From Kangiellaceae bacterium (lineage in GTDB: Bacteria > Pseudomonadota > Gammaproteobacteria > Enterobacterales > Kangiellaceae): DNA of 64,000 bases. Position 1 is the first letter of the stretch; the number at the start of each line of letters is the position of its first letter. A program made the position numbers and the translations under genes. The notes beneath the pieces were generated by a model that did no database searches, was not told where the DNA came from, and saw only the letters and a list, made by a program, of their open reading frames with translations. The stretch lies in contig JABXIQ010000006.1 of the NCBI GenBank assembly GCA_013373015.1, forward strand, positions 62,001 to 126,000, given 5' to 3'. Shown one piece after another: positions 1 through 64,000 of the stretch.

Positions 1-418
1 CTTTAGCTACTTGAAGAACTAGTCCATATGCACTTTCTTGTTTAATTTCTTTCTTTATCCATGCCCTATAATATTGATATTCATCAAAATGGATGAAATT
101 ATTTTTCAAGTTATCTTCATCTATATCCAACAACAAGTCCCTTTCATCAATAAATTTTATAAACAGCTGAAAACTAGATAAATAGGTATAAAGTGAAGAA
201 TCTGGCATACCTCTTGTTTTTTCAAGATTGAAAGAATCAGTCACAGCCTCAATGAATGGAATGCGCTCTTTTATAAGACTTTTCCATTTAGTATCGCAGT
301 CATTTTCCCGAAACCACCATCTTGCATCGCTTGAGGCGCCGCCTTTAATAAGAAATCTTCTTAAGTCTCCAGCTTTTCGATTATAACCTCTTATCTTTAA
401 ATGCTGTATCTCATCCAT
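1..418 (-). CDS. Partial protein of integrated element, possibly a second tyrosine recombinase
   Basis: An open minus-strand frame runs from ATG at 418 to the window edge, so about 139 N-terminal residues are visible and the C-terminus is missing. It starts 4 bases after the stop of the recombinase gene, so the two are probably co-transcribed. I do not recognise a family with certainty. The visible part is helical and charged. The stretch from about residue 75 on (LYTYLSSFQLFIKFIDERD onward) looks like the SAM-like core-binding domain of tyrosine recombinases, which would make this the second of a tandem recombinase set. That is inference, because no catalytic residues fall inside the window. 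Base composition is AT-rich (17 G+C in the 60 bases at 121-180), unlike the housekeeping genes to the right. Confidence 0.6.
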   Translation of the reverse strand, partial: MDEIQHLKIRGYNRKAGDLRRFLIKGGASSDARWWFRENDCDTKWKSLIKERIPFIEAVTDSFNLEKTRGMPDSSLYTYLSSFQLFIKFIDERDLLLDIDEDNLKNNFIHFDEYQYYRAWIKKEIKQESAYGLVLQVAK

Positions 419-422
419 AATT

Positions 423-1637
423 TCAACTAAAGTTTGGTCCTAGAAAGTACCTTATAAATGACTTATTAGCTTTCCTTGCTGTTTTGGAGTTCTGTAAAAA
501 TTTAATATACCTCCATGTTGTAGCTTCATTCTTGTGCATCAGCCAATCACGAACATTATTTATCGCATCATTATCACTGTGCTTCATGAATTCACGAGCC
601 AGCTCTGTACCACAAGTAGCTCTGGACTGATGAAACTTAAGGTCGTGAAACTGAGTATATCCGTCTCTAATTAATGTTCTTCTTAATTCACTCATAGCTG
701 TATTAATGCTCCCTTCACTATACGGCTGCCCATCTTTTGTAAGAAATAATAACGATTTATTATCTTTATTTGCTTTAGCCTGTCTTTTAAGACGGACTAT
801 ATTCGTTTCAGCATAATCAAGAATAAAATAATAGACTGGCTTCAAAAACCTGATGAAACCTCTCACATCATATTTAGTGTTAATTCCTGTCCCAGGGCCG
901 GCAGCAACAAGCATAATATTTGGATCAATTTTATCTGATATTGCTCTTTTTAGATTTTCAATCCTCAGCGTTCTGATAGAACCAATACGTGAGCCTGTAA
1001 AAAACCCAATTACGAACATTGCGTGTAAAACCGTATTACTCTCGCTTTTGTGTTCATTCAAATATGTTAAAAGAGTATCGCGGTCTTCGCCTGAAAGAGG
1101 TAAAAGCCCATCTTCAAGTTTCGAAATATTTGCTTTTCTATGTGAAATTCTCAGATCGGTTGTTGAAACTGTTAGTGTTCGCTGGAAGCCAGTTTTATTG
1201 AAGTATGTTACTGATACTTCCTGCTCTTCCCACATTTTTATTTGTTTATCTATATAACCACGCTTTTGAGCCCATTTATAAAAGTTAACGACTGCATTCA
1301 TCCTTCTAGAAGGAACTGCACTTGTTCCATTAGACGATCTAATGAGATGTCCTCTAAAGCGCTCTAAACAACGCTCGGCTTGCCTGATAGGAAAATGTAG
1401 CCATGTGATATTATTATCTTCCAACCAATCAGCATATGCTTTTAAGTCATATGCATTACTTCGTAATGTCGAGCTTTTACTTCTTTTTTCAGATAGATAG
1501 ATTAGAACTTCTATCCAAGGCTTACAATCAGACCAGAAAATCAAATAATTTGTTTTGGATTTTCTTGTATCATCCTTAACCCATTTACCACTAACGAATT
1601 GATACGGTTGCGCTTTATAACTTTGTATATATGCCAT
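423..1637 (-). CDS. Tyrosine site-specific recombinase (phage-type integrase)
   Basis: This 404-residue protein should cut and rejoin DNA through a tyrosine-linked intermediate, integrating or excising a mobile element. Residues about 50-130 form a helical core-binding domain. The C-terminal half carries the catalytic set: Arg217 in FFTGSRIGSIRTLR, His336 and Arg339 in HQSR, His368 in LMHKN, and the nucleophile Tyr377 in TTWRY. Nothing essential appears missing, so the enzyme is probably active. It is followed 4 bases later by a second gene of the same element and preceded, about 155 bases away, by the 3' end of a shortened yjbQ. Composition is AT-rich (19 G+C in 60 bases at 781-840). The element is unclassified, and its other end lies beyond the window. 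Confidence 0.9.
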   Translation of the reverse strand: MAYIQSYKAQPYQFVSGKWVKDDTRKSKTNYLIFWSDCKPWIEVLIYLSEKRSKSSTLRSNAYDLKAYADWLEDNNITWLHFPIRQAERCLERFRGHLIRSSNGTSAVPSRRMNAVVNFYKWAQKRGYIDKQIKMWEEQEVSVTYFNKTGFQRTLTVSTTDLRISHRKANISKLEDGLLPLSGEDRDTLLTYLNEHKSESNTVLHAMFVIGFFTGSRIGSIRTLRIENLKRAISDKIDPNIMLVAAGPGTGINTKYDVRGFIRFLKPVYYFILDYAETNIVRLKRQAKANKDNKSLLFLTKDGQPYSEGSINTAMSELRRTLIRDGYTQFHDLKFHQSRATCGTELAREFMKHSDNDAINNVRDWLMHKNEATTWRYIKFLQNSKTARKANKSFIRYFLGPNFS

Positions 1638-1748
1638 CGGTAAATCAGCATCCTTATATTAATTTTTGAAATCATCAACTTTAAGAAATACTAAAAATAG
1701 AAAAGAAAACTGCGTTCGTAAAGAAAAAAATGTAGGGATATCTAAGAA

Positions 1749-1803
1749 TGTCAGATTTGAAATTACTAATGTGTAGTTATGTCAGGTCATACACTAATGT
1801 GTA
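1749..1803. repeat. Imperfect direct repeat at the yjbQ/element junction (candidate att or recombinase-binding sites)
   Basis: The 11-base word ACTAATGTGTA occurs at 1765-1775 and again at 1793-1803, and TGTCAG precedes each copy (1749-1754 and 1780-1785). This makes two imperfect direct copies of about 25 bases. The right copy contains the yjbQ stop codon. The position between a tyrosine recombinase gene and a truncated target gene suggests an attachment core or arm sites. That function is inferred; the repeat itself is directly visible. Confidence 0.45.
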
Positions 1804-2159
1804 AAGTAAACCCCTTGCCAAGTCCCTAAAGCCAAACGCCCATCAACAATAGGGATACTCAAACTGGTTGCGGTCAAAGCGGCCTTAATATGCGCAGGCA
1901 TATCATCTGCACCCTCATAAATATGCGTATAAAGTGGATCATTTTCTGGGACTAAACGATTAAGCCAACGCTCTAGATCATGCTTGGCGCTAGGATCGGC
2001 GTTTTCCTGAATAATTAAACTACAAGAAGTATGACGTACAAACAAATGACAGATGCCGATATCAAGATTCACATTTTTAACGATTGACTCAACTTGACGG
2101 GTAAACTCATACAAGCCTTGGCCATTACTTGATATCAGAAGCGTTTCGGAATGACTCAT
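1794..2159 (-). CDS. yjbQ: YjbQ/UPF0047 family protein, C-terminally shortened
   Basis: A YjbQ-family protein (secondary thiamine-phosphate synthase type) of 121 residues. The family core is present: HTSCSL near residue 44, QENADPSAKHDLERW, and YEGADDMPAHIK. Full-length relatives are about 138 residues, and after the GTWQG motif they continue with a conserved EHR..GGSR..I-type ending. Here the chain stops five residues after GTWQG (VYFTH, then TAG), so the last beta-strand region is missing. The stop lies inside the repeat next to a recombinase gene, so loss of the 3' end by element integration is the likely cause. The ATG overlaps the alr stop by 4 bases (ATGA), indicating co-transcription with alr. 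Whether the shortened protein still works is unknown. Confidence 0.85.
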   Translation of the reverse strand: MSHSETLLISSNGQGLYEFTRQVESIVKNVNLDIGICHLFVRHTSCSLIIQENADPSAKHDLERWLNRLVPENDPLYTHIYEGADDMPAHIKAALTATSLSIPIVDGRLALGTWQGVYFTH

Positions 2160-3262
2160 GTTTGATCCTGTGTAGAGTCAATATATTCAAATTCCACTCT
2201 ACGCGTTACTCCACAGCATAGTGTATAGGGAATGGTATCCATAAAAGGTGCCACTTTTTCGGCAGGAAGTTCTTTCCCCCACAACACCACTCTATCGCCT
2301 ACTTGCTCTTGAGCATCGGCTCCTAAATCCACCGCCAACATATCCATTGATACTCGCCCAACTAGCGGTACTAGTCGACCATTAACCCATACTGGCGTAC
2401 CATTTTTCGCGTGACGCGGATAACCATCACCATAGCCAATCGCTACTAACCCTAAAATCGTATCCTGCTCGGCAAACCAATGGCGGCCATAACCCGTTGA
2501 TTCGCCAGCTTTTATTGCCTTTATGGTTAAAATTTGTGATTCCAGAGACATGACCGGGTGCAACCCATAATCTGCACCACAGCTATCAGACAGCGGCGAG
2601 CAACCGTACAGCAATAAGCCTGGACGCACCCAATCAAAATGGGCATTCTTATGCATTAAAATACCAGCCGAATTAGCCATCGATTTTTCTGCAATAAGAT
2701 GCTCTGTTGATTGCTCAAATCGCACAATTTGAATATCCGAAAAATCACACTCAGGCTCATCAGAGCTAGCAAAATGAGACATCACTTTTATCGGCTTATC
2801 AACACATTGAATTTGCTCTAACTGTTGTTCAACTTTTGCTAAATCTTCTGGAGCAAAACCAAGGCGATGCATTCCCGAATCAAGTTTTACCCAACAAGCA
2901 ATTTTTTTATCGGTTGAGAAATTTTTTGAGAATTTTTTAAGATCTTCTATTTGCGGCCAATGATGCAACACCATCTGCAAATCATGCTCAACAATAGCAT
3001 CAAGTTCTGAAGCATCAAAAAAACCTTCTAATAAAAGTATCGGTGTTTCAATGCCTGCTTTTCGGATGGTCAAGGCTTCTTTTAATGTTGCTACTGCAAA
3101 CATTTCAGCATCCTCAAGGGCGCTAGCGATTTCAACCAAACCATGCCCATAAGCATTAGCTTTTACTACAGCCATAACTTTACTGTCGCTGGCTATAGAT
3201 TTAATAGTTTTCAGGTTATGGCGCAGTGCCGAAAGGTCAATGATTGCCTTGGTTGAGCGCAT
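2156..3262 (-). CDS. alr: Alanine racemase
   Basis: PLP-dependent interconversion of L- and D-alanine in the cytoplasm, supplying D-Ala for peptidoglycan. The protein has 368 residues, normal for the family. The PLP lysine is Lys34 in VVKANAYGHG, and the second catalytic base is the first Tyr of GYGDGYPR in the C-terminal domain. The gene lies 25 bases after dnaB and overlaps yjbQ by 4 bases, giving a dnaB-alr-yjbQ run. The dnaB-alr pair is a common arrangement in gammaproteobacteria. Start ATG at 3262 with the family-typical MRSTKAIIDLSALRHN opening. Confidence 0.97.
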   Translation of the reverse strand: MRSTKAIIDLSALRHNLKTIKSIASDSKVMAVVKANAYGHGLVEIASALEDAEMFAVATLKEALTIRKAGIETPILLLEGFFDASELDAIVEHDLQMVLHHWPQIEDLKKFSKNFSTDKKIACWVKLDSGMHRLGFAPEDLAKVEQQLEQIQCVDKPIKVMSHFASSDEPECDFSDIQIVRFEQSTEHLIAEKSMANSAGILMHKNAHFDWVRPGLLLYGCSPLSDSCGADYGLHPVMSLESQILTIKAIKAGESTGYGRHWFAEQDTILGLVAIGYGDGYPRHAKNGTPVWVNGRLVPLVGRVSMDMLAVDLGADAQEQVGDRVVLWGKELPAEKVAPFMDTIPYTLCCGVTRRVEFEYIDSTQDQT

Positions 3263-3287
3263 GGAAATTCCTTAAACAATAAGCAGG

Positions 3288-4673
3288 TTAATAACCCTGC
3301 GCTTCAAAATCTTGATGAGCCAAATTATCAAAGCGGCTGAACTGCCCCATAAAGGCCAATTCAACGGAACCGATAGGACCATTACGTTGTTTACCAATCT
3401 TAATCTCAGCAATCCCTTTACGCTCGGTTTCTGGATTATAAACTTCATCACGATAGATAAACAAAATCAAATCCGCATCCTGCTCGATCGCACCCGATTC
3501 ACGCAAGTCAGACATCACTGGTCGACGATCGGAACGTTGCTCCAATGAGCGGTTAAGCTGAGATAACGCAATGACTGGTACATTAAGTTCTTTTGCCAAA
3601 GCTTTAAGCGAGCGCGAAATCTCACTCACCTCAAGGGTGCGGTTATCACTCATGCCTGGTACCTGCATCAACTGCAAATAATCAACCATAATCAAAGCGA
3701 CACCACCATGCTCACGTACCACGCGACGTGCACGAGAACGCATTTCCGCTGGCGATAAGCCGGCACTATCATCAATCAACAATTTGGTATGATTTTTAAG
3801 CTGTAATACACCACTATTAAATTTATCCCAATCTTCTTTGGTATTGATCTGGCCAGAACGAATTTTAGTTTGCTCTAAACGACCCAGCGAGGAAATTGAA
3901 CGCATGATCATTGATTCATTCGGCATTTCCAAACTGAATACCAAAACTGGCAAATCACTACTTAATGCAACATTTTCAACAATATTCATGGCAAAGGTTG
4001 TTTTACCCATCGACGGACGAGCAGCAACAATCACCAGATCGGCAGGCTGTAAACCAGAGGTCATTTTATCTAAGTCACTAAATCCAGTAGCCACACCAGT
4101 GATACCACCTTTATTCTTTTGAATGACTTCAATTCTAGCGATAGTCGATTTCAAAATATCTTCAACCGCAGTTGGCCCTTCACCCGAAGCCTCGCGTGAT
4201 TCGGCAATCGCAAAAACCTTGCGCTCGGCCATATCAAGCAACTCAGAAATGGTGCGCCCTTCAGGATTAAAGCTCGCATCGGCAATTTCATTAGATGCGG
4301 AAATTAACTGACGCATTACCGCTTTTTCACGTACGATCTCAGCATAAGCACGTATGTTAGCGACACTTGGCGTATTTTGAGCTAAATCGCCAAGATAAGC
4401 CAAACCCACATCAAGCTCACCCTTATGCTCCAAATGTTCAGACAAGGTAATCACGTCCATTGGCTTTGCCATATTGGCCAATTCATCCATTGCCTTGAAT
4501 ATTTCGCGATGATTTTTGACGTAAAAATCCGTAGCCAACAACATCTCGGAAACCATTTCCCACATTTCATTATCCAGCATTACGCCGCCAAGCACCGACT
4601 GTTCGGCCTCGATTGAATGCGGTGGAACTTTTAAGTCTTTGATTTTCTGTTCTGTTTTTTGAGTTGCTAACAT
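3288..4673 (-). CDS. dnaB: Replicative DNA helicase DnaB
   Basis: Hexameric 5'-3' helicase at the replication fork, loaded at the origin and partnering with primase. The protein has 461 residues. The N-terminal domain opens with KVPPHSIEAEQSVLGG. The RecA-like C-terminal domain has Walker A ARPSMGKTTFAMN, Walker B LIMVDYLQLM and a DLRESGAIEQDAD stretch. There is no intein and no break. It is the first gene of the dnaB-alr-yjbQ run, and a perfect DnaA box lies about 120 bases upstream of its start codon. Confidence 0.98.
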   Translation of the reverse strand: MLATQKTEQKIKDLKVPPHSIEAEQSVLGGVMLDNEMWEMVSEMLLATDFYVKNHREIFKAMDELANMAKPMDVITLSEHLEHKGELDVGLAYLGDLAQNTPSVANIRAYAEIVREKAVMRQLISASNEIADASFNPEGRTISELLDMAERKVFAIAESREASGEGPTAVEDILKSTIARIEVIQKNKGGITGVATGFSDLDKMTSGLQPADLVIVAARPSMGKTTFAMNIVENVALSSDLPVLVFSLEMPNESMIMRSISSLGRLEQTKIRSGQINTKEDWDKFNSGVLQLKNHTKLLIDDSAGLSPAEMRSRARRVVREHGGVALIMVDYLQLMQVPGMSDNRTLEVSEISRSLKALAKELNVPVIALSQLNRSLEQRSDRRPVMSDLRESGAIEQDADLILFIYRDEVYNPETERKGIAEIKIGKQRNGPIGSVELAFMGQFSRFDNLAHQDFEAQGY

Positions 4674-4793
4674 GGTTATTTATACATCATTGTTGTTATT
4701 CACTATTATCCCATAGCCACCTTTAGCTATTTGCTGCTGCTATTTTCACATTCCATACCATCTTTATCAAGCCAACAAGTCTGTGCAAATAGC

Positions 4794-4802
4794 TGTGGAT
4801 AA
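4794..4802 (-). promoter_or_regulatory. Perfect DnaA box upstream of dnaB
   Basis: TGTGGATAA on the plus strand is the exact complement of the DnaA consensus TTATCCACA. It lies in the intergenic region about 120 bases before the dnaB start. Weaker relatives flank it (TGTGCAAAT near 4783 and ATTGGATAA near 4805). One perfect box is not far above chance in 64 kb (a second sits inside tsaE), so a role in dnaB control is suggestive only. Confidence 0.35.
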
Positions 4803-4908
4803 GTATTGGATAACCAGATGGGTAGTGACATAATTAAAGATACAGATCATCATTTGAGCATGGTAAAGCTATGTTATCTTTAGCATCTCAATCAATAATG
4901 AGAGTCAT

Positions 4909-5913
4909 ATGAATCGCTTACGTGCAAATAGAAATCTCGTTTTTATGCTCTTTCTATCCATCTTTTGGTACGTCCACTACTTTGTAGCGAATAGTGAAAA
5001 CACTCTAAACCCAAATGGCAATAGCTTTGTTGAATGGCCGTTGTTATTTGACCTAATCATTACGCTGCCACTGATCTATTACTTTCTGTTCAAACCAACA
5101 CTCAAGCAATTAGCAATAAAGTCGTTAATTTTGCTCAGTCTTGGTATTTTCATTGGCGCATTCGTTATTCCTGAAAGCTCGCAGCAGATTTGGCCTTATT
5201 TAACCCAGTTACGATACCTTGTCATTGTTGTTTTTGTTTTGTTTGAGTTAAGCCTTATTTTCAGCTTATTGCATATTATAAAGAGTAGTGCAAATATAGA
5301 GAGTAACATCGAGCAAAATATCGCTAGTTTTGTCAAAAATAAACTTAAACCCCATAATCTTGTTTAGCTCTACTTGCTTGAAGCTCGAATTTGGTTATAC
5401 GCTTTTTTTTCAAGAAAAAAACAGTTTATTTACGATGGTGATCAGCACTTCAGCTATGCGCTCCACAATGGAAACGCCTCAAATCAACAGGGTTTTTTAT
5501 TCATTTTCTTGTTTGAACTTCCCATTGTTCACTTTATTCTGCACTTTGCTTGGTCACCAACAGCCGCCTGGTGGATAACTGGAATTACCGCCTATGGCAT
5601 GATATTTCTATACGCAGACTACAACGCCACTTTGCTACGTCCAATATCAATGACACAAGATCAATTGATCATTCGGTATGGAGTGTGGGGAAATGCAGTT
5701 ATTCCTCTAAGCGCTATAGAAAGCGTTACTAGTCATGCTCAAGCGGTAAAACGCTCCAACGATTCTTTACGCTTTTGCCAGTTTGGGTATCCCAATGTGT
5801 GTATTATTCTTAAGCCTGACACTTTTGTACAAACAGCTTTCGGTTATTCAATGAAAACTAAGATTTATTTGGGTTTAGATAAGCCTTATGAGTTTATTAA
5901 AGAATTTAATTAA
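4909..5913 (+). pseudogene. Predicted inner-membrane protein split by an in-frame TAG
   Basis: Two open stretches, 4909-5367 (152 residues) and 5374-5913 (179 residues from TTG), are in the same frame and separated only by TAG at 5365-5367. Reading through gives one protein of about 334 residues: four or so membrane segments in the first part, a cytoplasmic linker (SFVKNKLKPHNLV, stop, LYLLEARIWLYAFF), two more membrane segments, and a soluble end. The second part has no convincing ribosome site of its own and its N-terminus reads as the natural continuation. The simplest reading is a nonsense mutation or a sequencing error; readthrough is less likely. Start ATG at 4909 follows a GAGAG ribosome site. 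I do not recognise the family and give no function. Confidence 0.65.
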
Positions 5914-5946
5914 ATTTTAGATATTAGCCTTTATTAGATAGCAAAT

Positions 5947-5971
5947 AAAAAGGCGCCAATAGGCGCCTTTT
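5947..5971. terminator. Bidirectional terminator between the split membrane gene and rplI
   Basis: AAAAGGCGCC, a short loop, and GGCGCCTTTT form a GC-rich hairpin with A and T runs on both sides. It lies between the convergent ends of the membrane-protein gene (5913) and rplI (5995), so it can end transcription from either strand. Confidence 0.85.
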
Positions 5972-5994
5972 ATAAACCCTTAACGAATTAAGAA

Positions 5995-6447
5995 TTATGC
6001 TTCTTCAGCAACAACAGTTACTTTGATGCTTGCTTCCACTTCTGGGTGTAAGTGAACTTCAAAGCTAAATTCGCCAGTTTGACGAATTGCGCCTTCAGGC
6101 ATACGAACTTCTTTCTTGTGAAGTTCAACGCCTTGAGCTGTTACAGCATCAGCGATGTCCGCTGTGCCAACAGAACCAAATAGCTTGCCTTCATCGCCTG
6201 CGTTTGCAGGGATAACAACTTCTAAACCAGCTAGTTTGTCAGCACGAGCTTGTGCAGTCGCTAAAACTTCAGCAGCTTTAGCTTCTAATTCAGCACGACG
6301 CTCTTCGAACAATTTGATGTTTTCTGCAGTTGCAGGTACCGCTTTACCTTTTGGGATCAAGAAGTTACGACCATAGCCAGCAGCTACAGTTACTTGCTCA
6401 CCTAAATCGCCAAGGTTGCGGATTTTTTCAAGTAGAATGATATTCAT
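5995..6447 (-). CDS. rplI: 50S ribosomal protein L9
   Basis: Large-subunit ribosomal protein bound to 23S rRNA at the base of the L1 stalk. The protein has 150 residues, the usual length. The N-terminal domain is diagnostic: [19 protein letters not shown] followed by [16 protein letters not shown] long central helix (residues about 45-75, rich in Glu, Ala and Arg) leads to the C-terminal domain. It is the last gene of the rpsF-rpsR-rplI operon, 26 bases after rpsR, and is followed by the terminator at 5947-5971. Confidence 0.98.
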
Positions 6448-6473
6448 AATCAGTTTCCTCTTAAAAAAGCCGC

Positions 6474-6701
6474 TTATTCGTGGCTATCTGTGTAAGGTAA
6501 TAATGCGATGAAACGAGCGCGCTTTACAGCAGTTGCCAATTGGCGTTGGTATTTTGCGCTAGTACCAGTAATACGACTTGGTACAATTTTTCCTGTTTCA
6601 GTGATGTAGTTTTTTAGTGTAGCTGTATCTTTATAATCGATCTCAGTTACGCCTTCAGCCGAGAAACGGCAGAACTTACGACGACGGTTAAAACGTGCCA
6701 T
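6474..6701 (-). CDS. rpsR: 30S ribosomal protein S18
   Basis: Small-subunit protein of 75 residues that pairs with S6 on the platform of the 30S subunit. The family signatures [31 protein letters not shown] and the basic [20 protein letters not shown] region are intact. It lies 14 bases after rpsF. The priB gene that sits between rpsF and rpsR in Escherichia coli is absent here. Confidence 0.98.
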
Positions 6702-6715
6702 GATATGTCTCCTTA

Positions 6716-7099
6716 TTACTCAGCCGCAGCTTCTTCTTGAGCGTCATCAGCAACAGCTTCTTTACGACGAGGTTTTTCTTCGTCTTTCTTAGCCATTGGA
6801 GATGCTTCAGTGATAGCTTCTTTAGTACGGATAACCATGTTACGTAGAACGGCGTCGTTGTAACGGAAGTTATCTTCTAATTCTTCAATAACTTCACCAG
6901 TAGTTTCTACGTTCATTAAAACATAGTGAGCTTTGTGTAGTTTATTGATTGGATATGCTAATTGACGACGACCCCAGTCTTCTAAACGGTGAACAGTGCC
7001 ATCCGCGTCTGTGATCATCTTTGTGTAACGCTCGATCATGCCTGGTACTTGATCAGATTGATCAGGGTGCACCAAGAATACGATTTCGTAGTGTCTCAT
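6716..7099 (-). CDS. rpsF: 30S ribosomal protein S6
   Basis: Small-subunit protein that heterodimerises with S18. The start is set at ATG 7099 ([17 protein letters not shown]), the standard S6 beginning. A longer in-frame reading from 7132 would add 11 residues not found in the family and would run through the ribosome site AAGGAG just before 7099. This gives 127 residues. The body has the expected [16 protein letters not shown] and [10 protein letters not shown] motifs. The acidic and basic tail ([24 protein letters not shown]) is typical of gammaproteobacterial S6, whose end is glutamylated in E. coli. It heads the rpsF-rpsR-rplI operon. Confidence 0.97.
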
Positions 7100-7228
7100 T
7101 TCAAAGTCTCCTTTCGGTATCCAGCCAGCCATAACCTGTTGATTTGTAACAACTTATAGTCAGCAAGGAGTAAACCTAATTGTAAAAAGCTTGGTCGATT
7201 AAATTGGTAAGCTCAACCAAGGCCGCGA
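7100..7228 (-). promoter_or_regulatory. rpsF mRNA leader, candidate S6:S18 feedback site
   Basis: The roughly 125-base leader contains one 5' word TTGGT (minus strand) that can pair with either of two downstream ACCAA words. The long pairing is between 7216-7221 and 7190-7195; a shorter hairpin is nested inside. Just before the start codon is ACCGAAAGGAG, which places a CCG next to the ribosome site. Many bacteria control this operon by binding S6:S18 to a leader structure with a CCG element. I have not folded the RNA, so the assignment is tentative. Confidence 0.3.
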
Positions 7229-7257
7229 ATTATAGGGATTTTTCGGTTAAAGATCAA
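7229..7257 (-). promoter_or_regulatory. Sigma-70 promoter of rpsF-rpsR-rplI
   Basis: On the minus strand, TTGATC (7257-7252) is followed after exactly 17 bases by a perfect TATAAT (7234-7229). The expected start is near 7222. This is one of the clearest promoters in the window and fits a highly expressed ribosomal operon. Confidence 0.75.
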
Positions 7258-7268
7258 CCGAATAGCTG

Positions 7269-7964
7269 CTATTTACCGCCATCGGTTAGCTCTTTCTTCC
7301 AAATAAACATTTCTACTTCAGAGTGCTCCTCATTCATTGAGAAAGAGCTTCCTAAATCTCTTAGGGCTTCGTTGCTATGGAAGCTGAATGAAGCGTTCAT
7401 TCCTGCTGAAATAGCTGAGCTTTGATTTTGAGTGTAAGGTTTGATCGTCATTTTGCAGACATTAGTTTTACACTGTAAGTTCTCTGTGGAGTATTTAGTA
7501 AGATCTCCATGTTTCTGTATTGCAGCATTTATTAAATCTTGAGTCTGATAACCCCATATTGGATCGAGCTCTTCATTTGCAAAAGCATCTTCTATAATTT
7601 TTTTGTCTTCCTGATACTTCGCCATAATTTTTTTATCTAACTCTTCATCCGAAAGTTCCTTATAGCTCATCTCAGCAACTTTATTTTGGGCTAGCTCAGT
7701 AGATTCCCCGTCTGAATCAGAGTATGCAATCAATTCATTTTCTTTTGAATCTAGTTCTTTTTTATAACGCTCTATCTCTTCCAATGCTTTGGCATACTTT
7801 TGCTCTAACTCTTGATCCACTTCTGTAACGGTAACGATTTCGGGCTCAGATGCTACCTCTACTCGCTTCTCAACATAAACCGTTTTTTCAACTTCAGGTT
7901 TAAACAACAAATAACCATTCAAACACAATGACAATACAGCAACGATGTAAACGATATTTTTCAT
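7269..7964 (-). CDS. Hypothetical membrane-anchored coiled-coil protein
   Basis: A 231-residue protein with an N-terminal hydrophobic segment (residues about 4-21, uncleaved anchor or signal). A long charged helix follows, predicted coiled coil from about 45 to 130 and rich in Glu, Lys and Leu. The globular end, about residues 140-231, contains a cysteine pair in LQCKTNVCKM. A C..T.C pattern near the end of a periplasmic domain is seen in other unassigned marine gammaproteobacterial proteins, where the cysteines may form a disulfide. It sits alone between rpsF and rlmB on the same strand, with 46 bases to rlmB. The rpsF promoter lies immediately downstream. Function unknown. Confidence 0.75.
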   Translation of the reverse strand: MKNIVYIVAVLSLCLNGYLLFKPEVEKTVYVEKRVEVASEPEIVTVTEVDQELEQKYAKALEEIERYKKELDSKENELIAYSDSDGESTELAQNKVAEMSYKELSDEELDKKIMAKYQEDKKIIEDAFANEELDPIWGYQTQDLINAAIQKHGDLTKYSTENLQCKTNVCKMTIKPYTQNQSSAISAGMNASFSFHSNEALRDLGSSFSMNEEHSEVEMFIWKKELTDGGK

Positions 7965-8010
7965 ATTATTCTGCTCCTTAATATCCCTTTGTTTATGATT
8001 ATTCTAATGT

Positions 8011-8751
8011 TCAATTCTTCCTCTGACGCACAACTTCGAATAAAGTCACTCCAGTTGCTACTGAAACGTTTAAGCTAGAAACTTCTCCTGCCATAGGTAT
8101 TTTTATCAAATGATCGCAGTTTTCTTTGGTCAAACGACGCATACCGTCACCTTCAGCACCCATGACTATAGCGATTGGTCCAGTCATATTGGCCTGATAA
8201 ATATCTTGCTCAGCTTCACCTGCTGTGCCGTAAACCCAAATACCTTTTTCTTGCAGTTGTTTAATGGTTCGGCTTAAATTGGTCACAGGAATAAAAGGAA
8301 CGGCTTCGGCCGCACCACAAGCTACTTTACGCACAACATCAGTAATGCTAGCCGCATTATCTTTAGGTGCAATAACCATATTAACGCCTGCTGCATCAGC
8401 ACTGCGCAAACAAGCCCCTAGATTATGCGGATCGGTCACACCATCTAAAATTAAAATAAAGGAATCGCCAACAAGGTTATTCAACAATTCTGGGATATGT
8501 TTCTCATGATAGTTTTTTTGTTTTAACGCTTGGCAAACGGCTATAACGCCTTGATGGCGCTGATCGGTCATTTCGTCAAGTTCATGGCGTTCTTTTTGTA
8601 TCACGCTTATATTTTTACTTTGTGCGAGTTTCACTAACTTGTGCGAACGTTGGTCATGACGATTTTTCTGCATAAAAACCTTCTCGACTTTGTCACTATT
8701 TCTTTTCAGTAACACTTCTACCGCATGAATACCATATACGATTTCAGACAT
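8011..8751 (-). CDS. rlmB: 23S rRNA (guanosine-2'-O-)-methyltransferase RlmB
   Basis: SPOUT-class enzyme that methylates the 2'-OH of G2251 in the 23S rRNA P loop, using S-adenosylmethionine. The protein has 246 residues, normal length. The N-terminal substrate-binding domain begins YGIHAVEVLLKRN. The knotted catalytic domain has LDGVTDPHNLGACLRSADAAG (motif 1 region), IAIVMGAEGDGM (motif 2) and IPMAGEVSSLNVSVATGV (motif 3). It follows rnr by 31 bases; rnr-rlmB is the standard operon order. Confidence 0.97.
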   Translation of the reverse strand: MSEIVYGIHAVEVLLKRNSDKVEKVFMQKNRHDQRSHKLVKLAQSKNISVIQKERHELDEMTDQRHQGVIAVCQALKQKNYHEKHIPELLNNLVGDSFILILDGVTDPHNLGACLRSADAAGVNMVIAPKDNAASITDVVRKVACGAAEAVPFIPVTNLSRTIKQLQEKGIWVYGTAGEAEQDIYQANMTGPIAIVMGAEGDGMRRLTKENCDHLIKIPMAGEVSSLNVSVATGVTLFEVVRQRKN

Positions 8752-8782
8752 ATTTGTTTAGAACCTTTAATGATGAATTGTG

Positions 8783-11218
8783 CTATTTGCGTTTTTTCTT
8801 ACCGTTTTTACCACGTTTAGGCTTGCTGTTTTTATTACCTTTACCTGAGCCGTCAGATCCGCCCTTATTAGAAGAATATTTCTTACCTTTGCTGGCTTTA
8901 CCTTTAGAGCCTTTGCCTTTCTTTGAATAAGCACCGTCTTTTTCGCTCAAAGACCCACTCTTCTTAGCTTTAGCATACAATTTACGTCGCTCAGAGCCTT
9001 TAACCTCTTCTCGCTTCACGTTTTCACGCTCTAGAATATCAAAATCAATTTTTCGCTCTTCAAGATCGACTTGCGATACTTTAATCTTTACTCGATCGCC
9101 CACTCGGAAACTCTGACGCGTACGCTCGCCTATCAGACGCATTTTAGCGGCATCAAAATGATAATAATCCCCACCTAACGCGCTAATATGAATTAAACCT
9201 TCTACAAACAACTCATCCAAGGCTACAAAAATACCGAAGCTAGTAATTGTTGAGACAGTTCCCCAGTATTCTTCACCAACTCGGGTCAACATATACTCAC
9301 ATTTTAGCCAATCGATCACCTCACGTGTGGCCTTATCTGCACGGCGCTCAGTCATTGAGCTATGTTCAGTTAACACTAATAACTGCTGCTCAGTATAAGT
9401 TTCAGCACCATCAGTGCCCATGATATTTTTGCTGGCCAAAAGATGCTTGATAATACGATGCACCAATAAATCAGGATAGCGACGAATAGGCGAAGTGAAG
9501 TGGGTATAAGAATCAAAAGCTAAGCCAAAGTGACCTTCATTTTCAGGGCTATAAACAGCTTGCATCATAGAGCGCAGCATCATAGTTTGAATCAAGTCAT
9601 AGTCAGGACGCTCTTTAATCGAATCATGCAGCTCGCGATAATGTTTTGGCTCAGGGGTCGCACCACCGAATAAAAACAAACCCAGCTCGCCTAAGAAAGA
9701 ACGAAACTTTTCCAAGCGCTCCTCGGAAGGGCCTTCATGGATTCTATAAACGCCTGGCACTTTGGATTTTTCTATAAATTCAGCAGCGGCCACGTTGGCA
9801 CAAATCATACACTCTTCAATAATTTTATGAGCATCATTTCTGACTACACCAACAATTTTTTCTATCTTGCGGTTCTCGTCAAAAACAATTTGCGTTTCAG
9901 TCGTTTCAAACTCTATGGCTCCACGACCATTTTTTAGAGCTAGTCGAGCTTTAAATAACTCATAAAGATTTTCTAAATCAGGCACAAGCGCTTGATAATG
10001 CTCTCTTAAAGCCTGTGAGTCGTCTTGATCACCCTGCAGAATTGACCAAACTTTGTTATAAGTAAAACGTGCATGAGAGTGCATAACGGCAGGATAAAAT
10101 TTCGATTGAGTAACATTACCTTTAGCCGACAACGTCATCTCCGAAACCATGCACAAACGATCTACTTTTGGGTTTAAGGAACACAAACCATTGGATAGAA
10201 GCTCCGGTAACATAGGTACTACAAATTCTGGAAAATATACAGAGTTACCGCGGCTGATGGCCTCTTCATCCAAAGCGCTACCTGAGCGCACATAATGACT
10301 AACATCAGCAATCGCCACCCACAAAGTCCATCCACCCTCAGTGCGCTTTTTGCAGTAAACAGCATCATCAAAGTCACGCGCATCTTCGCCATCGATGGTG
10401 ACTAATGGTAAATCCCGAAGATCAACACGACCTTGCCAATCCGTTTGACTCACTTCTACTGGCAGCTCGGTCACCTCTTCAGTAACGGCTTGCGGCCACT
10501 CATGTGGAATTTGATGGCTACGAATAGCGACTTCTATTTCCATCCCAGCAGAAAGGTGATCCCCTAACACTTCACTAATAATAGCTCGTGCATGATGATT
10601 GCGTTTGGGACGTTGAATGATTTTCGCAACAACAACCTGTCCCACTTCAGCTCCCATGCAATCTTCTTTAGCGACAATCAAATCATGGTGAATTTTACTA
10701 TCATCCGATGACACATAAAAAAGACCATTTTCTTCAAATAAACGCCCCACTATATGACTGGTAGAACCGTCTAGAATTTCAACAATGGCACCCTCGGTAC
10801 GGCCTTTACGATCCACATTTTTAACTCGTGCCAATACCTTGTCGCCATGAAAGACTTCGTGCATTTCTCGCGGAGATAGATACCAATCGCGACCACCTTT
10901 TTCTAACTCCAAATAGCCGTAACCATCTCGATGGGCTACAACAGTACCTCGCACTAAGTCAGTAGCATCAACTAGGCAATAATTCCCTCTTCGATTACAG
11001 ATTAGTTGACCATCTCGCTCCATGGCATTAAGTCGCTTGTGTAAGGCTTTTTGCTGGTCAGGCTCAGCGATTTCAAATGTTTCGGCTAATTGTTCAAAGC
11101 TCACAGGTTGCCCTGCTTGCTCTAAAGTTTGCAGAATAAATTGTCGGCTAGCGATTGGGTTTTCGTAGCGCTGAGACTCTAGATTTGCTTGTGGGTCATT
11201 CGAGTTGTTATTTGACAT
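8783..11218 (-). CDS. rnr: Ribonuclease R
   Basis: Processive 3'-5' exoribonuclease that degrades structured RNA in mRNA turnover, rRNA quality control and trans-translation. The protein has 811 residues. In order it has an N-terminal helix-turn-helix-like region (about 20-85), cold-shock domains, the RNB catalytic domain with DGEDARDFDDAV carrying the metal-binding aspartates, an S1 domain (about 640-725, GTVSTITSFGIFVALDELFVEG cut short here to TSFGIFVALDEL), and a Lys/Gly/Ser-rich basic tail of about 80 residues. A basic tail is typical of RNase R and helps bind structured RNA. It is co-oriented with rlmB. Confidence 0.97.
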   Translation of the reverse strand: MSNNNSNDPQANLESQRYENPIASRQFILQTLEQAGQPVSFEQLAETFEIAEPDQQKALHKRLNAMERDGQLICNRRGNYCLVDATDLVRGTVVAHRDGYGYLELEKGGRDWYLSPREMHEVFHGDKVLARVKNVDRKGRTEGAIVEILDGSTSHIVGRLFEENGLFYVSSDDSKIHHDLIVAKEDCMGAEVGQVVVAKIIQRPKRNHHARAIISEVLGDHLSAGMEIEVAIRSHQIPHEWPQAVTEEVTELPVEVSQTDWQGRVDLRDLPLVTIDGEDARDFDDAVYCKKRTEGGWTLWVAIADVSHYVRSGSALDEEAISRGNSVYFPEFVVPMLPELLSNGLCSLNPKVDRLCMVSEMTLSAKGNVTQSKFYPAVMHSHARFTYNKVWSILQGDQDDSQALREHYQALVPDLENLYELFKARLALKNGRGAIEFETTETQIVFDENRKIEKIVGVVRNDAHKIIEECMICANVAAAEFIEKSKVPGVYRIHEGPSEERLEKFRSFLGELGLFLFGGATPEPKHYRELHDSIKERPDYDLIQTMMLRSMMQAVYSPENEGHFGLAFDSYTHFTSPIRRYPDLLVHRIIKHLLASKNIMGTDGAETYTEQQLLVLTEHSSMTERRADKATREVIDWLKCEYMLTRVGEEYWGTVSTITSFGIFVALDELFVEGLIHISALGGDYYHFDAAKMRLIGERTRQSFRVGDRVKIKVSQVDLEERKIDFDILERENVKREEVKGSERRKLYAKAKKSGSLSEKDGAYSKKGKGSKGKASKGKKYSSNKGGSDGSGKGNKNSKPKRGKNGKKKRK

Positions 11219-11292
11219 ATTAGCATCCTAATTTTTGTCTATTGTATCCTTAATCTGTATCTATCTCCATCACCGTACTATCTCGCCATGAA

Positions 11293-11314
11293 AAAAGCGG
11301 CATATGCCGCTTTT
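11293..11314 (-). terminator. Terminator upstream of rnr
   Basis: AAAAGCGGCAT is followed directly by its complement ATGCCGCTTTT, a perfect 22-base palindrome with A/T runs. It lies 50 bases after the small lipoprotein gene and before rnr, so it should end the lipoprotein transcript. Confidence 0.75.
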
Positions 11315-11363
11315 AATAACTCTATTTTGATAAATCGGTATTCATAATTGCAATAACTGGTAA

Positions 11364-11648
11364 CTAACCTTTCTTCGACTCTCTAATATAGTAACGTGCC
11401 TTTTCAGCATTTTCGACGCAAGCATTATAGCTTTCAAAAGTTTGATTAGTTTTTGCAGCAGTCAATAACGATGCAGCCTTGGTGTAATTCACAGTCCCTG
11501 CAAATCCTTCACTTTCTGCAAAACTCAGCTCTTTATAGGCACTATCAATAGAAGAGCGGCAATTTTCCGCACTCATACCCTTTCTAGCGCCCGCACATGC
11601 GGTTATCGAAAGAATAACTGTAGATAAAATTAACAATTTAGTTTTCAT
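11364..11648 (-). CDS. Small lipoprotein with a DUF4398-like helical repeat
   Basis: A 94-residue protein with a lipoprotein signal: basic start, hydrophobic core, and the lipobox ITAC with the modified Cys at residue 18. The residue after the Cys is Ala, so outer-membrane sorting is expected. The rest is helical (YKELSFAESEGFAGTVNYTKAAS and following), resembling the Ala-rich helical-hairpin lipoproteins that bind cell-wall or membrane partners. That resemblance is weak, and I assign no function. The gene appears monocistronic, ended by the palindrome at 11293-11314. Confidence 0.75.
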   Translation of the reverse strand: MKTKLLILSTVILSITACAGARKGMSAENCRSSIDSAYKELSFAESEGFAGTVNYTKAASLLTAAKTNQTFESYNACVENAEKARYYIRESKKG

Positions 11649-11854
11649 AAGCGACCTCTTATCTGGCTTCTTATAATGAGCTAATAAAAATGTATGTGAA
11701 TTAGCTTTCAGTCTTATAGTTTACTCACTATAAGCCTTCCTAAACCTGCTGCAAATAACCAGCTCACAAATTTTACGATTGTTCACTCAGCCCTTACATG
11801 AGAGCAATGAAATAGGTATCATAGCCCTATCTAACAATTATGGTGGATCTAGTT

Positions 11855-13273
11855 TTGAAAGTAAGCTTGCCCAATTTCGCAACCGCAAAAATTCTTGTCA
11901 TCGGCGACATCATGCTGGATCGCTATTGGCATGGCGGGACTTCTCGCATCTCCCCAGAAGCACCAGTGCCAGTCGTCAACGTCCATGATACTGAAGATCG
12001 TGCTGGCGGCGCAGCTAATGTGGCTTTAAATATTGCCGCTCTTGGTAGTCAAGTAACTTTATGTGGGATTAGCGGTGATGATGAAGCAGCCAACAGCCTA
12101 GAGAAATTATTATCTTTACGCGGTGTTCATTGTGCTTTTGAAAGGCGCAACCATCAGAACACTATTACCAAACTCAGAGTGATCAGCCGTAATCAACAGC
12201 TGATCCGTCTAGACTTTGAGAAAGATTTTTCTTTGCAAAACGGTTTGTCTATCAACTCTGTAGAGCAATTAATCGGTGAACATGACATCCTCGTATTATC
12301 TGACTACGGTAAGGGTACTTTGCAAGATCCTCAGTCACTTATACAAGTAGCACTAAAAGCAGGTAAAAAAGTTATAGTCGATCCCAAAGGTAGTGATTTT
12401 TCCAAATACGCTCATGCCACAGTGATTACTCCAAATCAAAGCGAGTTTGATCTAATTGCTGGGTCGAGTAAAGATGAACAAGAGTTTTTTGATAAAGCTC
12501 AGCAGCTTCGCCAACAACTTGGGTTAACCGCTCTTTTAGTCACGCGCAGCGAAAAAGGCATGGCTTTGTTTGAGCAACAACACAAGCCTTTTATTCAACC
12601 CACTCAAGCGCGTGAAGTTTACGATGTAACAGGTGCGGGTGATACGGTTGTAGCTAGCTTGGCCGCCGCGTTATCCTCTGGAGTTAGTCTTAGCGAAGCA
12701 ACTCAAATTGCTAATCTGGCAGCGGGTGTAGTAGTTGGCAAACTAGGCACAGCCAGCGTTAATCAACAAGAGTTACAACAAGCAATGTTCAAGCAACAAC
12801 CGCTAACTCAAGGGGTTGTGGATGAACACGAATTGGTCAATTTAATTATCAAAGCAAAAGGCTCAGGAGAAACCATCGTTATGACCAATGGTTGCTTTGA
12901 TATTTTGCACGCTGGCCATGTAAGCTATCTCACGCAAGCCGCCGATCTTGGCGATAAACTCATTGTAGCAGTCAACGATGACCAATCAGTCAAAAGATTG
13001 AAAGGGAACTCTCGCCCTGTCAACCCTCTTTCTCAACGCATGCAAGTCTTAGCTGGCTTAGCAAGTGTTGATTGGGTTGTCAGCTTTAGTGAAGATACTC
13101 CTGCCCGTTTAATTGGTAACTGTTTGCCCGATATATTAGTCAAGGGCGGTGATTATGCACCTGAGCAAATTGCTGGCGGTCAAGCAGTTACTGATAATGG
13201 CGGACAAGTAATTATACTTGATTTTGTAGATGGGATATCAACCACCAAGATTATTGAAAAAGCAAAAAGTTAG
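11855..13273 (+). CDS. hldE: Bifunctional heptose-7-phosphate kinase / heptose-1-phosphate adenylyltransferase HldE
   Basis: Makes ADP-heptose for the lipopolysaccharide inner core. The N-terminal PfkB-type kinase (to about residue 320) has MLDRYWHG, SRISPEAPVPVVNV and the catalytic DVTGAGDT loop. The C-terminal nucleotidyltransferase has TNGCFDILHAGHVSYL with the HxGH motif. I place the start at TTG 11855: GGTGGA lies 7 bases upstream, and the product then begins MKVSLPNF, the same pattern as the E. coli protein's MKVTLPEF. An ATG at 11840 is in frame but has no ribosome site. The length is then 472 residues. The gene is convergent with the methyltransferase gene 8 bases away. Confidence 0.95.
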   Translation: MKVSLPNFATAKILVIGDIMLDRYWHGGTSRISPEAPVPVVNVHDTEDRAGGAANVALNIAALGSQVTLCGISGDDEAANSLEKLLSLRGVHCAFERRNHQNTITKLRVISRNQQLIRLDFEKDFSLQNGLSINSVEQLIGEHDILVLSDYGKGTLQDPQSLIQVALKAGKKVIVDPKGSDFSKYAHATVITPNQSEFDLIAGSSKDEQEFFDKAQQLRQQLGLTALLVTRSEKGMALFEQQHKPFIQPTQAREVYDVTGAGDTVVASLAAALSSGVSLSEATQIANLAAGVVVGKLGTASVNQQELQQAMFKQQPLTQGVVDEHELVNLIIKAKGSGETIVMTNGCFDILHAGHVSYLTQAADLGDKLIVAVNDDQSVKRLKGNSRPVNPLSQRMQVLAGLASVDWVVSFSEDTPARLIGNCLPDILVKGGDYAPEQIAGGQAVTDNGGQVIILDFVDGISTTKIIEKAKS

Positions 13274-13280
13274 CAAAAGA

Positions 13281-14042
13281 TTAAATTTGTGGCTTGCGAC
13301 AGACAATTAAGTTTAGCGGCCACTTAATTTTCTTCATATGATGAGTATCACACCATGCAAAGGCTAATTTCTGTTTTATTGCTGCCACAGGGTTAGCCTC
13401 CTCCTGCTCCATATAACGCTTTACAGCAGACCAAGTATTGAGATAACCAATGACCTGATCAAAACTCCAAGTCTTCTCAATATAAAAGTTGGGCACACTG
13501 AGCATGTTGTATGGAAAATCTATAGTTTGGTAATTAGTCTCAATTAATTTACGCCTTGGCGACCAATAGCCCTTCAAAGTATGAGAATAGAGTCTGTGAG
13601 TAATGGCATCAATTTCTGAGTTAATGGAAAACAATTGATATGACCATACTGCCAACAAACCACCAGGTTTCAACACTCTGTCTACTTGCTGAAAAAAAGG
13701 TTCTGTGTCAAACCAATGTAATGCCTGCGCAACACTGATAATATCAATGCTAGCATCAGGAATTTTTGTCTGCTCCGCACTCCCAACAAAATATTGGATA
13801 TTATTTTTTTGCTCAGCTTGTTTAAGTTGCCCTTCACTGATATCTGAAGCGAAAACTTTTTCAAAATGAACTGCAAGCCCTTTTGCTGCCTGCCCTGTCC
13901 CTGTCGCAACATCCCAAGCCTTATCATGACCATCAGATAGCATCGCTAAATACTGAAAAAGCTCATTAGGATAGTCAGGCCGAAATTGACGATAGCCACT
14001 CGAATTGGCGGAAAAGAAATTGTGATGAGTTGATAGTTCCAT
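13281..14042 (-). CDS. Class I SAM-dependent methyltransferase
   Basis: A 253-residue Methyltransf_11-type protein. Motif I is AWDVATGTGQAAKGL (SAM binding), motif II is around VFASDIS, and the post-motif region ISVAQALHWFDTEPFF is typical of small-molecule methyltransferases of the Tgs/UbiE-like group. A LKPGGLLAVWSY strand follows. The C-terminal part probably defines the substrate, and I cannot name it. The gene stands alone, convergent with hldE, with 73 bases to the next gene upstream. Confidence 0.85.
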   Translation of the reverse strand: MELSTHHNFFSANSSGYRQFRPDYPNELFQYLAMLSDGHDKAWDVATGTGQAAKGLAVHFEKVFASDISEGQLKQAEQKNNIQYFVGSAEQTKIPDASIDIISVAQALHWFDTEPFFQQVDRVLKPGGLLAVWSYQLFSINSEIDAITHRLYSHTLKGYWSPRRKLIETNYQTIDFPYNMLSVPNFYIEKTWSFDQVIGYLNTWSAVKRYMEQEEANPVAAIKQKLAFAWCDTHHMKKIKWPLNLIVCRKPQI

Positions 14043-14115
14043 GGTATGCCCTCTCCTCTAGTTAGAGCATACCGCGGAGTTTTGCTAATTACAAAGGTTT
14101 TACTAGCCTTTTAGG

Positions 14116-14712
14116 TTAACGTGTGAAAGCAGGACCCACGCCATTTGCCCAGAAAATAACACTAATTGCAATAGTGCCTACAAACATGACCATACCTACT
14201 GTCAAAATCGAATTGGTGAACAAAAAGCCACGGTCTTGATCTATCTTCATCATCACTGGTGTGCCGATAAATAAAATACGAATAGCCAATGCGGCCGCAA
14301 CCAAAGTCAGCATAGTATTAAGCCATAACAAAGGATAAGCACTGAAAATACTAACCAAAAACAAAGGTACACATGAATATGAAACTAAGGCGAAAGCATC
14401 AGCAACTGTCGCTTCTGACTTATAGGTTTGCGCCATCCAATGCACCAAGCGCGCAAAAACATACATCCCCACCAATATTGCGATATAAGCACTAACGGAG
14501 ATTAATAAAGCACTTTGCCATGTTAATTTAACAGGCTCTTCAAAACCCACTCTCCAGCCAATATAAACAGCGCCAATATAAGCTGCAATCGGCGGAATAG
14601 CAGCCATAATCAAAAGAAAACGTAAGTAGATTTGCGTTATGGTAAAGTTCTTCTTTTCAATTTTCGGCCATGTTTCAATTGGGTTATACAACACATTAAA
14701 TCTATTTTTCAT
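14116..14712 (-). CDS. Yip1-domain inner-membrane protein
   Basis: A 198-residue protein with five predicted membrane segments (about residues 28-52, 63-85, 105-125, 128-148 and 168-190) and a short cytoplasmic N-terminus, FNVLYNPIETWPKIE. The P..W..I start followed by a five-helix bundle is the usual outline of bacterial Yip1-domain proteins, whose roles are mostly unknown. It lies between fnr and the methyltransferase gene on the same strand, 33 bases after fnr, so it may be read from the fnr promoter. Confidence 0.8.
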   Translation of the reverse strand: MKNRFNVLYNPIETWPKIEKKNFTITQIYLRFLLIMAAIPPIAAYIGAVYIGWRVGFEEPVKLTWQSALLISVSAYIAILVGMYVFARLVHWMAQTYKSEATVADAFALVSYSCVPLFLVSIFSAYPLLWLNTMLTLVAAALAIRILFIGTPVMMKIDQDRGFLFTNSILTVGMVMFVGTIAISVIFWANGVGPAFTR

Positions 14713-14745
14713 TATTACCCCCTAATAACTCCTTTGATTATGTAA

Positions 14746-15477
14746 TTAATGATGACAATTACTTCCTGCAAGCTGACTTAATTCAGGCAAATTAGTAATC
14801 GTAATTTCTTTATCTTTTACTGAGATATAGCCTTTTTGTTGCAATTTTGAAAATAACCGACTCACCGTTTCAACGGCTAAGCCTAAGTAATTAGCTACAT
14901 CACTGCGTGTCATCACTAAATTAAAACAGGTTCGAGACAAACCACGATTGGCATAACGCCCCGATAAATTCATGATGAAAGCAGCCAAGCGTTCATCAGC
15001 GCTTTTTTTGTTTAACAATAACAATAACTCTTGATCATCATGAATTTCACGACTCATCACACGCAACAATTGCTGTCTTAATCCAGGAATTTCACCCGAG
15101 AGCATTTCCAATTTGTTGTAAGGTAATGTGCATACCAGTGATGTTTCTAGCGCTTTTGCCATGCTCGGATGGCGATTACTGTCAATCGCATCAAGACCAA
15201 TAATTTCTCCAGGTAAATGAAAACCTGTGATCTGTTCTTCACCATTTTCAGATACGGTGTAGGACTTTATGCAACCCGAACGAACCGCATAAATAGCTTG
15301 AAACGCTTCACCTGCATGAAACAACATTTCATTTTTCTTGAGCGGCTTTTTACGTTGAACGATGCTGTCCAAGTGCTCAATTTCAGACTCTGCCAACATA
15401 ACAGGCAAGCATAACTGATTGATACTACAGCTTTGACACTTAATTGATGGTATAGCCATTGAAGTCATCATATTCAT
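14746..15477 (-). CDS. fnr: FNR-type oxygen-sensing transcription regulator
   Basis: Crp/Fnr-family regulator that holds a [4Fe-4S] cluster without oxygen, dimerises and binds TTGAT-N4-ATCAA. The protein has 243 residues. The cluster cysteines are Cys14, Cys17, Cys23 and Cys116; the Cys23-Cys116 distance of 93 matches Cys29-Cys122 of E. coli FNR. The cAMP-type beta-roll domain is about 30-150. The helix-turn-helix is about 190-215, with recognition helix LAVETVSRLFSKL carrying the E..SR contacts that read the FNR box. It lies next to hemN and the cco genes, which carry perfect FNR boxes. No FNR box is seen before fnr itself. Start ATG at 15477; a second Met three residues in is possible. Confidence 0.96.
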   Translation of the reverse strand: MNMMTSMAIPSIKCQSCSINQLCLPVMLAESEIEHLDSIVQRKKPLKKNEMLFHAGEAFQAIYAVRSGCIKSYTVSENGEEQITGFHLPGEIIGLDAIDSNRHPSMAKALETSLVCTLPYNKLEMLSGEIPGLRQQLLRVMSREIHDDQELLLLLNKKSADERLAAFIMNLSGRYANRGLSRTCFNLVMTRSDVANYLGLAVETVSRLFSKLQQKGYISVKDKEITITNLPELSQLAGSNCHH

Positions 15478-15530
15478 GGTATATCAGTCCAGTTTAATAT
15501 AGTCGTCAAACGAAAGTAAATACACAAAGT

Positions 15531-16904
15531 CTAAATTGCCTTAGAATAACTTTGAACTTGGCTTATTTCTTGCAGATATGTATCGAACGCCATACAAATA
15601 TTTCGTATTAATAAACGGCCAACTTGCGATACTTGTATTTCTTTGTCAGTTACTGTTAGCAGTCCATCTTGCTGCAGTGTTTTCAAGTATTCCAGCTCTT
15701 GCGCAAAATAATCATTGAAATTTATATCAAAAGTTTTATTGAATTCACATATATCAAGTTCAAAATGACAAATCAGTTGCATGATTACTTCACGTCGCAA
15801 AGCATCATCTTGATCTAGAAAGCAACCTCGCCAAACCGCCAATTGCTGTGTTTCAATCTTGTCATAGTATTCATCCAGATCACGCATGTTTTGGCTATAA
15901 ACCTCGCCAACTTGGCTAATAGAAGAAACACCCAACCCCACTAAATCACAGCCAGCTTGTGTGGTGTACCCTTGGAAATTTCTGTGCAATTCGCCTTTTT
16001 GTTGTGATTTAGTCAGCTCATCGTGCGGCAATGCAAAATGATCCATCCCTATATACACATAACCCGCATCGGTTAATTTACGAATGGCAGATTCAAAAAT
16101 ATGCAGTTTTTCCTCTGCTGAGGGTAGATCATAGCTGTTAATTCTTCTTTGCGGCTTAAATCTATGTGGCAAATGAGCATAATTGAAAATTGATAATCGA
16201 TCCGGCGCCATAGTTATGATCTTATCAATAGTGACATTAAAACTTTCAACCGTTTGGTGAGGCAAACCATAGATCAAATCCATACTTATCGATTCAAAGC
16301 CATTACGACGAGCTTGCAACAAAATATTGCGGGTCTCATCTTCTGGTTGAACTCGGTTCACAGCATTTTGTACTTGCGGATTAAAATCTTGCACCCCTAT
16401 ACTGAGTCGATTAAACCCTGCTCGCGCCAAAGAAGGTATGGTTTTTTGATCGATACTACGTGGGTCAATTTCAATGGCAAACTCACCATCATCAGCAAAG
16501 TTAAAGAGTTTTTTCAACTCGCTCACTAAATTGCAAATTTGTTCATTGGATAAAAAAGTTGGTGTTCCACCACCCCAATGCACCTGTGTTACAGGACGAT
16601 TTCCAACATGTTGCGCTATCATTTTTGCTTCATCAATCAAAGCAGCAAGGTAGCGTTCGGCCTTATCTTTTTTCTTTGTTATCACCTTATTACAAGCGCA
16701 GTAATAACAAATATTCTCACAAAAAGGGATATGCAAATAGAGCGACAAATCCTTATCTGATTCGGATTCTTGCAAGGCTTGGATCAAATCTTGCGCCGAA
16801 AAGTGCTCCGCAAACTGTAAAGCAGTTGGATACGAAGTGTATCTTGGCCCAGAAATATTATATTTTTCAACAAGTTGTTGATCCCAGATTGATAATTCAG
16901 ACAC
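15531..16904 (-). CDS. hemN: Oxygen-independent coproporphyrinogen III oxidase
   Basis: Radical-SAM enzyme that decarboxylates coproporphyrinogen III to protoporphyrinogen IX without oxygen, supplying haem in microaerobic or anaerobic cells. The protein has 457 residues. The cluster motif is FCENICYYCACN, with Cys62, Cys66 and Cys69 binding the cluster and Cys71 following, the same numbering as E. coli HemN. HWGGGTPTFL and the glycine-rich SAM region follow, and the C-terminal HemN domain is present. This length and motif separate true HemN from the shorter HemW. A perfect FNR box lies about 76 bases before the start codon. Confidence 0.97.
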   Translation of the reverse strand: MSELSIWDQQLVEKYNISGPRYTSYPTALQFAEHFSAQDLIQALQESESDKDLSLYLHIPFCENICYYCACNKVITKKKDKAERYLAALIDEAKMIAQHVGNRPVTQVHWGGGTPTFLSNEQICNLVSELKKLFNFADDGEFAIEIDPRSIDQKTIPSLARAGFNRLSIGVQDFNPQVQNAVNRVQPEDETRNILLQARRNGFESISMDLIYGLPHQTVESFNVTIDKIITMAPDRLSIFNYAHLPHRFKPQRRINSYDLPSAEEKLHIFESAIRKLTDAGYVYIGMDHFALPHDELTKSQQKGELHRNFQGYTTQAGCDLVGLGVSSISQVGEVYSQNMRDLDEYYDKIETQQLAVWRGCFLDQDDALRREVIMQLICHFELDICEFNKTFDINFNDYFAQELEYLKTLQQDGLLTVTDKEIQVSQVGRLLIRNICMAFDTYLQEISQVQSYSKAI

Positions 16905-16945
16905 AATTGCTCTTAGTTATAAACGCAGCCGATTTACATAGCTAC

Positions 16946-16987
16946 AGAATAGGCAATTCGCCGCTCAAACAGCTTGATCTAGATCAA
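16946..16987 (-). promoter_or_regulatory. FNR box and predicted class II promoter of hemN
   Basis: TTGATCTAGATCAA at 16974-16987 is a perfect FNR palindrome. If transcription begins near 16939 the box centre is at -41.5, and the -10 position falls on TATTCT (16951-16946 on the minus strand), which matches four of six TATAAT bases. This is the geometry of an FNR-activated class II promoter. The next gene upstream ends at 17013, so hemN is the only plausible target. Confidence 0.85.
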
Positions 16988-17012
16988 GTCAACAGGATAT
17001 TCGCTCCTCTAA

Positions 17013-17756
17013 CTAGTGATGATGCGAATGATCTTGAGCTTTCGTTTGCTGCTCCATTGAATGCTGCTGATGATGAGCATGAGGATTTTGTTTCGACAAT
17101 AAAACTCCATATAACTGCCAACAACCCCAAACGATAAAAATCATTCCTAGCGTTGTTCTCACCCAGTTCTTCTTGAAAAACCCAAGGAGCTTATGACTAA
17201 AAACACCAGCAGCTAATAATGCTGGCAAAGTGCCTAAACCAAAAGCAAGCATGGTTAGAAAGCCATTAACGGGACTCGAACTAGTGCTTGCCATAGCTAA
17301 AGCGCTATAAACCAAACCACAAGGTAATAATCCCCACAGCAGCCCCACCACCATCGCTTGATGATATTGACTTAAAGGCAAGAATTTTTTTTGGATTGGA
17401 GACACTTTCTTCCATATATACTGCCCCCCTTTTTCGAACAGACTTAAGAGACTCCACCAACCCAACAAATAAAAACCCATCATTATCAACAAAATTCCAC
17501 CAATGACTACCAACCATGGAAAGTTTGACCATTTCTCAATTGCTGAGCCGATAAAACCTACCACAATGCCTAACAATCCATAACTTAAAACTCGAAATAT
17601 TTGATAGGTTAATGATAAAGATAGATGTTTGTTTGTGTCTGTTGAAGCTCCTAGTGCAACGGTAATACCACCGCACATTCCCATGCAATGACTTGAACCA
17701 AGAAAACCCATAATAAAGGCGGATATTAAAGGAGTGCTAAGAATTTCAATACTCAT
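17013..17756 (-). CDS. DsbD_2/UreH-type membrane protein (TauE/SafE-like) of the cco cluster
   Basis: A 247-residue polytopic protein with six or so membrane segments. It begins with the motif GSSHCMGMCGG near residue 20, typical of the membrane proteins found beside ccoS in many proteobacteria, and ends in a His-rich tail (HAHHQQH and HSHHH). The Cys/Met motif and His tail suggest metal handling, perhaps copper or nickel, during oxidase maturation; that is inference. Its ATG overlaps the ccoS stop by 4 bases, so the two are translationally coupled. It is often annotated as a sulfite exporter, but nothing here supports that substrate. Confidence 0.85.
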   Translation of the reverse strand: MSIEILSTPLISAFIMGFLGSSHCMGMCGGITVALGASTDTNKHLSLSLTYQIFRVLSYGLLGIVVGFIGSAIEKWSNFPWLVVIGGILLIMMGFYLLGWWSLLSLFEKGGQYIWKKVSPIQKKFLPLSQYHQAMVVGLLWGLLPCGLVYSALAMASTSSSPVNGFLTMLAFGLGTLPALLAAGVFSHKLLGFFKKNWVRTTLGMIFIVWGCWQLYGVLLSKQNPHAHHQQHSMEQQTKAQDHSHHH

Positions 17757-17950
17757 GACTTATGCTCGCTATTATTTGTTTTATCTTCACCCTGCTGTTG
17801 CTCAGGGAGTTCTTCTTCATCAAACAAAATTTGACTCGCTTCTCTATCTAGATCCGAATATTGATCTGAATTGACCGCCCAAAAGAATAACCCAATGGCT
17901 AGCGCAAGAATGAGTAGTGTTATGGGGATTAAAAAATAGATAGCATCCAT
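17753..17950 (-). CDS. ccoS: cbb3-type cytochrome oxidase assembly protein CcoS
   Basis: A 65-residue protein with one N-terminal membrane helix (YFLIPITLLILALAIGLFFW, residues about 5-24) followed by the CcoS signature AVNSDQYSDLDREASQILFD. It is required for cofactor insertion during cbb3 oxidase maturation in organisms where it was tested. It is 14 bases after ccoI and overlaps the downstream membrane-protein gene by 4 bases. Confidence 0.95.
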   Translation of the reverse strand: MDAIYFLIPITLLILALAIGLFFWAVNSDQYSDLDREASQILFDEEELPEQQQGEDKTNNSEHKS

Positions 17951-17964
17951 TGTGTTTTCTCAGA

Positions 17965-20382
17965 TTATCTTTTTAATTTTAGCGAGTTCAAAACCACGAC
18001 AATTGAGCTAAATGACATACCAATTGCAGCAACGTAAGGAGCGATGTAGCCGCTGGCTGCAAAAGGGATCATCAATGCATTATAGAACAAAGCCCATGCC
18101 AAGTTTTGTTTAATCACCGTTTGAGTATGACGTGATTTGTTAACAATAAAGCCAACGTCTAACAACTTACCTGACATCAAATAAGCATCTGAACTTATGC
18201 GCGTCAAATCAGCGGCATTGGCCATTGCAACAGACGCATCTGCAGCCGCCATAACAGGCGCATCATTAACTCCGTCTCCTATTACCATCACACGTTTATT
18301 AGCCTGTTGTAATTGCTGTAAATAGGTTAGTTTTTGTTCTGGCTGCATACTGTTTTTCCAATGTTGGATAGACAAGTCTTGTGCCAATTTTTGAACTTGC
18401 TTGCTGGGATCACCACTAAGTAAATGCAGCTCAATCCCTTGTTGTGTTAATTGAGTCATTAATTGAGCAGCATGCTCGCGAACCTTATCTTTCAATAACA
18501 CCTTGCCCACCAAACTCTCATCAGTTGCTAGCCACAAATAAGATTGATCGTTTTCTAAATCGGTATCAAATTGGCTAAAAGTTTGCGTGGTAACAGACTG
18601 AATAAATTGCTGATTTCCAAAGAAATACTTTGTACCGCGAACAATTCCCGACACTCCAGCAAAGGGATGTTGTTGCAACATCTCGACTTCAACTTTTTTG
18701 GGTAAAAAAGGAGCAAAAGCTTTTGCTATAGGGTGTTCGGATTGACTTTCTAGTTGGGCAATAATGCATAGTAGCTCTTCTTTAGACGTAACAGTCCGAA
18801 CAGCGACTTCATCTATTTCCAATAGCCCTTGAGTTAAAGTACCTGTTTTATCAAAAATCACATCAGTAACATGGCTGGCATTTGATAAAAAATGCTGTCC
18901 CTTAATCAACACATTATGTTGATTAAGGGCTAATGAACCGCAAGTCATTGCAATTGGGGTGGCTAGAGATAACGCGCAAGGACAACTTACAACCAATACT
19001 GATAAGGTTATCCATAATGCATTACTCGGCTCAACTCTACTCCAATACCAAGCAACGGCAATTGCCAATAACAAAATAAACAACACAAAGTAACGAGCCA
19101 CCTTATCGGCTAACAATCCTATTGCTGGTTTTTCGAGTAATGCTTGCTCTTGCATTGAAAGTAACTTTGACCAGTAACTATCATCAGGCCTACTAGTTAC
19201 TTCGATCAATAAAGCCTGATGAGTATTAACACTTCCTGCTAGAACAGCATCGCCAATACCTTTATGTACTGGCATAAACTCTCCATTTAACAAAGCCTCA
19301 TTAACCTGCGAGTCACCACTTACCACATTGCCATCCAAAGCAATTGTTTCGCCTGCTTTGACTAACAACCGATCTCCTATCTGTATCTTCTTACGAGCAG
19401 TTGCTCGATAGTTGGACTCTTGAACTTGCAATTGAACCACATTAGGCAGATGGGAGTGTCCGCGATAAACTTTTTCAGACACCAATTGTCGAGCTCGAAA
19501 CTCCAAATAACGACCAATCAAAAGAAAAAAAACAAACATGGTTACAGAATCAAAATACACTTCACCACTATTTTGAATAGTCGCCCAAATACTAGCAAAA
19601 TATGCTAAAAATAACGCCAAGGTTATCGGTACATCCATATTCAGCTGCAACTGTTTTAGAGCTCTAAAAGCACTGAGATAAAAAGGTTTACCTGCGTACA
19701 GCAACACCGGAGTTGCGACCAAAAAACTTACCCAGCGTAAAAAACTTCGATGCTCCGCAGACATGTCGTCAAACACGCCAATATAAAGCGCAACCGCGTA
19801 CATCATCACCTGCATCATGCCCAACCCAGCCAAACCTAATCGACGCAACCATGACTTTTGCTGCAACTGCTGTTGTTCAATGGCTATCTCAGTTTTATAG
19901 GGTAAAGCACTATAGCCGAGCTGATGTAGACGTTTCAAAATTTCACTCAAAGCCACATCAGATTGCTGCCAATTTAGACTGATGGTTTGAGCCGAAACGT
20001 TAACTTTGATACTGGTAACACCTGCTGTTTGGCCGATCTTTCTTTCAACCAACCAAGCGCAAGCGCTGCAACGGATCGCTTCACACAACAATAAAATATG
20101 TGCACTATTTTGGGATGAGTCTTCAAGCAAATAATCCTGTTGAATATCCTGCTCATCATAAACCATAAGCTCTGATGGCAATTCCTGATCTGGGGTAATA
20201 GCTTGATCAGTACGGAATTTATAGTAGTCAGTAAGACCGCTGTTGACGATTGTCTCTGCAACACTAAAACAACCAAGGCAACAAAACTCTCTTGTTTGTC
20301 CTAAAACGTCAAGTTGTTGCTTGAAATAGGAAGGAACAGGAAGCCCGCAATGATAGCAGTCGTTAGCTCTTTTAGCTTCCAT
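17965..20382 (-). CDS. ccoI: Copper-exporting P1B-type ATPase CcoI (FixI)
   Basis: An 805-residue ATPase that moves copper across the inner membrane for the CuB site of the cbb3 oxidase. The N-terminus has a Cys-rich zinc-ribbon-like segment (CYHCGLPVP, FCCLGCFSV) and a heavy-metal domain with CSACAW. Eight membrane helices are expected, with the ion motif SCPCALSLATP. The phosphorylation site is FDKTGTLTQG, the HP locus is SEHPIAKA, and the hinge is GDGVNDAP. All catalytic motifs are intact. The N-terminal Cys-rich domain distinguishes CcoI from housekeeping CopA. It sits between ccoH (10 bases) and ccoS (14 bases). Confidence 0.96.
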   Translation of the reverse strand: MEAKRANDCYHCGLPVPSYFKQQLDVLGQTREFCCLGCFSVAETIVNSGLTDYYKFRTDQAITPDQELPSELMVYDEQDIQQDYLLEDSSQNSAHILLLCEAIRCSACAWLVERKIGQTAGVTSIKVNVSAQTISLNWQQSDVALSEILKRLHQLGYSALPYKTEIAIEQQQLQQKSWLRRLGLAGLGMMQVMMYAVALYIGVFDDMSAEHRSFLRWVSFLVATPVLLYAGKPFYLSAFRALKQLQLNMDVPITLALFLAYFASIWATIQNSGEVYFDSVTMFVFFLLIGRYLEFRARQLVSEKVYRGHSHLPNVVQLQVQESNYRATARKKIQIGDRLLVKAGETIALDGNVVSGDSQVNEALLNGEFMPVHKGIGDAVLAGSVNTHQALLIEVTSRPDDSYWSKLLSMQEQALLEKPAIGLLADKVARYFVLFILLLAIAVAWYWSRVEPSNALWITLSVLVVSCPCALSLATPIAMTCGSLALNQHNVLIKGQHFLSNASHVTDVIFDKTGTLTQGLLEIDEVAVRTVTSKEELLCIIAQLESQSEHPIAKAFAPFLPKKVEVEMLQQHPFAGVSGIVRGTKYFFGNQQFIQSVTTQTFSQFDTDLENDQSYLWLATDESLVGKVLLKDKVREHAAQLMTQLTQQGIELHLLSGDPSKQVQKLAQDLSIQHWKNSMQPEQKLTYLQQLQQANKRVMVIGDGVNDAPVMAAADASVAMANAADLTRISSDAYLMSGKLLDVGFIVNKSRHTQTVIKQNLAWALFYNALMIPFAASGYIAPYVAAIGMSFSSIVVVLNSLKLKR

Positions 20383-20392
20383 CTTTGACCAA

Positions 20393-20947
20393 TTATAAAC
20401 CTAAGGTTAGAGCTTTATGCGAAGGCAAGATCCAAAAATTTTCCAGCTCCCAAGTGCCAGCATTGGGTTGCATGGACATCGTTTGTAATGCTGGCGATAA
20501 AGTCACTTGCCATTTCCCCTCAATCGAACTTGGTAACTGAGCAAAATAATCACCATTTGCGCGTTGCTGTAACGGCCTTACAAAATCTTTATGTTCTAAA
20601 GTCGCGTGGCGAAACTCAATAGTTAGATTATTACTGATTGGCTTCTCAGAAATGATGCTCAAAACCAAGGTGAGAACATCATCTTGCTGCTCAATACGAG
20701 CTTCAGCCTGAATGCCTAAGTGTTGCGCTCGCTCACGCTTTCCTAATGTTTGATTTATTGCCAAACCATCTTTGTAATAATCATCTTTAACCATTGAGTC
20801 GGCATTATTAAAAGCGATAAACACGGTAGTAATACCCGCTATTACCGATGATGCTGGCAGAGCAATTAAGAACCATGGCCAAAATTGTTTATACCATGGT
20901 TTTGTGTCTTTCTGTTGCGAAGATTGAGTGTGAGTTGTATTTGTCAT
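20393..20947 (-). CDS. ccoH: FixH family protein CcoH
   Basis: A 184-residue cbb3 oxidase assembly protein. After a hydrophilic start it has one membrane helix (FWPWFLIALPASSVIAGITT region, about residues 25-48) with the typical KPWYKQFWPWFL entry, then a periplasmic domain that begins SMVKDDYYKDGLAINQTL, the FixH signature. CcoH binds the oxidase subunits during assembly in the systems studied. It lies 16 bases after ccoG and 10 bases before ccoI. Confidence 0.95.
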   Translation of the reverse strand: MTNTTHTQSSQQKDTKPWYKQFWPWFLIALPASSVIAGITTVFIAFNNADSMVKDDYYKDGLAINQTLGKRERAQHLGIQAEARIEQQDDVLTLVLSIISEKPISNNLTIEFRHATLEHKDFVRPLQQRANGDYFAQLPSSIEGKWQVTLSPALQTMSMQPNAGTWELENFWILPSHKALTLGL

Positions 20948-20963
20948 ATTGTAAAAGTGTCGG

Positions 20964-22373
20964 TCAGCGTCTTCTCGCAGGGCTTATAAAGCGCGCGGGT
21001 TCACTAACCGTTAAAGATTCATCGTCAATGCTTTTAACTGTTATTGTCAGTTCTTGGCTACTTTTTTTCAAGTGATACGGATCAATTGCCACTCGAATTG
21101 GAACTGTATCGGCCGCACCCGATTGAACGGTTACTTGCGCGGGACCTTGATACTGAGCTTCATCAATTCCAGAAATAGAAATGGTATATTGATGCGCTTT
21201 TTGATCTTTATTCAAAATACGCAACTTATATATGTTTTCAATATAGCCTTCGGCATTAGTCATATACAAACGATTTCGATCTTTAATTATATCTAATTCC
21301 AGTGGTGTTCTAAACCAAACTGAGGCCACAAAAATCAAACTAGCCAATATCAGTATTGAGCCGTAGCCAATGGTACGACCGCGAAATAACTTAACATCCT
21401 TTCCTTCGTCACGGTGCTCGGTAGTATAACGAACTAATCCCTTCTCATAGCCCATTTTTTCCATCACCTGATCGCACACATCAATACAAGCCGCGCAAGC
21501 AATACACTCATATTGCAACCCATCGCGTATATCAATACCCGTCGGGCAAACATGCACACACTGCATACAATCAATACAATCGCCTAAACCTTGCTCATTG
21601 TATTCTGCTTGAGAAAGATCTTTTTTGCGTGCTCCACGCGACTCACCACGCTTTTCATCGTAAGCAATGATCAATGTATCCTTATCAAACATTGAACTTT
21701 GAAAGCGAGCGTATGGACACATATAAATACACACTTGCTCACGTAATTTACCAGCGTTACCCCAAGTAGCAAAACTATAGAACAATACCCAAAAAGTTTC
21801 CCACGGGCCTGTGCTGAAAGTAAGAATCTCTTGAGTAAGCTCTTTAATCGGAGTGAAATACCCTACAAAGGTATAACCAGTAAAGAGTGCAAACACTATC
21901 CACAGAGAGTGTTTAGCAAATTTTTTCCAGATTTTTTCAGCATTCCATTTTTGCTTTTCAAGCTTAACCTGTTTATTACGATCGCCTTCAACTAACCGCT
22001 CCATCCAGATAAATGCTTGCGTCCAAACCGTTTGCGGACAGGCATATCCACACCACAAACGTCCCGCTACGGAAGTAAAAAAGAATAGCGCCATCGCTGC
22101 AATAATCAGCAACAGAGTTAAGAAAATAAAATCTTGCGGCCAAAGAGTCAGACCGAAGATATGAAATTGACGAGCAGGAAGATCAAACAAGATTGCTTGG
22201 CGGCCATTCCATGTTAACCAAGGACCTAGATAATAAATACCAAGCAACAACCAAACAGATAAAGTTCTTAGAGTATTAAAGCGCCCAGACACCTTTTTGG
22301 GTCGAATTTTTTTGCGTTTCTCGTATAAATCCCTTTCATCACCAACTATATAAGTATCACTTGCTTTGCTCAT
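20964..22373 (-). CDS. ccoG: Cytochrome c oxidase accessory protein CcoG (RdxA/FixG)
   Basis: A 469-residue membrane iron-sulfur protein implicated in copper reduction for cbb3 oxidase assembly. Membrane segments lie at about 40-60, 85-107, 160-182, 195-212 and 340-360. Between the fourth and fifth are two ferredoxin-type cluster motifs, CIDCMQCVHVCP and CIACAACIDVC. An earlier conserved motif, WCGYACPQTVW, is also present. The C-terminal periplasmic region is an Ig-like FixG domain. It is separated from ccoP by 117 bases that contain a hairpin at 22429-22452, so it may have its own promoter. Confidence 0.96.
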   Translation of the reverse strand: MSKASDTYIVGDERDLYEKRKKIRPKKVSGRFNTLRTLSVWLLLGIYYLGPWLTWNGRQAILFDLPARQFHIFGLTLWPQDFIFLTLLLIIAAMALFFFTSVAGRLWCGYACPQTVWTQAFIWMERLVEGDRNKQVKLEKQKWNAEKIWKKFAKHSLWIVFALFTGYTFVGYFTPIKELTQEILTFSTGPWETFWVLFYSFATWGNAGKLREQVCIYMCPYARFQSSMFDKDTLIIAYDEKRGESRGARKKDLSQAEYNEQGLGDCIDCMQCVHVCPTGIDIRDGLQYECIACAACIDVCDQVMEKMGYEKGLVRYTTEHRDEGKDVKLFRGRTIGYGSILILASLIFVASVWFRTPLELDIIKDRNRLYMTNAEGYIENIYKLRILNKDQKAHQYTISISGIDEAQYQGPAQVTVQSGAADTVPIRVAIDPYHLKKSSQELTITVKSIDDESLTVSEPARFISPARRR

Positions 22374-22490
22374 TGCTAGACCTTACTGATGTGACAGTCA
22401 ATCTCTAATAACACTAGAGTTATGATGACTCGCTACGATAGAAAACAGCGAGCGAATCAAAAACGTTATATTTGTTTTAGACGAACAGAA

Positions 22491-23417
22491 TTACTTCTGC
22501 CCGCCATCTTCTAGTGCCTGCACTTGCTCATCTCTTGATAAGCTATAGACATAAGCAGTAACCAGATGAATTTTTTCTTCTCCCAAAATATCCTTATGCG
22601 CAGGCATGTTAGCTTGAATACCATTAGCGACCGTATTCTTGATCATGCTGATCGAACCGCCATGTAACCATACTGTATCAGCTAAGTTAGCAGCACCTAA
22701 AGCAACATTACCAGTTAGATCTTTGCCATGACAAGCTGCACAAAATTGATTGTATTTAGTCTCACCCGCCTCAACCAGCTCTTCACGGAAACTACGCTCA
22801 GCATTATTTTTGCTTAATACATAGTGTATAACTTCAGACACACCTTGTTCGCCTAAAGTTGCCTCCCAAGCTGGCATCAAACCACGGCGACCGTCAACAA
22901 TCGATTTTTTGATCTGCTCAGGAGTACCACCGTATAACCAATCATTATCGGTTAAGTCAGGGAAGCCTAAAGCTCCACGCCCATCAGCACCATGACAACC
23001 GAAACAGGTATTAGCAAAAATTGACTGTCCCATATCCAATGCTTCAGGTTTGTTTTGCAGCTCTTCAACGCTCATTGCCGCATACTTTTCATACATTGGC
23101 ATGAATTGCTCATCAGCTTTAGCGACTTCTTCATTGTACTGATTAACTTGAGACCAACCTAAAACACCTTGAAACTTTCCTAAACCAGGATAAAGCACCA
23201 AATAAATTACCGAGAAGATGATGGTGATGTAAAACATCCACAACCACCAACGCGGTAGCGGGTTATCATATTCTTCGATGCCATCATATACATGACCCGT
23301 GGTTTTACCCTGCGTAGAGCTTTCTTTTTTCTTACGCGTGAAAAATAACAGGGCGGCACAGCCAGCAATATTGATCACAACGATGGCAATAATATAAATA
23401 CTCCAGAAATTACTCAT
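22491..23417 (-). CDS. ccoP: cbb3-type cytochrome c oxidase subunit III (dihaem c)
   Basis: Dihaem c-type subunit that passes electrons into the oxidase. The protein has 308 residues. The N-terminus has two membrane helices (about 5-25 and 58-78), with the CcoP signature DGIEEYDNPLPRWWLWMF between them. Two haem sites follow, CFGCH and CAACH, each with a downstream Met ligand region (RRGLMPAWE and ANMPAHKD). It is the last gene of ccoNOQP, 6 bases after ccoQ. Confidence 0.98.
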   Translation of the reverse strand: MSNFWSIYIIAIVVINIAGCAALLFFTRKKKESSTQGKTTGHVYDGIEEYDNPLPRWWLWMFYITIIFSVIYLVLYPGLGKFQGVLGWSQVNQYNEEVAKADEQFMPMYEKYAAMSVEELQNKPEALDMGQSIFANTCFGCHGADGRGALGFPDLTDNDWLYGGTPEQIKKSIVDGRRGLMPAWEATLGEQGVSEVIHYVLSKNNAERSFREELVEAGETKYNQFCAACHGKDLTGNVALGAANLADTVWLHGGSISMIKNTVANGIQANMPAHKDILGEEKIHLVTAYVYSLSRDEQVQALEDGGQK

Positions 23418-23423
23418 GGTAGC

Positions 23424-23600
23424 TTACCCCTTACTTTCAACGTGTTTAGCTGACTCAATGGATTGCTCTTCATCCAGCACCATTCGCGCAGCTTCATCAT
23501 AAGTTTTTTTACGTTTTTTTGAATAAACGCCAATGCAAATTCCAATAAACAACAGCATGGTGATTAAGGTCATAATGCCGCGGAAGTCATTAATATCCAT
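23424..23600 (-). CDS. ccoQ: cbb3-type cytochrome oxidase subunit CcoQ
   Basis: A 58-residue single-helix subunit that stabilises the oxidase. It starts [20 protein letters not shown], has one membrane segment at about 10-27, then a basic stretch (YSKKRKKTYDEAARMVLDEE) on the cytoplasmic side. The start codon shares one base with the ccoO stop (TAATG), and ccoP begins 6 bases downstream. It is short enough to be missed by automatic cutoffs, but position and sequence make it secure. Confidence 0.95.
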   Translation of the reverse strand: MDINDFRGIMTLITMLLFIGICIGVYSKKRKKTYDEAARMVLDEEQSIESAKHVESKG

Positions 23601-24229
23601 TATTGACCTCCTGCACTACTATTACTGGTTGACGCGTGTTCATGACCTAATGATTGTAAATAAGCAATCACAGCTTCAATTTCTTTTTTACCTTTTACTT
23701 TTTCACCAGCCGTAGCGATATCTTCGTCGCTATAAGGCACACCTAAAATACGCATGGCGGCTAATTTTTTGCCGGTTAATTCACCATCAAGGATATTTTC
23801 ATCCAACCATGGGAATGATGGCATGTTTGACTCAGGAACCACATCACGAGGGTTCATCAAGTGTACGTAGTGCCATTCATCTGAATAACGACCACCAACA
23901 CGCGCTAAATCTGGGCCTGTGCGCTTAGAACCCCACAAAAATGGATGCTCATAAACATCTTCCCCAGCAACTGAGTAATGACCATAGCGCTCTGTTTCAG
24001 CACGGAATGGACGCACCATTTGAGTATGGCAGGTATTACAACCTTCACGGATAAAAATATCACGACCTTCCATCTCAAGCGGAGTATAAGGGCGCAAAGT
24101 TGCCACTGGCTCAGTAGTGTCTTTCAAGAAAAACAATGGCACGATTTCAGCCAAGCCACCGAAGCTGATTGCAACGATGATCAAAATACCCATCAAGCCT
24201 ATATTTTTTTCGACTTTTTCATGATTCAT
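23600..24229 (-). CDS. ccoO: cbb3-type cytochrome c oxidase subunit II (monohaem c)
   Basis: Membrane-anchored monohaem cytochrome c subunit, 209 residues. One N-terminal helix (about 10-30) precedes the haem motif [12 protein letters not shown]. An axial Met is likely in the [12 protein letters not shown] segment. The typical CcoO phrases [20 protein letters not shown] and [18 protein letters not shown] are present, here cited in part. It lies 12 bases after ccoN and shares one base with ccoQ. Confidence 0.98.
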
Positions 24230-24241
24230 CTGCAGATCCTC

Positions 24242-25669
24242 CTAATGCGCCACAGGCTCTGGGATACGAGTATCCGCTTTTTCCGAGCCGCCAATTGTTT
24301 TGAAAACGTTGTATGCCATTAAGAACATACCTGCCAAGAAGATGATCCCGCCTAACAAACGAATGCCATAATACGGATAAGTGGCTTCAAGACTTTGTAC
24401 GAAGCTGTAAGTTAAAGTACCGTCAGCATTAGTCGCTCGCCACATCAAACCTTGAGTAATACCCGCGATCCACATCGCGGCGATATAAAGCACCACACCA
24501 ATGGTCGATAACCAGAAGTGCACATTGATCAAGCGCACGCTGAACATCTCTTTTTTACCGAACAGCCCTGGTAGTAATGAGTAAATCGCACCAATTGAAA
24601 CCATGGCAACCCAGCCTAGCGCACCAGAATGTACGTGGCCAATAGTCCAGTCAGTATTGTGAGATAAAGCGTTCACCGTTTTAATCGACATCATAGGACC
24701 TTCAAAAGTAGACATACCATAGAAAGATAACGATACGATTAAGAATTTGATGATGGGATCAGTACGCAATTTATGCCACGCGCCTGATAAGGTCATGATA
24801 CCGTTGATCATGCCTCCCCACGATGGAGCTAACAAAATTAGCGAGAACACCATACCCAACGATTGCGCCCAATCAGGCAAAGAGCTGTAGTGTAAATGGT
24901 GCGGACCTGCCCACATATACACCGCAATCAAAGCCCAGAAGTGGACAATCGATAAACGATACGAATAGACAGGACGACCCGCTTGCTTAGGCACGAAATA
25001 GTACATGATACCCAAGAAGCCTGCGGTTAAGTAGAAACCTACCGCGTTATGCCCATACCACCATTGCACCATTGCATCGACCGCACCTGCATAGACGGAA
25101 TATGACTTCCAAGTATCTACGGGATAAGCAGCACTATTGACCAAGTGCAATACGGCTACGGTTAGAATGAAAGCACCAAAGAACCAGTTAGCAACGTAAA
25201 TATGCGAGGTCTTACGCTTTATCACGGTTCCAAAGAACAAGATAGCATAGGCCACCCAAACGATTGTGATAAGAATATCAATTGGCCATTCAAGCTCGGC
25301 ATATTCTTTACCTGAAGTATAGCCTAAAGGTAGAGTCACTGCGGCAAGGACGATAATCAGTTGCCAACCCCAGAATACGAAAGCAGCCAACTTATCACTG
25401 ATCAAGCGTGTATGGCTGGTTCTTTGTACACAATACAACGATGTTGCCATTAGCACACAGCCGCCAAACGCAAAAATTACTGCATTGGTATGTAATGGAC
25501 GTAAACGACCAAAACTTAACCATGACGTATCAAAGTTTAATGCAGGAAACATCAATTGGGCTGCAATAAGCACCCCAACAGCCATCCCTACAATACCCCA
25601 AATCACGGACATAACGGCAAATTGCCTTATGACCTTATAATTGTAGTTCTCTTTCTTTAACTCACTCAT
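24242..25669 (-). CDS. ccoN: cbb3-type cytochrome c oxidase subunit I
   Basis: Catalytic subunit of the high-affinity terminal oxidase, holding haem b and the haem b3-CuB centre that reduces oxygen. The protein has 475 residues with twelve predicted membrane helices. Conserved His-containing segments include [42 protein letters not shown] and [15 protein letters not shown], which hold the haem and copper ligands. It is the first gene of ccoNOQP and is preceded by a perfect FNR box, consistent with induction when oxygen is low. Confidence 0.98.
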
Positions 25670-25753
25670 TTTGACCTACCTAATTGACCGTTCCCCTTTC
25701 CTCTGCGTAACATACAGACGAAAAGCCTCAAGTATGGTGATTTCGCACATCGG

Positions 25754-25795
25754 ATCTTAAAGAACCGCAGTCCATTATAACTTGATCTGGATCAA
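25754..25795 (-). promoter_or_regulatory. FNR box and predicted class II promoter of ccoNOQP
   Basis: TTGATCTGGATCAA at 25782-25795 is a perfect FNR box centred at 25788.5. A -10 element TAAGAT lies at 25759-25754 on the minus strand; a start at 25747 places the box centre exactly at -41.5. A TATAAT-like word also sits directly beside the box, but it is too close for class II activation. The box is also 114 bases before the divergent lipoprotein gene, which it could influence. Confidence 0.85.
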
Positions 25796-25908
25796 GTGGA
25801 TCCAACAATATAGAAATAAATCCCAACAAATTCATATAGCTGTCATAAAGATGTTGGATAATATGATGGTTTTCTAACCTAACCTTTTGAAATAACGAAG
25901 AAATCGCT

Positions 25909-27660
25909 ATGAAAATAAAACTTGGCATACTAGCAACACTCCCTCTGTTATTCGCTTGCGCCAATAGCAAAGTTACCCCTGTGCAGAATCAATTGCAAGG
26001 CCAAAACCCTATCCAACTTGAACTGGTGGCACGTCACATCAGTGGGCAATATGGGGAAGGGGCTGCAGAAGTCGTCGCTTATCAAGCCACTCAGCAAAAA
26101 CTATACGTAGTTAATGGTGCCGCTAAAGCTATTGATATTGTTTCAATCAAACAAATACCGCAACAAGCTCTAGCGCTTCCTTATTCGGGGCAAAACTTAG
26201 CAAGCACACGTCTTTCGTTACCGAATACTGCTGAAACTGCTGCTGGACAACTCACATTGAAAAGTCCTAATTCACTAGCAATTCACGGCGATCTAATGGC
26301 AGTAGCCATGCAAAATAAAGACAAACAAGCGAATGGCGCAATCTTGTTTTATGACCTATCAGCACAACAGCCTAGCCTTATTAAAGCTGTAGAGGTTGGC
26401 GCTTTACCTGATATGGTGGCCTTTACTCCTGATGGTTCAAAGGTTGTTGTCGCCAACGAAGGCGAGCCAAGCAAAGATTACCGTAATGATCCAGAGGGTT
26501 CTATCAGCATCATTGAAACAGGGCTGGTAACGGGTAACGGTATCAGTCAGCAAGATATTCGCCTTAATTTTCAATCATTTAACTCAAAAATGCTTGAGTT
26601 AAAACAGTCAGGGGTCAAATTTGCCAGTCCCAAAGGCACTAGCGTTGCTCAAGATTTAGAACCTGAGTATGTGGCTATTTCTGCGGATAGCACAACAGCT
26701 TATGTCACCTTGCAAGAAAACAATGCGATAGCTATCGTAGATTTGACTAAACCAGCCATCAGCTCGGTGAAAGGGCTTGGTTACAAAGACTGGAATCAAT
26801 ACACCATTGATGTCAGTGATAAAGACGGAGCCCAGCTCAATCGTTACGAAAATCTTTACGGGCTTTATCAACCCGACACGATTTACAGCTACCAAGTTAA
26901 TGGTAAGACTTATTTATTAACTGCCAACGAAGGCGATGCACGCGAGTATATTTATGATGCCAATGAAGCTGACTGTAAAGCCGCTGGCCATAAATTTGAC
27001 GATGAAGATGGCTGTATCAGCTATAGTGAAGAAGTTAGAGCCAAAAAACTGAGCTTCAAATCACCTTCTATCATCGACTCATACTATGACAAAAATGGTA
27101 TTGGACGTTTGAAAGTTACTAAAGTCTTAGGTGATGATGATGGTGATGGCTATCACGAGAAACTATACGCCTATGGTGCGCGCTCATTCAGCATTTGGGA
27201 CAGTGAGGCCAACCAAGTATTCGATAGTGGTGATCACATCGCCAAAACATTACTACAAACCTATGGCGAACAGTTCAATGCCAACGAAAGCAAGAATAAT
27301 GGCGACAATCGCTCTGACGATAAAGGTGCTGAGCCTGAAGCCTTAACCGTGGCTAAAATTGGCAACCGCTACTACGGTTTTATCGGACTAGAGCGTATGG
27401 GCGGAATTATGGTGTATGACATTACCAATCCGCAACAACCGCAATACCTTAACTTTATCAACAACCGTGATATGTCGCTAGAATTCAAAATTGACGATGA
27501 CACAGATCCAGTCACCCTAAAAGGCAATTATGACAAAGTGGGCGATTTGGCTCCAGAAGGCATGGTGTTTATCAGTGCCGAGCAAAGCCCAACCGGCAAA
27601 CCACTACTAGCGGTTGCCAATGAAGTTAGCGGTAGCTTGTCGATTTATCAAATTCGTTAA
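25909..27660 (+). CDS. Beta-propeller lipoprotein of the choice-of-anchor I type
   Basis: A 583-residue protein with a lipoprotein signal ending in the lipobox LLFAC (Cys16), so it is probably on the outer membrane or periplasmic face. The body has repeated strand patterns. The family phrases GALPDMVAFTPDGSKVVVAN, EGEPSKDYRNDPEGSISII, EPEYVAISADSTTAYVTLQE and YLLTANEGDAREY are typical of the seven-bladed 'choice-of-anchor I' proteins, sometimes labelled alkaline-phosphatase-like. Several Asp-rich segments (DDDGDGYHEKLYAYG) may bind calcium. The enzyme activity, if any, is not known to me. It is divergent from ccoN and followed by the inverted-repeat element. Confidence 0.85.
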   Translation: MKIKLGILATLPLLFACANSKVTPVQNQLQGQNPIQLELVARHISGQYGEGAAEVVAYQATQQKLYVVNGAAKAIDIVSIKQIPQQALALPYSGQNLASTRLSLPNTAETAAGQLTLKSPNSLAIHGDLMAVAMQNKDKQANGAILFYDLSAQQPSLIKAVEVGALPDMVAFTPDGSKVVVANEGEPSKDYRNDPEGSISIIETGLVTGNGISQQDIRLNFQSFNSKMLELKQSGVKFASPKGTSVAQDLEPEYVAISADSTTAYVTLQENNAIAIVDLTKPAISSVKGLGYKDWNQYTIDVSDKDGAQLNRYENLYGLYQPDTIYSYQVNGKTYLLTANEGDAREYIYDANEADCKAAGHKFDDEDGCISYSEEVRAKKLSFKSPSIIDSYYDKNGIGRLKVTKVLGDDDGDGYHEKLYAYGARSFSIWDSEANQVFDSGDHIAKTLLQTYGEQFNANESKNNGDNRSDDKGAEPEALTVAKIGNRYYGFIGLERMGGIMVYDITNPQQPQYLNFINNRDMSLEFKIDDDTDPVTLKGNYDKVGDLAPEGMVFISAEQSPTGKPLLAVANEVSGSLSIYQIR

Positions 27661-27673
27661 CCCCAAAAACATT

Positions 27674-27753
27674 TGTCATTCCCGCGAAAGCGGGAATCCG
27701 CTTTACATTCTTGTCAAGCCTTAGAGTAGATTCCCGCTTTCGCGGGAATGACA
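27674..27753. repeat. Inverted pair of REP-like palindromes
   Basis: A 25-base unit at 27674-27698 (TGTCATTCCCGCGAAAGCGG and five more bases) recurs exactly in reverse complement at 27729-27753, with 30 bases between. Each unit contains its own CCCGC-GAAA/TTTC-GCGGG hairpin. This REPIN-like layout and this core sequence are widespread as dispersed extragenic repeats in proteobacterial genomes. It lies between two plus-strand genes and may also act as a terminator for the upstream one. Only one copy is present in this window. Confidence 0.85.
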
Positions 27754-27905
27754 GAAAATCTCATGTTGATACCAGCCTTAACTTCGGTAGCCTTTTTCTT
27801 TTCACTTACGTTAGTTTCATAGACTGTTACTTTTTTATCATTGGTCTAGCATCAAATAACTGCTACTCTTTTCAACAATTTAGGGGAAATCAAGAAGAGA
27901 GCCGT

Positions 27906-29405
27906 ATGAAACTGATAAAACCACTTCTATTATTATTGCTACTAAGTAACGTTAGCGTTTATGCCGATGAAACCAAAAAAGATCTTACGCCTAACCCATA
28001 TCCTGAAGAAAAAACCGTATCTAGCCAGCACAGCGTGACCATTGATGGTAAAACCGTCAACTATACGGCAACGGCTGGAAATTCCTTTATTTTCAATGAC
28101 AAAGGCGAAAAACTCGGTTCCATTTTCTATACCGCCTATACCAAAAAAGGCTCAACCCCAGAAAAGCGCCCAATCACTTTTGCCTATAACGGCGGACCTG
28201 GTTCGGCATCGGTTTGGTTGCATTTAGGAACGCTAGGCCCTCGTCGCGTATTAATGGACAAAGAAGGTTTTCCCACCAAACCGCCTTACAAACTCGTTGA
28301 TAATGCTTATTCGATTTTAGATTTGACTGATATTGTATTTATCGATCCTGTCGGTACTGGCTATAGCCGCGTGCATGACAAAGGTAAAGATGAAGATTTC
28401 CACGGCGTTTGGGAAGACATCAAATCGGTTTCTGAATTTATTCGTTTATATATGACCCGAAACAAACGCTGGGCATCGCCAAAATACTTGATCGGCGAAA
28501 GCTATGGCACCACTCGCTCAGCAGGTATTGCCTATCACATGGGACAAAATCATGGCGTTTATTTCAATGGCATCATGCTGGTTTCTAATGTCTTAAATTT
28601 CAGTCTTGATGACTTTGGGCATCAAATGAGCGTACTACCTCCAACAACCATGTTGCCAAGCTACACCGCCGCCGCTTGGTATCACAAGCAATTAAACGCT
28701 GAATTGCAAGCCGACTTAGACAAAGCCATTGAACAAGCCAAAGACTATGCGCTGACCGACTATGCTTTAGCTTTATTGCAAGGCGATTGGCTGGATGAAA
28801 GCAAAAAGAATCAAGTGGCCGACCGATTATCGGAACTCACAGGCCTGGATAAACAATTGATATTGCAGAACAATTTGCGCATTGAGTTAAATGATTTCTT
28901 GCATCATCTACTACGAGAACAAGGCAAAACCGTTGGTCGTTTAGACAGCCGCTTTGTCACTGAAGAAATTGATGCGATGAACCAATCAGGCTATCGCGAC
29001 CCAAGTTATATGGCCATTCATGGTCCATATACCGCGACCATCATGGATTACTTTGCCCGTGAACTAAACTACCAAAGCGATCTGAAATATCATATTTTAG
29101 GCGGTGGCGTGAAAAGCTGGAACTATGATGAATTTGTTCAAGAAAACTTCGACATCAGTAAGAAATTACGTCATGCCATGCTACGCAACCCTGATATGCA
29201 AATTTTTGTTGCCAATGGTTACTATGATTTTGCCACACCCTTTTTCGCCACTGAATATACCTTTTCGCACATGAACTTACCCAAGTCATTACAAGACAAT
29301 ATCAATATGACTTATTACGAGTCAGGGCACATGATGTATATTCGCGAACATGATTTGATAAAACTTAAAAATGATATAAGAAATTTCTTCCAACGTTCGC
29401 TGTGA
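27906..29405 (+). CDS. Secreted S10-family serine carboxypeptidase-like peptidase
   Basis: A 499-residue exported peptidase. The start ATG 27906 is chosen because it gives a clean signal peptide (MKLIKPLLLLLLLSNVSVYA, cleaved after ADA-type residues near 21) and follows an AAGAAGAG ribosome site; a longer in-frame reading would begin inside the repeat element. The S10 signatures are NGGPGSASVWLHLG (oxyanion hole), DPVGTGYS, and GESYGTTRSAG with nucleophile Ser199. Asp441 (GYYDFATP) and His475 (ESGHMMY) complete the predicted triad. It should remove C-terminal residues from peptides in the periplasm or outside. It is monocistronic. Confidence 0.92.
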   Translation: MKLIKPLLLLLLLSNVSVYADETKKDLTPNPYPEEKTVSSQHSVTIDGKTVNYTATAGNSFIFNDKGEKLGSIFYTAYTKKGSTPEKRPITFAYNGGPGSASVWLHLGTLGPRRVLMDKEGFPTKPPYKLVDNAYSILDLTDIVFIDPVGTGYSRVHDKGKDEDFHGVWEDIKSVSEFIRLYMTRNKRWASPKYLIGESYGTTRSAGIAYHMGQNHGVYFNGIMLVSNVLNFSLDDFGHQMSVLPPTTMLPSYTAAAWYHKQLNAELQADLDKAIEQAKDYALTDYALALLQGDWLDESKKNQVADRLSELTGLDKQLILQNNLRIELNDFLHHLLREQGKTVGRLDSRFVTEEIDAMNQSGYRDPSYMAIHGPYTATIMDYFARELNYQSDLKYHILGGGVKSWNYDEFVQENFDISKKLRHAMLRNPDMQIFVANGYYDFATPFFATEYTFSHMNLPKSLQDNINMTYYESGHMMYIREHDLIKLKNDIRNFFQRSL

Positions 29406-29523
29406 AATACCACAAGTTAGCATTGGGAATTTCCTTAACAATACAATTAGGCTATTCCCAAAAAGCGTAATTCCCCATAAAATAATCCTAGTTAACTATT
29501 TTCTTTTATTTGAGTAATAAACA

Positions 29524-30090
29524 ATGGCAAAAGCAAATGAAATCAAGCGCAATATGGCGGTTGAATACAATGGTAAATTGTTGTGGGTACGTCATATTGA
29601 AGTCAGCAGCCCCAGCGCGCGCGGTGCAGCGACTTTATACAAAATGCGCTTTACCGATTTCCAAACAGGTCTAAAAGTTGAAGAGCGCTTCAAAGGGGAC
29701 GACCAGCTCACAGTCGTAGAATTAAGTAAACGTCCAGCTATGTTCTCCTATACCGAAGGTGATACGGTTATCTTTATGGACGCCGAAGACTACAGCCAAT
29801 ACACCTTTAATGTTGAAGATATTGCTGATGAAATGTTATTCATTACTGAAGATATACAAGATCTCAAAGTAATGATGATTGATAATAAATTGATTGGTTT
29901 AGAGCTGCCCTCTTCAGTTACTATGACTATCGAACAAACCGACCCATCGATAAAAGGTGCCTCGGCTTCTGCTAGAACAAAGCCTGCTCACTTTAGCACT
30001 GGCTTAGTGATTCAAGTTCCCGAATATATTGCCACAGGTGAAAAGGTACAAATCAATGTGGAAGAAAAAAGGTTTATGAGCAGAGCATAG
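29524..30090 (+). CDS. efpL: Elongation factor P-like protein EfpL (YeiP)
   Basis: A paralogue of EF-P that relieves ribosome stalling at proline-rich motifs. The protein has 188 residues in three beta-barrel domains. The loop that points to the peptidyl-transferase centre reads [15 protein letters not shown]: longer than in EF-P, with Arg in place of the modified Lys/Arg of EF-P. That loop and the full length identify EfpL rather than EF-P. It stands alone and ends head-to-head with the DUF1653 gene with no bases between the two stop codons. Confidence 0.95.
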
Positions 30091-30300
30091 TTATCTCTCT
30101 GCTCTAGTAAATCTTTGCAAGATTTCTCCATCTCTCTCAATCGTTTCATCAAACATTTCAAGCGGTCTAACCCAAATACCGTAATCACCATAAAGAGCTT
30201 TATAAACCACATAAAGCTCTCCTGTTTCTGAGTGAGTGGCGACTTCAAGCACTTCATAAAGATTACCTTTGAAATGCTTATAAATACCTTTTTCAATCAT
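30091..30300 (-). CDS. DUF1653 family small protein
   Basis: A 69-residue protein in the small beta-barrel family DUF1653. The family pattern is complete: GIYKHFKGNLYEVLEVATHS, ELYVVYKALYGDYGIWVRPL and EMFDETIERDG, with the final F.R. The start is set at ATG 30300 (MIEKGIYKH); a longer frame from 30333 would add residues not found in the family. The family has no established function to my knowledge. Its stop codon directly abuts the efpL stop. Confidence 0.88.
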   Translation of the reverse strand: MIEKGIYKHFKGNLYEVLEVATHSETGELYVVYKALYGDYGIWVRPLEMFDETIERDGEILQRFTRAER

Positions 30301-30322
30301 AATAAAAACTCGGTTGCAAAAA

Positions 30323-30344
30323 AAAGCGACCATCGGGTCGCTTT
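30323..30344 (-). terminator. Terminator of purA
   Basis: AAAGCGACC, loop ATCG, GGTCGCTTT form a strong hairpin 40 bases downstream of the purA stop. On the minus strand it is followed by a T-run (complement of the A-run at 30318-30324). It separates purA from the DUF1653 gene. Confidence 0.85.
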
Positions 30345-30383
30345 AATTTATAGTATTTGAAACTTTCAATCAAAGCTCAAGCA

Positions 30384-31724
<1,341 letters not shown>

Positions 31725-31898
31725 TTAACTCAATTTTGCGTTAAGAAGCGAAACAGGAAACCGCGCATTTTACCGCCAAAGTCACTGAAAATCCTCTTTT
31801 TTTTGACAAAATTCACGTTTTTTCAATAACCCCGATATTCATAACGGACAATCAATAACTTAAGTTCAAGACAACAGGGTATAGCTAACTAAAAAACA

Positions 31899-32084
31899 CT
31901 AAACCACAAAGTAGATCCAAACCAATCCCAATAGCATACTACTAAAACCTATTGCTCTTAGCGTGGCATCAGACTTTTGAGAGATTTCCTGCATGGTTTG
32001 TTTCCATGCTTTAGGCATTAGCGCTGGCATCAAGCCCTCTAAAATTAAAAACAAACCGCCTGCAATTAACCATTCTTTGGACAT
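31899..32084 (-). CDS. yjeT: DUF2065 small inner-membrane protein YjeT
   Basis: A 61-residue protein with two membrane helices (about 6-24 and 40-59) and a short basic loop, MPKAWKQTMQEISQKSD. The GGLFLILEGLMPALMPKAW pattern is the DUF2065 signature. The start ATG 32084 (MSKEWLIAGG) follows a GGAGAG ribosome site; a longer frame from 32135 runs through the hairpin after hflC. Its place between hflC and purA is conserved in gammaproteobacteria. Function unknown. Confidence 0.9.
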   Translation of the reverse strand: MSKEWLIAGGLFLILEGLMPALMPKAWKQTMQEISQKSDATLRAIGFSSMLLGLVWIYFVV

Positions 32085-32122
32085 CAACACCTCTCCAAAA
32101 CACAAATTATTATTCACCACAA

Positions 32123-32148
32123 AAAAGGCCAGCAATGCTGGCCTTTTG
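32123..32148 (-). terminator. Hairpin between hflC and yjeT
   Basis: AAAAGGCCAGC, a short loop and GCTGGCCTTTT make a near-perfect palindrome 25 bases after the hflC stop, with flanking A/T runs. It has the form of an intrinsic terminator and would limit readthrough from hflKC into yjeT. Confidence 0.8.
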
Positions 32149-32172
32149 ATAACTTTACCATAATATTAGGGA

Positions 32173-33057
32173 TTATTTACCCTGAGCATCTTTAAAATAC
32201 TTGAAAAATTCACTATCAGGTTTAATAACCATCACATCGCCAGAGTCTTTGAACGATGCCTTATACGCGTCCAAACTACGCAAGAAAGCATAAAACTCTG
32301 GATTTTTGTTATAGGTTTCAGCGTAAATTTTAGCAGCTTCTGCATCTGCTTGACCACGAATTTCACGTGCGGTTCTATCCGCTTCTGCAATTATAATTTT
32401 TTGCTTAGAGTCTGTATCGGCGCGGATTTTTTCAGCTTCTTTACTACCCTCTGCACGGTTAGCCGAAGCAAACTCAGCACGCTCCGAGATCATTTCTTGA
32501 AAAACTTTACCACGAATTTCATCAGGGTAATTAACCTTCTTCACTTGAATATCTATAACTTCAATACCAAACTCTGGCGTTTTCTCAGCAACTTCTAGCT
32601 CAATGGCATTAATGGTTTCATCACGATCTTTATAAATGAGCTGCTCAATATCACGAGTACCAAACTGAGCTCGAGTCGAAGCATCGACAAAACGATCCAC
32701 AAAGCCATTAGCTCGCTCAACACTGCCTTGCGTTCTCAAGTAGAATTGGCCAAAGTCACTAATACGCCATTTCACATAGGTATCAACAATCAAGTCAGTC
32801 TTATCAGCCGTTGTGATACGATCGGCGCGACCATCAAAAGTTTGAATACGCGAATCCAATCTTTGCACACGATCAATAAAAGGCATTTTGAAGTGCAAGC
32901 CTGGTTCATGCACCACAGGTTTGCCTTCAGAATCTTTTAATACTTGACTGAAACGTAAAATAAAACCTTTTTGTTGCTCTTTAACGATAAACAAGGTTGA
33001 TGACAATACTACCACCACCAACAAGAGTAAAAATGCGTAGATAGGAGTTTTATTCAT
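32173..33057 (-). CDS. hflC: HflC, FtsH protease modulator
   Basis: A 294-residue SPFH/prohibitin-family protein with one N-terminal membrane anchor (about 5-24) and a periplasmic SPFH domain followed by a long helix (EFASANRAEGSKEAEKIRAD region). With HflK it forms a large cage around the FtsH protease in the inner membrane and modulates its activity. It overlaps the end of hflK by 8 bases, so the two are made in equal amounts by coupled translation. Confidence 0.97.
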   Translation of the reverse strand: MNKTPIYAFLLLLVVVVLSSTLFIVKEQQKGFILRFSQVLKDSEGKPVVHEPGLHFKMPFIDRVQRLDSRIQTFDGRADRITTADKTDLIVDTYVKWRISDFGQFYLRTQGSVERANGFVDRFVDASTRAQFGTRDIEQLIYKDRDETINAIELEVAEKTPEFGIEVIDIQVKKVNYPDEIRGKVFQEMISERAEFASANRAEGSKEAEKIRADTDSKQKIIIAEADRTAREIRGQADAEAAKIYAETYNKNPEFYAFLRSLDAYKASFKDSGDVMVIKPDSEFFKYFKDAQGK

Positions 33058-34114
33058 TATTGTTATCTCCTTGAGGTTGTTTCTTCTTATTCACAATTTG
33101 ATCCAATGGTAAATAAGTTAAATTGCTACTTCCATCGGTATCAATCACCACTTTACTGACGTTAGACATTACTTCTTCAATAGTTTCCAAATACAAGCGC
33201 TGACGAGTAACCTCTGGCGCTAACTCATACTCAGGTAATAACTTTTCAAAACGCGCAACTTCACCTTTAGCCTTTTCGACCACCTGACTACGATAAGCCT
33301 CAGCATTCTTAATCAAGCGCACAGCCTGACCTTCCGCTTTGGGCAACTTGTCATTGGCGTAGGCAGTGGCTTCTTGTACATAACGTTTCTGGTCACTAAT
33401 TGAGCTAGTCACATCATCAAACGCAGGACGTACTTCAATCGGCGGTTTTGAATCAGTCATATTAACTTCAAAAATCTCCACACCCATTTGATATGGCTCA
33501 AGAATACGCTCCATTTCTGTCAAAGTATCTTGCATAATACGAGTTTTGTTATCTTTCAAAACATCATCAATCACAGATTGACCTACCACTTGACGAATAG
33601 CTGCTTCAGCAACCTGCTCAATAGTTTTCTCTTGAGCATAAACATTAAATAAATAGTCTTCAGGAATATCAATTCGATAAACAACAGTAAAATCTACATC
33701 GACGATATTTTTATCTTTAGTCAAAATATTACCCGAGACTTCTTTTTTCTGCTGTGTATTGACGTCAACTTTATAAACACGGTCAATCAGTGGCGGCGCC
33801 CAACCCAAACCAGGGCCAACTGTACGATCATAACCACCGAAACGTGTGATTACTGCTTTTTCAGCCTCCTTGACGGTGTAAAAGCCTTTTGCAATAAAAA
33901 TACCTGCCAGTACCAAAAGACCGACAAAAAAGAAGCTCTTGCTGCCGCCATCTTTTGAGCCGCCTTTGCCACTTTTATCACCCCTGCCACCAAAAATGCT
34001 GCTTACTCTATCGCCAGCATCTTTGATCAATTTATCCAGATCATTCTGGTTATCTGGGCGCTTTTTGCCCCACGGGTCTTGGTTATTACCTTTTCCCGGC
34101 TCATTCCAAGCCAT
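33050..34114 (-). CDS. hflK: HflK, FtsH protease modulator
   Basis: A 354-residue partner of HflC. The N-terminus is hydrophilic and Gly/Asp/Asn-rich (MAWNEPGKGNNQDPWGKKRP is the usual HflK opening) and is followed by one membrane helix (about 60-77). The SPFH domain starts near ITRFGGYDRTVGPGLGW, and the coiled-coil helix is at about 230-300. It is preceded by hflX 170 bases away and overlaps hflC. Confidence 0.97.
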   Translation of the reverse strand: MAWNEPGKGNNQDPWGKKRPDNQNDLDKLIKDAGDRVSSIFGGRGDKSGKGGSKDGGSKSFFFVGLLVLAGIFIAKGFYTVKEAEKAVITRFGGYDRTVGPGLGWAPPLIDRVYKVDVNTQQKKEVSGNILTKDKNIVDVDFTVVYRIDIPEDYLFNVYAQEKTIEQVAEAAIRQVVGQSVIDDVLKDNKTRIMQDTLTEMERILEPYQMGVEIFEVNMTDSKPPIEVRPAFDDVTSSISDQKRYVQEATAYANDKLPKAEGQAVRLIKNAEAYRSQVVEKAKGEVARFEKLLPEYELAPEVTRQRLYLETIEEVMSNVSKVVIDTDGSSNLTYLPLDQIVNKKKQPQGDNNNE

Positions 34115-34286
34115 ATTTATCTCCAGCCTTTTATCGTTATGCTACGTTAATCAATCAATATACCAGAATTGTAGGGACGGGTAGCAGCCCTTTCAAGGCA
34201 ATTTGACATTTATTTAAGGGTTATAAAAGTAACAAATTATAACAGTTTCGTTGTCAGTTAGTGATCACTACTGCATTTCTTCCTAG

Positions 34287-35597
34287 CTACGCCTCGTGAC
34301 GCGCAACCACATAAGGACTTAAATCTTCTTCTAATTGCCTTGCCAGTCTAACCCAGTCGGATTTAGCCATTTTTATATTTAATAAAATCTCACCCTGTTC
34401 TGATACCGACTCTGATTCAATTGCTTGTAACTCGTATAGTTTTCCACGCACGCGTCCTTTTTGCGGCGGCAAACACAACTGACCGATAAATTGTTCATCT
34501 TCAGCCAACTCTTCGATCGCTTGCAGCAACAAGTCAATTCCTAACTGTTTTGTTGCAGAACACCAAACCCGAATCGGCTTACCTTGACCATCACGATCGA
34601 TACGTGGTTCAGCCCCTTCGATCAGGTCAATTTTGTTATAAACTTCCAAGCCTTGAATGCTATCCGCACCAATCTGCGCAAGCACTTGATGTACTTGCTC
34701 AATATTTTCTTCGCGGCGCTCACTAGCTGCATCAATCACGTGTAGCAATACATCAGCTTCCACAGACTCTTCCAAGGTAGCTCTAAATGCGGCCACCAGA
34801 TCATGTGGCAAGTGACGTATAAATCCTACCGTATCGGCTAGGATAATATCGGTTCCTTGTGGCAACGAAATACGGCGGTGAGTGGGATCAAGTGTAGCAA
34901 ACAGCATATCCTCTGCTATCACATCTGACTCGGTGACTAAATTAAACAAAGTAGATTTGCCTGCATTGGTGTAACCCACGATTGAAGCTGTTTTGATATT
35001 AGCTCTTTTTCGCGAACGTCTGCCTTGCTCGCGCTGCTTACCCACTTTATCTAAGCGCTTTTCAATATATTTGATCCGTTCGCGTAATAACCGTCGGTCA
35101 GTTTCAAGCTGAGTTTCACCCGGGCCGCGCAGACCAATACCGCCTTTTTGACGCTCAAGGTGCGTCCAGCCTCGGATTAATCGGGTCGATAAATGACGCA
35201 ACTGAGCTAGCTCAACCTGCAACTTACCTTCAAAAGTAAATGCCCGCTGAGCAAAAATATCAAGGATCAAACCAATCCGATCGATCACCAAGCAATCCAT
35301 GGCTTTTTCAATATTGCGCTGCTGCGCTGGGGAAAGATTATGATTAAAAATAACCACATTGGCTTCAGTTGCCTGTTTAGCACTTTTTATTTCATCTATC
35401 TTACCGCTACCAATAAAATATTTTGGATCAGGTGATGAGCGCTTTGCCGTGATAATATCCATCACCTGCAACCCAGCTGAACGTACTAATTCGACAAATT
35501 CTTGCAAATCTTCTTGGTGCGAGTCTTGATTCGCGTGCTGCTGAAAATCTATATGTACTAAGATGGCAGCTTCACCACCTTCATGACGATCAAACAC
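34287..35597 (-). CDS. hflX: Ribosome-associated GTPase HflX
   Basis: A 436-residue GTPase that splits stalled or damaged 70S ribosomes, as shown for the family. The N-terminal HflX domain has SPDPKYFIGSGKIDEIK and LSPAQQRNIEKAM. The linker has the conserved GGIGLRGPGETQLETDRR. The GTPase domain has GYTNAGKST (G1), DPTHRRI (G2 region), DTVGFIRHLP (G3) and NKID (G4). It follows hfq by about 190 bases containing the hairpin at 35722-35765. The hfq-hflX order is conserved. Confidence 0.97.
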   Translation of the reverse strand: MFDRHEGGEAAILVHIDFQQHANQDSHQEDLQEFVELVRSAGLQVMDIITAKRSSPDPKYFIGSGKIDEIKSAKQATEANVVIFNHNLSPAQQRNIEKAMDCLVIDRIGLILDIFAQRAFTFEGKLQVELAQLRHLSTRLIRGWTHLERQKGGIGLRGPGETQLETDRRLLRERIKYIEKRLDKVGKQREQGRRSRKRANIKTASIVGYTNAGKSTLFNLVTESDVIAEDMLFATLDPTHRRISLPQGTDIILADTVGFIRHLPHDLVAAFRATLEESVEADVLLHVIDAASERREENIEQVHQVLAQIGADSIQGLEVYNKIDLIEGAEPRIDRDGQGKPIRVWCSATKQLGIDLLLQAIEELAEDEQFIGQLCLPPQKGRVRGKLYELQAIESESVSEQGEILLNIKMAKSDWVRLARQLEEDLSPYVVARHEA

Positions 35598-35721
35598 TTA
35601 ATGCCTCGCTTTACACACAAATCCTTGTTAAGGATAAATTGGAACCTGACAATGATTAAGAGTGCAATGGATGTTGTTTTATAATTGAGAGGATCTTAGA
35701 GAAAAAAGCACAACAAAGCCA

Positions 35722-35765
35722 CCTGCTTCTGACCCTATACACAAGATAGGTTTGGCCGAAGCAGG
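35722..35765 (-). terminator. Two-part hairpin between hfq and hflX
   Basis: CCTGCTTC (35722-35729) pairs with GAAGCAGG (35758-35765), and inside it CCTAT (35734-35738) pairs with ATAGG (35746-35750). On the minus strand it lies 20 bases after the hfq stop and is followed by a T-rich stretch rather than a clean run. It could be a partial terminator, an hfq mRNA 3'-end stabiliser or a processing site. Confidence 0.5.
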
Positions 35766-35785
35766 ATGGGTATATCTTTTTGGGA

Positions 35786-36124
35786 TTACAGTCCGCCCAT
35801 TGGGCCGCCTGTATAGCCTCCACCGCTGGACATTGGTCCTGAGCCAGGATTTGAACCACCAGAACTACCTGCTTGGCCTTGCTCGTCACCATTGCTATCA
35901 CCATTTTGGTAATGACCACGAACATTACGGATCGGCACAACTGTTGAAACAGCGTGCTTATAAACCATCTGACTCACTGTATTTTTCAATAAAATCACAA
36001 ACTGATCGAAAGACTCAATTTGTCCTTGCAATTTAATACCATTGACAAGATAGATTGAGACTGGAACTTTCTCACGACGTAGTGCGTTTAAGAAAGGGTC
36101 TTGTAACGATTGCCCTTTTGACAT
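35786..36124 (-). CDS. hfq: RNA chaperone Hfq
   Basis: Hexameric Sm-like RNA-binding protein that pairs small RNAs with mRNAs. The protein has 112 residues. The Sm core is about 1-68: [20 protein letters not shown] (proximal face and rim), then Sm2 with [15 protein letters not shown], where KH matches the KHA(I/V)STVVP proximal-site motif. The C-terminal tail is Gly/Ser-rich and disordered, as in many gammaproteobacteria. ATG 36124 follows a GGAGAG ribosome site. It lies downstream of miaA by about 215 bases. Confidence 0.98.
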
Positions 36125-36341
36125 AGCTCTCTCCTATTTTATAAAACGTTATAAAAGCTTTATGTATCTTACTAGATATCTGCCTATTTGGATTCATTCC
36201 TAGGCTTGTTATCAATAATTTTCTATTAACAAATCATATTGGGAACTCACACCCCACTAAAAGTGTACATGATTTAGTCAATTAGATCGAGTGATATCAA
36301 TAACATAGGATGTGAAATGTGTACGAACTGTGAAGAGTTAG

Positions 36342-37304
36342 TTATAACTCTAATTTAGTATCAACTAATCTAAAAAGTTGTTGCAGAATATCAGATTGCG
36401 ATTGCTGAGATTCGATCCAATGCAAATTAGACCAGCTACGTAACCAAGTAAATTGACGTTTGGCAAGTTGGCGAGTAGCAATCACCCCACGTTCAATGGC
36501 TTCTGGCAAGGTCAACTCACCATCAAGGTATTGCCAAATTTGACGATAACCTACCGACTTTATTGCGGGCAAATCGGGATGTAAGTCACCGCGTTGATAT
36601 AAACCTTCAACTTCCTCAATAAAACCTTGTTCCAGCATAAGTTCAAATCGTTTAGCGATCCTTTGATGCAAATAACTTCTATCTTGCGGAGCAATCGCAA
36701 CTTGTAGCGTGTTATAAGGGAAATCATTATCTTCTTGCTCTGCATGCAACTGACTTAAAGGCTTACCCCCAATGCGATACACTTCAAGCGCGCGCAAAGT
36801 TCTTTGCGGGTCATTTGGATTAATCCGCTGGCCAGAAATCGGGTCAACATGACACAGCTCTTGGTGTAAAGCGAGTAAACCTTTTTGCTCAAGTTCTAAT
36901 TGTAATTGCTGACGAACGGCAGGATTTGAGTCGGGTAAATTATTCATCCCTTCTAACAAAGTTTTGTAATACAGCATAGTGCCGCCAACCAATAATGGCA
37001 CTTTGCCCATAGCTGTGATTGCCGCCATCTCAACCAACGCATCATCACGAAAACGAGCCGCAGAATAAGGATCACTTGGATCGCAGATATCAATCAATCG
37101 ATGTGGCGCTTGAGCCAGTTCTTGTAATGAAGGTTTTGCAGAGCCAATATTCATTTCTTTATAGACCATGGCTGAATCAACGCTGATGATCTCGCAATTA
37201 AACTGTTTCACCAACGCCATAGCGGTATCCGTTTTTCCAGCCGCAGTTGGCCCCATTAAAAAAATAGCCGGAGGATTTTTCATGTGATAAGTCTGATCGC
37301 TCAC
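36342..37304 (-). CDS. miaA: tRNA dimethylallyltransferase
   Basis: Transfers the dimethylallyl group from DMAPP to A37 of tRNAs that read UNN codons. The protein has 320 residues. It has the P-loop [11 protein letters not shown], the [17 protein letters not shown] motif, and [17 protein letters not shown]. The C-terminal region with FTWLRSW is intact. It follows mutL by 19 bases, the usual mutL-miaA-hfq order. Confidence 0.97.
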
Positions 37305-37323
37305 TAGTGACTCGCAACTATAT

Positions 37324-39105
37324 TCATAACTTACTCAATATTTCTGCGGACAAAACTTTGCAAAACCTTGAGTCTTTCCAATTCAAAGGCTGTAACCAAT
37401 TGTGCCACTGAGTTTTTGATTCAGGCTGCCAATAATTTTCTAGCGAGGCCAGCAATGTATCTTGCCATTGTTCAAAGCCAAACTGCTTGTCAATGAAAGT
37501 ATAAATACTCTGCTGTAGCCAATGACCAACATCAATATGCTCAATACAACTTGGAATACGTCGCAAAGCCAATGTTTTAGGACTGGTTTGCGTTATCTCA
37601 AAACCTAATTGTTGGAAAACATCTATTTGCGATTGCTCAATATCATCAATCGGCATACCCAGCCGAGCGGGGATCAAAAGAGGCTTTTGTTTCACGCTTG
37701 CTTGCTGCCATTGCTTCGTTAGATAGTCTGTAATCCACTGACAAACAAAACCTTTGAGATCAAGGCAATATGCCTGCTTTTCGTGCGTAAATAACAACAT
37801 CCGATCATCAATCAATAAAGTACCAGTTTGCGAGCCACTAGAAGGCTTATAGCCTGCGCTTGATGCTACAGAGGAATATTGAGCCGATCTTTCATTAATC
37901 TGATGAATCACACCAGCTTTTAATCGAGGATGATAATACTCATCTTGAATATTGGCATTGCTAGTTAACGAGGTTTCTGGAGCAGGAAAAATATAACGCT
38001 CTATGTCCTCGTAGCTCTGTTCATTCAGCGCCTCAGATGTCAGCAATTTATGTTTTTCAGATACACATTGACGAACCATTTTTTCAATAAAATCATGCAC
38101 CATTCGAGCATCAGAAAAACGCACTTCATGCTTTGTTGGATGGACGTTTACATCAACTTTCTCAGCATCTAACGTTAGATACAAAACGTAGGTCGGAGCT
38201 CGGCCCGCAGGTAACAACTGATGGTAAGCTTGACGAATCGCATGATTTAAAGTGCGATCTTTTACTGCTCGCCCATTCACAAAAACATACTGGCTCATAG
38301 AGGAATTTTGATGTTGATGTAATGGCGAAATCCAACCTTGTAGTTGCAAATGTTCAAACCCACAATCAAGTCGCAACGCATGCCGTATAAATTGATTACC
38401 GACAATCGAACCAATACGCTGTTTCTGCTGCTCAAGATTCACCGCAGCAGGAATACGCTTAGTCACCTTGCCATTATGCTTCAAGGTAATAGCCACTTGC
38501 GGCGATGCTAGCGCAACGCGTTTAATGGTTTCTTCAATATGCACATATTCTGTGCGTTCAGCACGCAAAAACTTTTGCCGGGCTGGAGTGTTAAAAAATA
38601 AATCTTTAACTTCAACAATGGTTCCATTCGGAATTGATGTTGGCTGTAATTGAACCTGCATGTCGAGCCCCTCAGCCATCGCAGACCAACCCATCTCTTG
38701 GGTATCAGGTTTAGAGCTCAAGGTTAAGCGCGATACAGAGCTAATACTCGCCAAGGCTTCTCCACGGAAGCCTAGTGTATGAATTGCTTTGAGATCATCA
38801 GAATGCTCAATTTTACTGGTCGCATGGCGCGACAAAGCCAACTCCAATTGTTCACGGCTAATCCCACAGCCATCATCGGTAATACGAATTAATCGTGTGC
38901 CGCCACGCTCAACATCAACTTGAATACGACTTGCTCCTGCATCAATGGAATTTTCTAATAACTCTTTAACCACTGACGCAGGTCGCTCAACCACTTCACC
39001 GGCGGCAATTTGGTTAGCGACCAAAGAGGATAATTTTCTTATGGTATGAGTTACGGTGGATGAAGAGTTCAACATACAATCTGCCGCGTGCTTGGCAATC
39101 AACAT
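37324..39105 (-). CDS. mutL: DNA mismatch repair protein MutL
   Basis: GHKL-family ATPase linking MutS to downstream repair. The protein has 593 residues. The N-terminal domain has [35 protein letters not shown] and [12 protein letters not shown]. The C-terminal dimerisation domain is present but lacks the DQHA..E..YE metal motif of endonuclease-type MutL, so strand incision must come from another protein, as in MutH-type systems. The start ATG 39105 directly abuts the amiB stop (TAGATG), giving coupled translation; an internal ATG at 39075 is also possible, since neither has a clear ribosome site. Confidence 0.97.
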
Positions 39106-40488
39106 CTAATCGGCACTTGGGATTATAAGTTTTTGCCCAATTTTTACCGTGTTAGTTGACATCTGATTGGCATTTTTAATATCACGAATTGAAACGTTAA
39201 AACGTCGGGCAACTTTAGTCAAACTGTCACCTCGCTGAACATGATAGATGTTTTGTCGGTATTTTGCCGCGATTAGAGTGCCGTCAGGGGCATTGTTTTT
39301 AAAATAAGTATAGATGCCATCCTTCACCGCTTTTGCTAATTTTTGTCGATATGATGCAGTTTTTAATAAAGCTTCTTCTTTCGGGTTAGAGATAAAACCA
39401 GATTCTACTAAAATAGAAGGTATATCTGGATTTTTTAAGACTAACAAAGAATTTTCTTCAACATGCTTTTTGTGCATTTTTGGAACGGCTTGAGACATCT
39501 TTTTATGTACGACTTTAGCAACCCTTGTACTTTCTTCAATCGAGTTATCCATTTGCAAATCTAATAAAACAGATCTTACCGATTTATCATAATCTGATAA
39601 CACTACCGTGCTATCAACTCCACCTAAAAGAGCCGACTTTTCTTCTTGTAGTTTCATCCAACGTGCGACTTCTGATTGCGCACCTCGTAGATTCAAAACC
39701 CATACAGAAGCACCGCTTGCTTTTGGACTTTTAAACCCATCGGCATGAACAGAAACAAACAAATCCGCTCTATGTCTTCTTGCAATATCAGTTCGTTTAC
39801 GATGTAAAAGATAATAATCACCAGAACGGGTCAAAATGGCCTTAATCCCTTCCATTTTATTCAGTTCTTCCACTAACTGCTTTGATAAGGCTAATACAAT
39901 GTCCTTTTCTTTAGTGCCACTAGGGCCCAACGCTCCAGGGTCTTCGCCGCCGTGACCAGCATCAACGGCAACAATAATGTCTCTATTGCCATTAAGTTCA
40001 ACAGCGGGTATTTTTTCGGGTACGGCATTAATATCGGTAAGGTCAATCACCAAGCGATTGCCATAATCTTGATAAGGTTTTAGTAAGAAACTCTTAGGCT
40101 CTGCGGCTTTATTAAGATCAAGCACTAGACGCAAAATACCTTCTCGAGGGGATTGACTTTCACGCACCCGCTTAATCAAATCACTTTTAATATCCAATTG
40201 ATTAAGATCAACGCTGACTCGCGCATCAAGAATATCCACTACAACTCTATCAGGATTTTTTAATACAGATACTTCGTGCTTAACTTCATCACTTAAATCG
40301 AGCACCACACGTGTTGACTCTGGCGATTGCCAAAAACGCATACTCTCAACGACTGAAGCAACACTAGAAACAGGGAAACTTACGAGGAGCACAAAGCCAA
40401 TCGCGAATATAAAACTGCGATGGATAAAATGATTAAGATGACGAAAAAAGCTCGTCATTAATATTTGATCGTTTTGTTGTTGTGTCAT
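39106..40488 (-). CDS. amiB: N-acetylmuramoyl-L-alanine amidase AmiB/AmiC type
   Basis: Exported zinc amidase that splits septal peptidoglycan. The domain order is: signal segment (hydrophobic about 21-42), AMIN domain (about 45-150), Amidase_3 domain (about 175-400) starting VAVDAGHGGEDPGALG with the first zinc His, a SVHADGFKSP segment with the second His, and LVESGFISNPKEE with the catalytic Glu; then a LysM domain at the end (YHVQRGDSLTKVARRF). The start is uncertain: I prefer ATG 40488 (MTQQQND). ATG 40458 is an alternative, and a TTG at 40521 has no ribosome site. It lies between tsaE and mutL. Confidence 0.93.
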   Translation of the reverse strand: MTQQQNDQILMTSFFRHLNHFIHRSFIFAIGFVLLVSFPVSSVASVVESMRFWQSPESTRVVLDLSDEVKHEVSVLKNPDRVVVDILDARVSVDLNQLDIKSDLIKRVRESQSPREGILRLVLDLNKAAEPKSFLLKPYQDYGNRLVIDLTDINAVPEKIPAVELNGNRDIIVAVDAGHGGEDPGALGPSGTKEKDIVLALSKQLVEELNKMEGIKAILTRSGDYYLLHRKRTDIARRHRADLFVSVHADGFKSPKASGASVWVLNLRGAQSEVARWMKLQEEKSALLGGVDSTVVLSDYDKSVRSVLLDLQMDNSIEESTRVAKVVHKKMSQAVPKMHKKHVEENSLLVLKNPDIPSILVESGFISNPKEEALLKTASYRQKLAKAVKDGIYTYFKNNAPDGTLIAAKYRQNIYHVQRGDSLTKVARRFNVSIRDIKNANQMSTNTVKIGQKLIIPSAD

Positions 40489-40524
40489 ATCACATCTATT
40501 TTCTTTGGCTTTCTGGTACAAGCT

Positions 40525-41037
40525 CTAATCTGATTTTGGCATAAAATCGGGGCAATTTGCCAGTTTTTGCCGTAAATTATCCACATCTTGCGGTTCGATT
40601 AAGCCAATCTGCGCAAACCTTGCAGTCCCCTTGTACTCTAACTCGATGACCATATCGGGTCGCGGGATCACTCCCTGCCCTTGATCTGGCCATTCAAAAA
40701 TCAATATTGAGTGTTGCTCGATATACTCTCGAATCCCGATGAATTCCAGTTCTTCGGGATCGGCTAAGCGATACAAATCAAAATGATACACTTCAATAGC
40801 TGCCAGTTTATAAGGCTCAACCAGCGTATAAGTTGGACTCTTCGTTGACCCAGTATGGCCAAGCCCCTGCAACAAACCGCGAACTAAGGTGGTTTTTCCA
40901 GCACCAAGTTGGCCTTGCAAATAAATGGTATATGCCGTTTGAGCTTGTTGTAGTTTGTTACACAAATAGGTTGCCAACTCTTGTCCTAGCGCTCTGGTTT
41001 TTTGTTCATCCGCTAAAAACAATTCAATCTTTGACAT
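40525..41037 (-). CDS. tsaE: tRNA threonylcarbamoyladenosine biosynthesis ATPase TsaE
   Basis: A 170-residue ATPase of the TsaBDE complex that makes t6A37 in ANN-reading tRNAs. The P-loop is YLQGQLGAGKTTLVRGLLQG, and the family motifs STKSPTYTLVEPY and YHFDLYRLADPEELE follow. An E..D/IFEWP motif (ILIFEWPDQGQG) is at about 110-125. It is slightly longer than usual because of a C-terminal extension of about 15 residues. It lies between nnrD (42 bases) and amiB. Confidence 0.95.
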   Translation of the reverse strand: MSKIELFLADEQKTRALGQELATYLCNKLQQAQTAYTIYLQGQLGAGKTTLVRGLLQGLGHTGSTKSPTYTLVEPYKLAAIEVYHFDLYRLADPEELEFIGIREYIEQHSILIFEWPDQGQGVIPRPDMVIELEYKGTARFAQIGLIEPQDVDNLRQKLANCPDFMPKSD

Positions 41038-41079
41038 TTTTGCTTCTCATTCCCGTCATGTTACTCTTGCTTTTTCATC

Positions 41080-42639
41080 TTACTGATTGAGCAGTTGGTT
41101 AATTGGTTCAATCAACTCAGAAGCTACCATGCCACGAGTTCGTCCCTGTGCAGCGATAATTCCAGCTTGAAAATGAATATTTGCCGCTAAGCATGCAGCA
41201 TCCCAAGCATTCAGACCTTGAGCCAGTAAAGCCCCAATAAGCCCACTTAAAACATCACCCAGCCCTGCACTTGCCATTGCCGGATGTGCACCAGCTGTAA
41301 CGACAGTCGATTGTCCATCGCTGATAATAGTTCCAGCGCCCTTTAACAAACACACTGCGCCATATTTTAGAGCAATTTTTTTAGCCGCTGCTAACCTATC
41401 TTTACTGATATCATGTTTACAGAGATCATCTATAGTGGAGTTATCTTTGTCGATCATAGCTGACTCACAGCTTAACAAGCGAGCCGCTTCACCGATATGC
41501 GGCGTCAAAACGACCTGTGAAGGCTTAAAATATAATGGCTGTTTTGCAAGCCAATATAGTCCGTCGGCATCAATAACCGCTTTAAGTGAGCCTGTTTGCA
41601 GGGCTTTGCTATAATATTCATATTGTTGTTGCCCCCAAGATAGCTCACCTTCAGAGTTATCTCTACCAAGCCCAGGCCCTAAGATCAGTGCTTGGAATTG
41701 CTGCTCAATAAGCTCTGCAGTCCCACCTCCGATACTGTTACCACGCCACATAATTTCTGGGCATCGAGCGAAACCCGCACTACGATTATCAGAATGGGTG
41801 TGGCAGGTTACCATGCCTGCACCTGATTTTAATGCGGTTTCTGCACTTAATAGAATGGCACCACCCATATCATGGTTACCACCAACACATAAAACGTGCC
41901 CACACTGATTTTTATAGGTTGTTGCTTTGCGCCTGGGGATCAACGGCATGACATCTTCAAGCGAGTGTTGCCATAGACTCGGTTTTTCACCGTAGAACTG
42001 AGATTGCTCCACTCCTAACCTAGCCAAATGGAGTTGCCCCTGATAAGCCAAACTATCATTCATAACTTGGGCTAACTTTAGAAAAATAAAGCTGATGGTA
42101 TGCTCAGCATTGATCACGGTATCGGCGCAAAGTCCTGTATCAGCATAAACACCACTAGCAATATCCAGCGCTAATACCGAAACTTGGCCAAACTCCACCG
42201 CTTGATTAATTCGCTCAATGGCTTGTTGATATGGTTCGCTAAGAGAACCTTGAAAGCCAGTACCTAATATGGCATCAACAATCACCTCGGCCGCTGAAAA
42301 GTCAGCATCTTCAAGTGAAATTATGGGCAAATTTAGCGGCTGCACTCTTTGCCAAGCCAGCTGGGCATCATGAGTTAATTGACCATAATCTCGTAATGCC
42401 ACTAGAGTCACATGGTAGCCAGCAGCCTGTGCCAACTCAGCAAGGATCAGACCATCACCCGCATTATTACCCGAGCCAGTGACTACAAACACCTGTTTGG
42501 CTTGTGGCCATTGCTTTTGTAACAGATCAAAAGCCGCTTGCCCTGCTCGTAACATCAGCTCAAACATTGGGATTCCCATCGCTTTTGCCGCAGCGACTTC
42601 AATCTTTTTAATATTGCTTGTGCTAAATATAGGTTGCAT
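41080..42639 (-). CDS. nnrD: Bifunctional NAD(P)H-hydrate epimerase/dehydratase
   Basis: Repairs hydrated NAD(P)H: the N-terminal YjeF_N domain (about 1-215) epimerises it, and the C-terminal kinase-fold domain (about 225-510) dehydrates it with ADP. Motifs are VTGSGNNAGDGLILA and DAILGTGF (epimerase), then GHVLCVGGNHDMGGAILL, LILGPGLGRD, and the C-terminal GAHPAMASAGLGDVLSGLIG (dehydratase). The protein has 519 residues, the normal fused length. The queG gene that often precedes it is not here. It is 28 bases after orn on the same strand. Confidence 0.96.
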   Translation of the reverse strand: MQPIFSTSNIKKIEVAAAKAMGIPMFELMLRAGQAAFDLLQKQWPQAKQVFVVTGSGNNAGDGLILAELAQAAGYHVTLVALRDYGQLTHDAQLAWQRVQPLNLPIISLEDADFSAAEVIVDAILGTGFQGSLSEPYQQAIERINQAVEFGQVSVLALDIASGVYADTGLCADTVINAEHTISFIFLKLAQVMNDSLAYQGQLHLARLGVEQSQFYGEKPSLWQHSLEDVMPLIPRRKATTYKNQCGHVLCVGGNHDMGGAILLSAETALKSGAGMVTCHTHSDNRSAGFARCPEIMWRGNSIGGGTAELIEQQFQALILGPGLGRDNSEGELSWGQQQYEYYSKALQTGSLKAVIDADGLYWLAKQPLYFKPSQVVLTPHIGEAARLLSCESAMIDKDNSTIDDLCKHDISKDRLAAAKKIALKYGAVCLLKGAGTIISDGQSTVVTAGAHPAMASAGLGDVLSGLIGALLAQGLNAWDAACLAANIHFQAGIIAAQGRTRGMVASELIEPINQLLNQ

Positions 42640-42667
42640 TATCGGGCTTATACCTACTCACTAAAAA

Positions 42668-43222
42668 TTAACTTAAATCAATAAAGTGCTCGCGATAATA
42701 AGCACATTCAGCAATCGACTCACGAATATCATCTAAAGCCAAATGCGTCGCACTCTTAGCAAAGCCAGGCAAAATATTCGGTTTCCAACGTCGAGCCAGC
42801 TCTTTTAGAGTGCTGACATCCACATGGCGGTAATGAAAAAATTGCTCCAAACTTGGCATATGCTTGACCATAAAGCGACGATCTTGGCAAATACTGTTGC
42901 CGCACATCGGAGACTTACCCTCTGGCACCCATTCTCGCAAGAAATCCAGAGTTAGCTGACTGGCGGTTTCTTCATCAATATCGCTTTGACGTACTCGTTC
43001 AGTCAATCCTGACTTACCGTGTTGCTCAACGCACCACTGATTCATATTTTCCAGCACTTCATCACTCTGATGAATGGCCAGCACAGGCCCTTCAGCCAGA
43101 ATATTTAGGTCTTTATCGGTCACGATAGTAGCTATCTCAATGACCTTGTCCGTATCAGGATCAAGCCCAGTCATTTCAAGATCGACCCAAATTAAATTAT
43201 CTGCACTTCTTTTATCTGTCAA
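42668..43222 (-). CDS. orn: Oligoribonuclease
   Basis: DEDDh 3'-5' exonuclease that finishes RNA decay by cleaving dinucleotides, including pGpG from c-di-GMP breakdown. The protein has 184 residues. It has [20 protein letters not shown] (first acidic residues), [32 protein letters not shown] and [11 protein letters not shown] with the last catalytic His and Asp. It is divergent from the pterin dehydratase-rsgA-psd operon, as orn and rsgA are in E. coli. Confidence 0.97.
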
Positions 43223-43439
43223 AAGCCTCTCCTCAATTCATCGACTCTGTATTTATCGACTCAATACTGTGACAGCTTGATAAATATTGACTTATCTTAC
43301 TGATTTACCGCAAAGAGCTAAAACATCGCTTTAATATCAGGTATTATAGTCACAATTTCCAAACATGAGTAATGAAAGCTGGTAAATACTGGCGCTCTGA
43401 TAAATACTGCTGCACTGATAAAGAGTTGAGGAGATAGAA

Positions 43440-43808
43440 ATGTTATTGCGTGAACAACAATGTGTTCATAATGATGAAGCGCGTAGTCCGATTGATGCCG
43501 AACAACGCGATAAACTGCTACGCGAACAATTACCTGAATGGCAATTTGATTCGAGTACAGGCGCAGTCATGCGTAAATTCCATTTCAAAAATTATTATCA
43601 CACTATGGCCTTTGTGAATGCTGTTGCTTGGATCGCCAATAAGCAAGCTCACCACCCAGATCTAGAAGTCAGTTACGGTCATTGCTTAGTACGCTACACC
43701 ACTCATGACGCAGGCAACAGTTTGTGCTTGAATGATTTGATCTGTGCTGCACATATTGATGCGCTCAACAATAATGGCTCTTTTGGCCCGAACTTTGTTT
43801 CGCCATAA
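43440..43808 (+). CDS. phhB: Pterin-4a-carbinolamine dehydratase
   Basis: A 122-residue PCD/DCoH-family protein that dehydrates 4a-hydroxytetrahydrobiopterin. The core has FKNYYHTMAFVNAVAWIANK, the active-site histidines in QAHHPDLEVSYGHCLVRYTT, and HDAGNSLCLNDLICAAHID, here cited in parts. The first 30 residues are hydrophilic and typical. No phenylalanine hydroxylase lies nearby, so its role could be in general pterin or molybdopterin repair. It lies 32 bases before rsgA on the same strand, an unusual insertion into the orn/rsgA neighbourhood. Confidence 0.9.
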   Translation: MLLREQQCVHNDEARSPIDAEQRDKLLREQLPEWQFDSSTGAVMRKFHFKNYYHTMAFVNAVAWIANKQAHHPDLEVSYGHCLVRYTTHDAGNSLCLNDLICAAHIDALNNNGSFGPNFVSP

Positions 43809-43840
43809 CTTTTAATTCCTAGCGAATACTGGATACTCAC

Positions 43841-44836
43841 TTGGCCAAATCACGTCATCAACAAAAATCACGCTCACACAAGCCACGCCCAACGTCAAAA
43901 GCACACAAATCCGTTCAGATTGATGAGTCAAGTTTGCTTGAGCCAGAACAGGGCATTGTGATCAGTCGCTTTGGTCAACAAGTTGATGTCGCTGATCAAG
44001 ATTTTGCTACCATTCGCTGCTTTATCCGTAAATCGATGCAAGTGCCGGTAGTTGGAGACCGTGCAATCTTTCGTCGCCAAGAAGGACTAGAGACGGGCGT
44101 ACTGGTTGAACTTGAAGAGCGCCGCAGTTTATTAAAAAGACCCACCCCCCATCACGGTATCAAGCCTGTTGTAGCAAATGTTGACTTTATCGGCTTATTA
44201 TTAGCGCCTGAGCTTGGTTTTTCTGAAATGATGCTTGATCGCTATTTAGTGGCAGCTCAAGCAAGTGACTTGCCTGTTTGGATCATTTTTAACAAATGGG
44301 ATTTATTAGACAGCGAACAACAAGCGCAAATTGATCAACGACTATCCGTTTACCAAGAACTCGACTATCCAGTTTATCGCATCAGCGCTAAAACAGGCTT
44401 AGGTGTGGAGCAACTTAAAGAGGATTTTCTAGGGAAAAAACTACTGTTAGCAGGGCAATCAGGTGTCGGCAAATCAACCCTGATCCAGTTTCTGTTTCCT
44501 GATTCGCAGATTGCTACTGGGGAGATTTCAGAAAATTCAGGTTTGGGCAAACACACCACAACAGCTTCGCGCTTATATAAGTTAGATCACAATACCTACT
44601 TGGTAGATTCTCCTGGCGTACGTGAATTTGGCTTGTGGCATCTAGAGGCTAATGATGTGCAACAAGGTTTTGTGGAAATAGCGCAATTGGGTGAGCGGTG
44701 TAAATTTCGCGATTGCAAACACCTCAATGAGCCTGGTTGCGCCGTGTTGGCGGCCCATGAAAATCACCAAATCGCCAATACGCGTTTACAAAACTACCAA
44801 CATCTTATTCAAAACTTCGATCAAGTATTCCTATAA
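43841..44836 (+). CDS. rsgA: Small ribosomal subunit biogenesis GTPase RsgA
   Basis: A 331-residue circularly permuted GTPase that checks late 30S maturation. The basic N-terminus is followed by an OB-fold (about 35-110). GTPase motifs occur in permuted order: NKWDL (G4) first, then GQSGVGKSTLIQ (G1), TTTASRLY (G2) and DSPGVREF (G3). The zinc knuckle is C-X4-C-X6-C-type, CKFRDCKHLNEPGC. The start is TTG 43841 with only a weak ribosome site; no upstream ATG is in frame. Confidence 0.95.
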   Translation: MAKSRHQQKSRSHKPRPTSKAHKSVQIDESSLLEPEQGIVISRFGQQVDVADQDFATIRCFIRKSMQVPVVGDRAIFRRQEGLETGVLVELEERRSLLKRPTPHHGIKPVVANVDFIGLLLAPELGFSEMMLDRYLVAAQASDLPVWIIFNKWDLLDSEQQAQIDQRLSVYQELDYPVYRISAKTGLGVEQLKEDFLGKKLLLAGQSGVGKSTLIQFLFPDSQIATGEISENSGLGKHTTTASRLYKLDHNTYLVDSPGVREFGLWHLEANDVQQGFVEIAQLGERCKFRDCKHLNEPGCAVLAAHENHQIANTRLQNYQHLIQNFDQVFL

Positions 44837-44926
44837 CACGCTTATTGTCTTTGAGAGCTTGTTAAGCCTGACAAGCACTCGAAATTCCACTACAATTAGT
44901 CTATTAACACTAATACTCTTTTCACG

Positions 44927-45853
44927 ATGTCGAATCATTCAAATAGCAAGTCCACACACGGAAAATCAAAGCACAGCTTTTCTGACACTTTTGGCGATAA
45001 ACTTAAAGTGTTATTGCAATACCTTATTCCGCAACACGGTATTTCATTGTTAATGGGTAAAATTGCCGAAAGCAAAAATCCGAGCATTAAAAATACCTTT
45101 ATTAATTGGTTTATCAAAAAATATGGCATCGACATGAGCATTGCCGAACGTCAAACTGCCCAAGAATTTGAAACCTTTAATGACTTTTTTACTCGTTCGC
45201 TTAAGCCAGAAATGCGTCCTATCGCTGAAGGCGACGACGTTATCGTTAACCCAGCAGATGGCAAAACTAGTCAATTAGGCCCGATAGAAGATGGGTTTAT
45301 TTTTCAAGCTAAAGGACACCGTTATTCAGCTAAAACCTTATTAGGCGGCGATGAAGCCTTAGCCAAACCTTTTGCTAACGGTGAATTTGCAACTGTTTAC
45401 CTTGCCCCTAAAGATTATCACCGCTTACACATGCCAATTGATGGCAAGCTAACCAAAATGCTACACGTTCCAGGCAAGCTTTTTAGCGTTAATCCATTAA
45501 CTGCTCGTAACGTTCCCAATCTATTTGCACGCAACGAACGAGTTGTAGCCATGTTTGATACGGAAATAGGCCCAATGGCAATGGTACTGGTTGGCGCTAC
45601 CATTGTGGGAAGTATCGAAACGGTATGGCACGGCACTGTCACACCACCTACACGCGAAGGGGTAAAAGTCTGGGATTATCAAGGTGACGACGCCATCAGC
45701 CTTAAAAAAGGTCAAGAAATGGGACGTTTTAAGCTAGGCTCAACCGTCATCTTATTATTCCCAAAAAATACTGTTGAATGGGCTAATAATATGAAAGCCT
45801 ACGCTCCGACAGTGATGGGACAACAATTGGCAACTATCTCGAAACAGTCATAA
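44927..45853 (+). CDS. psd: Phosphatidylserine decarboxylase proenzyme
   Basis: Makes phosphatidylethanolamine in the inner membrane. The proenzyme cleaves itself at the Gly-Ser bond of LGST ([11 protein letters not shown]) to form the pyruvoyl group at the C-terminal alpha chain. The protein has 308 residues. Family motifs are [45 protein letters not shown] and FAMNERV-like [11 protein letters not shown]. It follows rsgA by 90 bases, the conserved rsgA-psd pair. Confidence 0.97.
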
Positions 45854-46330
45854 CTGACCAACGCAGAACAAATCGAAGGTATTTCCATCTCCACAAAAAG
45901 CAAATCATTTCTATTATGGACAGTGTTAGTATTCATTAACACTGTCACCAGTTTTTTCTTTGCCCAAGATGAATTTAAAAATGCTTTTGATGTGTTGGGC
46001 ACTCTTAGTGCCATCTTTTTATTCATTGTTGCTTATTATCAACTGGAGCAATGGTTAAGGCGTATCAACAAGCCACATTTGATTAAACGTTTGATTGCGA
46101 CAGCCATTATCAAAGCCTGTACCCAATTTTATCTGTTTTTAGAAATACTCACTGGAACCTTGGCGCTTGATTTCATCAATTACTTTCTACCAAGAATAAC
46201 GTTTGTGACAACTTTCTTGACCACTTTAGTGGATGGTATTTTGCTGAATATCATTGTTGGTTTAATATTTTTACTGGTTAATTTGATTGTCATTACCTTT
46301 CAAAAATTACGTGCAGAATTATCTAAGTAA
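45854..46330 (+). CDS. Hypothetical membrane protein with an unclear start
   Basis: A small membrane protein with three or four hydrophobic segments (starting FLLWTVLVFINTVTSFFF; then ATLSAIFLFIVAYYQLEQWL-like, and a final segment near IIVGLIFLLVNLIV). The frame is open right from the psd stop codon, beginning CTG at 45854 (LTNAEQIEGI and so on). There is no ATG; the first GTG, at 45923, would remove half of the first membrane helix. Likely starts are the CTG coupled to the psd stop, or ATT 45881 behind GAAGGT. Product about 158 residues if read from CTG. I do not recognise the family. Confidence 0.6.
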   Translation: MTNAEQIEGISISTKSKSFLLWTVLVFINTVTSFFFAQDEFKNAFDVLGTLSAIFLFIVAYYQLEQWLRRINKPHLIKRLIATAIIKACTQFYLFLEILTGTLALDFINYFLPRITFVTTFLTTLVDGILLNIIVGLIFLLVNLIVITFQKLRAELSK

Positions 46331-46439
46331 TACTCGATATCCAAACTGGGCATAAAACATATCTTGCCTGTCCTAAGTGTAAACGTATAAAGTTATAGGG
46401 CTTTATTAAAAATAGAACAGCAACTTGTGGAGAGAAGCT

Positions 46440-46964
46440 ATGAAATATTCACTTACCATGCGCATTCTGCATTGGCTAATGGCAATTATGATTTTGGGGT
46501 TAATCGCTGTTGGTTGGTATATGCAAGGCATTCCTGATGAAGATCCCAACAAATACAACTTATACCCTTGGCACAAATCTTTTGGGGTAACACTACTTGT
46601 ATTGGTAATCATTCGTTTTTTCGTTCGTCTATTTAGTGATGTGCCTGCACCACCAAAAGCACTTGCTGGCTGGGAAAAAACGCTAAGTAAAATTACTCAT
46701 GTTGTATTGTATCTTTTAATGCTGTTAGTTCCTCTTTCGGGACTTATGATGTCTGACTATGCCGGATTTGGGGTTGCTTGGTTTGGGATCGAACTGCCTG
46801 AATTTTTAGCTGATAACGAACAAAGAGCGGTAACCTTGCACAGCATCCATTCGATTATTCCTTATGTGTTATTGGGTTTAGTCATATTACATTTGGCTGG
46901 AGCAATCAAACACCGATTCTTTGACAAAAACTCTGAAACAGATGTATTGAAGCGAATGTTGTGA
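46440..46964 (+). CDS. Cytochrome b561 family protein
   Basis: A 174-residue four-helix dihaem b-type cytochrome of the CybB/YodB group, an inner-membrane electron carrier that takes electrons from quinol. The haem-ligand histidines are in MRILHWLMA (helix 1), LYPWHKSFG (helix 2), TLHSIHSIIPYVLLG (helix 3) and ILHLAGAIKHRF (helix 4). ATG 46440 follows GGAGAG; a TTG at 46425 has no ribosome site. It is followed by the terminator at 47029-47056. Confidence 0.92.
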   Translation: MKYSLTMRILHWLMAIMILGLIAVGWYMQGIPDEDPNKYNLYPWHKSFGVTLLVLVIIRFFVRLFSDVPAPPKALAGWEKTLSKITHVVLYLLMLLVPLSGLMMSDYAGFGVAWFGIELPEFLADNEQRAVTLHSIHSIIPYVLLGLVILHLAGAIKHRFFDKNSETDVLKRML

Positions 46965-47028
46965 ATCTGAAAAAAAACCAGTTGATACAAACAGATACAA
47001 TCATTCTTTGATAATTTATTCTAATAAC

Positions 47029-47056
47029 AAAAAGCCCGAAGCGTTCGGGCTTTTTG
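47029..47056 (+). terminator. Terminator after the cytochrome b561 gene
   Basis: AAAAGCCCGAA, loop GC, GTTCGGGCTTTTT form a classic intrinsic terminator with a T-run, about 65 bases after the cytochrome b561 stop. Confidence 0.9.
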
Positions 47057-47217
47057 TTTATGTGTCAATAACTTATACACTTTATTGTTCATCAATAATG
47101 CGCAATTGCATAGGATTTTGATAAAGTTTATGGCACAATAAAACTATCGGTTTTGCTGATAAGCAAGCTCAAGATCTAGTTTCAAACTAAGATCTGCATA
47201 GATAGTGGAGGCAAAGG

Positions 47218-48555
47218 ATGCTAGAACACAAAACTCGCTCGATACTACTATTCGGCCCTAACGAGTCCACCAGCTCTTTAGCTGAACGACTTGCCGAACA
47301 GCAATGGAAAGTATTTTTAACGGAAGAAAAAAATCAATTCCGCAAGCTATTCCAACATCACTTATTTGAAGTTGTGGTAGTGTTCCTTTCGCAAGACGAA
47401 GAACCTTCGATTAGCGAATTTGAAGAATTGGCATCTATTAACATTGCAACTAAATGGATTGCGGTTATACCCAGCGAGGATTGGTTTGAAAATCACCCCA
47501 ACTTCCTCTTCAGCCACCTTTTTTACGATTATCATCGTCAGCCGTTACGCTTCGATTATTTTTTAGCAACCATTGGTCACGCCTACGGCATGGCGGAATT
47601 ACAAAACCGTCAATTAAGCCAAATGCAATTATCCAGCAGTAATGAAGAAATTATTGGTAAATCACCTGCTTCAATGCAGCTAAAAAAAACCATCAATAAA
47701 GTCGCTCTCGAAGATGCAACCGTTTTGATTACAGGTGAAAGTGGCACTGGCAAAGAACTAGCTGCTCGGAATATCCACCAGCGCTCGCGTCGTAAAAACG
47801 GGCCCTTTGTAGCCATTAATTGCGCTGCTATTCCTGAAACCTTGTTTTATTCAGAGCTTTTTGGCCACGAAAAAGGGGCTTTCACCAATGCCGATAGCCG
47901 TCATATTGGGCGCATCGAATCAGCTGATGGCGGTACAGTTTTCTTGGATGAAATTGGCGACCTTCCCTTAAACTTACAAACCAATTTATTGCGTTTTCTA
48001 GAACTCAATCAGATTGAGCGTTTAGGCAGCGTTGTTAGTGTTAATGTTGATTGCCGTATCATTGTTGCCACCAATGTTGATCTAAAACAGGCCGTTAATG
48101 ATGGTCACTTCCGCGAAGATCTTTACCATCGAATCAATGTATTGCCCTTACATATACCTCCATTGAGAACACGCAGAGAAGATGTGCCGATTTTGGCCAA
48201 TTTCTTTCTTGATCAATTTTCCAAAGGTCATGTGCGTAAAAACTTTACCCAAAACTGCTTCAACGCTATGAGCCAATACCATTGGCCGGGTAATGTTCGA
48301 GAGTTGATGAATCGTGTGCGTCGCGGCGTTATCTTATCTGAAGGTCATTTGATCTCAGAACAGAACCTTGATCTCAATATTGGCAAACCGCAAAAAATTG
48401 AATCCTTACAGGAAGCTCGTAACAAAGCAGAACGTGAAACCATTATTCATTCCATCGAAAGCGCTGGCTATAACCATACCCAAGCAGCAAAAGATCTGGG
48501 CATTTCGCGCACCAGCTTATACCGACTGTTAAATAAACATAACATCCCAATGTAA
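47218..48555 (+). CDS. VpsR-like AAA+ enhancer-binding-family regulator with GAFTNA
   Basis: A 445-residue protein with the NtrC-family order: an N-terminal receiver-like domain (about 1-140), an AAA+ domain (about 145-385) and a C-terminal Fis-type helix-turn-helix (about 400-445, [19 protein letters not shown]). Walker A is GESGTGKE (from residue 173) and Walker B is VFLDE (around 244). The sigma-54 contact loop reads GAFTNA (220-225): Gly224 is replaced by Asn. The receiver-like domain lacks a clear phosphoacceptor pattern. Size and architecture match Vibrio VpsR, a c-di-GMP-responsive biofilm regulator that works with sigma-70. The VpsR assignment is inferred. It stands alone, 230 bases upstream of the metalloprotease gene. 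Confidence 0.85.
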
Positions 48556-48786
48556 CAGATCTGGGAATTGTGTTGACTTGCTCACAACTGCTTAATTAGC
48601 AGTGTCTCAAACTGTATGTTTTTTAATCTCATCGTAACTTGTGTCACATTTTTTTACACTTCAAATCATTATGATGCCCGCCGTAAGTTAATCATCCACA
48701 TCAATCTGTTGTAGCATTTTTGTAACACTTGGCTAACGTCAACTTTATATTGCAACACAGATTTACACGACAGTTATGAGGTATCT

Positions 48787-50496
48787 ATGCAATTTCTTTT
48801 GAAAGGCTCTTTAGCCTTAGCGAGCATCTTTTTATTCACAGCAGGAAGCTACGCCAATCAAAAGGAACACCTACAAGGCACTATCACAATTAATTACGAA
48901 GATCATATAGGACAAAAAGGTTTCTCTGCCGAGCATCACGGCAACTTGACCTATCAACTGACCGATCAGAAAGGTCAATCCTACGAAGTTCTGTTAGATA
49001 AACAGCCGCAATGGTTACAAACTGGACAAACAGTTCGTTTACAAGCCCAACGTCATAATCAAAAACTGACTACTAGCAGCAATGACCTTAGCCTATTACA
49101 AGGTGGAACTGAATCAACTAGTAACGTGCAAGCTTTGCAAAGCCAAGAAGTAATATCTGGAAATCATAAAGTATTGGTCACAGAAGTTAACTTCGCCATT
49201 AATCCAATCGTTCGCTTCAGCTCTAGTCAGCTAAGCGACATGCTTTTTAACCAAGCCCATCAATTCTTTTTAGAAAACTCTTATGGCGCTTTCGGTTTGG
49301 TCGGTGATGCGCTGGAACCCGTAACTGTTGATGTGGATACTTCAGTGTGCAATACCAGTATCATCGCCGATCAAGCTGACTCCATTCTGCGCCAACGAGG
49401 TTATGAGCCGAACAATTACGATCATGTGATGTATGTAATGCCTACCCATCCAAAATGTACTTGGTCAGGAAAAGGAAATGTTAACGGACCGCGCAGTTGG
49501 ATTAAGCGCTTTGAATTAAGCACAGTAAATCATGAGTTGGGGCATAACTTAGGTTTGTATCATTCGAATAAAAAAGAATGCGGTAGCGTAACAACAAATA
49601 GTGAGCATTGCTCAATCGTTGAATACGGTGACTACAACAGTGCCATGAGTTCAACCACTAGCAGTAAACACTTTAATGGCTTTCATAAAGAACAATTAGG
49701 CTGGTTGCCGCAACAAATGATTAAGATAACAGATAATCAAACTATAACTCTAAGCCCACTGGAAACTCAGGATAACAATCTAAAGATTGCTAAAATCCTG
49801 AAAGGCACCAATAGCCAAGGTCAGCTCGAATATTATTACATTGAGTATCGCCAAGCGATTGGCTTTGATGCCAGTCTGGCCAGTGAATTTCCACAATTCT
49901 TAACTGGCGTTCGATTGCGTGAAGCTATTGCTGATTCGGCTAATAGCAGTAACCTGCTCGATCCAACGCCTAATAGTAATAGCTATGATTGGGACGATAT
50001 TAGTCTTGATCCTGGCGCCATATATCAAGACGCAGAATATGGCGTAACGATCACCATCCTAAGTTCGGATGCTAATTCATTAAGCTTGAATGTGGCTTAT
50101 GACCAATCAGGAGGTTCACAACCTGATCCGCAGCCAGAACCAGAGCCAACCACCAATACAGCACCTGTTGCTAATAATGATCTTGTTATCATAAGTAATA
50201 AAAACGCTACCAACATTGATGTCTTAATCAATGACTATGATGCCGAGTTTGACTCCATCACGATAAGCGAAGTAAGCCAAGGCTCGAAAGGTTCTGTTCA
50301 AATCAATCATGATGGTAGCTTGACCTATACTCCTAGTAAGCGCTTCAAAACTACTGACAGTTTTACCTATATCATCAGCGATGGCACATTAACCAATAGC
50401 GCAACCGTGACTATTAACTTGCACAGTTCTAGCGATGGTGAAACTGATGAAGGTGGTAGCACTGGTGGAAAAGGTGGCGCTAAAGGCCGCAAATAA
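48787..50496 (+). CDS. Secreted zinc metalloprotease (M11/gametolysin-like) with a cadherin-like domain
   Basis: A 569-residue exported protease. A signal peptide covers about 1-23. A propeptide-like beta region to about 130 is followed by the catalytic domain with zinc motif HELGHNLGLYH (His249, His253, His259). The downstream YGDYNSAMS segment and HFNGFHKEQLGW are the Met-turn region and specificity pattern shared by M11 and M6-type enzymes. After a Pro/Glu linker (QPDPQPEPEP) is an Ig/cadherin-like domain (about 455-545), and the tail is GGSTGGKGGAKGRK. The tail resembles a Gly-rich sorting end but has no membrane helix. It is followed by the terminator at 50525-50552. Confidence 0.85.
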   Translation: MQFLLKGSLALASIFLFTAGSYANQKEHLQGTITINYEDHIGQKGFSAEHHGNLTYQLTDQKGQSYEVLLDKQPQWLQTGQTVRLQAQRHNQKLTTSSNDLSLLQGGTESTSNVQALQSQEVISGNHKVLVTEVNFAINPIVRFSSSQLSDMLFNQAHQFFLENSYGAFGLVGDALEPVTVDVDTSVCNTSIIADQADSILRQRGYEPNNYDHVMYVMPTHPKCTWSGKGNVNGPRSWIKRFELSTVNHELGHNLGLYHSNKKECGSVTTNSEHCSIVEYGDYNSAMSSTTSSKHFNGFHKEQLGWLPQQMIKITDNQTITLSPLETQDNNLKIAKILKGTNSQGQLEYYYIEYRQAIGFDASLASEFPQFLTGVRLREAIADSANSSNLLDPTPNSNSYDWDDISLDPGAIYQDAEYGVTITILSSDANSLSLNVAYDQSGGSQPDPQPEPEPTTNTAPVANNDLVIISNKNATNIDVLINDYDAEFDSITISEVSQGSKGSVQINHDGSLTYTPSKRFKTTDSFTYIISDGTLTNSATVTINLHSSSDGETDEGGSTGGKGGAKGRK

Positions 50497-50524
50497 AAAA
50501 CTACGATAAATGTTCATAAAATAA

Positions 50525-50552
50525 AAAAGCCCTTCAGACGAAGGGCTTTTTT
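50525..50552. terminator. Terminator between convergent secreted-protein genes
   Basis: AAAAAAGCCCTTC, loop AGAC, GAAGGGCTTTTTTT form a strong hairpin with A and T runs on both sides. It sits between the metalloprotease stop (50496) and the convergent secreted-protein stop (50594), and so can serve both strands. Confidence 0.9.
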
Positions 50553-50593
50553 TCGTGTCGCGAATAACCTATTCAATAGGGCTTATTAACGCC

Positions 50594-52270
50594 TTATTGG
50601 TCTTGGCTAAGAGGACACAAGTCACAGGTTGCTGTATCAGACTGACCTACAGTTGCTAAAGGACCTGTATCGACCACAGGAGAGGTTGCTTTAGCAGTCG
50701 CAGTATTAGCAGAAGTACCAGCCGTTCCACTTGGAATAGCATCTGGGAAATAATCTCCACTACGCACTGCACAGACACTACCACCAAACATGCCATCTAA
50801 AGTGCCATCAGCAGCTTCACAGAAGCCATTAACATTACAGCTGCTTCCTGCGGCGCACTCATTATCCGATAAACAACTTCTTGGGAAATCCAACGAGAAG
50901 TTTTCATTCAATGAGATATCTTGATTATCAGTTAAGTTAACATCCAACGGTGCATCGCCCGTATTACAGACGGTCACATCGTACATTTTCTTAACTGCTA
51001 CCACGCCAGTGCTATCATCAAGATATAAGCTACAGTTTTTAGCAATAGTTAGCATTGGGGTTAGTTGCAAGGAATCGCAATCTGTTGTGTATTGATCCGC
51101 GGTTATGCTGCTTGAGCCAAAACTGACTTTGGCATCAACCGTATTAGCACCTCCGTTGACACTGGATGTATATTGACCACTGAAGCTAATCACTTCATTT
51201 GGCGCCCATCCATCTGCACCACCAGCAATATCACTAACAGCTTTGATCACTTGGAAAGCTGCACCATCACTAGGTTGATCATCGACAGTAACGGTTTCAC
51301 TTGCGGCAATACTACCGACCCCCGTATTTTGCAAGTTAATGGTGTAGTCAATGGTAAATTGATTACCCGCGGTTAACTCACTTGCGCTACAGGTTTTTGT
51401 CACTGCAATTGAACATAGTGGGAACTCTCCACCCAAGAAGTCTTTCAATTGAGCCGTTTCAGAGCGCGAAGAACGAGTTTCAATTAAGAAACTACTGAAA
51501 CAAGGAACTTCACTGACACCAACCAATGCCAGCGCATCAGAGACATTCAAACGACCTTCAAAGAATGATTCTGGGGGATATGTTCCAGCAGCACCTGATT
51601 TGCTTTGGTAATCCCAAATAGTAGAGAAATCACCATCGTTGGTAATTGCACAAGCAATACCAGGATCGTTAGGACCATTACATTTGGCTCCAGCATCACC
51701 AGAGTTGTAGATAACTTGTAAATTATCATCAACATCGCCACCACTATTGACCCATCGCATGACTTGTACGAAAGGCTCAGCGTTAGAACCTTGAGGATAT
51801 TCCATTACAATAAACAGATCATTTTCTTGATGTTGACCAGTAAAACGATTACTACCATCAGGACCTACTTTATCTTGGAAAAACCAAAAGCCCATGATTG
51901 CGTCACCGTTATTGGCATAACGCTCTGCACCAAAATAAAAAATCAAATCATCCGCGCTGTTGTAAGCCGCGGCATAACCATTGCGTAAATCGTCTTTATC
52001 AGGCACAGCGCCATCTTTGTACCACCATTGAGTCACATCTTCAGTGTCTTTCGAACCACCTTTCCAGAAAATTGTTGCAGGCGGCAAATCTGCGACGACA
52101 CCCGTTGCAACCAACTCACCACTAGCCATATTGGAATTAACATTCTCCCAATCATCAGCAGCGGTATCTTTTTGTATGTTGCCATCGAGCTCAAGTGGGT
52201 CAACCGCCATAGCGGTCGCGGCACAAAATAGCGCGGCACAACATCCTGTTGCCCATTTTTTCATATTCAT
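50594..52270 (-). CDS. Secreted Cys-containing repeat-domain protein
   Basis: A 558-residue exported protein of unknown role. A signal peptide covers about 1-22 (MNMKKWATGCCAALFCAATA). The start follows a strong GGAGG ribosome site. Residues about 23-300 form a domain opening DPLELDGNIQKDTAADDWENV, with WWYKDG, a possible carbohydrate- or calcium-binding fold. Then come two DUF11-like beta-sandwich repeats (about 300-400 and 405-470, SIAVTKTCSASEL and LTIAKNCSLYLDD). A compact Cys cluster (SCLSDNECAAGSSCNVNGFC) follows, and the end has paired cysteines (ATCDLCPL). Many Asp residues suggest calcium binding. No sorting motif or membrane end was seen. It is convergent with the protease gene. Confidence 0.75.
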   Translation of the reverse strand: MNMKKWATGCCAALFCAATAMAVDPLELDGNIQKDTAADDWENVNSNMASGELVATGVVADLPPATIFWKGGSKDTEDVTQWWYKDGAVPDKDDLRNGYAAAYNSADDLIFYFGAERYANNGDAIMGFWFFQDKVGPDGSNRFTGQHQENDLFIVMEYPQGSNAEPFVQVMRWVNSGGDVDDNLQVIYNSGDAGAKCNGPNDPGIACAITNDGDFSTIWDYQSKSGAAGTYPPESFFEGRLNVSDALALVGVSEVPCFSSFLIETRSSRSETAQLKDFLGGEFPLCSIAVTKTCSASELTAGNQFTIDYTINLQNTGVGSIAASETVTVDDQPSDGAAFQVIKAVSDIAGGADGWAPNEVISFSGQYTSSVNGGANTVDAKVSFGSSSITADQYTTDCDSLQLTPMLTIAKNCSLYLDDSTGVVAVKKMYDVTVCNTGDAPLDVNLTDNQDISLNENFSLDFPRSCLSDNECAAGSSCNVNGFCEAADGTLDGMFGGSVCAVRSGDYFPDAIPSGTAGTSANTATAKATSPVVDTGPLATVGQSDTATCDLCPLSQDQ

Positions 52271-52598
52271 AGTTTATTCCTCCCTTAATATAAGCAAACG
52301 TTCCTATGAAACCGACCATCCCTGTAAAACATTAGTTGAGGCCAGATGCTTTTTGGGTAAGCACTCTTATAATAAGCAATAGTTATGCCAAGACAAATAA
52401 CTCATTGATAAATAAGAGTTAACAGAATTGCAGCGATCTTTACTGAGACCCTAATGATGTTTTATGTTTCAGAAATAGGACTGTTTTAGAGGAGTAAATG
52501 ACCTTTCGAGCAAAAACAATCAGTTAGCTTAAACAAGGTGTTTAATAAATGAGACAATCAGAATTTCAGGATAGTGCTTTTTGTACAGTAAAAAAGAT
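52271..52598. other. Intergenic region with no gene seen
   Basis: I found no convincing gene here in either direction. The part next to 52270 holds the leader and GGAGG ribosome site of the secreted protein gene. No clear promoter pair, palindrome or repeat was visible in the remainder. Confidence 0.5.
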
Positions 52599-52622
52599 AA
52601 GCCCTTGCAAATCAAGGGCTTA
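52599..52622 (-). terminator. Terminator of the DUF937 gene
   Basis: AAGCCCTTG, a 6-base loop and CAAGGGCTT form a hairpin 31 bases after the DUF937 stop. On the minus strand it is followed by ATCTTTTTT, as expected for an intrinsic terminator. Confidence 0.85.
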
Positions 52623-52652
52623 AGTTTGTAGCATTTTTAGGATATCTAACGA

Positions 52653-53180
52653 CTAGCGGAAGAATTCACCAGCCATTCCTAACAAATCATCCATCATAGA
52701 GCCATCACCATCACTATCTAAAATCGACTCTAATAAATTAGGATTACGACCCATTGGTTCTTCAGCTTGTTTCTTGCTCAAACTGCCCATAAAAATTGTC
52801 GCCGCCATGGGTAACAGCTTTTTCAATAATGATGAATCCAAACCAGTCTGCTGCGAAGCTTCACGGGCAACTTCACGACTGCGATCTTTTGTCCCTAAGA
52901 TATGACCTAATATAGAGTTACCGTTATCAATCGAGCTTTGCTGATCCAATAATTCAGGACTATCAATATAACGCGAGTTTCGGTCTTGATTAAGCGCTTC
53001 TAACAAAGACTCCAAACCGCCTTGTTGAGAAATGTTTTTTTTCATTCCGCCTTGTAGCGCAGGTAACAAACTACCCAATCCTTTCAACGCATCAGCAGGA
53101 TCAATATTCAAACTTTTTGCAACTTGCTCTACCGCGCCTGAATTTTGTTGCCCTAAAACCATATCAAGTAAACTTGCCAT
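52653..53180 (-). CDS. DUF937 family protein
   Basis: A 175-residue protein of the YidB-like DUF937 family. Its opening MASLLDMVLGQQNSGAVEQV and LNIDPADALKGLGSLLPALQ are the family pattern. The C-terminal part has LLKKLLPMAATIFMGSLSKK and ends DDLLGMAGEFFR. The start is ATG 53180, with GGAG six bases upstream; an in-frame ATG at 53192 has no ribosome site. Function is not established. The gene stands alone with its own terminator. Confidence 0.85.
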   Translation of the reverse strand: MASLLDMVLGQQNSGAVEQVAKSLNIDPADALKGLGSLLPALQGGMKKNISQQGGLESLLEALNQDRNSRYIDSPELLDQQSSIDNGNSILGHILGTKDRSREVAREASQQTGLDSSLLKKLLPMAATIFMGSLSKKQAEEPMGRNPNLLESILDSDGDGSMMDDLLGMAGEFFR

Positions 53181-53333
53181 GTTATTCTCCATTCATTGTT
53201 AACATTTTCTGCTCATGTTTAACAGATAGATATTTGTTAAACTGCTGTGATTACTATATGGTGTTGGCCATCAATATTCCAATCCCTTTTAGAGGCATTT
53301 AACACTTTTTAACGCTCTGACCGGCTATATCTT

Positions 53334-53705
53334 ATGTCTGAAACCATGCAACATTTTCGTCAACAAGTTTACTTTTGGGTACAACAGATTCCCAAAGGCA
53401 CTGTTGCATCTTATGGCCAAATAGCCAAACTGGCTGGTTTTCCACGACATGCCCGTCATGTCAGCAAGGCGCTTGGCTGTGCTGATAAATCACTGAAATT
53501 GCCTTGGTTTCGGGTGATAGGAGCTAATGGGAAAATAGCTTTTAATCCAGATAGCGATTCATTTGCCAAGCAAAAGTGCTTGCTTGAAAAAGAAGGTGTT
53601 CAATTCAAACAAGATACTATTGATATGAAACAATTTGCTTGGCAACCCGTCAATACTGATAACCAACAGCTCTCAGGATTAATGGCTGAAGAGTTTTTTA
53701 GATAA
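53334..53705 (+). CDS. Alkyltransferase-like DNA-binding protein (Atl type)
   Basis: A 123-residue protein with the O6-alkylguanine DNA alkyltransferase fold but Trp58 in PWFRVI, where active enzymes have PCHRV. Such alkyltransferase-like proteins bind O6-alkylguanine without repairing it and pass the lesion to nucleotide excision repair. Other family motifs are present: IPKGTVASYGQIAKLAG, RHVSKAL and IGANGKIAF. The E. coli counterpart, YbaZ, has PWHRV; here Phe replaces His. It lies 22 bases before the thioredoxin-like gene on the same strand. Confidence 0.9.
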   Translation: MSETMQHFRQQVYFWVQQIPKGTVASYGQIAKLAGFPRHARHVSKALGCADKSLKLPWFRVIGANGKIAFNPDSDSFAKQKCLLEKEGVQFKQDTIDMKQFAWQPVNTDNQQLSGLMAEEFFR

Positions 53706-53726
53706 ACTCTTTCACCCACAAACCAC

Positions 53727-54254
53727 ATGACAACAGAGAAGAAACCCTATAGAACCTTAAAGCATTGGCTTATAATTGCTGCAGAAATTACCGTGTTTGC
53801 TATTATATTTTTTGCTATTAACTGGTGGCAGCAACGCCACCAGTTAAGCCAGCAAGATAAGGCTCAAGCTCCTTCTATCAACTTGATCGGCCTCGATAAT
53901 AAACTCTACTCTCTACCCTCTCAGAGTACAGATCATCTAGTTTATTTCTTTGCACCCTGGTGTACTATTTGTGATATATCGATTGGCAATATTGAAGATC
54001 GTAAAAATAGCCTTGCGAAAAAAGGCTATGACGTTTTTTATGTCGCCCTAAGTTGGCAAAGTCGAGAAGAAGTTGAGCAATTTGTAAAGGATAATCAATT
54101 AACCTTCCCTGTCTTATTGGGAACCGAGCAGGTTGCAAAACAATATAATATTAAAGGTTTTCCAACTTACTACATGATCAATTCACAAGGACAAGTCACC
54201 GCAGGTTCGCAAGGTTACAGCACTGAATTAGGGGTTTGGTTGAGAAGTTTATAG
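53727..54254 (+). CDS. Membrane-anchored thioredoxin-like protein
   Basis: A 175-residue TlpA/ResA-type protein with one N-terminal membrane helix (about 14-33) and a periplasmic thioredoxin fold. The redox motif is WCTIC (Cys79, Cys82), followed by a cis-Pro region (IKGFPTYYMINSQG). It could reduce disulfides or service apocytochromes in the periplasm; the exact partner is unknown. It lies 22 bases after the Atl-type gene, so they may share a transcript. Confidence 0.85.
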   Translation: MTTEKKPYRTLKHWLIIAAEITVFAIIFFAINWWQQRHQLSQQDKAQAPSINLIGLDNKLYSLPSQSTDHLVYFFAPWCTICDISIGNIEDRKNSLAKKGYDVFYVALSWQSREEVEQFVKDNQLTFPVLLGTEQVAKQYNIKGFPTYYMINSQGQVTAGSQGYSTELGVWLRSL

Positions 54255-54271
54255 AAAACATTCCGTGTAAT

Positions 54272-54613
54272 TTAATGCAGATGACTTACATGTGAAATTT
54301 CATCAAATTTTTTCATCAACTTAATCAACTCATGTTTATCATCATCTTTCTTAAACACTTCCTCCGCGATAGGAGCTATTTGCGCAGGCCCGGGAGGTAA
54401 CTGTTCATTATCAAGCATCTCACGCATTCTGGGTAAAAATATAAATTGCAACCACTGCTCTAAACTTAAGGTATCAACAGCAAAAGGCATGGTGCTCGCC
54501 AAAGCCTGCTCACTCGGCTTATGCACAGACCATAAGTCTAGGTTTATCATACAATCTTCGATCAAATCGAAAATTTCTGCATATTTTTCAAACCAATTTA
54601 TACTACTCATCAT
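54272..54613 (-). CDS. yqcC: YqcC family protein
   Basis: A 113-residue all-helical protein matching the DUF446/YqcC family: LWSVHKPSEQALASTMPFAV, DTLSLEQWLQFIFLPRMREM and LPPGPAQIAPIAEE are the family pattern. Function is unknown. It overlaps the preceding DUF2889 gene by 11 bases and is probably co-transcribed with it. It is convergent with the thioredoxin-like gene. Confidence 0.88.
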   Translation of the reverse strand: MMSSINWFEKYAEIFDLIEDCMINLDLWSVHKPSEQALASTMPFAVDTLSLEQWLQFIFLPRMREMLDNEQLPPGPAQIAPIAEEVFKKDDDKHELIKLMKKFDEISHVSHLH

Positions 54614-55178
54614 TCCCCTCCATCTTTATCTGGATTTCTCCTTGATATTTATCTGGCCAGTGACGAGCAATTACAATCTCTTGATCAGAGAAGCTATGGC
54701 AAGAATTCAAAATGCTATCGCTTAATGGGAAGTGTCCATCTTCGCCAAAAGTTAAATACGGCATAATGGTTTGGATGGCTGTCGTTGCCATTGGACGCAA
54801 TAACTCCAACAAATGTGAACATCCCTTAATCCCACCAATTCGTTGATAGGCTTCTTTTGTCCAACCTTTGCCAATTTTCAATCCCACTAATTGCTTAAAG
54901 TTGGGCTCTACATCGGGACAAATTTCAAAGGGCGTTACTGGCATTGAAGCTTCAACATCTTGAATCACCAAATGATTATCCATGGTCAAGCGTAACCATA
55001 ACTCATGAACAAGCTCACCGGGTTGTAGCTTACCTCGCTGCAAAGTGGGAAAGGTATAACCTTTATCATCGGTTAAATGCGCTTCAATATCCCACAAGCC
55101 ATCTTCGCGCAAATAACCATTACACTGGATATGGCGCTGATGAATAATTTTTCGAGAAGCAGGCTTTGCTAATGCCAT
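54603..55178 (-). CDS. DUF2889 family protein
   Basis: A 191-residue protein of the DUF2889 family. The pattern ASRKIIHQRHIQCNGYLRED, GLWDIEAHLTDDKGYTF, PGELVHELWLRLTMD and GLKIGKGWTKEAYQRIGGIK, ending in CSHLLELLRPMATTAIQTI, is diagnostic. Function is unknown. It overlaps yqcC by 11 bases. Confidence 0.88.
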   Translation of the reverse strand: MALAKPASRKIIHQRHIQCNGYLREDGLWDIEAHLTDDKGYTFPTLQRGKLQPGELVHELWLRLTMDNHLVIQDVEASMPVTPFEICPDVEPNFKQLVGLKIGKGWTKEAYQRIGGIKGCSHLLELLRPMATTAIQTIMPYLTFGEDGHFPLSDSILNSCHSFSDQEIVIARHWPDKYQGEIQIKMEGNDE

Positions 55179-55259
55179 GTTTTGGCTCTATATGACAACT
55201 GGTAGAACCATTTTACCTATTTCAGACAGCATTTACTATTGTGTATAACGTTAAGAAAA

Positions 55260-55310
55260 AATCCCACTTATCTTCTTAACTATTAAATAGCTTCGACAAT
55301 AAGTGGGATT
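55260..55310 (-). terminator. Long-loop terminator of the TonB receptor gene
   Basis: AATCCCACTTAT (55260-55271) is exactly complementary to ATAAGTGGGATT (55299-55310), with 27 bases between. On the minus strand it is followed by a T-rich run (TTTTTTCTT). It lies 70 bases past the receptor stop. The long loop is unusual, but it contains bases that can pair. Confidence 0.7.
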
Positions 55311-55379
55311 AAGCATTTCTAACTGTGCTAGCTAGAAATAAGGGAGAGACTTTTACTCTTCTTTCTGCACTTGCTTGAC

Positions 55380-57593
55380 TTAGAAGTTAAAACGAACCCC
55401 TACGCGAGCAGTACGCGGTTTGTCAGGGCGTGCACCGTATGGCTCACGAGCAACAATGCCATCATCTTCAAATAAGTTGTCGATAGTTGCATAAATAGCT
55501 ACCGCATCGCTAAACTTATACTCGCCCGCCAAATCAACAATCAAACGACTGTCAGTTTGTTGGAAAGCACCGCATGCAGGCTTTGTACAAACACCATCCA
55601 CGTAGTTAATGTTGGTAAATAGATTCCACACTGAATTGTCATAGCCTAAAGACAATTGTGCTTGTTGTTCTGGGATATAAGGAATTGAATCACCTATGGT
55701 CACATCACCCCAAGCTTCATTTTCGAAAGTACTACCAAACTCAGTATCCGTATAAGTGTAAGTAAAACGCACTGGCCAGTTTTTAGCAAATTCACCAATC
55801 ACTTGCAACTCAACACCTTTAACTTCGGCTTCACCACCATTAAACTTATCGCCTTGATTATTAACATCACAGCCTGAATTAGATTGAGTACATTCGCCCA
55901 AAATATTGTCGTAATCACTGTAGAATGCAATGATTTCACTGGTGTAAGTACCATTGCCAAAGCGCATGCCTAACTCATAATTCCAACTTTCTTCAGGCTC
56001 AGAGTCTGGGCTGTTACCCGGAGGTGTGAAACCTTTGTTGATGCCAAACAATAAGCTGGCATTGTCATTAAAAGACCATAAGGCACCAAAACCAGGCAAG
56101 ACTTGTGAAACACTATTGCTTCGAGTGCTCAAATCAGCGTCTAAGCGAGTTGATGTTTTACCCCAGTCTTGACGCTCAAGATCAATATCTTCGTAACGTA
56201 CACCAGGTGTTAAAATCCAGTCACCTACCGTGATTTTGTCAGTGATGAAATAAGACGTTGCTTCAGCGCTTTGCACTCGGTTGCCTGCATTACCCCATGC
56301 GCCCAAGTCGTCTAACACCAAACCGCCATTTTGTTGAACATAAAAGCTGTTACGTTGAAAACGATCTTCCTCGTCTTTATGCACTCGTATACCAAACTCC
56401 ATTTCATGCTCAGCACTACCCGTTGTAAAATCCCAATCTAAACGAGCCTGAACACCACGACTGACATAGGCTCGATTATTAGCACGCACTTCAATTTGAT
56501 CACCGGCAGCAGTATCGGCTCCGTCTAATACAGACTGGAAATACACATCATTAGTATTATTTGTTGGATCATTCAAAGCACCAACCACATTTGCCCAGCT
56601 GTTTCGGCTACCAGCTACATGAAGCGCTTCTGTTTTAAACCAATTACGCTTAGTTTCATTGCGATAAGCAGTTACACGGAAATCTACTGAATCGGTTAAA
56701 TCCGCATAGTAATTAATTGCGTATTGATCGTGCTCACCGTCAAAGTTGTCCAGCTCAGATACTCCATACATGCGGTAAGGATTCGCCGCATAATCAGCAT
56801 CGGTCAAACCTAAGTAAGATTGCTCAGAATCTTCTGTTGAATGCTGGATCTTGAAATCTAACTGCTGGTACACACCAGAGCCGTAATCGTTATTAAGGCG
56901 GAACTTAACCAAATAATCATCTTTGTCGAAGCCAGTTTCTTGACCTTTACGGTCGATAGTCTTGAAACCATCTGACTGATGCTTATTGGCTTCAACTAAG
57001 TAGCCAAAGTTATCGCTACCATCACCATAATAGAAGTGTGCGCGACGTTCTGAGTTTTCACCTATCTCTAATTTCAACTGGCCCTCGGCATCCACTGGAA
57101 CTTGACGAGACAACAAGTTTACTGCTCCACCCACTGTGAATGGACCATACTTAATCGCTGCAGGACCTTTCAACACTTCCATACCGGTAATACGATCAAA
57201 GGTAGGGAAATAATAGGCAGAAGATGCTGCGTAAGGTGCTGGCGCAATTAGCACCCCATCTTCCATAAGAGTAATACGGCCAGTACGCTCAGTACCTGTG
57301 CCACGCAAACCGATATTCGGACGCAAGCCTAACCCATCTTCCAACTGCAAATACACGCCTGGTATTTGCTGTAGAGCACGATTAATATCAGTATATTTGA
57401 ATTCTTCTAGCTCTTGTTCAGAAACTACATGCGCAGAGCCTGGAACTTTTTGCGCAGCGTTACGATCACCGATAATAGTAATGGTTTCTGACTCGCCCTC
57501 GCCTTTTTTGTCGTCAGCCACAGCAGGGGAAGCCATTGATAATGCTGCGCAAACTGAGGCAGCTAATAGTGTTATTTTTAATGAAGGTTGCAT
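55380..57593 (-). CDS. TonB-dependent outer-membrane receptor (FecA-like)
   Basis: A 737-residue receptor that imports a chelated metal or other ligand using TonB energy. A signal peptide covers about 1-26. The TonB box is ETITIIGDR (about 36-44). The plug domain (about 50-160) has PGVYLQLEDGLGLRPNIGLR and GMEVLKGPAAIKYGP. The barrel ends in Phe (RVGVRFNF), a usual outer-membrane signature. There is no N-terminal signalling domain, so it should not act through an anti-sigma factor. The promoter carries a Fur box and an FNR box, so iron, and probably Fe(III) uptake, is the likely theme; the ligand is not shown. Confidence 0.93.
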   Translation of the reverse strand: MQPSLKITLLAASVCAALSMASPAVADDKKGEGESETITIIGDRNAAQKVPGSAHVVSEQELEEFKYTDINRALQQIPGVYLQLEDGLGLRPNIGLRGTGTERTGRITLMEDGVLIAPAPYAASSAYYFPTFDRITGMEVLKGPAAIKYGPFTVGGAVNLLSRQVPVDAEGQLKLEIGENSERRAHFYYGDGSDNFGYLVEANKHQSDGFKTIDRKGQETGFDKDDYLVKFRLNNDYGSGVYQQLDFKIQHSTEDSEQSYLGLTDADYAANPYRMYGVSELDNFDGEHDQYAINYYADLTDSVDFRVTAYRNETKRNWFKTEALHVAGSRNSWANVVGALNDPTNNTNDVYFQSVLDGADTAAGDQIEVRANNRAYVSRGVQARLDWDFTTGSAEHEMEFGIRVHKDEEDRFQRNSFYVQQNGGLVLDDLGAWGNAGNRVQSAEATSYFITDKITVGDWILTPGVRYEDIDLERQDWGKTSTRLDADLSTRSNSVSQVLPGFGALWSFNDNASLLFGINKGFTPPGNSPDSEPEESWNYELGMRFGNGTYTSEIIAFYSDYDNILGECTQSNSGCDVNNQGDKFNGGEAEVKGVELQVIGEFAKNWPVRFTYTYTDTEFGSTFENEAWGDVTIGDSIPYIPEQQAQLSLGYDNSVWNLFTNINYVDGVCTKPACGAFQQTDSRLIVDLAGEYKFSDAVAIYATIDNLFEDDGIVAREPYGARPDKPRTARVGVRFNF

Positions 57594-57658
57594 GGTTTTG
57601 CCTTAATCGTTCTCTCTTACCTAATGTCAGAGCTATAAGTGATTCATCAGTGGAGCGA

Positions 57659-57689
57659 ATTATAGATCTAAATGAGAACGATTATCAAT
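57659..57689 (-). promoter_or_regulatory. Fur-controlled promoter of the TonB receptor gene
   Basis: On the minus strand TTGATA (57688-57683) and TATAAT (57664-57659) are 18 bases apart. The Fur-like operator AATGAGAACGATTATCAAT spans 57671-57689, covering the -35 element and most of the spacer. Binding of Fur-Fe would block RNA polymerase, the usual arrangement for an iron-uptake gene. Confidence 0.75.
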
Positions 57690-57717
57690 AGCAAAGAGTA
57701 AATATTCTTATTATTAT

Positions 57718-57731
57718 TTGATTTAGATCAA
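57718..57731. promoter_or_regulatory. FNR box upstream of the TonB receptor
   Basis: TTGATTTAGATCAA is a perfect FNR palindrome. Relative to the Fur-controlled promoter its centre is about 72 bases upstream of the expected start, compatible with class I activation. It lies between the 3' end of regA and the receptor gene, so the receptor is the only plausible target. Confidence 0.75.
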
Positions 57732-57764
57732 ATAACCTCATTCCTAACCTCAAAATTAAGGATA

Positions 57765-58304
57765 TTAATGAGCTTTTGGCTTTTTGGATAACTTACGCTG
57801 CAAGGTTCTTCTGTGCATTCCTAAAGCTCGAGCAGTTGCAGATATATTTCCACCATGCTCAAGCAAAGTAGCCTGAATATGCTCCCACTCCATTCTCTCA
57901 ACGGATAGAGGCTGTTTGGAAACAGCTAACTCTTTACTTTGAGAAGTATGTTGTTGCAGAGCCTTAAGAACTTGACTTGCATTAGCTGGCTTTGGCAAAT
58001 AATTATCCGCTCCAAGCTTAATGGCTTGAACTGTTGTGACAATACTTGCGTAGCCGGTCAGAATTAAAATACTTGCAGACGGATAGCGTTTTCTGAGTTG
58101 GGGTAAGGAGCTTAAACCCGACTCTTGATCCAAAAATAAATCAATCACAATATAATCGAAATGTAATGTTCGATTAACAGAGTCAAGTTGCGAAATACTA
58201 CTACAGTGAGTAACTGCAACAGATTTTCGGGCTAAAGACTTGGTTAACACTCGAGCAAAAGTATCATCATCTTCTAGTAATAAAAGTGATTTTTTATTGC
58301 TCAT
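57765..58304 (-). CDS. regA: Redox response regulator RegA/PrrA/ActR family
   Basis: A 179-residue response regulator. The receiver domain (about 1-120) has acidic residues at 12-14, phosphoacceptor Asp55 (VIDLFLDQESG) and Lys in YLPKPAN. The short output domain is a Fis-type helix-turn-helix (about 140-175, NISATARALGMHRRTLQRKL), the signature of RegA. The family globally controls respiration, nitrogen and carbon genes in response to redox state. Its start overlaps the regB stop by 4 bases. Confidence 0.95.
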   Translation of the reverse strand: MSNKKSLLLLEDDDTFARVLTKSLARKSVAVTHCSSISQLDSVNRTLHFDYIVIDLFLDQESGLSSLPQLRKRYPSASILILTGYASIVTTVQAIKLGADNYLPKPANASQVLKALQQHTSQSKELAVSKQPLSVERMEWEHIQATLLEHGGNISATARALGMHRRTLQRKLSKKPKAH

Positions 58305-59584
58305 ACCGCTTCCTGAACGAAATGAATCGGGAGCTTAATAATCACTTTTGCACCACCCTCTGCATTATTCTCTATACTAAGCTCACCGCCAGCTCTTTCA
58401 ATACTTGCGCTTGATACTAAAGATCCAACACCCATCCCCTGTTGAGAATGTTCATAAGGACTAATCCCGTATTGAGCCAAGAAGTCACTGTCTAGTCCGT
58501 TTCCAAAATCCGTAATGGTTAGAAAACAAATTTGCTTCTTGAGGTCAATGCTTACCTCGACTCGAAAAGTCATATCTTTCTTTGACTCTCCAGCAGCGTT
58601 ACTAGCTTTAGCGGCATTATCAAAAATATTTAATAGCGCACTGTATAAGCCTATGTGACTATTTATGTAAGCACTTTCCCACAGCTCTACTTGATACTTT
58701 TCAACTTTAATATTCACCGCAGGATCAATTAACCGATATTTATTCAAAGCAGTTGCCACAAATTCAGTTAAAGAAATAGCGACAAAATCTTGCGTCTTAA
58801 ATTGTTGATACTGTTTAGACATTTGCTGCGTAATCAAGTTACAACGCGCCACTTGTTGCTGCATTAAGACAAGAGTTTCCTCATCCGCATTATGCCCATT
58901 TGCTTCGCTCAAATCTTCAAGTAATACCGACAAGGAAGATAGCGGTGTATTTAATTGATGAGCTGCATCTGCCGCCGCCAAGCCTAGAGCCATAATATGA
59001 TCATCTCTAACTTGCTTATGCTTATTACGTTCCAAAGCGCTGTATTGCTGCTGAGTTATACGCGACAAACTGCCAACAACAAAGAACATCAATACGCTCG
59101 TACCAATAAAAACCAACCACATGCCTAAAATATGTTCATTAAAAGAGTGACCTTGGTGCTCAGCGTTACCACTCCACCAAATTAACGAATACAGAATATT
59201 TGCCAACAGCAAAATAATGAACGATTGTATTTGGTTTAAAATAGCTGCAGAAGTAACCACAGGTAAAAACAGTAGTGATATTAACGGGTTAACAGCTCCG
59301 CCAGTGGCATAAACATAGAGTGTTAAAAGAGATGCATCAATAATAAGGTTAATAAACAATAGTTGAGGGCTAGCATTTTTTTTCACCATAAACTGGTTAA
59401 CAACCACGATTAGCTGAAACGTTAGCACTACCCATACCGCGGCCAGTGGACTTTGCTCTAACCAAAATAAATACAATAACTGGATCAATAACGCCGCAGC
59501 TCTGAGCCAATTAAGGTTGTACAATATAGATTTGGTAATACGCTGGTTGAGCATAATAGTTATGTCTGTTTTTTGTTCGTTCAT
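58301..59584 (-). CDS. regB: Redox sensor histidine kinase RegB/PrrB/ActS family
   Basis: A 427-residue membrane kinase paired with regA. Six membrane helices cover about 25-175. The quinone-binding motif reads GGAVNPL (95-101), where RegB has GGxxNPF. The phosphorylated His is His209 in AADAAHQLNTPLSSL, and Cys248 (QVARCNLI) lies about 40 residues further on, matching the redox Cys of RegB. The ATPase domain has DNAAKAS (N box) and GMGVGSLVSSASIERAGGEL (G boxes). No ribosome site precedes ATG 59584; an alternative is ATG 59554. It probably senses the quinone pool. Confidence 0.94.
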   Translation of the reverse strand: MNEQKTDITIMLNQRITKSILYNLNWLRAAALLIQLLYLFWLEQSPLAAVWVVLTFQLIVVVNQFMVKKNASPQLLFINLIIDASLLTLYVYATGGAVNPLISLLFLPVVTSAAILNQIQSFIILLLANILYSLIWWSGNAEHQGHSFNEHILGMWLVFIGTSVLMFFVVGSLSRITQQQYSALERNKHKQVRDDHIMALGLAAADAAHQLNTPLSSLSVLLEDLSEANGHNADEETLVLMQQQVARCNLITQQMSKQYQQFKTQDFVAISLTEFVATALNKYRLIDPAVNIKVEKYQVELWESAYINSHIGLYSALLNIFDNAAKASNAAGESKKDMTFRVEVSIDLKKQICFLTITDFGNGLDSDFLAQYGISPYEHSQQGMGVGSLVSSASIERAGGELSIENNAEGGAKVIIKLPIHFVQEAV

Positions 59585-59629
59585 TATAAAACAATTAGTC
59601 TTTTAATAATATTAAAGGCACCTATAACC

Positions 59630-59650
59630 CATGCGACAATTTGTCGCATG
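59630..59650. promoter_or_regulatory. RegA-type operator palindrome between regB and an outer-membrane gene
   Basis: CATGCGACAA, one central T, and TTGTCGCATG form a perfect 21-base palindrome. The core TGCGAC-N5-GTCGCA matches the known RegA/PrrA/RegR half-site pattern with 5-base spacing. It is 46 bases before regB and 59 bases before the divergent outer-membrane gene. On the plus strand it abuts a weak -35 followed by TATAAT at 59672-59677, suggesting activation of that gene and possible autoregulation of regBA. Confidence 0.75.
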
Positions 59651-59709
59651 TTCAGTTTTAACCTCAGACCTTATAATTCATTCACTTTTTATCCAGTCAT
59701 ATCAATGTT

Positions 59710-60684
59710 ATGAAAAATCAATTGTTTTCCTTTATAGTTTCTTGCGTATTGCTGACCAGCGCAACTATGTGCTTTGCCGATTCCACCCGCCCAGATGATC
59801 ATGCCCCTATCAATGTTATGGGTGATCATATGCACAATAAAGGCGAATGGATGATTGGTTATCGTTATAAAACCATGTACATGCAAGACCTCTATCTCAA
59901 TAACGACAAAATCCGCGAACAACAAGTATTAGCCGACTTTATGATGGTTCCTCAAGAGATGGATATGACAATGCATATGCTTGGTGTCATGTACGCGCCA
60001 AGTGATTCGGTTACGCTTACCGCAATGCTCCCATTTATGGAAAAAGAAATGCAAGGTATCAATCGCATGGGACAATCTACTGAATCCAATAGCTCAGGGA
60101 TTGGTGATATAAAAGTTAATAGCCTGATTTTATTAGAAGAATCTGGCAGCACCCATACTCATGCTCATCTAGGAATATCCATTCCTACAGGATCAATTGA
60201 TAAGTCGAAAAATGGGATGCGCTTGCCTTATGGTATGCAAGCAGGCTCTGGCACATGGGATTTCAATACTGGCATTACCCATAAAAGATTTTTTGAGCAC
60301 AGCTCATTCGGGATTCAAGCTCTTGCAACATTACGAACTGGGGAGAATGACAACAACTACAGATTGGGCAATAAATATCAATTAAACACATGGTATGCCT
60401 ATAACCTCAATCATCATTGGGCACTATCAATTGGTGTAGATTATATTAAAAATGATGACATTAAAGGCGCCGATCCTATGTTAAACCCCATGATGAGTCC
60501 TAATTCACGCGCTGAATTAGCCGCATCAAAACGCTCAAATACTCACTTAGGAGTCAATTACTTAGATGCCAGCGGTCATCGCTTTGCCATTACGCTTGCT
60601 AAAGAAATTTATCGTGATTTTGATGCACCTCGACTTGCTCAAGACTGGTCATTCAATTTTGGTTGGCAATACGCATTCAAATAA
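59710..60684 (+). CDS. Met-rich outer-membrane protein (transporter-like beta-barrel)
   Basis: A 324-residue protein with a signal peptide ending near FADST (about residue 24). Sixteen Met residues lie between 37 and 120, in clusters such as MVPQEMDMTMHM and GDHMHNKGEWM; a THTHAH group lies at about 145. The rest alternates polar and hydrophobic strands (GSGTWDFNTGIT, SFGIQALATLRTG) as in beta-barrels, and it ends WQYAFK. Met and His clusters are typical of copper-handling proteins. I infer a copper or metal role but cannot prove it. It is divergent from regB across the RegA palindrome and has its own terminator. Confidence 0.8.
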   Translation: MKNQLFSFIVSCVLLTSATMCFADSTRPDDHAPINVMGDHMHNKGEWMIGYRYKTMYMQDLYLNNDKIREQQVLADFMMVPQEMDMTMHMLGVMYAPSDSVTLTAMLPFMEKEMQGINRMGQSTESNSSGIGDIKVNSLILLEESGSTHTHAHLGISIPTGSIDKSKNGMRLPYGMQAGSGTWDFNTGITHKRFFEHSSFGIQALATLRTGENDNNYRLGNKYQLNTWYAYNLNHHWALSIGVDYIKNDDIKGADPMLNPMMSPNSRAELAASKRSNTHLGVNYLDASGHRFAITLAKEIYRDFDAPRLAQDWSFNFGWQYAFK

Positions 60685-60727
60685 TACAAGTAAATCATTT
60701 TAATAATAAACATTATCCACTAACGTT

Positions 60728-60752
60728 AGCTGGCCTTTGCCAGCTTTTTTTT
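60728..60752 (+). terminator. Terminator after the Met-rich outer-membrane gene
   Basis: AGCTGGC, loop CTTT, GCCAGCT and a run of eight T form a strong intrinsic terminator 44 bases after the outer-membrane gene stop. Confidence 0.93.
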
Positions 60753-60802
60753 ATCCATAATTAGCCTATAATGACACCAACTACATTAAAGGTCTTTTAC
60801 TG

Positions 60803-61012
60803 ATGAAAACACTTGTTTGTTTGCTGTGTGTATTAAGTTTGCTAGGCTGCTCTTCTGAAGAGAAAGAGTCCGATAAACTACTCACAAACTACAAAGATCA
60901 CCATTTGGAAAAGGCCAAGCAAGCTGAGCAGCAAATCAATCAGCGTGCGGAAAACCTCGAACAACAGTTAAAAGAAGCAACCACTAATCAAGAAGACGAT
61001 CCGCAACTTTAA
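60803..61012 (+). CDS. Small coiled-coil lipoprotein
   Basis: A 69-residue protein with a lipoprotein signal, lipobox LLGC with modified Cys16. After Ser-rich residues it is one charged amphipathic helix (LEKAKQAEQQINQRAENLEQ, about 36-60), likely coiled coil. Residues +2 and +3 are Ser, so outer-membrane sorting is expected. It ends 6 bases before greB and is probably co-transcribed with it. Function unknown. Confidence 0.75.
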   Translation: MKTLVCLLCVLSLLGCSSEEKESDKLLTNYKDHHLEKAKQAEQQINQRAENLEQQLKEATTNQEDDPQL

Positions 61013-61018
61013 TTACCT

Positions 61019-61498
61019 ATGAAACGCTCAAACCTAATCACCCTTGCGGGCGCTACTCGCTTGCGCAATGAACTAGCCCATTTATGGAAAAACCTGAGAC
61101 CCGAAGTCACTAAAGCATTAGCTGCCGCTGCTGCCGAGGGTGACCGAAGCGAAAATGCCGAATATATTTATAGAAAAAAACAGCTGCGAGAAATTGATCG
61201 ACGCTTAAGATACTTGCAAAAAAGAACTCAAGAAATGCAGGTCATTGAGCGTAAGCCCTCCAATCAAGAGGCTGTTTTTTTTGGCGCTGAAGTGACTCTA
61301 GAAGACGAAATGGGCAAGGAAGTTATGTACCGCATTGTGGGATCTGACGAGTTTGATGTAGAAGAGCATTACATCAGTGTTGATTCACCAATGGCTCGAG
61401 CTTTATTAAAAAAACAACTTGATGATCAAGTCGAAGTGTTATTGCCAAGCGGCAAGAAAGAGTTCTGGATAACCTATATTCATTACCCAGAACTATGA
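61019..61498 (+). CDS. greB: Transcription elongation factor GreB
   Basis: A 159-residue factor that enters the RNA polymerase secondary channel and stimulates cleavage of backtracked transcripts. The N-terminal coiled coil holds the acidic tip and basic patch (AAEGDRSENAEYIYRKKQLR), with the FKBP-like C-terminal domain (EEHYISVDSPMARALLKKQL). Length and the YRKKQLREIDRRLRYL region place it with GreB rather than GreA. It begins 6 bases after the small lipoprotein gene. Confidence 0.96.
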   Translation: MKRSNLITLAGATRLRNELAHLWKNLRPEVTKALAAAAAEGDRSENAEYIYRKKQLREIDRRLRYLQKRTQEMQVIERKPSNQEAVFFGAEVTLEDEMGKEVMYRIVGSDEFDVEEHYISVDSPMARALLKKQLDDQVEVLLPSGKKEFWITYIHYPEL

Positions 61499-61523
61499 CC
61501 TCATAAAAGTAGAGTATTAATAT

Positions 61524-63122
61524 TTACAAATGAGCCTTACGTTCTCTAGACAAACCTAAATACAAACTTAGACACATAATTATCAATACTATGGTAAAGG
61601 GCAAGCCAACTGTAATCGCCGCCGCTTGAAGCGCTCCCAAGGCATCAGCACCACCTCCGAACAATAATGCAGCAGCTATCACACCCTCCATAGTAGCCCA
61701 GAAAATTCGTTGAGCCACTGGCACATCGAGTTTACCACCCGCGGTAATGCTATCGATGACTAGTGAACCTGAGTCAGATGAAGTGATAAAAAACACTAAA
61801 ACCAACACTATGGCTAAGAATGAAGTAATATGCCCGAATGGTAAATTATCAAGCATTTGGAACAAAGCTAAAGAGCTATCAGTAATTCCATTGGCAAGCT
61901 CGCCAACGCCTTGCTTAACTTGCTCCAAGCCATTACCGCCAAAGGTTGCCATCCACACCGTTGTGACCAAGGTTGGTACAATCAACACCGCCATAATAAA
62001 CTGTCTAACCGTTCTACCTCGCGAAATACGAGCAATAAACATGCCGACAAAAGGTGACCATGAAATCCACCACGCCCAATAAAAGACTGTCCAGCCGTGA
62101 TAAAAAGTTTCATCTTCACGCCCAATCCAGTTACTGAGCGGTATTATGTGTTCCACATAAGATAGCAAGGTAGTCGCAACACCGTTTAGAACCATCGTGG
62201 TTGAACCTGCAATAATCACAAATAGCATTAACGCAAATGCCAAAGACATATTGATATTACTGAGAATTTTCACTCCGCCATCAAGTCCACGCACGACAGA
62301 AAAGATTGCGACAATAGTGACGGCAAAAATAATAGCAATCTGAGTACCTATGGTATTCGGAATATCAAATAAGAAATTAAGACCTCCCGCCGCCTGCTGA
62401 GCTCCAAAGCCCAGAGATGTTGCAAGCCCAAATATAGTGGCAAGTACAGCAACCGTATCAATCACGTTACCAGGCCAACCCCAAACTCGTTCACCCAATA
62501 ATGGGAAAAATGTTGAACGAATGGTTAAAGGCATATTGCAGTTATAAGCAAAAAAGGCCAGTGATAAACCAACTACTGCATAAATCGCCCAAGGGTGTAA
62601 GCCCCAATGGAACATTGTGGCACCCATTGCCATCTTTGCTGATGCTTCAGTACCTTCTGGTGTGTTAAGAGGCGTTCCAAACCAGTTAGTAAAATAGCCC
62701 ACAGGTTCTGCAACACTCCAGAACATAAGGCCGATCCCCATCCCTGCTGCAAATAACATGGCAAACCACGACATAAGGCTAAAATCAGCTTTCGCTTCTG
62801 AACCACCAAGTCTTATTTTACCTAAAGGCAACACAATCAATAACAAGCAGAATAAGACAAAAATGTTACCACCGACCATAAACAACCAGTCAAAGTTATC
62901 AATCGACCATGCCTTAGAAGCATCGAAAGCTTGCTTAGCCGACTCTGGAAAAATCAAAGTTCCAATGACAAACAGGACTATTAGTAAAGAAGAAAAGAAA
63001 AATACTGGGTTATGTAGATCCATACCCAATACTTCAACATTATGCTCTCCTACCTCGTGTTCAGTTTCATAAACTGGATCATCTACTTCTGGAATATCAT
63101 TACTCTCTAAATTATCACTCAT
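61524..63122 (-). CDS. BCCT-family betaine/choline/carnitine transporter
   Basis: A 532-residue secondary transporter with twelve membrane helices for a trimethylammonium osmolyte or carbon source. The family patterns AAGMGIGLMFWSVAEPVGYF, FHWGLHPWAIYAVVGLSLAF and WAWWISWSPFVGMFIARISR are intact. ATG 63122 (MSDNLESND) follows GGGGGAAG; a longer frame upstream is not family-like. The C-terminal tail after the last helix is only about ten residues, so the long osmosensing tail of BetP-type proteins is absent. It starts 14 bases after the porin-like gene on the same strand. Substrate not assigned. Confidence 0.93.
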   Translation of the reverse strand: MSDNLESNDIPEVDDPVYETEHEVGEHNVEVLGMDLHNPVFFFSSLLIVLFVIGTLIFPESAKQAFDASKAWSIDNFDWLFMVGGNIFVLFCLLLIVLPLGKIRLGGSEAKADFSLMSWFAMLFAAGMGIGLMFWSVAEPVGYFTNWFGTPLNTPEGTEASAKMAMGATMFHWGLHPWAIYAVVGLSLAFFAYNCNMPLTIRSTFFPLLGERVWGWPGNVIDTVAVLATIFGLATSLGFGAQQAAGGLNFLFDIPNTIGTQIAIIFAVTIVAIFSVVRGLDGGVKILSNINMSLAFALMLFVIIAGSTTMVLNGVATTLLSYVEHIIPLSNWIGREDETFYHGWTVFYWAWWISWSPFVGMFIARISRGRTVRQFIMAVLIVPTLVTTVWMATFGGNGLEQVKQGVGELANGITDSSLALFQMLDNLPFGHITSFLAIVLVLVFFITSSDSGSLVIDSITAGGKLDVPVAQRIFWATMEGVIAAALLFGGGADALGALQAAAITVGLPFTIVLIIMCLSLYLGLSRERKAHL

Positions 63123-63136
63123 ACTATATCTTCCCC

Positions 63137-64000
63137 CTAGAAGTAGTAACCGATATTGATGTTTAAGCGTGAACGCCATTTTTCTGGCCCTGCATAAACC
63201 CCAACACCGGGACCTCCTGCGAACCACATATTTTTACCCGCAATCCAGTCCACATAGGTATACATGCCACCTTTTGCGAACATACAACCTGTAACATTTT
63301 GAATAGAATCGGTTAAACCTGAACGGTTAGATGCCTTAATATATGTACTGTCGTTATAGCAGGTAATGCTGTCTAAAAAGTCATTGCCAATATTGAACGT
63401 CTTGGCCACATTAAAACTAGAAACTTGCGCTTCTGCTGCAATATCAAAAGGGAACTCAAAGGCTGATAAGGCAATTCGATCATCAGCCGTGCCTAATTCG
63501 GCAGCAGAATCATATTGATATTGAACCAACTGAGCTTGGACATTCCAACCACCTTCAAACTTACCATCAAAGTGCATACCTGCAGCCCAATGATCGCCAG
63601 TTTGTAGACTGGTTGTATTTCTAAACTTGCCCGTTTGTAACGAAGCACCCAAGGTATGCTTACCCAACTTATATTGAGCTCTAAAGTTTAATTGGCCATC
63701 TTCTTTATTAGCACTTTCATTATTGTATGAGCTAGAAATATCGAATGAATATCGCCCCCATCTGGATGGGCTATCGTACTCGCTATTGAAGAAATAGGCT
63801 GTGTCAAAAATCCAATCACCACCCTCATGGCGCCACTTGATACCTGCATCATAGTCATCTTCCAGACCAAGATAGTAAGTACCTCCAAACCAAAAACTAT
63901 GAGACGCATAAGGTTCAATACCGAAAGGAACTTGAGTAACACCAGTAACAACAGTGTTATTTTTATCTAATTTATAGCCAAATTCTGCGTGGTGAATTGC
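63137..64000 (-). CDS. Outer-membrane porin-like protein, N-terminus outside the window
   Basis: An uninterrupted frame runs from the window edge to TAA at 63137, giving 287 C-terminal residues. Repeated amphipathic strands (WFGGTYYLGLEDDYDAGIKW, GQLNFRAQYKLGKHTLGASL) and the end LNINIGYYF show a beta-barrel with a C-terminal Phe. The style resembles phosphate- or anion-selective porins, but I cannot assign the exact family. It lies 14 bases upstream of the BCCT transporter gene on the same strand, so the two probably work together in osmolyte or choline uptake across both membranes. Confidence 0.8.
   Translation of the reverse strand, partial: AIHHAEFGYKLDKNNTVVTGVTQVPFGIEPYASHSFWFGGTYYLGLEDDYDAGIKWRHEGGDWIFDTAYFFNSEYDSPSRWGRYSFDISSSYNNESANKEDGQLNFRAQYKLGKHTLGASLQTGKFRNTTSLQTGDHWAAGMHFDGKFEGGWNVQAQLVQYQYDSAAELGTADDRIALSAFEFPFDIAAEAQVSSFNVAKTFNIGNDFLDSITCYNDSTYIKASNRSGLTDSIQNVTGCMFAKGGMYTYVDWIAGKNMWFAGGPGVGVYAGPEKWRSRLNINIGYYF

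Follow-up and report, generated by a model that had tools for sequence, protein, structure and literature searches.

The draft genome G000 of a Kangiellaceae bacterium carries, inserted in yjbQ, an element that we assign, with a probability of roughly 0.9, to a known class of mobile DNA, the strand-biased integrative elements (SEs), which received their name and definition in 2022 and 2023 (PMC9345347, PMC10214605). The element measures 34,115 bp (C43:29,689-63,803) and is cut through by the edge of the window, by which we mean the whole stretch of 64,000 nucleotides under analysis (bases 62,001-126,000 of contig C43); the 62 kb of contig further left were also analysed. Its right, intA-side end occupies window positions 1-1803, as delimited by a restored yjbQ reading frame and by a sharp drop in identity to a related genome beyond that point, and its remainder lies to the left of the window, as far as C43:29,689, on the basis of the same restored frame. 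A second element, with different cargo, sits in the same yjbQ codon of Kangiella sp. HZ709 (G012).

The four core genes, intA-tfp-intB-srap, lie on one strand at one end of the element, with a 4-bp gap or overlaps between them. The first, intA (window 423-1637, minus strand), encodes a tyrosine recombinase of 404 aa (Pfam Phage_integrase, 34.3 bits) with the conserved residues R217, H336, R339, H368, and Y377, to which we assigned the catalytic roles; the first-pass annotation was thus right to call it a complete tyrosine recombinase gene. The second, tightly linked gene reported there is also present and its linkage is indeed tight, but only part of it falls in the window: this is tfp (C43:60,736-62,418, minus strand; 560 aa in all), of which window positions 2-418 hold the first 139 codons. 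To its left follows intB, whose 663-aa product has a phage-integrase C-terminal domain, and to the left of intB lies srap (131 aa). In BLASTP comparisons with SE-PaeBT2436, for which the Pseudomonas putida plasmid L069, recognised by two protein identifiers given in PMC10214605, served as the reference, IntA is 36%, Tfp 28%, and IntB 28% identical over most of their length, and Srap 39% identical over 90 residues. The recombinase, seen earlier with a single linked gene, belongs to a set of four genes by which the element can be assigned to a known class. Across five elements the full catalytic set R, H, R, (H,) Y is invariant in both IntA and IntB, whereas Tfp is without the first Arg and the first His and keeps R388, H408, and Y417 (the roles again being our assignment), which suggests that the published label of Tfp as a protein without a catalytic motif would fit only in part. 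Between G000 and G012 the four core genes have dN/dS values of 0.09-0.27 and are thus under purifying selection. Searches of the PDB with IntA and IntB returned nothing useful.

The extent of the element follows from its target gene. The truncated yjbQ (window 1794-2159, minus strand) encodes 121 aa, with its last codons and stop (1794-1803) consisting of element DNA; the product ends five residues past GTWQG, and its match to TIGR00149 breaks off at position 115 of the 132 in the profile. The missing tail was located by reading frames at the far end of the DNA common to G000 and G012, on the minus strand and 34.1 kb to the left of the truncated gene, where it reads WEHRHGNHNRQVVVHISS followed by a stop in G000 and WEHRHSNHNRNIIVTITE followed by a stop in G012. 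Excision in silico of C43:29,689-63,803 yields a 137-aa YjbQ in frame, and so does excision of 1,134,245-1,159,646 from G012, whose element accordingly measures 25,402 bp. This agrees with the suggestion of the first-pass annotation that an integrative element had used the 3' part of yjbQ. Its remark on AT-rich composition also holds, although the difference is modest (37.0% G+C in the element against 40.3% and 41.2% in the C43 flanks). In blastn comparisons the G000 and G012 elements are alike from C43:55,223 to the element end and again in a 269-bp piece at C43:29,661-29,929, with no match longer than 60 bp between C43:29,929 and C43:55,223.

The right end is formed by terminal motif C (window 1792-1803, CACTAATGTGTA on the plus strand), the last base of which is position 1803, the very end coordinate given in the first-pass annotation, and the far end holds its inverted counterpart, motif C' (C43:29,695-29,706, TACACGTTAGTG). 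Read inward from the intA end, motif C is TACACATTAGTG and agrees with C' at 11 of 12 positions, with 6 bp between the two when the ends are joined; the inverted match is limited to these 12 bp, the positions beyond them differing, against 13-19 bp in known SEs. An 11/12 match is reached by 15 of the 4,000,000 position pairs within 1 kb of both ends, and one of those 15 is the pair derived independently from the yjbQ frame. As in the att sites of SEs (PMC10214605), the halves of attB are found in attL and attR, the joined ends are imperfect inverted repeats, and the spacer is 6 bp long. Because TACACRTTAGTG alone is non-diagnostic (41 genomes gave 13 matches to it and 27 to its reversed control), we count only paired and placed motifs. 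The joined-end pattern is absent from the G000 and G012 assemblies; given that the circular junction (attS) of SEs has been put at about 0.001 per chromosome (PMC9345347), this is to be expected, but it lends no support. At 28 bp inward from the intA end is a further copy resembling motif C (TACTAATGTGTA, window 1764-1775); it is present in G012 as well and could be an accessory recombinase site.

Adjoining motif C are the central 6 bp of attB (window 1804-1809; AAGTAA on the plus strand, TTACTT in the sense of yjbQ). Insertion of an SE, as described, places the central 6 bp of attB beside C, on the intA side, and the 6 bp carried by the circle beside C' (PMC10214605, PMC9345347); the latter, foreign 6 bp are expected to derive from the left flank of the donor site. 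The two Kangiella elements show this same placement, with TTACTT as the host 6 bp on the intA side in G000 and TTACCT in G012; we regard the intA-side 6 bp as host DNA because only that assignment restores GTWQGVYLWEHR, the other giving GTWQGVCRWEHR. The foreign 6 bp on the far side are TTGCCG in both genomes.

An uncut yjbQ is the rule in the genus. The tail of the gene was read in 28 of 30 loci, the other two (L036 and L038, from other families) being without a match to the motif, and all 18 other congener loci have it intact, as GTWQG-x-Y-L-x-EHR and 14 further residues; only G000 and G012 have a cut gene. The same two are the only ones of 20 congeners with intA and tfp (E<=0.001). Two of the 18 genomes negative for intA are incomplete (55% and 86%), which makes the absence of intA weaker there, but their yjbQ is whole. 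The truncation noticed in the first-pass annotation is thus real, and relatives without the recombinase have the full-length gene. The loss of 19 residues would be expected to inactivate YjbQ, of which G000 has one copy only. For the near sister of G012, G010, the empty site itself is available: the G012 flanks (to 1,134,243 and from 1,159,647) align to its bases 9,788 and 9,790. The borders in G000 are seen against four more distant relatives, with alignments ending at them in four of four cases (left border 29,612 or 29,687, right border 63,813).

The agreement in codon and in foreign 6 bp between G000 and G012 would also fit a single old insertion that both Kangiella lineages inherited or that passed between them by homologous recombination. 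This is very unlikely. In a tree of the two adjacent genes Alr and YjbQ (alr, at window 2156-3262 on the minus strand, being part of the host flank), G012 pairs with the empty G010 (100/99) and G000 groups with five empty species (96/95), while none of 200 bootstrap trees has a topology with a single origin. All 16 full 500-bp bins of the shared core show 92.0-96.2% identity (a partial bin at its start shows 90%), whereas host DNA beyond the element is 62-75% identical, and the fall comes right at the element end and not further out. The detached tails are also unlike each other, that of G012 matching the intact G010 tail exactly from WEHR onward. On the evidence of this host tree, the distribution needs two separate insertions at one yjbQ codon.

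Two other classes of element deserve consideration besides SEs. An ordinary integrative element of the IME or ICE type, in which one integrase excises and re-integrates the DNA and leaves direct att repeats, would account for site-specific insertion by a tyrosine recombinase in the 3' part of a housekeeping gene. It would not be expected to have four linked recombination genes homologous to those of an SE or to leave its target unrestored, and relaxase or conjugation families were matched by none of the 30 element proteins (a subset of the open reading frames) scanned with Pfam. The second att site in the form of a direct repeat, as foreseen in the first-pass annotation, is likewise missing, the end 6 bp differing (TTACTT against TTGCCG) as they do in SEs; we consider an IME or ICE a most improbable identity for the element. 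The related four-gene elements known as GInts (genomic islands with three integrases, ginABCD) come closer in overall layout, since they too have three recombinase-type genes and a small fourth one at one end, variable cargo in a size range that includes ours, and, in their tripartite structure, a short AT-rich far end (PMC5385486). However, the gene whose product lacks a full catalytic set comes third in GInts (GinC) and second here, as tfp does in SEs, and GInts are flanked by imperfect direct repeats of 10-11 nt (PMC5385486). The clear BLASTP matches to SE proteins weigh further against a GInt, as SE and GInt proteins are described as mostly without mutual matches (PMC10214605); the chance that the element belongs among them seems to us every bit as slim as for an IME or ICE.

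Among described systems, SE-PaeBT2436 (PMC10214605) has the same gene order on one strand and homologues of all four proteins (28-39% identity), but it is distant from the Kangiella element and differs in host and cargo. SE-6283 and SE-6945 of Vibrio alfacsensis, to which we liken our element by description, also have four core genes, a 6-bp spacer, host 6 bp on the intA side, and few chosen targets (PMC9345347, PMC10214605); the targets reported for them are bcp, insJ, yjjNt, and the yaaA promoter rather than yjbQ, and SE-6283 carries a copy of bcp, whereas yjbQ is single in G000. Tn554 is similar in its 6-bp footprint, its one ordinary and one large recombinase, and its small TnpC (PMC10214605). 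It differs in having TnpA, TnpB, and TnpC only, in Firmicute hosts, with no counterpart of the Tfp homologue of the Kangiella element. Gamma-Mobile-Trio islands are cargo-rich and have a recombinase trio at one end in Gammaproteobacteria; no NCBIfam model named for them was among the matches of our proteins or of those of two other SE-type loci. Neither yjbQ nor Kangiella appears in the main texts of PMC10214605 and PMC5385486. In a literature search that lay outside the supplementary lists of SE hosts and targets, nothing was found that links yjbQ to a tyrosine recombinase or that joins the term 'strand-biased circularizing' with Kangiella, in keeping with the comment in the first-pass annotation that no well-described element is known to use this site; we have not seen yjbQ as a target or Kangiella as a host genus reported for SEs in the literature searched.

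The cargo is partly common to the two elements. Both have, beside srap, a 377-aa gene on the opposite strand and an operon that encodes an HNH protein, a 214-aa protein, and a small nucleotidyltransferase (C43:55,313-56,967 in G000). The HNH protein is similar to SAVED-domain endonuclease effectors and to the candidate system PDC-M68A (PADLOC), and a Vibrio alginolyticus plasmid (L073:7304-8953) has, in the same order, a 232-codon hypothetical gene, a relative of the 214-aa protein (63%), and a nucleotidyltransferase; our guess is that the operon might be a defence cassette. The nucleotidyltransferase gene (C43:55,313-55,633 against G012) has a dN/dS near 1 (0.042/0.042) beside constrained neighbours, a weak signal that comes from few changes. 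Specific to G000 are a LysE-type exporter, DUF2306 proteins, an ArsR-type regulator beside an AHSA1 protein, beta-lactamase-family hydrolases, and a GST, and specific to G012, as judged by eye, are apparent metal-efflux RND and CDF transporter genes. A hairpin-like motif, AAGCGTCTGCTTTGT..CAGAC, occurs at C43:29,902, 54,324, and 55,240, that is, near both cargo borders and once inside; it may mark cargo exchange or may be a common intergenic hairpin. An integron-like cargo, with this motif read as attC, seems doubtful, the genes running both ways and no array being found.

As to how the element would move, the operon adjoining motif C encodes two tyrosine recombinases with full catalytic sets (IntA and IntB), the recombinase-fold protein Tfp, and the small helper Srap, and by analogy with published work on other SEs these four proteins would join the two ends on one strand. 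Replication would then yield a circle with the 6-bp spacer between the ends (attS), and the circle would insert into attB, so as to leave the host 6 bp beside C and the circle-borne spacer beside C'. From its SE class we infer that the element moves, that it does so with a strand bias, and that it leaves no empty donor site behind; on the same footing it would be active now and would take a copy-out route.

The far-side TTGCCG presents a puzzle for this scheme. It is found at this place in yjbQ in none of 24 uncut genes (18 congeners and 6 other relatives), and so the published rule, taken with the common TTGCCG, implies that both elements last came from a site other than yjbQ that holds TTGCCG. 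Synonymous divergence between G000 and G012 (dS 0.23 for intA, 0.28 for tfp, 0.24 for intB, and 0.22 for srap) indicates that the elements parted a good while ago, and yet TTGCCG agrees. No candidate donor emerged from the sequences searched: viral contigs held neither a relative of IntA nor the joined-end pattern, the sole IntA relative in genome contigs was G012 itself, and all 157 matching plasmid records were less than 60% identical. An order-wide draw of 394 genomes gave a next IntA of 42% identity, in G215, and a class-wide draw gave IntA proteins 39-41% identical in 2 of 369 genomes besides G000 (E<=1e-40). The G215 gene (L057, G215:C27) directly follows a reading frame that resembles a cut DNA methylase, a sign that relatives further removed apparently have different targets. 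One tentative and on balance doubtful explanation is that TTGCCG is a fixed part of the element in this SE subfamily and is not rewritten from the left flank of the donor at each move; if true, this would explain the shared spacer in two separate insertions of diverged elements, and the strand bias of circle formation would have to be the reverse of the one in SE-6283 and SE-6945. The more conservative alternative is that a single kind of donor site with TTGCCG, itself unseen and perhaps carried by a plasmid, gave rise to both elements.

The assignment to the SEs adds to that class a well-delimited pair of elements in Kangiella, in a target, yjbQ, that the literature searched had not linked to a tyrosine recombinase. 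As a near sister of one host has the site empty, the pair lends itself to a clean natural test of how SEs choose their targets and of whether the 6-bp rule holds, and the identical 6 bp in two insertions would either confirm or bend the current one-strand model of circle formation.
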